Below, piece after piece: positions 1-32,296 of a stretch of DNA of 32,296 nt. Made by a program: the position numbers and the translations under genes. Every line of letters starts with the position of its first letter. The first letter of the stretch is position 1. The notes under the pieces were generated by a model that was given only the letters and a program-made list of their open reading frames with translations, was not told where the DNA came from and did not search any database. Source of the stretch: an uncultured cyanobacterium (GTDB lineage Bacteria; Cyanobacteriota; Vampirovibrionia; Gastranaerophilales; Gastranaerophilaceae); the NCBI GenBank assembly GCA_946545285.1, contig CAMNNA010000005.1, positions 1 to 32,296 on the forward strand, written 5' to 3'.

Positions 1-1045
1 CATTTACCCCGCCTGCCATAAATTCACTTTCAATAAATGAAATATAGTATCTTGGCGGAATTATCATAGTTAAGTATTGGAAAAACACAGGCATTGAATT
101 TATCGGAAATAGTAACCCCGATAGCATCAGAGCAGGCATAAATCCCAGACTTATTGAAACCATACTTGCCATAAATTGATTTTTTAGGGCAGTTGAAATC
201 ATTAAACCAATACCAAGTGATGTAAACAAGAAAATTCCGCTTATTAAGAAAAACATAAAATAACTACCCCGAAACGGCACTTGAAATATGCAAACAGCAA
301 GGAACATATTAAATGCTGTTGATAACATTCCCAAAACAAAATACGGGATGTATTTGCCAAGCACAATATGAATTGCTTTGACTTTTGTACTTAATAATGC
401 CTCCATTGTTCCTCTTTCCCACTCACGTGCAATAACAAGAGAAGTAAGCAATATTCCGATTAAAGTCATCGTAATTGCTATAGACCCGGGGACAATAAAA
501 TAATGAGAGTTCAAATCAGGATTATACCATGTCCTGTTTTCTATATTAATTAGAGGTTGGGGGAAATGCATTTTATACTTACTTGTGATTAGCCATTGAT
601 TAGTAATCATATTGGCATAACTTTGAACATAGTTTGCGCTATTAACTTCACTACCATCTGTTATAACAAGTAAACTCGCCCTATCATTTACCCCATTTAC
701 CCCATTTACCCCTTGCCCTCTTGATAATTTTGACGAAAAATCGTTTGGAATAATTACAGCCCCTTTTATTTTAGAACTTAAAACAGCAGTTTTAATATCT
801 TCCATATTATCAAAATTTATGGAATTAACGTACTTGCTATGACCGAAAGATTTGACTAATGTAGCAACTTCCGGCGAGTTATCATCATTTTTTATTCCAA
901 GGGTAATTTTTACTGAATCGAGATTTATTCCGTACATATAAATCGTAATTGATATAATTGGCAAAATAAAAGCAATAACAATACTTGACGGATCTCTCAA
1001 TATCTGTTTTATTTCTTTTTTAATTAAGGCTAATAGGATTTTCAT
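1..1045 (-). CDS. ABC-2 type transporter permease (YbhS/YhhJ/YbhR-like), C-terminus cut by window edge
   Basis: Open minus-strand frame from ATG (cat at 1043-1045) to window edge, hand-translated MKILLALIKKEIKQILRDPSSIVIAFILPIISITIYMYGINLD...WERGTMEALLSTKVKAIHIVLGKYIPYF...; hydrophobic C-terminal half; adjacent to ATPase, MFP and OMP genes. Not in the ORF track because it is truncated. Confidence 0.9.
   Translation of the reverse strand, partial: MKILLALIKKEIKQILRDPSSIVIAFILPIISITIYMYGINLDSVKITLGIKNDDNSPEVATLVKSFGHSKYVNSINFDNMEDIKTAVLSSKIKGAVIIPNDFSSKLSRGQGVNGVNGVNDRASLLVITDGSEVNSANYVQSYANMITNQWLITSKYKMHFPQPLINIENRTWYNPDLNSHYFIVPGSIAITMTLIGILLTSLVIAREWERGTMEALLSTKVKAIHIVLGKYIPYFVLGMLSTAFNMFLAVCIFQVPFRGSYFMFFLISGIFLFTSLGIGLMISTALKNQFMASMVSISLGFMPALMLSGLLFPINSMPVFFQYLTMIIPPRYYISFIESEFMAGGVN
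686..712 (-). repeat. 3 x 9-bp tandem repeat (ATTTACCCC; GGGGTAAAT on coding strand) encoding GVNGVNGVN
   Basis: Direct reading: ATTTACCCC at 686-694, 695-703, 704-712. Confidence 0.97.
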
Positions 1046-1051
1046 ACTAAT

Positions 1052-2728
1052 TTACCCCTCGCTTTCCTTAATTAACGTAATGAATGTTTCTTCCATCGTT
1101 ACGTCATTCTGAGCGAAGCGAAGAATCTCATCATTTGTATGAGATCCTTCGGGCTTTGCCCTCAGGATGACAGAAGCGGCTTTTTGCTTCAATTCTGCAG
1201 GTGTACCCACTGCAATAGTTTCACCTTTATAAAAAAGAGAAATCCTGTCGCAATATTCAGCTTCATCCATAAAATGGGTTGTAACCATTATTGTTACACC
1301 TTTTTTGGCTAATGATGTTATATGATTCCAAAAATCACGTCTTGTCAATACATCAACACCGGATGTGGGTTCATCTAAAAACAAAACAGGAGGGTTATGA
1401 ATTAACGCTGCCGCCATTGAAAGTCTTTGTTTTAAGCCAAGCGGCAGTTCTTCTGCCTTTGAATTTTCATATTCTTTTAGTCCAAAAACTTCAATTACTT
1501 CATTAACCTTTTCTTCTTTTTTTAGCATGCTTATTCCATAGGCAAGAGCAAAAAAATCTAAGTTTTCGCGAACGGTTAAACTCCCGTATAGAGAAAATTT
1601 TTGTGCCATATATCCTAAATTTGCTCTTGCACGCTCGGGATTTTTCTTTATATCAATACCCATAATTCTTGCGGTACCTGATGTCGGGCGAGCAAGTCCG
1701 CACATCATTTTAAATGATGTTGATTTTCCTGCTCCGTTTGGTCCTAAAAGCCCAAAAATTTCACCTTTTTTTATTTTGAAGGTGTTATTTTTTACCGCAT
1801 AAAAATTACCGTATCTTTTTTCTAAATTATCCGCTTCAACTGAGTAAAGGGTTTCTGTTATTTCACCCCTCCCTACCCCTCCCCGTCCGGGGCGGGAATT
1901 GGATTGTGCTCCTTCCCCTGATGGGGAAGGTTGGGATGGGGTGATTTTATTAAGTTCCTTATATTCGTAGTTTTTCGCAATTAAGGATTCTTCTTTATTA
2001 TAACCGCCCATTAAGTCAATAACTTTATTTTCAAACTCTTGCGGAGTCGGGGCAAGGTCGTGAGGTTTCCCTTCATAAATAACCCTACCTTTGTCTATAA
2101 CAACCGCCGTATCAAAGCTGTGAGCCTCATCTAAATAAGCTGTTGACCACAAAACCGTTGTTTCAGGGTTTATCATTTCTCGGACCATTTTCATTAAATC
2201 TCTGCGAGATATAGGATCAACTCCGACAGATGGTTCATCTAAAAGTAAAAATTCGGGATTTCCAAGTAAAGTACAAGCAAGTCCTAGTTTTTGTTTCATA
2301 CCGCCTGATAATGCCCCTGCAAGTCTTTCCTGAAAGGGTGCAAGAGTTGTAAATTCCAACATCTTATCAAAATCGTGTGCAACACCTTTTAAATCAGCAT
2401 ACAATTTTAAATTTTCCAGAACAGTTAAATCTTCATATAAACCAAATTTTTGAGGCATATAGCCAAGGGGTAAATGTATTTTACCGTCCTTAGTATAACC
2501 TTCAAGTAATTTGTCTTTTTCAGTGACAGGATTAAAACCTAGCACATTTATTTCACCAACATTAGGCAACAATAAACCGATTATTGTTCTTAATAGAGTG
2601 GTTTTACCGGCTCCATCAGCTCCAATTAAACCTGTAATTTTACCTTTTTCTATATTTAACGACAGATCATCAATAGCAACGGTAGAGCCAAAATTTTTAG
2701 TTAAATTCTTGATTGTTACCGCGTACAT
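1052..2728 (-). CDS. Fused double ATP-binding-domain ABC transporter ATPase (YbhF-like)
   Basis: Two Walker A motifs (GADGAGKTT, GPNGAGKST), two signature regions (LSGGMKQKLGLA; LPLGLKQRLSMA), two Walker B (FLLLDEP, VLFLDEP). Confidence 0.95.
   Translation of the reverse strand: MYAVTIKNLTKNFGSTVAIDDLSLNIEKGKITGLIGADGAGKTTLLRTIIGLLLPNVGEINVLGFNPVTEKDKLLEGYTKDGKIHLPLGYMPQKFGLYEDLTVLENLKLYADLKGVAHDFDKMLEFTTLAPFQERLAGALSGGMKQKLGLACTLLGNPEFLLLDEPSVGVDPISRRDLMKMVREMINPETTVLWSTAYLDEAHSFDTAVVIDKGRVIYEGKPHDLAPTPQEFENKVIDLMGGYNKEESLIAKNYEYKELNKITPSQPSPSGEGAQSNSRPGRGGVGRGEITETLYSVEADNLEKRYGNFYAVKNNTFKIKKGEIFGLLGPNGAGKSTSFKMMCGLARPTSGTARIMGIDIKKNPERARANLGYMAQKFSLYGSLTVRENLDFFALAYGISMLKKEEKVNEVIEVFGLKEYENSKAEELPLGLKQRLSMAAALIHNPPVLFLDEPTSGVDVLTRRDFWNHITSLAKKGVTIMVTTHFMDEAEYCDRISLFYKGETIAVGTPAELKQKAASVILRAKPEGSHTNDEILRFAQNDVTMEETFITLIKESEG
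1103..1171. repeat. Palindromic intragenic repeat of the 'EILRFAQND' type
   Basis: gtcattctgagcgaagcgaagaatctca ... tgagatccttcgggctttgccctcaggatgac; imperfect inverted halves around a short loop; in frame in the ATPase gene. Confidence 0.85.
1863..1944. repeat. Palindromic intragenic G/C-rich repeat of the 'PSPxGEG' type, two inverted halves
   Basis: tcacccctccctacccctccccgtccggggcgggaa ... ctccttcccctgatggggaaggttgggatggggtga; right half reverse-complements to the left half with few differences. Confidence 0.85.
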
Positions 2729-2731
2729 GGG

Positions 2732-3625
2732 CTAATTCCCTTCACCCCTTTGAGGATAGGGATTTGGTGAAGGGTTATCATTTAACCCTAAATCCACTTT
2801 TATTGTTACAGGCATTCCCTGTCTTAGAAATTCATCTGTATCATAAATATAGACTCTTATTCGATATACTAAATCAGTTCTTGTATCCGTTGATTGAACA
2901 GTTTTAGGAGTAAACTCAGCAACCGGTGAAATATACCCGATTTGTCCTTTGTACTCTCTTTTCTTACCTGTGTTTGGATCAATAGTATCAGTATATACAT
3001 TTACCCCCTGTCCGTATTTAATATTGCCCAAATCTGTTTCATTAACATAGGCTCTAACCCAAACAGGATTAGTTTTTGCCATTGTATAAACGCTCTGGCC
3101 TTTTTGAACATTACTTCCCGGTTCAACGACACGAACCATAATAGTTCCATCTTCGGGCGCATATAGTTTTGTATATTTTAATTGATTACTTAAATAATCT
3201 TTGTTCGCAATTGCTGCTTTATAATCTGCATTTGCCTTATTTTGTGCGTTATATAATGATTCGACTTCTTGTTTGGAAACTGTATCATCAACTCCTAAAG
3301 GAGCGTATCTGTTATATTTATCGGTTGCATCTTTTTGTATTGCAATTGTTCTTTCTACTTCTGCTTCTGCTTTTTTAAAATTTGCATCATAATCTGATTC
3401 ATCCATAACTGCAATTAATTCACCTTTTTTGACTGTGTCCCCTTCTTCTTTTAAGAGTTTTGAAACCAAACCGGGAACTTGAAAAGACAAATCAACCTGC
3501 CTTATTTCAATATTACCAAATAATGTTAATTCATTTGATGTATCTTTTTTATTAGCTTTATAGAAATAAATACAAAGTCCTGCAATTAAAATTATTAAAA
3601 CTAATGCTATAATCTTTTTCTTCAT
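2732..3625 (-). CDS. HlyD-family membrane fusion protein (efflux periplasmic adaptor)
   Basis: N-terminal TM, biotinyl-lipoyl-like GLVSKLLKEEGDTVKKGELIAVMD, coiled-coil hairpin, YAPEDGTIMVRVVEPGSNVQKGQSVYTMA. Confidence 0.93.
   Translation of the reverse strand: MKKKIIALVLIILIAGLCIYFYKANKKDTSNELTLFGNIEIRQVDLSFQVPGLVSKLLKEEGDTVKKGELIAVMDESDYDANFKKAEAEVERTIAIQKDATDKYNRYAPLGVDDTVSKQEVESLYNAQNKANADYKAAIANKDYLSNQLKYTKLYAPEDGTIMVRVVEPGSNVQKGQSVYTMAKTNPVWVRAYVNETDLGNIKYGQGVNVYTDTIDPNTGKKREYKGQIGYISPVAEFTPKTVQSTDTRTDLVYRIRVYIYDTDEFLRQGMPVTIKVDLGLNDNPSPNPYPQRGEGN
2738..2774. repeat. Single-unit 'NPSPNPYPQRGEG' type palindromic repeat at the 3' end of the HlyD-type gene
   Basis: cccttcacccctttgaggatagggatttggtgaaggg; perfect terminal arms cccttcacc/ggtgaaggg; encodes NPSPNPYPQRGEG just before the stop. 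Confidence 0.75.
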
Positions 3626-3672
3626 TTTTTCTCCTTTTTGAACAATTTTTGTATGTTTCGATAAATTTACGC

Positions 3673-5007
3673 TTAGAGTTTACCTCCAACGGTTTTATAT
3701 AGTGTGTAATAATTAACTAACTTTTGAGTTTTTGCTTTCGTTAAATCCATATCTTTATTAATATATTGGTTTTCAGAATTGATGTATTGTGTTTTTGAAA
3801 TAACCCCACGATTTAACATTTTTTCTGCATTATGCAAATTTTGGGTTTCCAAATTTAATTTTTCATTTACCCCATTTTCAATTTCCGTATCGTGTTTTAT
3901 AATACAAAGTGAAGTATTAACTTCCTTTACGGCATCTAAATCGACTTGTCTGTACTGTTCAAAAAGTTCTTCATATTTTGCTTTTTGGAATTTTAAATTG
4001 GCAATTTTTCTACCGCCTGTGAATATATCTTGCGTTGCACCTGCAAGCAGTGCGGCAAGAGAAGATTCCCAGGAGAAAAATGTCCCCGGAGCGATTGTAT
4101 TAAATGCCCAAATGCCGGTTATATTAAACCTCGGCAGAAATTCTTTTCTTGCGACACGAATATCTATTTTTGCTTTTTCCAATGCCATTTCAGCTCTTTT
4201 AACATCAGGTCTTGAGAATATAATATCAGACTCTATTTCGCTTGGAATTAGTGCATTGTATTCAAAATCATCTATATTTCCACGTGAAATGTCAGAATTA
4301 ATCGTTTCCACATTTACCCCGCGACCTATCAAAACCGCAAATTGCATTAAAAGAACTTCTCGTTGTTTAATAAGATTTTCCAGTGTTATATTTGCTTGTT
4401 CAACATTAGTTTTAGAGTTGTTTAATTCGGTTGTGTTTATAACACCGCGAGCGAATTTTTTGTTATCATCATTTAAAATTTGATTATAATTATTAACGAT
4501 TTTTTCTTGTTTGTCTATAAGTTTGTCATATTCTAAAATATTTGTATAAACCGCTGCAACATCTGATAATAGCGCTAAATATGCACTTTGCTCATCAAAT
4601 TTACTCATTTCATAAGTCTTTTTAACACTCTTTGTTTTATCCCTGTTTTTTAGAAGAAAATCAGCCTCATAGTTTGCCATAAAAGGTAATACAAAAGCAT
4701 TTTTGCTCACCCTCAAATTTGGATTAAATTTTGGAGAATGAATTCCTAAATAACTTGCGGCAACACTAAAACTCGGTAATTCGTTTGCAAACTGAGATTT
4801 TACACTCTGCCTGTATTCTTCCACCCTTATTGTTGCTTGTTTTGCATTGTGGTTATTATCTATCGCTTCATTAACATATTGTAACAAATAGTCATCATTA
4901 AAACGAGAGAAAAACTCTACATTCAAATCTTTTCTATCAACTGCAAAACAGGGAGAAATTATTAAATTCATGAGAAATATTAGTCCTACTATAATTTTCT
5001 TATTCAT
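3673..5007 (-). CDS. TolC-family outer-membrane efflux protein
   Basis: Signal peptide, duplicated long helical repeats, 'SRPDVKRAEMALEKAKIDIRVARKEFLPRFNITG' typical of OEP family; operon context. Confidence 0.92.
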   Translation of the reverse strand: MNKKIIVGLIFLMNLIISPCFAVDRKDLNVEFFSRFNDDYLLQYVNEAIDNNHNAKQATIRVEEYRQSVKSQFANELPSFSVAASYLGIHSPKFNPNLRVSKNAFVLPFMANYEADFLLKNRDKTKSVKKTYEMSKFDEQSAYLALLSDVAAVYTNILEYDKLIDKQEKIVNNYNQILNDDNKKFARGVINTTELNNSKTNVEQANITLENLIKQREVLLMQFAVLIGRGVNVETINSDISRGNIDDFEYNALIPSEIESDIIFSRPDVKRAEMALEKAKIDIRVARKEFLPRFNITGIWAFNTIAPGTFFSWESSLAALLAGATQDIFTGGRKIANLKFQKAKYEELFEQYRQVDLDAVKEVNTSLCIIKHDTEIENGVNEKLNLETQNLHNAEKMLNRGVISKTQYINSENQYINKDMDLTKAKTQKLVNYYTLYKTVGGKL

Positions 5008-5281
5008 TTATCGCTCCAGCTTTCATTAAAAGTTCTTGTATATAAATCCAAGTATTATTTTAATTATAACTTTAAATATTTTAATAAGATAATCAATTAT
5101 TTGATTTTTGTCAAACTCTGCATTCACTTTTTTTCAATACCATTGTCAATATACAAAGATTTAATTTTTTTCATCAAATAATTATTGAATCAACTATTCA
5201 AAATCATCGAACTTGCAATTATTTTAAAACCGATATCATATAGTAAAAAAATAAATTTTCTCCATTTACACTCTCGGATTA

Positions 5282-6196
5282 CTAGGCTCTCGGGTGGGTG
5301 TGATCATAAACTTCTTTCATATGTTGGGTTGATATATGAGTGTAAATTTGGGTATTTGAAATACTTGCATGCCCCAACAGTTCTTGTACGACCCTTAAAT
5401 CTGCGCCGTTTTCAATCAAATGAGTCGCAAAACTGTGCCTAAACATGTGGGGAGTTACATGCTTTGGTAATTGAATTTTTTTAGTTATATCATTAATTAC
5501 ATTACGTATCATTTTGGTTTGAAGCCGGTATCCGGTTTTGTTGATAAAAACAGGAGTTGAGTCGTTGATTGGCGGTAAATCATAACCTTTTGCAATAAGC
5601 GGTCTTGCGTAATCAATGTATGATTGCAGATATTTTTTTGCTCGATCAGTTATTAAAATTATTCTTTCCTTTGAACCTTTACCAAAAACGGTAATTTCAT
5701 TATTTTCTAAATTTAAATTTCCAAAATTTAGTCCGCTTAGTTCTGAAACTCTCATTCCTCCTGCCCATAGAAGTTCTAATATTGCTCTGTTTCTATAGCC
5801 TGACGGTGTACTTATATCTATACTGCTTAATATTTCTTCAATCTCATCTGTTGAGAGGAATTTTGGTAATGGTTTCGGTCGTTTGGGGGATATTAAGTTT
5901 TGTGCCGGATTTGAATCAATTTTTTGCTCTCTGCTGAGGTATTTGTAATAGGTCCGAAGTGACGCTATTTTGCGGGCTAAGGTCGTTTTTTTGTAGTTAA
6001 ATTTTTGCATGAAATGAAGATAATTTCGCATAATATCAAGGTTTACGTCATTTGAGCTGCGATTATCTAACCAGATTAAATAGCTTAAAATGTCGGCGCA
6101 GTAAGCTTTTGCGGTATGCTGTGAGAAGTTCTTTTCCACTATTAAATATGACTTAAAACCCTCTAAATTTTGTTTCGATTCTTCATTTAAACCCAT
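5282..6196 (-). CDS. Tyrosine recombinase, XerC/XerD type
   Basis: N-terminal SAM-like domain and catalytic motifs: ELLWAGGMRVSELSGL, HMFRHSFATHLIENGADLRVVQELLGHASISNTQIYTHIS. Confidence 0.93.
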   Translation of the reverse strand: MGLNEESKQNLEGFKSYLIVEKNFSQHTAKAYCADILSYLIWLDNRSSNDVNLDIMRNYLHFMQKFNYKKTTLARKIASLRTYYKYLSREQKIDSNPAQNLISPKRPKPLPKFLSTDEIEEILSSIDISTPSGYRNRAILELLWAGGMRVSELSGLNFGNLNLENNEITVFGKGSKERIILITDRAKKYLQSYIDYARPLIAKGYDLPPINDSTPVFINKTGYRLQTKMIRNVINDITKKIQLPKHVTPHMFRHSFATHLIENGADLRVVQELLGHASISNTQIYTHISTQHMKEVYDHTHPRA

Positions 6197-6286
6197 GTTT
6201 TAACCTATTGCCTTTTTTACATTAATATTATACAATAATTTTGTAAGATTTAGAATAGTTTAAGCTATAAAGGTTAGGAGAAAACA

Positions 6287-8089
6287 ATGAATTGTAAAAA
6301 ATTATTAGTCACATCAATGATTTTAACATCTTGTGTTCTTTGTGCACCTCAGTCATTTTCTGCAGAACCTATCAAGGCTCAAGTATCAAAAAATTATGTT
6401 GATATTAGCAGAATGATTGAATACAACAACTACAGCGACGCTGATGCGAAGTTGAAAGAGATTTTGACAAAGAATCCGAACGATTTGGATGCAAAAGCAC
6501 TTCAACTTATGTCATTTGCTAAACAATGGAAGTTGGCTCCGGCACAATCTGAACTCGATCAATTACTCAAAAAGTATCCAAACAATCCGCAGTTACACTA
6601 TGCGCAGGGTTTGGTATATTTGATGAGAGAAACTTCATCTGACGTTGAATATATTAAAAATATTCAGAATTTGTCTAACGCTGCAATACAGGAATTTGTT
6701 ACTGCAGTCGGTCTAGATAGTACATATTACCAAGCATACAATGCTATGGGTGTTGCAACTTTAAAATTAGGTAACAAAAAAGATGCACAAGATTTATTTA
6801 ATGTTGCATTAAAAATCAATCCTAATTTTGCCCCTGCATATGACAATTTAGGTAATATTGCTATGCTTGACGGCGATTTAGACGGTGCTGAAAAATATTA
6901 TTTACAATCAATTAAATGCAACTCTCACAACCCGACTTCTATGTATCATATGGGGCAGGTTGAATCTCGCAGAGGGGATTATACAAAAGCATTGACTTGG
7001 TTAAACCACTCACTTCATATTAATCCAAATTCATCTCCAGGGTGGAATTTACAAGGTGAGTTATACTTAAAACAAGGTAACCAAGCTGCAGCTATTAATT
7101 CATTCAAAAAAGCTATCAAGGTTAAACCTGAAAACATTCGTCCATATATCAACTTAGCAAGTGTTTATGAAAGAAGATCTGACCATGAATTTGCTATGGA
7201 AGAATTAAAAACAGCTATTGTTTTGAATCCTAATTATAAAGACGGTATTTTCAGAGTTGCCAATATGTCATTGGAAACTAAAAAATACCAGCAAGCTCTT
7301 GAATATTACTCAAGACTTTTGGGTGATGAAAAATATAACAACAGCGCAATAATAGGTTTAGCTAATACTTATTACGAAATGGCTAAAGATACTGCGGATT
7401 CAAGAGATTACACAACTAACAAAGATGTTTATCTTGCTTATGATTACGTAAATGAGGCTATTCAAAGAACTCCTAATGATTTGAAGCTTCACTTGGCAAA
7501 AATCAAATTGGGTAAGTTAACTCACCAAATGGAATTGACTAATGATAACCTTAATTATATTGTTCAATCAGCATCTGACAGTTTGATGGATACTGTAATC
7601 AAAGGTGAAGCATATTTATCGTTAGGAAGAGAAAGTGATGCTGTTTATACATTTGAAAACGCAATTAATTTTGCAAACAGCATTGATGATGAATTATATT
7701 TATCAGAAATTCTTGTTCAACATAAACAATTCAGAACTGCAAGAAAAGCATTACAAAAAGTTCTTGAATCAGATCCTGATAACAGAATTGCATTAAACGG
7801 TATTCATTATATCAATTTATGCGAAATGAAATCAAACGAATTCTTTGAAATTGCCCTAAGACAATACAAAGAAGGAAACTTCGCATCTACAATTGAATAC
7901 TGCAACAGAGCAATTGACTTCTATCACAATGCTCCTTCAATTGCAAAATTGAAAGCTCAAGCTTATGAAGCAGAACAAAACTATGAAGGTGCGGTTAAAT
8001 ATTATACTCAATATTTATCACTTGCTCCAAATGCTTCGGATAAAGCAGCAGTTGAACAACGTATAAACGTATTCAAACAAAAAATGTAA
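6287..8089 (+). CDS. Secreted/periplasmic TPR-repeat protein
   Basis: Signal peptide MNCKKLLVTSMILTSCVLCAPQSFSA followed by many TPR units; ribosome-binding-like ggttaggag upstream. Confidence 0.9.
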   Translation: MNCKKLLVTSMILTSCVLCAPQSFSAEPIKAQVSKNYVDISRMIEYNNYSDADAKLKEILTKNPNDLDAKALQLMSFAKQWKLAPAQSELDQLLKKYPNNPQLHYAQGLVYLMRETSSDVEYIKNIQNLSNAAIQEFVTAVGLDSTYYQAYNAMGVATLKLGNKKDAQDLFNVALKINPNFAPAYDNLGNIAMLDGDLDGAEKYYLQSIKCNSHNPTSMYHMGQVESRRGDYTKALTWLNHSLHINPNSSPGWNLQGELYLKQGNQAAAINSFKKAIKVKPENIRPYINLASVYERRSDHEFAMEELKTAIVLNPNYKDGIFRVANMSLETKKYQQALEYYSRLLGDEKYNNSAIIGLANTYYEMAKDTADSRDYTTNKDVYLAYDYVNEAIQRTPNDLKLHLAKIKLGKLTHQMELTNDNLNYIVQSASDSLMDTVIKGEAYLSLGRESDAVYTFENAINFANSIDDELYLSEILVQHKQFRTARKALQKVLESDPDNRIALNGIHYINLCEMKSNEFFEIALRQYKEGNFASTIEYCNRAIDFYHNAPSIAKLKAQAYEAEQNYEGAVKYYTQYLSLAPNASDKAAVEQRINVFKQKM

Positions 8090-8095
8090 TTATAC

Positions 8096-8134
8096 AAAAG
8101 GCATCGAAAACTTTTGATTTCGATGCCTTTTTTT
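8096..8134 (+). terminator. Rho-independent terminator after TPR gene
   Basis: Perfect inverted repeat aaaaggcatcgaaa (8096-8109) / tttcgatgcctttt (8118-8131) followed by T tract. Confidence 0.9.
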
Positions 8135-8150
8135 ATAAATTTAGGGATAT

Positions 8151-8402
8151 ATGAAAAAATTTGATATCAGAAGAACATTTGAAATTTTTTTAGCAGAGCC
8201 TCTTAGTATTTTGACTGAGGGGTTGTTTCAAATAGTGAATATAAATACCCCGAATGTATTTGAAAAATCTTTTAATATTGATTTTATGAATAATAAAACC
8301 CAGTTAACACTTGTTAATAACGATAAAATGTATAATTTATTCCAAACCGTAATGTATAAAAAGCGTGTTCGCGAAGCCCGCCAAAAAGCATTATCTAAAT
8401 AA
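8151..8402 (+). CDS. Small hypothetical protein (83 aa)
   Basis: Complete ORF with ATG start directly downstream of the terminator; ends 3 bp from the convergent gene. No family recognised. Confidence 0.6.
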   Translation: MKKFDIRRTFEIFLAEPLSILTEGLFQIVNINTPNVFEKSFNIDFMNNKTQLTLVNNDKMYNLFQTVMYKKRVREARQKALSK

Positions 8403-8405
8403 TGT

Positions 8406-9515
8406 TTATTCCGCTTTAATACAAAATGCTTCAATTAATTCTATGTCTCTTCTATTTGAGGTATTCCAGTATGTATAGTCCGGATAATAGCTCCAATATT
8501 CAGCATTTCCGCTACTGTTGCTCTCTGAGTCTGCCCATAGTACAAAATTGTATCTTCGTTTAAATCCGTAGGTAATTGATGCATTGTTGATTTCTTCAAG
8601 TTTCTTTGGTTCAAATGTTGTTCTGTTCAACCAACCGGTTTTTTTTACTTCTTGACCGTATATATTTGTAGCGATGTAGTGTAGCATGTTAATATCAGGT
8701 AATTTTTTGTTTTCTTTTGCGCATGCAATACTTGCTGCCAACCAGTAATCGGCTTCGGGATGGGAACATTTTTTTAATGCCGGAATATGGTATTCTTTAC
8801 CTTCTTCTTCATATATTCCGTTATTATTTAAAATGCTTTGACAGGCTCCTGCAGCGGTGCGGGCTTCATCTAGTGTTGGGGTAAACGGTGCTGTTACCAT
8901 ACAAACAGCATTTTCATCTTCTCCAATTTTATAAATACATTCTGATACGCTTGCATTTCGCATTGAAATTATGTCTTTACCCATGGTGTTTGGCCCATTT
9001 TTTCCGTTATAGTCAAAAAAACCATCAAGGCATAACGAGTAATCTTTAAGAGGTATAAGAGGATCTTCAATGCAATTTTTTCGCAGTGAAACAATATATG
9101 ATGTTCCGTCTATTGTCATGAATGCTGCTGGGGGGAAGTATTCACCGCTTAAATTAATTTTTCCCGGCGTTTTGATATCCTTTATATTTATTGTGTTATT
9201 ATCATATTTTATTTCGTCATAATAAAAGCAATTTGAAATATTATTTGTGTCGCATATTAAGCTTATTTTAAAATGTTTTGACAGTCCTTGTAAAAATTCG
9301 TACGTACTTCGATAGTCTGTTTTTGCAAGTCCATTATCGTGATAATTATATAAATTTAAGCCTTCAATAAATTTCGATTTTAAGACTCTTATTTTTTTAT
9401 CCTTTATAATTGTATTTATTTTTATGAATAATGAATGTATTGTCAGTGTTGCGATAAGCCCTACTACCCCTAAAACTATTAATGTTTCAGCTAATGTAAA
9501 ACCGTTATTTTTCAT
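8406..9515 (-). CDS. Type IV pilin-like / pseudopilin protein with prepilin peptidase motif
   Basis: N-terminus MKNNGFTLAETLIVLGVVGLIATLTIHSLF matches the G|FTLxE prepilin cleavage/methylation motif; large globular C-terminal domain with paired Cys. Confidence 0.88.
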   Translation of the reverse strand: MKNNGFTLAETLIVLGVVGLIATLTIHSLFIKINTIIKDKKIRVLKSKFIEGLNLYNYHDNGLAKTDYRSTYEFLQGLSKHFKISLICDTNNISNCFYYDEIKYDNNTINIKDIKTPGKINLSGEYFPPAAFMTIDGTSYIVSLRKNCIEDPLIPLKDYSLCLDGFFDYNGKNGPNTMGKDIISMRNASVSECIYKIGEDENAVCMVTAPFTPTLDEARTAAGACQSILNNNGIYEEEGKEYHIPALKKCSHPEADYWLAASIACAKENKKLPDINMLHYIATNIYGQEVKKTGWLNRTTFEPKKLEEINNASITYGFKRRYNFVLWADSESNSSGNAEYWSYYPDYTYWNTSNRRDIELIEAFCIKAE

Positions 9516-9580
9516 AATAACTTTCTCCTATGTGCGGTATTAATCACTTAATAATCATATTATACACATATAGTTTAATT

Positions 9581-9811
9581 ATGCAAGATGTTGAAAAATA
9601 TCAAAAACGATTGGCAATGAATATAAAAATTTTGCGTAAGAAAAAAAAATATTCTCAGCAAAGACTTGCGGTACTTGTTGACAGAACAAGAGAGCATATA
9701 AACAGATTGGAAACCGGAAAGGAAACTGTTGGTTTTACTACTTTTATAAAACTTGCTGAGGTATTTAATATAACCTTAGATGAACTTGCGGGTTTTGAAA
9801 AATCTGATTAA
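9581..9811 (+). CDS. XRE-family helix-turn-helix transcriptional regulator (likely start at internal ATG 9581)
   Basis: NIKILRKKKKYSQQRLAVLVDRTREHINRLETGKETVGFTTFIKLAEVFNITLDEL is a canonical HTH_3 domain; track ORF begins at 9530 but the N-terminal extension looks non-coding. Confidence 0.88.
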   Translation: MQDVEKYQKRLAMNIKILRKKKKYSQQRLAVLVDRTREHINRLETGKETVGFTTFIKLAEVFNITLDELAGFEKSD

Positions 9812-9813
9812 TT

Positions 9814-10665
9814 TTATTTTTTTGGAAATACAGCATATTTTTTCAATTTGATTTCAAAATTTGAATTAGCAGGAATTGTAAAGTTTCCACCTTTTTTAGT
9901 TAGTCCGGTAATTGGGGATGCGGCGGCTAAAACAGTATAACCAACCGCTCCGGTCGCTGTTGGTAAGATTGATAATACTGCTCCTATTGGGTTTGTTGAC
10001 ATTTTTGAAGATACTGATCGGCATTTTTTATAAAAGTTTTCACCTTTTTGATATTGGGCGGAAACTCCTTTTAGATATGCTCTGTTTCCCTTTATATTAT
10101 TAAAAAATATCCTTTTACCGTTTGCTTTTGTAATTTTTCCGTCAATTTTAACGTTTTGACCGTTGTATTTTATTGATGTTATGTCTATTTTTACCAACGC
10201 ACCGTTGCCTGTTTTTTGCCCCAGATGTATATCTTTTATGATTCCGTTAATTGTTGTTCCCGATGGAATTGTAAGATATTTTTTATAAACAGGTGATGTT
10301 GTTGTAAATGAAACGTTCGAACCTTTTGCAAGCCATGGATTAATTTTTACATTTGATTTTACTTGAAATTTTGTAAATCTGCTTATTTTAATCCCTTCAT
10401 CCTCATTCACAACAATAATATTTGGTACAGTATTTGTTTCAAAATTCAAATTCAATTTTGGAGGATGAACAGTAGATTTTGTTTTTAAAGTGGAAGGTTG
10501 CACTGATGGCAGTGGAGGTAAGACATCTTCATTCAGTTTATTAGAATTGTATTTTGCTCTGATTTGCGCATCTACTGAAGTATCAAATTCCAATGCGTAA
10601 ACGGAATTTACCAAAAATAACATCAAAAATATAACAATAAAAATCTTTGACGAACTGTTAATCAT
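9814..10665 (-). CDS. Hypothetical exported protein
   Basis: Signal peptide MINSSSKIFIVIFLMLFLVNSVYA; beta-rich C-terminal half; no confident family. Confidence 0.75.
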   Translation of the reverse strand: MINSSSKIFIVIFLMLFLVNSVYALEFDTSVDAQIRAKYNSNKLNEDVLPPLPSVQPSTLKTKSTVHPPKLNLNFETNTVPNIIVVNEDEGIKISRFTKFQVKSNVKINPWLAKGSNVSFTTTSPVYKKYLTIPSGTTINGIIKDIHLGQKTGNGALVKIDITSIKYNGQNVKIDGKITKANGKRIFFNNIKGNRAYLKGVSAQYQKGENFYKKCRSVSSKMSTNPIGAVLSILPTATGAVGYTVLAAASPITGLTKKGGNFTIPANSNFEIKLKKYAVFPKK

Positions 10666-10679
10666 CTGTTGTTCACCAT

Positions 10680-12056
10680 TTACAAATTATTTAACGCATC
10701 ATTAATCGCTTTAGCAGCCTTTTTCCCTGCTCCCATAGCATTTATCGCATTTGATTCGCCGACAGGAGCCACATCACCGCCTGCGTACACCAAAGGGATA
10801 TTTGTTTGTCTGGTTTCAGAATCTACTATTATGTAGCCTTTTTTATCAGTTTCAAGATTTAAACCGTCAGCAATTGCTGATTTTTGAATAATAGGATTCG
10901 GATTGGTTCCGAGAGCAACAATTACTGTATCAACATCAACTGTTATAAATTCTCCTGTGCCAACAGGACGTCTTCTTCCTGATTCGTCAGGTTCTCCAAG
11001 CTCCATAACCTCAAACTTCATCCCGTTTACGTATCCGTCTTTTTCAAATATTTCAACAGGGGCGTGAAGAAATTTAAAAATTACCCCTTCTTCTTTTGCG
11101 TGTCTTATTTCTTCCAACCTTGCAGGAAGTTCTTTTTCTGTTCTTCTGTAGATTATGTAAACCTCACTAAAGCCGACCCTAACAGCTGTTCTTGCAGCAT
11201 CCATTGCAACGTTCCCGCCTCCTATTACGGCAACTTTTTTCCCGACATTTAGCGGAGTAACAGAATCAGTTTTCCACGCCCCCATAAGATTTACCCTTGT
11301 TAAAAATTCATTTGCCGAATACACTCCGTTTAAATTTTCGCCTTTAATATTCATCATTTTAGGTAAACCTGCGCCGGAAGATATAAATATTGCGTCAAAT
11401 CCGTCTTGTTTTAGCTGGTTTAGAGTAATTGATTTTCCGATTATTACATTAGTTTTAAATTTAACCCCCATTTCTTCAAGGTTTTTAATCTCACGGTCTA
11501 AAAATTTTCTTGGAAGTCTAAAAGGGGGAATTCCATATCTTAATACCCCGCCTAATTTATGCAAAGCCTCGAATACAACTACTTCGTGACCGGCTTTTCT
11601 TAAATCTGCGGCAGCCGTAATTCCTGCACATCCTGAACCGACAACGGCAACTTTTTTCCCGCTTGGGATGATTTCAACTTTTTCAGCTTTTGTGTTATCG
11701 CCGACATATCTTTCTAACGCACCGATTGCTACAGGCTCTCCTTTTATACCCAAAATGCAGTTGCCTTCACATTGTCTTTCTTGTGGACAAACCCGACCGC
11801 AAACCGACGGAAGCATACTTGTTTGTCGGATAATTTCACCGGCTTTATCTAAATTTCCGTCTTTCAATGCTTTAATAAAATCAGGAATTCTAATATTTAC
11901 AGGACATCCTTGAACGCATCTTGGATTTTTGCAATTTAAACATCTGGAAACTTCAAGTTCCATTTGTTCTTTGGTAAAATTGCTTTCTACCGCATCAAAA
12001 TTTGATCTTCTTTCTATTTTATCTTGTTCTTTTACTTTTTGTCTTTCTAATACCAT
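10680..12056 (-). CDS. gltD: NAD(P)-dependent oxidoreductase, glutamate synthase small-subunit type (GltD/GltA-like)
   Basis: N-terminal Cys clusters CLNCKNPRCVQGCPVNIRIPDFI and CGRVCPQERQCEGNC; FAD/NAD(P) motifs VVGSGCAGITAAADLRKAGHEVVVFE and VIGGGNVAMDAARTA. Track start 12086 is likely too long; MVLERQ start at 12056 fits the family. Confidence 0.88.
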   Translation of the reverse strand: MVLERQKVKEQDKIERRSNFDAVESNFTKEQMELEVSRCLNCKNPRCVQGCPVNIRIPDFIKALKDGNLDKAGEIIRQTSMLPSVCGRVCPQERQCEGNCILGIKGEPVAIGALERYVGDNTKAEKVEIIPSGKKVAVVGSGCAGITAAADLRKAGHEVVVFEALHKLGGVLRYGIPPFRLPRKFLDREIKNLEEMGVKFKTNVIIGKSITLNQLKQDGFDAIFISSGAGLPKMMNIKGENLNGVYSANEFLTRVNLMGAWKTDSVTPLNVGKKVAVIGGGNVAMDAARTAVRVGFSEVYIIYRRTEKELPARLEEIRHAKEEGVIFKFLHAPVEIFEKDGYVNGMKFEVMELGEPDESGRRRPVGTGEFITVDVDTVIVALGTNPNPIIQKSAIADGLNLETDKKGYIIVDSETRQTNIPLVYAGGDVAPVGESNAINAMGAGKKAAKAINDALNNL

Positions 12057-12093
12057 ATATTTTCCTTTTGTATTAATTATAATCATATATTAT

Positions 12094-12738
12094 TTATTGT
12101 GCAACAGAATTTTGAGAATCAACAAAATATTCATGTCCGTTTTCAGATATAAAAGCTGTTAACGGGGCATTGGAATACTTCCCGCATCCGGTATCTATAC
12201 ATATTTTATCTTCCCAAATTCTGGGTTGTTCAAATTCTGTGTGTCCAAATATTATTTTTTGTTTTAAATCGTGCGGATAATCAAAAAAACTGTTTCTTAT
12301 GTATACCATATCTGACAAATTCTGTTTTTCCAACGGAATACCTTTTCTCAATCCTGCATGAATAAATAAATATTTATCAGTTAAGTAATAAGGTTTTAGA
12401 GAATTAAAAAATTTACCATGTATTTTAAAAATATTTTCATAAGACCCGTAACTTTCTATTGTTTCAACTCCGCCATAGTGTAAAAATATTTGTTTATAAT
12501 AATCATCTGTTTGCGAATGAAGAAGAGCATACTCGTGTGAGCCGATTAAATACTCGCATTCACAGGACTTTTTCAAATCAATGATTTTATCGACAACCTG
12601 TTTTGACTTTTTCCCTCGATCTATATAATCACCCATAAAAATAATTTTATCTTGCGGGGTAATTTTTATTTTATCCAATAGAAAACAAAGTTTTTCGTAT
12701 TCTCCATGAATATCGGTTATTCCTATCAACCTGCCCAT
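12094..12738 (-). CDS. PPP-type metallophosphoesterase (serine/threonine phosphatase / ApaH-like)
   Basis: Motifs TDIHGEY, GDYIDRG, GSHE (in place of GNHE), HAGL, FGHTEF. Confidence 0.87.
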   Translation of the reverse strand: MGRLIGITDIHGEYEKLCFLLDKIKITPQDKIIFMGDYIDRGKKSKQVVDKIIDLKKSCECEYLIGSHEYALLHSQTDDYYKQIFLHYGGVETIESYGSYENIFKIHGKFFNSLKPYYLTDKYLFIHAGLRKGIPLEKQNLSDMVYIRNSFFDYPHDLKQKIIFGHTEFEQPRIWEDKICIDTGCGKYSNAPLTAFISENGHEYFVDSQNSVAQ

Positions 12739-12765
12739 ATGAACATTTTAGTACAAATATAAAAA

Positions 12766-12801
12766 AAACACCGAAGTTTTTCATTTAAAACTTCGGTGTT
12801 T
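12766..12801 (-). terminator. Rho-independent terminator downstream of the Skp/OmpH-like gene
   Basis: Perfect inverted repeat aaacaccgaagtttt (12766-12780) / aaaacttcggtgttt (12787-12801), A tract on + = T tract on - strand. Confidence 0.88.
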
Positions 12802-12817
12802 AAATATTATTTAAAAA

Positions 12818-13261
12818 CTATTTTATTATTTTAACAAGTTCTTGTGTAATATCTTTACCACCGTATAACACTACACCTTTTGTCAAAACAACATCATAAC
12901 CGTCAGCTTTAGCTTTGTCAGTTATTTGTTTTGAAATTGAATTGTCAATAGTTTGAAGTTTTTGCGCATAAGCTTTATCCATTTTTTCTTTTTTAGAAAT
13001 TAATTCTTTATTATATTTTTCTTCTGCTGCCTTTTTCTTACTTGCATCTGTAATTGATGCTACATCTTTTCTAGCTTTTTCAACAAATTTAACAATTTCT
13101 TGTGCTTGTGTTTGTTGTTCTTTTTTCAATGCTTGAACTTGTGCTGATGCGTTTACAACTTGTGCAACATCAACTACTGCAATACCTTCAGCATTAGCGG
13201 TGCTAACTCCTAATCCTAAGCACAATGTAAGTGCGGATACTAAAAATAATTTTTTGCTCAT
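12818..13261 (-). CDS. OmpH/Skp-family periplasmic chaperone-like protein
   Basis: Signal peptide MSKKLFLVSALTLCLGLGVSTANA, then IAVVDVAQVVNAS...coiled coil...IDNSISKQITDKAKADGYDVVLTKGVVLYGGKDITQELVKII. Internal ATG 13261 has strong RBS (aaaggag). Confidence 0.9.
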   Translation of the reverse strand: MSKKLFLVSALTLCLGLGVSTANAEGIAVVDVAQVVNASAQVQALKKEQQTQAQEIVKFVEKARKDVASITDASKKKAAEEKYNKELISKKEKMDKAYAQKLQTIDNSISKQITDKAKADGYDVVLTKGVVLYGGKDITQELVKIIK

Positions 13262-13334
13262 GTAAATTTCTCCTTTTAAAAACTCCACTTAATACTAGCA
13301 TAAATATTTTTTTTTGCAAAGGGGGTAAAAATAA

Positions 13335-14636
13335 TTACATTTTCTTTTCTTTGGAAATGGAATCTACCCGTTCTTTTATGGCTCCAATCGGCTCGTAATA
13401 AGGGGTTACCGTCATTATTTTTGCAGCAACATCAGGGTGATGATAAATGAATTTTAATTCACTTGTTGTTAAAGGTTTTTGAGTGTGTACGTTAGCGTAA
13501 CGAACAAGTTCTAATATGTTTCTTGCTTCATGTTCGTCTTTAAATTCAATTTCTAAATTGTTATAAACATTTCTGAAACCCTTAATTCCACCGTATTCAC
13601 CTGTAGTGATCATTCGTCCTGTTTCAATAATTTCCGGTTCTCCTCGTCCTAATTCTTCAAAATCGTAAAGCTCATAATTTCTGCGATCTTTTAATGCACC
13701 GTCTGCGTGAATCCCGGATTCATGAGCAAATGCGTTATCACCAACTGCCGGCTGATTTATTGGTATCGGAACTCCGAATGCATAAGAAGTATATTTGGCA
13801 AGTTCCCACGCACGATCTAATTTTATGTTTTCATCTATTGAATATTTTCCTTTGAATCCGGCAGATTTTAAACATGCCAAAAGACATGAAACCAAATCCG
13901 CATTCCCTGCTCGTTCTCCCATTCCGTTGATTGCTGTATTTATATATGCATCGACACCGTTATCTATAGCGGCTCTTGCTCCCATCACAGAACATGCAAC
14001 AGCCATTCCTAAGTCATTATGAAAATGCAATTCAATTGCCATTTGGGTTTCTTTTGCAATTTGAGAAATTCGTGAATATGTTGTCTGCGGATCTTCAAAG
14101 CCTAAGGTGTCACAATATCTGAATCTTTTTGCGCCGGAAGATTTTGCTTCTTTTGCGTATTTTATCAAATAATTTAAATCACTTCTTGACGCGTCTTCAG
14201 CGTTAACCCCAACAATTTCCGCACCTTTATCAACTGCGCATTCTACTGCTTCTTTTGTCATTTTTATAATATCATCCGGAGTTTTTTTACCTAAATATTT
14301 TCCGTTTATCATTTGCTCTGATGTTGATTGTGAGAGATTTACGTATTTTAAATTTGGAACATTTTTAAAGGATAATTCAACATCTTCTGATATTCCTCTC
14401 ATCCAGCCCGATAATTTCGTTGTAGAAATTGTCCCGCGTCTTACAAGCTCTAAATTCCCGTTTAAATAATTTATTTCGTGTTTTGTTGTAGGGAATCCAA
14501 ATTCGGATTGAGTTATCCCCATTTTATCAAGCATTAGATTAATTATTGTTTTTTGCAGTTTTGCCAAACCCAGTCTTGATGTTTGAACCCCATCGCGATT
14601 TGTAACATCAACAAAATATATTTTATTGTCAGTCAT
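13335..14636 (-). CDS. DRE-TIM acyltransferase: isopropylmalate/homocitrate/Re-citrate synthase family
   Basis: FVDVTNRDGVQTSRLGLAKLQKTIINLMLDKMGITQSEFGFPTTKHEINYLN; HFHNDLGMAVACS; NGMGERAGNADL; HESGIHADGALKD. Confidence 0.9.
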   Translation of the reverse strand: MTDNKIYFVDVTNRDGVQTSRLGLAKLQKTIINLMLDKMGITQSEFGFPTTKHEINYLNGNLELVRRGTISTTKLSGWMRGISEDVELSFKNVPNLKYVNLSQSTSEQMINGKYLGKKTPDDIIKMTKEAVECAVDKGAEIVGVNAEDASRSDLNYLIKYAKEAKSSGAKRFRYCDTLGFEDPQTTYSRISQIAKETQMAIELHFHNDLGMAVACSVMGARAAIDNGVDAYINTAINGMGERAGNADLVSCLLACLKSAGFKGKYSIDENIKLDRAWELAKYTSYAFGVPIPINQPAVGDNAFAHESGIHADGALKDRRNYELYDFEELGRGEPEIIETGRMITTGEYGGIKGFRNVYNNLEIEFKDEHEARNILELVRYANVHTQKPLTTSELKFIYHHPDVAAKIMTVTPYYEPIGAIKERVDSISKEKKM

Positions 14637-14760
14637 TTATATCCCCTTTCACAATAATAATTGTACCATAAATAATTATCTTAACGAATACCATTTGTAA
14701 AACAACTTGCTTTTTAGCTTAAAATAGAATATTATTGATTTTAGAAGGCTGTTTTTAAAT

Positions 14761-16356
14761 ATGAAAAATACTGTAAAGTCACTTGATAAAAAAATTCAAA
14801 AAGAAATTAGAACCGGCAATGTTAAATCAGCAATTGAAATTTGTAAAAATACATTGCAAAAAGACCCGACAAATGCTGATTTGCACTTAAGACTGGGAGA
14901 TTTATATATGCAATGGCATTTAGATATTTATTCTTCCTGCCAGTATGTTGATGAAGCAATAACCGAGTATCAAATTGCACTTGAATCTTATATTGATTCT
15001 GCTCTTATATACTATAAAATAGGCAAAGCTCAGTTTTATAAAGGAGATTTGGATAAAGCAATAAATTATCTTGAAACTGCTGTCAAAAAAGATGAAAAGT
15101 TTTCAAAGGCTTACTATTTGCTTGCTCAAACTTATGTAAAAAAAGCACGATTCATTGATGCTGAAATTAATGCAAAAAAAGCAATAAAATATGATCCTTT
15201 AAGAAGTTCGAGTTCTCATTATCTTTTGCATGATATTTATTCGGTGTCATCTTTTAGGGTGTTTAAAAACAAAATAAAATCTTCTATGGAATTATTATTG
15301 TCTTTTATAACAATGCCGTTTGATTCTGAAGCAATTAAAAACGTAAAAAGGCATTTCACATATATAAAGTTTTTACCTGATTTTTTGAAAGGATATATTC
15401 AACTTCAAACAAGCGGACTTGAAAAAGCTGTAGAAACTTATTCTAATGCTATTGATAAAGCACCGGGTTTTGTTCCGTTGTATTGCCTGCTTGGTGATAT
15501 TTATTCTGCTTTAGGTCAGTATGAAGATGCCATAACAGAATATAAAATGGCTATATGGCTTGATTGTTTAAATATTCCTGCTTACAGGCACCTTTGTAAA
15601 GCTTACGAAGATATGGGCGATTATGACAATGCCGTTGAAACTTATAACAAACTTATTCAAATAATGCCCGATATGCCGGAATTTCACGCTAATTTGGCTA
15701 ATATTTTGTACGTAAAAGGAGATGTTGACGGTGCAGTTTCTCATTTTCAAACTGCGGTAACTCTAAATCCCAATAAACAGTGGACAAGCGTAATTAATCA
15801 GACATTAGGATTTGTTTTTCAAGAAGGAAAAGAAGATATTAATGCGGCGATTACATCTTATCAAAGCGCGTATCTTTTAACTCCGGAAGATATTGATATT
15901 TATGTAAATTTAGGCAGTGCTTTTTATGATAAGGAAGACTATGAAAATGCTCTGACTGTTTACAGAAATGCACTTGATCTTGATCCGCAAAATGCAAAAA
16001 TACACTGCAACTTAGGTTTTTTATATTGGGGTAAGGGTGATTTGGATGAAGCTATGAGAGAATATAAATATGCAATTGAATACGATAATTCGTACTCAAT
16101 TGCTTATAATAATTTGGGTGTAATTTATCTTGATGATTTAGGAAGAGTTCAAGAAGCAATTGAAATGTTTGAAAAAGCTGTTGAATGTAACCCGAATTAT
16201 GCGCTCGCCCATTTTAATCTGGCAAGATCAATCGCGTTAACTGGAGATAAAATTCAAGCGGCAAAACTTTATCAGGTTTCGCAAGATGTGAATAATATTA
16301 CTCACGAAATTGACCCTCAAGATATTGCTGATAAAATTAACGGACTTTTTGATTAG
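14761..16356 (+). CDS. TPR-repeat protein (no obvious signal peptide)
   Basis: About ten TPR units, e.g. YCLLGDIYSALGQYEDAITEYKMAIWLD, IHCNLGFLYWGKGDLDEAMREYKYAIEYD. Confidence 0.9.
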   Translation: MKNTVKSLDKKIQKEIRTGNVKSAIEICKNTLQKDPTNADLHLRLGDLYMQWHLDIYSSCQYVDEAITEYQIALESYIDSALIYYKIGKAQFYKGDLDKAINYLETAVKKDEKFSKAYYLLAQTYVKKARFIDAEINAKKAIKYDPLRSSSSHYLLHDIYSVSSFRVFKNKIKSSMELLLSFITMPFDSEAIKNVKRHFTYIKFLPDFLKGYIQLQTSGLEKAVETYSNAIDKAPGFVPLYCLLGDIYSALGQYEDAITEYKMAIWLDCLNIPAYRHLCKAYEDMGDYDNAVETYNKLIQIMPDMPEFHANLANILYVKGDVDGAVSHFQTAVTLNPNKQWTSVINQTLGFVFQEGKEDINAAITSYQSAYLLTPEDIDIYVNLGSAFYDKEDYENALTVYRNALDLDPQNAKIHCNLGFLYWGKGDLDEAMREYKYAIEYDNSYSIAYNNLGVIYLDDLGRVQEAIEMFEKAVECNPNYALAHFNLARSIALTGDKIQAAKLYQVSQDVNNITHEIDPQDIADKINGLFD

Positions 16357-17108
16357 TCAAATTCAGCTCTGATTAAACAAACTTCTTCTCCGGTCTGTGC
16401 TAATTTTATCATATGATTAGAAGTATTGTTTTCTTTTTCAAACGATAAACATGATATTATATCCTGTCCGTATCGAACTTCGTGTTTAAAATAAATATCT
16501 ATATTTTTTAATTTATGTTTTTTCCTAAAATCGTAATCTAATGTTTCCAATGCCCAAGTTATATAAACAACATTGTTAACGTGTCCGTTCATATCTAAAT
16601 CATCATATCTTACATGAAATATTTTTTCACTGTCCCAAGTTGTAAGAGTTTTTAATTTTCTTAATTGAAGATCATCTTCTCTTTTTTGAAATTTAATTAT
16701 TTCAGGAAATTTTTGTTCAATATTAACCAGCGATTTTGTTTTCAAATCCACCATAAGCCAAGAAGTTGTTGCGCGCAAAAGCCTTTCGCCATCACAAGTG
16801 CGTACTTCAAAATCACGATAGGCTGTTTGGCGCATAGTTCCCCTATTTTCGGTTTTTATAGTAATTTCTTCCAAATTAATCGGATATTTGTCAAATTCAA
16901 TCCTGTATCTGACTAAAAACCACCCTAGACCCTCATTGTTTAATTCAACATTCCCAAAAGGTGTATTTTTAATATTTCTTGATGCTGTTTCCTGCATTAA
17001 ATCCAATAAATATGCCGGTTTAATTGCATAGTCGGGATCTTTTCCAAGCATTGTCAGCGGAAATGTTTTTTCTAATGTATAAAAACCGTTTTGAATATCT
17101 GTAGTCAT
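16353..17108 (-). CDS. Acyl-ACP thioesterase (FatA-type, double hotdog)
   Basis: GLGWFLVRYRIEFDKYPINLEEITIKTENRG...RAYRDFEV-like region, LRATTSWLMVDLKTKSLVNI, VRYDDLDMNGHVNNVVYITWALE. Start at ATG 17108 with RBS atgaggt; the track start 17183 overlaps the upstream gene. Confidence 0.87.
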   Translation of the reverse strand: MTTDIQNGFYTLEKTFPLTMLGKDPDYAIKPAYLLDLMQETASRNIKNTPFGNVELNNEGLGWFLVRYRIEFDKYPINLEEITIKTENRGTMRQTAYRDFEVRTCDGERLLRATTSWLMVDLKTKSLVNIEQKFPEIIKFQKREDDLQLRKLKTLTTWDSEKIFHVRYDDLDMNGHVNNVVYITWALETLDYDFRKKHKLKNIDIYFKHEVRYGQDIISCLSFEKENNTSNHMIKLAQTGEEVCLIRAEFD

Positions 17109-17124
17109 GTTATTTACCTCATTT

Positions 17125-18888
17125 TTATGAAGAAAGCAGCTCAAGTGAATATTTCTGTTTAAATTCGTCCAATTGATTTGCAAAAGGAGTAATATCTTTA
17201 TCTTTTAATTTGTTTTTCAATTCGTGGCGAGCAATTTTATTATTATTTAATGACTGTATCATGTTTGTAGAAATGTTAGAACAATGATCAGAAATCCTTT
17301 CCAAATCATTTAAAACTTCTGCGTAGGCAAAATTTCTTCTTATATGTACTTTTTCTTGTTTAACACGTTTAATATGATTTTTCTTTGCCACATACGCAAT
17401 ATCATCCACCACCTGTTCAAAAGGTTCTATTTCGTAGGCTCTGCTAATATCGTTATAAATAAATGCCTGAACAGTCAAATCAAAAACTTCTTTTACCGCA
17501 TTAACAACTTTTTTTAATTCTTCGACAGTGTCAGGTGCTAAATCCCATTCTTTTTTATGCATTTTATCCGCAATTTGTAAAATATGCATTGAATGGTCTG
17601 CAATTTTTTCAAAATCCGAAATTGATAATATCAATTGGGAAATTTTATTTGAATCTTCTTCTGTCAAATCACGTCCGGAGAGTTTTTGTAAAAATGTTTC
17701 CAAAACATCTTGGTATTTATCTATTTTAGCTTCGTGTTTTGTAATAACTTCAGAAACTTTCGGATTATAATGTTTTAGCATTCTAACTGACATAACCAAG
17801 CTTTCTCTTGTCAATTTTGCCATTGTTGCGGTTGTTTTATAGCACTGTGCAATTGCAATAGAAGGTGTGACTAATAAACGTTCATCTAAAATTACTTCTT
17901 TTTCATCAGCTCTTTCTTTTACCACAATATACGAAATTTTTTCTAATAATTTTCTTGCAGGGAATAAACAAACTGCAGCTAAAATACTAAAAATTGTATG
18001 CACAACCGCAATTCCAAAAGGATTTGCACTTTGATCAAGCGCGGATCCAAAAATATTGGCACAAATCCACAATGCTATAAAAAATATCCCAGCACCCAAA
18101 ACGTTAAATGTTACATGCACTGCCGCTACTCTTTTGGCATTTGTATTAACACCGATACTTGATAATACTGCAGTTATACAAGTTCCTATATGCTGTCCTG
18201 CAATAATCGGCGCGGCAACAGCATATGAGATACTGCCTGTTAAAGATAATGCTTGAAGCATACCAACAGATGCCGCCGAACTTTGGATAATCATAGTAAT
18301 TATAAGTCCGACCATTAAACCTAAAAACGGATTTTTAAATAATGTTAGTATATTTGAAAAATTAGGATCATTTGCCAAAGGCGCCATTGAAGATGACATT
18401 AACCCCATTCCAAACATCAAAATTGAAAACCCGATCAAAAATGTCCCGATAGGTTTTCTTTTTGAAAATTTACTGCGTGATGTCATAAGCATTATTACAC
18501 CGGCTAAGGCTAATAATGGAGAGAAAGATTCAGGTTTAAGCATTCTTAAAAAGAAATTTGTACTCTGTATTCCGGATAAACTCAAAATCCATGATGTTAC
18601 GGTTGTTCCTACATTTGAGCCGATAATAATTGCAACGGTTTGCGACAGCTTCATAATTCCTGAGTTTACAAATCCTACAAGCATAACTGTAACAGCAGAA
18701 GAACTTTGAACTGCAACAGTCATGGCCGTTCCTACCAAAAAGCCTTTTATAGGGTTAGAAGTCAACTGTTCCAAAAGTTTCTCCATTTTTCCTCCGGCAA
18801 TTTGTTCCAAACCGCCTGACATTACTGTCATTCCATATAGGAAAAATGCTAATCCTCCGCATAATGTAAATATAGAAAATATATCCAT
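17125..18888 (-). CDS. Na/Pi cotransporter (NptA/YjbB-like) with C-terminal PhoU-like domain
   Basis: GGLAFFLYGMTVMSGGLEQIAGGKMEKLLEQLTSNPIKGFLVGTAMTVAVQSSSAVTVMLVGFVNSG and second QSSAA repeat; helical PhoU-like tail. Confidence 0.93.
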   Translation of the reverse strand: MDIFSIFTLCGGLAFFLYGMTVMSGGLEQIAGGKMEKLLEQLTSNPIKGFLVGTAMTVAVQSSSAVTVMLVGFVNSGIMKLSQTVAIIIGSNVGTTVTSWILSLSGIQSTNFFLRMLKPESFSPLLALAGVIMLMTSRSKFSKRKPIGTFLIGFSILMFGMGLMSSSMAPLANDPNFSNILTLFKNPFLGLMVGLIITMIIQSSAASVGMLQALSLTGSISYAVAAPIIAGQHIGTCITAVLSSIGVNTNAKRVAAVHVTFNVLGAGIFFIALWICANIFGSALDQSANPFGIAVVHTIFSILAAVCLFPARKLLEKISYIVVKERADEKEVILDERLLVTPSIAIAQCYKTTATMAKLTRESLVMSVRMLKHYNPKVSEVITKHEAKIDKYQDVLETFLQKLSGRDLTEEDSNKISQLILSISDFEKIADHSMHILQIADKMHKKEWDLAPDTVEELKKVVNAVKEVFDLTVQAFIYNDISRAYEIEPFEQVVDDIAYVAKKNHIKRVKQEKVHIRRNFAYAEVLNDLERISDHCSNISTNMIQSLNNNKIARHELKNKLKDKDITPFANQLDEFKQKYSLELLSS

Positions 18889-18969
18889 ACAACCGCCTTT
18901 TGAAATCTATTCAATTTTATTATATATGAAAAATTTTTTATAGTAAATTTTTGTCATATAATTAATTTT

Positions 18970-20682
18970 GTGAAATTTAAAAATTTTATAATATTAATTT
19001 CTTTGGTATTAATTTTTGGTAGTTCTGCTATGGGGGCATATTACGGAAATATCCCGCAAAAAACTCTCCAAATCGCACGTGAAGCCTCTGCAGGAGGAGT
19101 AAATATAATTAATACTACTCAGTCTAAGACAGTTAGAGTCGCAATAGGCACAACAGGATTTTCATCTTATGTTTGGGAAAATGCATCAATTTATACTACA
19201 GGTAATTTTGATTTATACAATAAGAAAACTTTAATAGGGAATTATGATTCTCAAAAAGTTGTAAATATAAAAATGGTAGGTAAAATTTTTGTTTTAACTG
19301 ATGAAAATGATGATGTAATAGAAAAAGTTTCCGGCCCGATAAGATTTGTGAATAATGAAGGTTTTATAGGGATAAAAGGTTTAAAAAGAGCGGGAGTTGA
19401 TGCTCAATACAGAGGAGATATAGAGCTTGTTTGCCCATCTGAGGGGAAATTCCATATTATTAACTCAATTGATGTTGAAAGTTATTTAAAAGGTGTTGTT
19501 CCGAATGAAATGCCTGTAAGATTCGGATTGGAAGCCTTAAAGGCTCAAACAGTTGCGGCCAGAAATTATGTACTTTCGCCAAGAATAAAATCAAATCCTA
19601 ATTATGATGTTGTTGATTCTGTGGCAAGTCAGGTTTATTTTGGAGCAAATACTGAAAAAATGCTATCTAATCGCGCGGTTGATGAGACTTACGGTATAGT
19701 TGCACTGTATAATTGGGATTTAATTCTTGCGCTTTATTCTTCTACTGCCGGAGGTTATACAGAATCTTATTCAAATGCTTTTTCAGAACCATATACAAAA
19801 GTTTTTCCCGCTCAGTCAAAACCATATTTAATAGCTGTTCCTGATTATGAAGAATACGGATACCTAAATACGGATCAAGAGGCTGAAAGATATTTTAAAA
19901 GCAAACCAAAATCTTTTGATATTAATTCTCCTTATTACCGTTGGGAAAGAGAGTGGACAATAGATGAATTACAAACTGAGATTCAGAATCATATTGCGGC
20001 TCAAAGCGATGCCGGGTTCGTTCATCCTTGCGTGAATAAAGGGGAGATCATAGATAGGATTACAGATGTAAATGTTATATCAAGAGGCTTTTCAGGTAAA
20101 ATTATAAAACTTGAAATTAAAACTCAAACAAAAACTTATACCGTTGAAAAAGAACTTGTTATTCGCCGTTTATTTACAAATAAAGGGAAAGCATTACCAA
20201 GTGCTAATTTTGTTTTTAATAATGAATATGACGAAAACGGGAATTTATCAAAAATAAAAATTTACGGCTCCGGATTCGGTCATGGGGTTGGTTTAAGCCA
20301 GTATGGCGCCGGATTTATGGGATCAGAATTAAAAATGACATATGATAAAATTCTTAAACATTATTATAAAAATATAACTTTAGGTACTGTTCCTTTTATA
20401 TTGTCTTCTAATACCGCTCAAAATTATTACAGCCAAAATTTTTATACTGATGATAAAAAGGCTTATTTAGTGGTCGATAATAAGTATAAAGTCGATTATT
20501 TGGATTTAAAAATAAACGGTGTGGATGAAAAAATATGCTTAAATCCTGATCAAAGGCTTAATAAAATTGATTTATCAAAATATTTACAACGCGGATTGAA
20601 TGCGATAACATTTTATTATCCTATTAGTTTAGGGCAGGGAAAAGGATTAAGAATTTATATAGAAGTCGGTCAAGATGAGTGA
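18970..20682 (+). CDS. SpoIID/LytB-domain protein (GTG start)
   Basis: FHIINSIDVESYLKGVVPNEMPVRFGLEALKAQTVAARNYVLSP...YGSGFGHGVGLSQYGAGFMG is diagnostic for SpoIID/LytB. Confidence 0.92.
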   Translation: MKFKNFIILISLVLIFGSSAMGAYYGNIPQKTLQIAREASAGGVNIINTTQSKTVRVAIGTTGFSSYVWENASIYTTGNFDLYNKKTLIGNYDSQKVVNIKMVGKIFVLTDENDDVIEKVSGPIRFVNNEGFIGIKGLKRAGVDAQYRGDIELVCPSEGKFHIINSIDVESYLKGVVPNEMPVRFGLEALKAQTVAARNYVLSPRIKSNPNYDVVDSVASQVYFGANTEKMLSNRAVDETYGIVALYNWDLILALYSSTAGGYTESYSNAFSEPYTKVFPAQSKPYLIAVPDYEEYGYLNTDQEAERYFKSKPKSFDINSPYYRWEREWTIDELQTEIQNHIAAQSDAGFVHPCVNKGEIIDRITDVNVISRGFSGKIIKLEIKTQTKTYTVEKELVIRRLFTNKGKALPSANFVFNNEYDENGNLSKIKIYGSGFGHGVGLSQYGAGFMGSELKMTYDKILKHYYKNITLGTVPFILSSNTAQNYYSQNFYTDDKKAYLVVDNKYKVDYLDLKINGVDEKICLNPDQRLNKIDLSKYLQRGLNAITFYYPISLGQGKGLRIYIEVGQDE

Positions 20683-22276
20683 AGATATAATTAACGAAAA
20701 TAAAACACCCGGACTTTTAAAAGCAGCATGGATAATTGCGGTAGTTACTATAGTCAGCAAATTAATAGGTTTTATCCGTGATATTGTTATTGCAAATTAT
20801 TATGGTGCGACTATGGTGTCTGATGCTTATTATTATGCATATCAAATTCCGTCGTTATCATTAATTTTGTTAGGCGGAGTCGGCGGACCTTTTCATAGTG
20901 CAACGGTGGCGGTTTTTTCAAAATTGATTCCGTCTTTAAAACAAAAACCATCACAAGATGTAAATAAACTTTATTCTACATTTATGACCGCGACTATATT
21001 ATTTTTCTTGATATTATCTGTAATATTATTTATTTTCCCCCGACAGATAATGAGTTTGATTATAAACGGCGGTTCGCAAGAACTCATAAACCTTGCATCA
21101 ATTCATTTGCAAATAATGATACCTTTGCTAGTAATAGGCGGTGTTGTCGGAATTTATTACGGAATACTGATTATTTATAATCAATTTATGCTCCCGAATT
21201 TATCGCCTATTATTATGAGTTTATCAATAATCGGTATAATTGTTGCTGTTAATGATGATTCGAAAGGCTTAGCGCTTGCCGCAGCGACTACAGTCGGGGC
21301 GATTTTGCAACTTGTTATTCAGTACCCAAATATACGAAAATTGGGGTATAAGCTGCGACCGAATTTTGAATTTGTTAATAATCCGCATTTTAGACAAATC
21401 GGAGAACTTTTATTTCCGGCGGTTTTGAGTTCAACTGTAGGTCAGATTCATATTTATGTTGATATGTTTTTTACATCTTCTATTTCGGAAGGTGCGTGGA
21501 CAGCAATTGGTTATGCTAATAGAGTTTTCCAATTCCCTGTCGGAGTTTTGGTAACAGCATTTTTGGTTCCGTTATTTCCTATTTTTGCAAGATTGGTTGG
21601 TGATAAGGATTTTGAAGGTATTAAAAATTATTTTAATAAAGGGGTCGGAGTTTTATTTTTCGGAGCAATCCCTATTATTATAGGAATTTTAGTTGTCGGA
21701 TACGATGCTGTAAGATTAATTTTTGAACACGGGGAATTTGATCAAACTGCGACATTTATGGTAACCGAGGCATTATGGTTTTTATCTGTTTCAATTTTGC
21801 CATATGTATTTAGAGATTCAATAACAAGAGTATTTTATTCATTTAATGACTCAGCTACACCGTTTGCGGTTGCGTTTTCATCTATTGTGTTGAAATTATT
21901 TTTAAACTGGATATTAATTTCAAAAATGGGATTCGGAATCGGCGGAATCACTTTGTCCACATCTGTTGTAACTCTATTTAATGCCGTTGTTTTAGGATAT
22001 TTTATAACAAGAAAAATGAAAATGGATTATAAAAGTTTATTTATAAATCTTTTTAAAATGGTTGTTGCAGGGGTTTTTGCCGGAGCGGTCTGTTTTGTTT
22101 TTGCACATGAATATGATTTAGTTGTCAACATTCCTAAAATCCCGTTTGAAATAATAAAAATTTGTCTATGTGCAATCATCTGTTTAGGGGTTTATATTCC
22201 GCTGAATTTGTTATTTAAAATGGAATATGCAGACGAATTATTTAGCCGATTGAGAGCAAAATTTATAAGAAAATAG
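20675..22276 (+). CDS. murJ: Lipid II flippase MurJ (MviN)
   Basis: AAWIIAVVTIVSKLIGFIRDIVIANYYGATMVSDAYYYAYQIPSL and multi-TM organisation; overlaps the SpoIID gene by 8 bp. Confidence 0.93.
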   Translation: MSEDIINENKTPGLLKAAWIIAVVTIVSKLIGFIRDIVIANYYGATMVSDAYYYAYQIPSLSLILLGGVGGPFHSATVAVFSKLIPSLKQKPSQDVNKLYSTFMTATILFFLILSVILFIFPRQIMSLIINGGSQELINLASIHLQIMIPLLVIGGVVGIYYGILIIYNQFMLPNLSPIIMSLSIIGIIVAVNDDSKGLALAAATTVGAILQLVIQYPNIRKLGYKLRPNFEFVNNPHFRQIGELLFPAVLSSTVGQIHIYVDMFFTSSISEGAWTAIGYANRVFQFPVGVLVTAFLVPLFPIFARLVGDKDFEGIKNYFNKGVGVLFFGAIPIIIGILVVGYDAVRLIFEHGEFDQTATFMVTEALWFLSVSILPYVFRDSITRVFYSFNDSATPFAVAFSSIVLKLFLNWILISKMGFGIGGITLSTSVVTLFNAVVLGYFITRKMKMDYKSLFINLFKMVVAGVFAGAVCFVFAHEYDLVVNIPKIPFEIIKICLCAIICLGVYIPLNLLFKMEYADELFSRLRAKFIRK

Positions 22277-22315
22277 TGCAATTAAAAAATAAACAGTTTA
22301 TTTTAGAGTTTAAAT

Positions 22316-22672
22316 ATGCAGTTAAAAATCGGAACAGAAACCAAAAATAACAAAGTTCAGCTTGTTTATAAATCAAGTCCTACGACGCCGAAAAATGCGC
22401 CAAAATATTGGATTGATAAGACAGTGGCTGATGAATTTGTAAAAAAATACAATATTCAAAATGAACATTTAAAAACTAATGCTTATTTGTACCCTTCAAT
22501 AGGAGGGATTGGGGCTTTCGGACTGGGAATTTATAATAACGGCATAAAAAATCTAAAAAAACTTACGCTGTTTACAATTATCGGAGCAGGCGCCGGAGCT
22601 TTAATTTCAACGATTTCCGCATACAAAAGAAAAAATAATCTTATGGATAAATATGACGTAAAATTATCATAA
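22316..22672 (+). CDS. Small hypothetical membrane protein (118 aa)
   Basis: Complete ORF with two hydrophobic segments including GAGAGALISTISAY. Confidence 0.65.
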   Translation: MQLKIGTETKNNKVQLVYKSSPTTPKNAPKYWIDKTVADEFVKKYNIQNEHLKTNAYLYPSIGGIGAFGLGIYNNGIKNLKKLTLFTIIGAGAGALISTISAYKRKNNLMDKYDVKLS

Positions 22673-22688
22673 AACGACTTATATTAAT

Positions 22689-24692
22689 TTATTCTTCTGC
22701 AATATCCCAATATTCCAAAATATCATCATCAATGCCGTCTAAAAATCTTGAAGGCTTTGACAAAACCATATTCATTGAATAATCGTACATATCAACCGGA
22801 TAGGTAATAAATAAGTTGTTTTTTGCTCTTGTTGTTGCAACATACATCAGCCTTAATTCTTCATCAAGCTCTTGTTCAGAATTAAAAGAATACGCACTTG
22901 GGAATCTCCCGTCAACTGCACCGATAATAAATACCGAATCCCATTCTAATCCTTTGGCGGAGTGAATTGTAGATATTGTTAAAGCATCATCATCAGAGTT
23001 ATTTTTATACATCCCTTCAACGCTTGAATCCGGTGATTCTAACGCTAAATCGCTTATAAAATCTTCTAAATTTGTATATTGAGTTGATAAATATTCAAAA
23101 TGATCCAAATCTTTTTCTCGCTTTGCAGAATCATCATACTTATCTTTTAGTATTGGTTTATAGTATCTGATAATATCTGATACAATCTGTTCCGGTTTTT
23201 TTGTTGGCATAGAGGCTTTTTCTTTACCTAAGGTATTTAATAATGGCGATAAGCTTGTCATTTTATTTGATGGTAAAAGATTTATATCAGGGGTCAAATT
23301 ACCTTTTATTATAGGAATTATAGAGTTAACAGAAGCATTTCCGACCCCTTTTAACAAAAGAAGAATTCTTGTCCAACTAATTACATCATCAGGATTTAAC
23401 AAAACTCTTAAATGCGCCACAATATCTTTAATATGGGCAGTTTCCATAAATTTTGGACCGCCGAATTTTTGAAAAGGAATTGCGCGTTTTGATAATTCTA
23501 TTTCAAGGTTATAAGACATTCTTGCATTTCTTGCCAAAACGCAAATATCGGAAAGTTCCAGTCCTTCGTCTAACAATTCCAATATTTTTTGGCAAATAAA
23601 ATCTGCTTCCATCTGAGTGTTTTTTGCACAAATCAATGCGGGTTTAACAGGTGAAACTATTTCAGAAAATAGATTTTTATCATATTTTTCTTTTGCACGT
23701 GAAATAATTTTATTTGTCAAGTTTAGAATATTTTGTGTACTTCTATAGTTTTGTTCAAGTTTTATAATTGTTGTATTTGGAAACATTTTAGGAAAGTCTA
23801 ATATGTTTCTGTAATTTGCCCCGCGAAATGAATATATACTTTGGGCGTCGTCTCCGACAGCCATAATATTGTTGTGTTCTGAGGCCAAAAGTTTTATTAC
23901 ATCAGCTTGAAGTGTATTTGTATCTTGATATTCGTCTACCATTATATATTTGTATTCGTTCGAAATCTTTTTTCGCAGATTTTCATTATTTTCTAACAAC
24001 AATTTCATATATAAAAGTAAATCGTCATAGTCTAATATTGAATTCTCACGTTTATAAGAAACATAATTTTTATGAACTTCAATTATTTTATCAGCGCAGT
24101 GTTCAAATTGAGGAAATTCGTCTTTAATAATTTCGATAGTAGGAGTTTCTTTGTTAACACTTTTAGAATAAATATCAACAAGAGTATGTTTTTTAGGGAA
24201 ACGTTTTTCTTTTTTAGGGAAAAGCTGCCCTGTTATGTGGTTCATAACATCTTCGCAATCGGCTCTGTCCATAATAGTAAAACTGTTTTTTAACTTTAAA
24301 AGCGAAGCATATTTTCTCAATATAACATTTGCAAAAGAATGAAATGTCCCGCCTGCAACTTTTTCGCATCTGTTATCAAGAACCAATGCTGCGCGATTAA
24401 GCATTTCAGCGGCGGCTTTTTTGGTAAAAGTTAAAAGTAGAATATTATTTGGGGCGATACCGTCTTCGATCAATCTTGCTACGCGGTAAGTCAGTGTTTT
24501 AGTTTTGCCTGAACCGGCGCCGGCAATCAAAAGATAGGCTCCTTCTTTTGCCAATACTGCTTTTAATTGAGAAGAATTAAGTTCATTTTCATAATCAACT
24601 TTATAGTTTGTCTTTAAAGCGCTGCGTTTTTTAAGCACATATTTTTTATGTGCAGGCTTTGAGTCGCTAGCAATCGTTACGTCTTTTGCCAT
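22689..24692 (-). CDS. UvrD/PcrA-type ATP-dependent DNA helicase (SF1A)
   Basis: LNSSQLKAVLAKEGAYLLIAGAGSGKTKTLTYR, DEYQDTN, GDDAQSIYSFRGA, QNYRST, STIHSAKGLEWDSVFIIG, LRLMYVATTRAKNNL. Confidence 0.95.
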   Translation of the reverse strand: MAKDVTIASDSKPAHKKYVLKKRSALKTNYKVDYENELNSSQLKAVLAKEGAYLLIAGAGSGKTKTLTYRVARLIEDGIAPNNILLLTFTKKAAAEMLNRAALVLDNRCEKVAGGTFHSFANVILRKYASLLKLKNSFTIMDRADCEDVMNHITGQLFPKKEKRFPKKHTLVDIYSKSVNKETPTIEIIKDEFPQFEHCADKIIEVHKNYVSYKRENSILDYDDLLLYMKLLLENNENLRKKISNEYKYIMVDEYQDTNTLQADVIKLLASEHNNIMAVGDDAQSIYSFRGANYRNILDFPKMFPNTTIIKLEQNYRSTQNILNLTNKIISRAKEKYDKNLFSEIVSPVKPALICAKNTQMEADFICQKILELLDEGLELSDICVLARNARMSYNLEIELSKRAIPFQKFGGPKFMETAHIKDIVAHLRVLLNPDDVISWTRILLLLKGVGNASVNSIIPIIKGNLTPDINLLPSNKMTSLSPLLNTLGKEKASMPTKKPEQIVSDIIRYYKPILKDKYDDSAKREKDLDHFEYLSTQYTNLEDFISDLALESPDSSVEGMYKNNSDDDALTISTIHSAKGLEWDSVFIIGAVDGRFPSAYSFNSEQELDEELRLMYVATTRAKNNLFITYPVDMYDYSMNMVLSKPSRFLDGIDDDILEYWDIAEE

Positions 24693-24853
24693 AAAAACCT
24701 TCTCCCTGCCCTAATTAAAACAAATATAAAAAGTGTTTTCAATTTTTGTAAAGATTTTATAAGATTATGGAAAAATGTTTAAATTTTTTAATTTTGTTTG
24801 CCGAACTAAAAATGTGTGAGGTTGAATTTTTAACAAAAGGGAAAATATTTAAT

Positions 24854-25396
24854 ATGAAAAACTTTTTAAAATTATTTTTTTTGATTTGCTTATATGTAAT
24901 GTGTTTTAGCGGCTTTTCTCATGCTGTTGAATGCAGATGGCAATTCCCAAAACAAATTAAAACTTATATTCAACCGAACCATAAAAGAACAATTATGATG
25001 AGGCATGCGTTTGAGCGCTGGTCAAGCGTAACTGATGACAAAATTATTTTCATATATGTAGATAAGGAAAATCTTGCGCAGTTAAATGTAAAATTTGTTC
25101 CAAGACTTGATCCGGAAAGCTCGGGGTCAGACAGAAGTATTGGGGTAACAAAATATTTTACTTACGGCAGTCATTTAAAAAAAGCAAAGATATTTATTGC
25201 AGACGAAACTCAAGACGGGCATACACTTACAGATGATGATGTTTTTACTACAATGCTGCATGAAATCGGACATGCACTGGGACTCGGACACTCATCTTCC
25301 CGAAGAAGCATAATGTATCCGGAAGAACACCCTGCTCTTGAAATACAAGAAGAAGATATCCAAAAGATTTATGATATTTACGAATTCAAAAAATAA
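24854..25396 (+). CDS. Matrixin/metzincin-type zinc metalloprotease, exported
   Basis: Signal peptide MKNFLKLFFLICLYVMCFSGFSHA; zinc motif HEIGHALGLGH plus downstream SIMYP Met-turn. Internal ATG 24854 is the likely start (track ORF starts 24767). Confidence 0.9.
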   Translation: MKNFLKLFFLICLYVMCFSGFSHAVECRWQFPKQIKTYIQPNHKRTIMMRHAFERWSSVTDDKIIFIYVDKENLAQLNVKFVPRLDPESSGSDRSIGVTKYFTYGSHLKKAKIFIADETQDGHTLTDDDVFTTMLHEIGHALGLGHSSSRRSIMYPEEHPALEIQEEDIQKIYDIYEFKK

Positions 25397-25398
25397 TC

Positions 25399-25974
25399 CT
25401 ATTTTCTTCTGGATTTTTTAGATTCATACTTTTCATCAATTCTTCTTGTTGAATAATTCCAACCGTTTGCTTTATAGAGATTTTTTATATCGAAAATATT
25501 AATCTTTTGTATTTCGGTTATCGGTGTGTGCATAATACTGCCCTGAAGGCCCGGAAGGTTATATAGCCCAAGTACATGCCCAACTTCTTGGCGCATTGCA
25601 ATGCCAAGCAATTTAGACTGTGGCAGTTCTGAATTTATGTATATTTTTGCCTTAGTATAAGCCATTCCGTCTTGCTGTATTTCGTATGCAGAATAACGAT
25701 CTTGCTCCATAGCTGAAAATATAACTTCAATTTGAGCATCGTCTTTTTCTTCTTCATCATTAATATAAGAAAATTTTAATTTTCCTGATGCCTTTGATGC
25801 CCAATCGTCAAAAGCGTTTTTCATATCTTGAGCTTTGGCATGATTAGGAATATAAACCGTTATAACATCAGTCTGCCAATGCGGTCTTTGGGTTGAATAC
25901 GCAACAGCAAAAACACAATTTGTTGTAAATAACATGGTGATAAAAAATAGAATTAAACCTAAAAATTTTTTCAT
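25399..25974 (-). CDS. Matrixin-like protein with degenerate zinc motif (probable pseudo-protease), exported
   Basis: Signal peptide MKKFLGLILFFITMLFTTNCVFA; QEVGHVLGLYN in place of HExxHxxGxxH and SIMHTP in place of SIMYP; same domain layout as its convergent neighbour. Confidence 0.8.
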   Translation of the reverse strand: MKKFLGLILFFITMLFTTNCVFAVAYSTQRPHWQTDVITVYIPNHAKAQDMKNAFDDWASKASGKLKFSYINDEEEKDDAQIEVIFSAMEQDRYSAYEIQQDGMAYTKAKIYINSELPQSKLLGIAMRQEVGHVLGLYNLPGLQGSIMHTPITEIQKINIFDIKNLYKANGWNYSTRRIDEKYESKKSRRK

Positions 25975-26109
25975 ACTAATTTCCTTTTTTTAAATTATAT
26001 AGTTTTTAGCACAAAAATCAAATTTTAATTTATTAATTAATGTAAAAAAAATACAAAATTTTGAAATTTGAAAAACCAAAAATATTTTATTTATATGAGA
26101 GAGAAACAC

Positions 26110-26316
26110 ATGAATAACAAAATTGACGAAATCAGACGAGGGTATATTTATACTGTCCAACCGGTGAAACTGTTTGAGAACAATCAGCAACAGGGAGTTT
26201 TTAGCACACAAAATCCGTTCAACTTTGTAAGTCGAACGGAAAAATCTGAATTCAACCTGCTTCACCCAAATTCAAAAACTAATACAAAGGGCCAAAATTT
26301 GGATCTGATGTTCTAA
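26110..26316 (+). CDS. Small hypothetical protein (about 68 aa)
   Basis: MNNKIDEIRRGYIYTVQPVKLFENNQQQGVFSTQNPFNFVSRTEKSEFNLLHPNSKTNTKGQNLDLMF; gagagag upstream; stop overlaps the stop of the convergent small ORF. Confidence 0.55.
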   Translation: MNNKIDEIRRGYIYTVQPVKLFENNQQQGVFSTQNPFNFVSRTEKSEFNLLHPNSKTNTKGQNLDLMF

Positions 26317-26576
26317 GCCATAGCATCATATATAGCGCCGGGAACATCAACACCTAACAATTCGGCCGCGTTACAATCATCACGAACTACAGGTGCTTTA
26401 TAGTTTGGAAGACCGGCAAATGAGAATTTCCAGGAAGGCCCTTCGAAATTTAAATGTTTTGCTCTGCGTGCTGCTGCGACTGGTGAACTACCGTCTGCTC
26501 CGGGGGCTTTAATACCCGGTGTCGGTGTTGCGTATGCTCCAATTATTTTTGCCGTATTTTCTGCATTTATTCCCAT
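26313..26576 (-). CDS. Small hypothetical protein (87 aa)
   Basis: Complete ORF MGINAENTAKIIGAYATPTPGIKAPGADGSS...; aagggaaagg ribosome-binding-like sequence upstream on the minus strand. Confidence 0.6.
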   Translation of the reverse strand: MGINAENTAKIIGAYATPTPGIKAPGADGSSPVAAARRAKHLNFEGPSWKFSFAGLPNYKAPVVRDDCNAAELLGVDVPGAIYDAMA

Positions 26577-26654
26577 GGATATACCTTTCCCTTATTTATA
26601 TAAAGTAATTTCTTTAACCTAAATTGCGCAAAATTAATAGAATATTAAGAAATA

Positions 26655-26834
26655 TTACAGCAAAAAGAAATTATTTGAGTAATTTGGGGTAAATGCTGGT
26701 TTATTTTGGGTGAATTTTATAGGTTTCGGGATATAAACAAAATCATCAGAATCTTTGTATGATGTGTGTTGTCGATATTTTGATAACCCGACTGCTGCAA
26801 CATCATCTTTAAACAGATTTTTTAAAAATTCCAT
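26655..26834 (-). CDS. Putative micro-ORF (59 aa), absent from supplied track
   Basis: Hand translation: MEFLKNLFKDDVAAVGLSKYRQHTSYKDSDDFVYIPKPIKFTQNKPAFTPNYSNNFFLL*; same strand and spacing as the 87-aa ORF; RBS weak. Confidence 0.45.
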   Translation of the reverse strand: MEFLKNLFKDDVAAVGLSKYRQHTSYKDSDDFVYIPKPIKFTQNKPAFTPNYSNNFFLL

Positions 26835-26916
26835 AACTACCCGCTTTCTTTATTTTTTTTAGATGTATAATGTTTTTAATAGAAATAATGTAAAAGTCAA
26901 AAAAAGGAGAAAAATT

Positions 26917-27120
26917 ATGGCACAAAAAGTTACAAAAGACATGAATATCATTGAAATTGCGCAAAAATATCCGCAAAGTATAGAAGTTTTTCACAAATAC
27001 GGTCTTGGATGTTTAGGATGTGCTGCAGCGAGATTTGAAAACCTTGAAGCAGGTGCGAAAGTCCACGGATTTGATGTTAACGAAATGGTTAACGATATAA
27101 ATAAACTTATTGAAGAATAA
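26917..27120 (+). CDS. DUF1858 domain protein (CxxC disulfide-type small protein)
   Basis: ITEIAQKYPQ-like N-terminus MAQKVTKDMNIIEIAQKYPQSIEVFHKYGLGCLGCAAARFENLEAGAKVHG; strong RBS aaaaggag before ATG 26917. Confidence 0.9.
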   Translation: MAQKVTKDMNIIEIAQKYPQSIEVFHKYGLGCLGCAAARFENLEAGAKVHGFDVNEMVNDINKLIEE

Positions 27121-27133
27121 GTTTTCATTTTCA

Positions 27134-27170
27134 AAAAAAACGGCTTTTATTATACAAAAGCCGTTTTTTT
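27134..27170. terminator. Bidirectional Rho-independent terminator between convergent genes
   Basis: Perfect inverted repeat aaaaaaacggctttt (27134-27148) / aaaagccgttttttt (27156-27170) with A/T tracts on both sides. Confidence 0.9.
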
Positions 27171-27197
27171 ATGCGCTATTTAAATTTTTTATTAATA

Positions 27198-29156
27198 CTA
27201 CCTAGCCAAAAAACCTGCCATAGTTGGTTTACTTGATGGGTTTATCGGTTGAGCGTTTGCAAGTTGGTATTGATCAGCACCTTGCTTTTTGTTGTTTTTT
27301 GCGTAATTTTTAGCAGTCATATTTTCGCAATATTTTGCCAAACCTATCATCAACAACGGTACTAACAGAATGTTTGATGCTAAGTTAAACGAACTGTTGA
27401 AGTTTTTCGCTCTTGTAACAAATTTGTTATCCGCTGAATCAAATGCTTTGTATATTGTTTCCATTTCATCAGGATGTGTTTTTTGTGCATTTTTAAATGC
27501 ATTCACAATTTCAGAAACAGATGCATCTTTAACCGGTTTTCCAAGAATTCTTTCAGTCGCTTTTGCTACATTTTCATCAATATTACCCAAAACTTTTTGG
27601 ATATTTCCGTTATTTTTGTTAATAAATTCTACAAAACCGTTAAACCCGCCTTTGATATCGCGTAAATTTGAATATTTTGATACAATATCCGGACTGCTCA
27701 ATATTCTTATTCCATCCGGAGCAAAATAATTCTTTAATTTTTGCAATATTGTTGAATGTTTTGCAGGATTCTGGCTCAGTACTAACCCCGAGATTTTGCT
27801 TGATAATTTAGTAAAACCTCTCGATAAAGCTTTTCCTGCAAATAATATAGCTAAGAAACTTGTAACATCACGTACAATAATTTCTTTTAATTCATAATTA
27901 CTTTTTGCATTAATGATTCTTGGCGGTAAACACCCTCCAAAAAGTAATGTCATCATTGCCATAGGCCCGATTGAAGGTCCGTCAAATTCTAGCGGATTTG
28001 AAATTTTTAATTTGAATTTAGGGTGTTTCTCAACCAGTTCTCCGATTTTTGAAGCCATACCGGTAAACGAAGGATTCTTTGCCACACCATCAGATGCCAC
28101 TTGTTCTTCCGGCTTTCCAAATGTCGGATTCGGCGAAGGATTTTTGTTTGAATTATCCAAACCGTCTAACCCCGGATCTCTTGAGCCTTTTATCCCTAAA
28201 TTGTAAAGTTTTGGCAAAACAGTAAATACTGCCGCAACACCCAAAAACATGCTTATGTTTGTTAAAAGTCTTGAACCTGTACGTTTTTTACTAAATTCTT
28301 TTACAAATTCTTCTATATTTAAATCAGCAGCACTTGCAATTTTACTTTTTGCTGAACTTAATACATCATCGGCAAAATCACCCATATAGGATAAAACACT
28401 TTTTAAAGATGCAGCAGCCTCGCCTTTTTCAGTTTTGTAAAAGGCTGAATAAGCATCAGCATCTAATCCGATATGTTTTTTTCTTAAACTTACAAAATCG
28501 TCAACCAAAGAACCGATTTTATCTTGTTTAGAATTTGGATCTGCAGCCCCTGTTATAATTTTCCAAATAGATTTTTTAGGGGAAAGCTGAGGGTCTTCTA
28601 TTTCTAACAGTCTTTTTGAATAAGAAGACGCTAAATCCTTTAACTCTTCACCTGCAACTTTACCTTCTGTTGAAGAAGAAATTATATTTTCAAAAAATTT
28701 GGCATATAAATCTTCACGTGCTGATTTTTTCAAAACAACATTTTTATCAGCTTTTACAAAATCACTAAACGTTTCTCCAAAGCCGTTAATAAAATCAATC
28801 GGAACATTGTTAGCAGAACCAAAGAATTTTTTAGCTATCGGCAAAATCGCCATAGGTATTAATATTGTGCTTGGCCCCGATGTAACTTCTCTGAGCCCTT
28901 CTCTGCGGGCAAAATCCCAATTCAGTTCACCGGTTTTGTCATGATTTCTTAACATTCCGGTTATAAATCTTGGCAAGACCATGCCCAAAAAATCTTGCAA
29001 TATAAACGCTCCGATAAACCCGCCCCTGTCAATTAAATCCATTGATGAAATAATCGGATTTCCTTGGAATGAAACATTTTGATTTTTTAACGGTTTTATC
29101 TTGTTTTTTGCACTATTGTTTGATTCTACACTTGGTATTATTGGTCTTACTGGCAT
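27198..29156 (-). CDS. Large hypothetical membrane-associated protein (652 aa) with N-terminal VSFQGN motif
   Basis: Long complete ORF, several hydrophobic segments; no known catalytic domain recognised. Confidence 0.8.
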   Translation of the reverse strand: MPVRPIIPSVESNNSAKNKIKPLKNQNVSFQGNPIISSMDLIDRGGFIGAFILQDFLGMVLPRFITGMLRNHDKTGELNWDFARREGLREVTSGPSTILIPMAILPIAKKFFGSANNVPIDFINGFGETFSDFVKADKNVVLKKSAREDLYAKFFENIISSSTEGKVAGEELKDLASSYSKRLLEIEDPQLSPKKSIWKIITGAADPNSKQDKIGSLVDDFVSLRKKHIGLDADAYSAFYKTEKGEAAASLKSVLSYMGDFADDVLSSAKSKIASAADLNIEEFVKEFSKKRTGSRLLTNISMFLGVAAVFTVLPKLYNLGIKGSRDPGLDGLDNSNKNPSPNPTFGKPEEQVASDGVAKNPSFTGMASKIGELVEKHPKFKLKISNPLEFDGPSIGPMAMMTLLFGGCLPPRIINAKSNYELKEIIVRDVTSFLAILFAGKALSRGFTKLSSKISGLVLSQNPAKHSTILQKLKNYFAPDGIRILSSPDIVSKYSNLRDIKGGFNGFVEFINKNNGNIQKVLGNIDENVAKATERILGKPVKDASVSEIVNAFKNAQKTHPDEMETIYKAFDSADNKFVTRAKNFNSSFNLASNILLVPLLMIGLAKYCENMTAKNYAKNNKKQGADQYQLANAQPINPSSKPTMAGFLAR

Positions 29157-29414
29157 GATCCCTACTAACTTCTAAAATACTTCTACACAGAATAAAAAAA
29201 CAACAACTACAAATAATTGTCTTTTATTCGGGTAATGTTTCAAAAATTTTACATTTAAAATAAAATTTTTAAGAACAAGTGTACTTATCATACTTAATCC
29301 GAATTAAAAATGCAAGTAATTTACTACAATCATAACATTTCTGTTACATTTATTAATATTTAAGATAAAATTGCAGATAAACACGGGCAATAAATTTTAT
29401 AATCTTAAAAGATG

Positions 29415-30272
29415 TTAAATATTTTCTAAAGCGGAAATTTTCATATCCTTAAAATCAGGGAAAGAACCTAACCATATTTTTTGTGCTTCTCTTGCTTGAT
29501 AAATGAGCATATCCAATCCGTTTTTGGATTTATAGCCAAGCTTTTGGGCTAATTTGATTAATACGGTTTTTTTAGGATTGTAAATAACATCATAAACAAA
29601 CGCATTTTCAGGCAGCGTTGAAAGTTCTCTTTCTTCAACAGGAGTCATATCGGCACTATACCCAAGCATTCCTATAGGGGTAGTGTTGACTAATATATCT
29701 ATATCTGAAAGATTTGAAATTCTGTCAATTTGAAATGCATCAAATTCAATTTGAGGAAATGTTTTTCTTAGATAAGATAATAACTCATTACAGTTAAAAA
29801 CATTTCTTGAATAAAATTTAATTTTTGAAATATTATTTTTAATTAATGCGCTTATTGCCGCTCTTGATGCGCCTCCTGTGCCGAGGATTCCTGCTGTTTT
29901 TCCTTTAATTGTTACATCTTTTGGAATTCCCAATTCAAAACCTGTCGCATCAGTATTGTAGCCTTTTAAACTCTTAGTTTGAGGATCTATTTTTACGGTA
30001 TTTATGGCATGCGCTAAATCAGCAGAACTGTCTAATTCATCCAAAAACATAACAATAGGAAGTTTCAAAGGTATGGTTATATTAAAACCGGAATAATTGT
30101 TTGCTTTTAAAAATTTAATTCTATCAACCAATTCTTCAGGTTTTGTTGGTAAAATATCGTATTGGGCATCAATTCCCATACTTTCAAATCCTGCTTCGTG
30201 AATAATTTTTGAAAGTGAATGTCCAAGCGGATAACCGATTAAAGCGAATTTTTTCTTTTCGTAATCTTGCAT
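29415..30272 (-). CDS. aroE: Shikimate dehydrogenase
   Basis: FALIGYPLGHSLSKIIHEAGFESMGIDAQYDILP, FNITIPLKLPIV, NTDATGFELGI, GILGTGGASRAAISAL, NTTPIGM. Confidence 0.95.
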   Translation of the reverse strand: MQDYEKKKFALIGYPLGHSLSKIIHEAGFESMGIDAQYDILPTKPEELVDRIKFLKANNYSGFNITIPLKLPIVMFLDELDSSADLAHAINTVKIDPQTKSLKGYNTDATGFELGIPKDVTIKGKTAGILGTGGASRAAISALIKNNISKIKFYSRNVFNCNELLSYLRKTFPQIEFDAFQIDRISNLSDIDILVNTTPIGMLGYSADMTPVEERELSTLPENAFVYDVIYNPKKTVLIKLAQKLGYKSKNGLDMLIYQAREAQKIWLGSFPDFKDMKISALENI

Positions 30273-30374
30273 AAAATAATTATAATCATAAAATAAAGTT
30301 ACTCAATAAATTTACAATTATAGTTATTTTTTAATATTTATGTTAATGTTTTTTTATAGAAAGAAAAGGATATT

Positions 30375-31379
30375 ATGAGTTTAACAGTATATTTAGGGAT
30401 AGATGTAGGATCAGTAACAACTAAACTTGCATTAGTTGATGAAACAGGCAAGTATGTTGACAGTATAATGCTAAAAACCGCCGGAACACCTGTAAGAGCG
30501 GTTCAAACAGGATTACAAAAATTATATGAACAAAGATTAACCGAATATGATGTCATGGGAGTCGGAACGACAGGTTCAGGGCGTGCATTAGCCGGTTCAT
30601 TGGTTGGGGCGGACGTTGTAAAAAATGAAATCACCGCGCATGCCGTTGCTGCAAGTAATACTGTTCCGGGAGTTCAAACAATTCTTGAAATCGGCGGGCA
30701 GGACAGTAAAATTATCATTATGCGTGACGGAATAGTTACCGATTTTGCTATGAATACTGTTTGTGCTGCCGGAACAGGAAGCTTTTTGGACCATCAAGCA
30801 CAGCGTTTAAATGTTCCTATTGAAGAATTTGGCGCAACTGCACTAAAATCTTCTAATCCTGCAAGAATTGCAGGAAGGTGCGGAGTTTTTGCCGAAAGTG
30901 ATTTGATTCACAAACAGCAATTAGGATATCCGGTAGAAGATTTATTATACGGTCTTTGTCAAGCATTAGTAAGAAATTATTTAAGTAATTTGGCTTTAGG
31001 CAAAGAACTTTTACCGACATTTTCATTTCAAGGCGGAGTCGCAACAAATACCGGCATGGTAAAAGCTTTCGAAGAAGCACTTAATGCAAAAGTTGTTGTA
31101 CCGGATCATCATCAGACAATGGGAGCAATCGGTGCTGCGATGTTAGCTATGGAAAATCACCAGTTTACTCAATCTAAAACCAAATTCAAAGGCTGGAATG
31201 TTGCTGAGATGCATTTTTCATCAATTACTTGTACTTGCAGCGGATGTTCAAATAATTGTGAAGTAATCACTATTGTTGAAGGGGTTGATGAAGTTCAGCA
31301 TGTTGAAAAAATTAAAGATGTAAAAGGAAATATTATAGCGCGCTGGGGCGGTACTTGCGGAAGATGGGATATAAGCTAA
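30375..31379 (+). CDS. BadF/BadG/HgdC-type ATPase (2-hydroxyacyl-CoA dehydratase activase family) with Cys-rich C-terminal tail
   Basis: YLGIDVGSVTTKLALVDE, EIGGQDSKIIIM, NTVCAAGTGSFLDHQAQRL, GRCGVFAESDLIHKQQ, FQGGVATN; tail CTCSGCSNNCEVITI...GGTCGRW. Confidence 0.92.
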   Translation: MSLTVYLGIDVGSVTTKLALVDETGKYVDSIMLKTAGTPVRAVQTGLQKLYEQRLTEYDVMGVGTTGSGRALAGSLVGADVVKNEITAHAVAASNTVPGVQTILEIGGQDSKIIIMRDGIVTDFAMNTVCAAGTGSFLDHQAQRLNVPIEEFGATALKSSNPARIAGRCGVFAESDLIHKQQLGYPVEDLLYGLCQALVRNYLSNLALGKELLPTFSFQGGVATNTGMVKAFEEALNAKVVVPDHHQTMGAIGAAMLAMENHQFTQSKTKFKGWNVAEMHFSSITCTCSGCSNNCEVITIVEGVDEVQHVEKIKDVKGNIIARWGGTCGRWDIS

Positions 31380-31401
31380 CTTAAATACAAGGAGCTTGAT
31401 T

Positions 31402-32067
31402 ATGAATTTTGGTGGTAATAATACGAAATTACTGGAAGAACTTCCTTTAGGGAATGCTGAGTTTGGTCAGGCAATTTGTAACGCGTTGTGTGAAATGGTT
31501 GATATTGACGGAGTTACAAATCCAAATGGTCAAAATATTGAATTTACGCCATCAACGTGGAGAAAACTTGCCGATAAAGAAAATAAAACCCCCGAAGATA
31601 ATAAAAAACTCGAAGATATTTTTTATTCATCTATTAAGGAAGTTGCTCAGTCTTATTTACTATTTATGTGCAGGGAAACCGGAAATCAAACAGGATTTAT
31701 AAATTTTGATGAATACGAAAACTTCATGCTCAAATATCGTTTTAAATCAAAGAAAATGAGTTTTGATCCAAAATTTATAACTGAGGCAAAAGCAAAAATA
31801 AAAAATGCTTTTAATTTGATTTGTGCATGTTCAGATAGCAGTAAAAATTTAATAACTAAAGAATTAATGTATGCGTTTTTTTATGCGTTGACTGTTATTA
31901 CCGGTACAAATGAGCATGGGCAATTTAACGGCTTTAGGATTAACGGCATACTAAAACCTTGTGATTATGCAGTTATGGAGTATTTTTTATTTAATAGAGA
32001 TGCTAAAAATAACATGTTTTTGATTAAATTGAAAATCGGGAATAGAATTATGAATGGTGAAGGGTAG
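31402..32067 (+). CDS. Hypothetical protein with a possible degenerate EF-hand-like motif
   Basis: Complete ORF; RBS aaggag before ATG 31402; segment CRETGNQTGFINFDEYENFML resembles a helix-loop-helix. Confidence 0.65.
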   Translation: MNFGGNNTKLLEELPLGNAEFGQAICNALCEMVDIDGVTNPNGQNIEFTPSTWRKLADKENKTPEDNKKLEDIFYSSIKEVAQSYLLFMCRETGNQTGFINFDEYENFMLKYRFKSKKMSFDPKFITEAKAKIKNAFNLICACSDSSKNLITKELMYAFFYALTVITGTNEHGQFNGFRINGILKPCDYAVMEYFLFNRDAKNNMFLIKLKIGNRIMNGEG

Positions 32068-32074
32068 GTAATAG

Positions 32075-32296
32075 ATGAAAAATTTTTTAAATTTAATTTT
32101 GGTATTGTTAATAGGGAGCTTTCAAGCTTCATTTGCAATTGAAAACATTGTAAGCCTTGATGAAATCGAATCACAACAAAAATCTCAAGCAAAAAAAGAA
32201 ATATCAGTTACAGAAGAAAAACCTATAGAAGTTTCCGTTGTATTTGATTGGCTTGATATTTCTCAATCTCAAAGAGATGATATTATTGCAAAATAC
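32075..32296 (+). CDS. Exported hypothetical protein, C-terminus cut by window edge
   Basis: Hand translation MKNFLNLILVLLIGSFQASFAIENIVSLDEIESQQKSQAKKEISVTEEKPIEVSVVFDWLDISQSQRDDIIAKY, open to the end; signal peptide. Confidence 0.75.
   Translation, partial: MKNFLNLILVLLIGSFQASFAIENIVSLDEIESQQKSQAKKEISVTEEKPIEVSVVFDWLDISQSQRDDIIAKY

Follow-up and report, generated by a model that had tools for sequence, protein, structure and literature searches.

The window, that is, the whole stretch of DNA analysed (32,296 bases), is the complete contig 5 of a 1.56-Mb draft genome from an uncultured gut bacterium. Bases 1–5007 were found to carry a drug-efflux-type operon on the minus strand, with the gene order outer-membrane protein, HlyD-type adaptor, tandem ABC ATPase and ABC-2 permease. 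The products are a TolC-type outer-membrane efflux protein (3673–5007, minus strand; PF02321, E = 4e-34), a HlyD/CusB-type membrane-fusion protein (2732–3625, minus strand; PF16576 and PF13437), a tandem ABC ATPase of 558 amino acids with two nucleotide-binding domains, NBD1 and NBD2 (1052–2728, minus strand; PF00005 in two stretches, E = 7e-61), and an ABC-2 type permease (1–1045, minus strand; PF12698, E = 9e-38) which is truncated by the contig start at window base 1. A second permease comes next in the operon of relatives. All four proteins are maintained under purifying selection, dN/dS between the window and close relatives being 0.07–0.16 (0.07–0.13 for the ATPase). Order-level relatives include Candidatus Gastranaerophilales MAGs from ruminants, other animals and birds.

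Palindromes of the efflux operon

The three palindromes of the original prediction are all present in the operon, and their folding energies lie well below those of composition shuffles (z = -4.8 for 1100–1174, -4.9 for 1860–1947 and -4.0 for 2735–2777), indicating non-random folding; no 90-nt stretch in the window is more stable than 1861–1950. A default inverted-repeat search overlooked all three because their pairing is imperfect, and a perfect-stem hairpin scan was likewise too strict for them. Two are in-frame inserts of the ATPase gene and the third makes up the HlyD tail. The claim that the other ~27 kb holds no comparable palindrome apart from terminators was also upheld. No further copies were found in this remaining part of the window by a REP model (R2) or by a model (R1) of FB, a second, untagged palindrome family defined here, with peptide NPSPQPSPQRGEG; further stretches of high stability, near 8041, 12766 and 27091, are located at gene ends or between them and are terminator-like. 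No Rfam structured RNA scored above gathering in positions 1–6000.

CGTC-tagged REPs are known to carry a CGTC or TGTC tag and a stem of 8–9 bp, in which complementary A and T come first, with a loop of 4–5, and to form head-to-head dimers with the tags outside (Di Nocera et al., 2013, PMC3733652). The element at 1102–1172, near the ATPase C-terminus, bears these tags (CGTC followed by ATTCTGAG... and TGTC followed by ATCCTGAG...), its units being CGTC plus ATTCTGAGCGAAGCGAAGAAT and, inverted, TGTC plus ATCCTGAGGGCAAAGCCCGAAGGAT. The two inverted units, at 1102–1130 and 1140–1172 with their tags outside, score 38.0 and 31.0 bits with R2, and the first five bases of each stem pair (ATTCT/AGAAT and ATCCT/AGGAT), with mismatch deeper in. 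Repetition was evident at the genomic level, as R2, a loose model, finds 19 copies in the window genome and from 5 to at least 150 in 14 relatives (E ≤ 0.05). Judged by its tags and inverted units, the element is formed like a head-to-head dimer of CGTC-tagged REPs, a class which includes Rickettsia palindromic elements (RPE), RPE-4 and RPE-6 having been classed as CGTC repeats (PMC3733652). It adds about SVILRAKPEGSHTNDEILRFAQND to the ATPase, and in an AlphaFold2 model this insert is a helical hairpin before the last helix with a pLDDT of about 80–90.

The second palindrome (1863–1944) is nested, encodes the peptide ITPSQPSPSGEGAQSNSRPGRGGVGRGE in the NBD1–NBD2 linker and probably consists of two FB-like hairpins. 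It looks FB-like (peptide TPSQPSPSGEG) and probably belongs to the FB family, but the assignment is weak, with an R1 score of 20.4 bits and no match there by a model built outside the operon (R3). The linker insert is disordered in the AlphaFold2 model, with a pLDDT below 50 at residues 260–291. The third palindrome (2737–2776, minus strand) forms the HlyD C-terminal tail NPSPNPYPQRGEGN. Its R1 score of 47.4 bits is not independent, since the R1 training set included this element, and the independent R3 gives 22.7 bits at 2736–2775 (E = 0.024), compared with up to 63 bits for inserts of relatives, so that membership in FB is likely, not firm. The original description of several unrelated repeats therefore holds only in part, as palindromes two and three seem to be members of a single broad family and the 9-mer is a short repeat found genus-wide. 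The suggested resemblance of the elements to widespread repeat types is supported.

Inserted FB copies are found in either orientation and in several frames, and one common form has five of its six frames open. Copies outside the operon are often intergenic, with several inside other genes, in particular before the cleavage motif of pilin-like proteins; the same genomes carry REP elements, too, in other genes and at intergenic sites.

Recurrence and enrichment across relatives

The operon was aligned with eight relatives (loci are given L numbers) for the presence or absence of the inserts. The insert at 1102–1172 is missing from L047, L049, L050, L051, L052 and L053, is the same in L046 and L069 and occurs as a variant in L048 and L060. 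In the linker, a shorter palindrome replaces the 1863–1944 element in L046 and L069 and the element is missing from the remaining aligned relatives, while several relatives carry FB copies in the same linker; an in-frame stop codon within the linker of L057 suggests that this region is tolerant of change. The HlyD-tail site holds a related palindrome in L053, a TGTC-type REP pair at the gene junctions of L046 and L047, a different, longer insert in L048 and nothing in most other aligned relatives; FB occupies the same tail in L053, L056 and L059. The residues are thus not common to relatives as conserved sequence, and the alignment, in which the relatives' loci are empty or hold different palindromes, identifies the elements as insertions.

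Across 77 homologous ATPase loci, inserts were found at three places, namely after about residue 116 (NBD1 loop), at ~257–263 (NBD1–NBD2 linker) and at ~517–520 (C-terminus), with the HlyD tail or junction as a fourth site of the operon. The inserted DNA comprises FB in both orientations and REP dimers of two sequence types; a few inserts, in L086 and L089, have no recognisable repeat. A tree computed with the insert columns removed requires at least 11 state changes for the C-terminus, six each for linker and loop and nine for the HlyD tail or junction. At the C-terminal site, the window and L069 have the REP dimer, the equally close L057 and L058 have FB, and L059 has another, TGTC dimer; the same codons are thus held by different families in close relatives. 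Many operon-bearing genomes have no insert at all.

Repeat density was measured by whole-genome searches and in a 391-kb sample of stretches. R1 had been trained partly on operon copies and its enrichment (26 observed vs 1.8 expected) was deemed biased, so the estimate was redone with R3, built from 20 copies which all lie outside the operon. R3 found 516 FB copies in 40 genomes; at a threshold of at least 27 bits, the operons of these genomes held 21 copies vs 1.8 expected, and the ATPase gene 12 vs 0.43 (about 28-fold over expectation). When weaker hits were included, every one of the 25 FB copies in the relatives' loci fell inside the operon, and the 184 kb of flanking sequence had none (p = 2.5e-7; the Poisson p values take no account of common descent and rest on an assumed operon length of 6.9 kb). 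In five further FB-rich genomes the operon is present but free of FB. As the enrichment is retained with a model trained outside the operon, the view that palindromes lying in frame within genes, at linkers and termini, make this operon a hot spot holds, both here and in relatives, and the repeats are not found at similar density throughout the genome.

The operon also contains a short repeat, the 9-mer GGGGTAAAT, with 10 occurrences in the window vs 0.27 expected. The whole 1.56-Mb genome has 24 copies of its 10-mer form GGGGTAAATG, nine of them in the window, and the 10-mer is present in all 40 genus genomes examined (about 3–117 copies vs 0–6 for the reversed control). Six 9-mer events within 4.3 kb far exceed the density of the repeat in its own genome (p about 1.5e-11), two of the copies being in ordinary conserved codons. 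GGGGTAAATG is therefore amplified genus-wide and is also in local excess in the operon: the predicted recurrence is real, but it is not specific to the operon. In form it resembles the SDR/STRR of cyanobacteria, which are very short, dispersed and sometimes tandem repeats.

Individual copies differ in context. At least two in the window, 1–10 and 2998–3007, are of the ordinary conserved kind. Three tandem copies (685–712, minus strand), encoding GVNGVNGVN, lie in a 30-nt permease insertion that none of the eight aligned relatives has; at this site L109 and L056 carry a single copy, which is expanded to three in the window. The copy at the ATPase–permease junction (1050–1058, minus strand) supplies the ATPase stop codon TAA, as had been noted, together with a G-rich run ahead of the permease ATG, and lies inside a small insertion common to L046, L057, L058 and L069. 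A copy on the opposite strand (2467–2475, plus strand) is beside a 30-nt ATPase insertion (about 2486–2515), an arrangement shared by L056, and another (4312–4320, minus strand), also in L057, adjoins a 9-nt insertion in the gene for the outer-membrane protein. Copies of the 9-mer adjoin FB inserts, and in genome G008 the motif stands at the joints between composite repeats.

Probable tolerance of inserts and alternative explanations

The explanation we favour, and consider probable, is that non-autonomous palindromes insert widely and persist where they are tolerated, in the efflux operon as neutral peptide. The elements would be short insertions of the REP/RPE kind, represented here by the CGTC-tagged REP dimer and the untagged FB elements, and many such families may have spread through Gastranaerophilales genomes, moving as hairpins by means of an enzyme presumed to act in trans. 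Insertions breaking an efflux protein would be purged, while in-frame arrivals in the NBD1 loop, the NBD1–NBD2 linker, before the last helix, in the HlyD tail and at gene junctions would be tolerated and would remain as neutral extra peptide until decay or replacement. Preservation of frame is best read as survivorship, because these proteins are under purifying selection and frame-breakers would be lost. We infer that tolerance, rather than targeting, makes the operon a hot spot. However, tolerant loops are common in multidomain proteins and yet the ATPase gene stands far above expectation, so that tolerance alone may not suffice, and the FB-rich genomes with an FB-free operon also sit uneasily with this explanation.

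The mobilising enzyme is a further difficulty, as no Y1 transposase was detected in the window genome and the Y1 genes of the genus are mostly beside unrelated GTAG repeats. Half of the genus genomes carry Y1 transposases of RAYT size, and most of the RAYT-like genes examined have GTAG palindromes of a different sequence on their flanks, which agrees with the published lack of a dedicated transposase for CGTC repeats (Di Nocera et al., 2013, PMC3733652). The GTAG tag is absent at the ends of all three operon elements. Mobilisation of the operon palindromes by RAYT is not supported, given the missing tag, the different sequences flanking RAYT genes and the failure to find such a gene in the window genome.

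Target preference, in which a DNA feature of the sites or a resident element attracts palindromes and one insert replaces another, is an unlikely alternative. It would account for close relatives having C-terminal inserts of different families at the same codons, for the lack of hits in the sequence flanking these loci and for the 9-mer copies which adjoin FB inserts; however, the sites have no obvious sequence in common, being structural loops and gene ends, and many genomes with the operon lack inserts. The broader proposal that an active process directs unrelated palindrome families and the 9-mer into the operon, rewriting its loops and junctions, perhaps adaptively, appears somewhat less probable again.

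We regard as quite improbable a functional role in which the added peptides would modulate the pump or hairpins in the mRNA would determine the relative amounts of operon products. The inserts do persist in proteins under purifying selection, many are at gene junctions and 3' ends, and the C-terminal REP insert is modelled as a helical hairpin. Yet most relatives lack inserts, turnover among close relatives is fast, and the peptides vary in sequence, orientation and frame; the insertion of FB in both orientations and several frames argues against a needed peptide.

The operon itself may have moved. It is patchy (of 24 other genomes in the genus, 5 have it at E ≤ 1e-100), and the window ATPase is 83% identical to one in another family and 78–79% to some same-genus copies, whereas a flanking gene in the same comparison gives 69% (other family) and 82–85% (same genus). 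These discordant identities and the patchy distribution make transfer or paralogy within the order likely, which would not account for the repeats. The first 2.5 kb have a G+C content of 36%, a small rise over the 32–34% found elsewhere. The operon is found elsewhere in the same order (Gastranaerophilales) and its inserts differ between sister species, and therefore most arrived after the operon. Recent acquisition from a repeat-rich donor already bearing the repeats, as originally suggested, could draw on the patchiness and discordance but is highly improbable, given the differences between sister species, the many homologues without inserts, the lack of a marked G+C shift and the absence among the 77 loci of a donor-like homologue with the same set of three repeats.

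Relation to known elements and significance

The REP dimer is like published CGTC-tagged REPs in its tag, AT-first stem, head-to-head arrangement and in-gene, in-frame copies, some of which add 20–30 amino acids (PMC3733652). Those repeats were listed in Proteobacteria, Chlorobi, Bacteroidetes, Spirochaetes and Thermotogae, Gastranaerophilales not being among them, and one gene pair (recB of two Xanthomonas) was hit at about the same site (PMC3733652), whereas here the same sites of one gene are hit by several families in many species. RPE are alike as in-frame palindromes in many proteins which are likely still functional, but they differ in lineage and sequence and are spread over varied genes, while those described here are concentrated in one operon. 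GTAG REPs with RAYT (REPtrons) do occur in the genus, where RAYT-size genes are flanked by GTAG palindromes; the operon palindromes differ in having no GTAG tag and in not flanking RAYT genes. A literature search by repeat sequence returned no report of these elements. The kind of element is known; its repeated invasion, by multiple families, of the same loops of one operon in this lineage is new as far as the literature searched shows.

In-frame palindromes inside genes were already known, with single cases revealing little on their origin. Here one conserved operon provides natural replicates across species, with empty sites, sites holding one family or another and, possibly, eroded inserts. 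With such replicates one can examine if selfish palindromes select the places where they insert or simply stay where they are tolerated, and how new protein segments are seeded. It represents a striking but explainable case in which small selfish DNA adds new peptides to a working protein.

Efflux-operon loci and pilin-like genes

Many clustered units of the TGTC-type short palindromic repeat (REP) were found upstream of the outer-membrane efflux gene in one efflux-operon locus (L112:786-1576). In another (L057:5000-6551), an in-frame TAA within the linker between NBD1 and NBD2 splits the tandem ATPase, perhaps yielding two half-proteins. Type IV pilin-like genes are a further recurrent target of the untagged palindrome family FB, with elements located in the leader region directly 5' of the FTLAEV cleavage motif (loci L200, L203, and L204); in the window genome, FB directly follows the pilin-type cleavage motif rather than preceding it (L222 and L223).

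The short repeat GGGGTAAATG

Per-genome counts of the 10-mer GGGGTAAATG range across the genus from about 3 to 117, and copies are frequently arranged in tandem, as at 685-712 in the window. In genome G044 the 10-mer occurs in every unit of arrays of 51-bp units, spaced about 1.5 kb apart on two contigs (L152 and L153). Several loci have GGGGTAAATG directly preceding start codons, where its bases could serve both as a stop codon and as a G-rich stretch for ribosome binding.

RAYT loci of the genus

Palindromes tagged with GTAG, such as GTAGGTTGGGCATACCTGCCCAACA, were observed on the flanks of RAYT-like Y1 transposase genes within the genus (loci L180-L199; for example L190, L188, and L186). 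These genes, together with their flanking GTAG palindromes, look like REPtrons in Gastranaerophilales.
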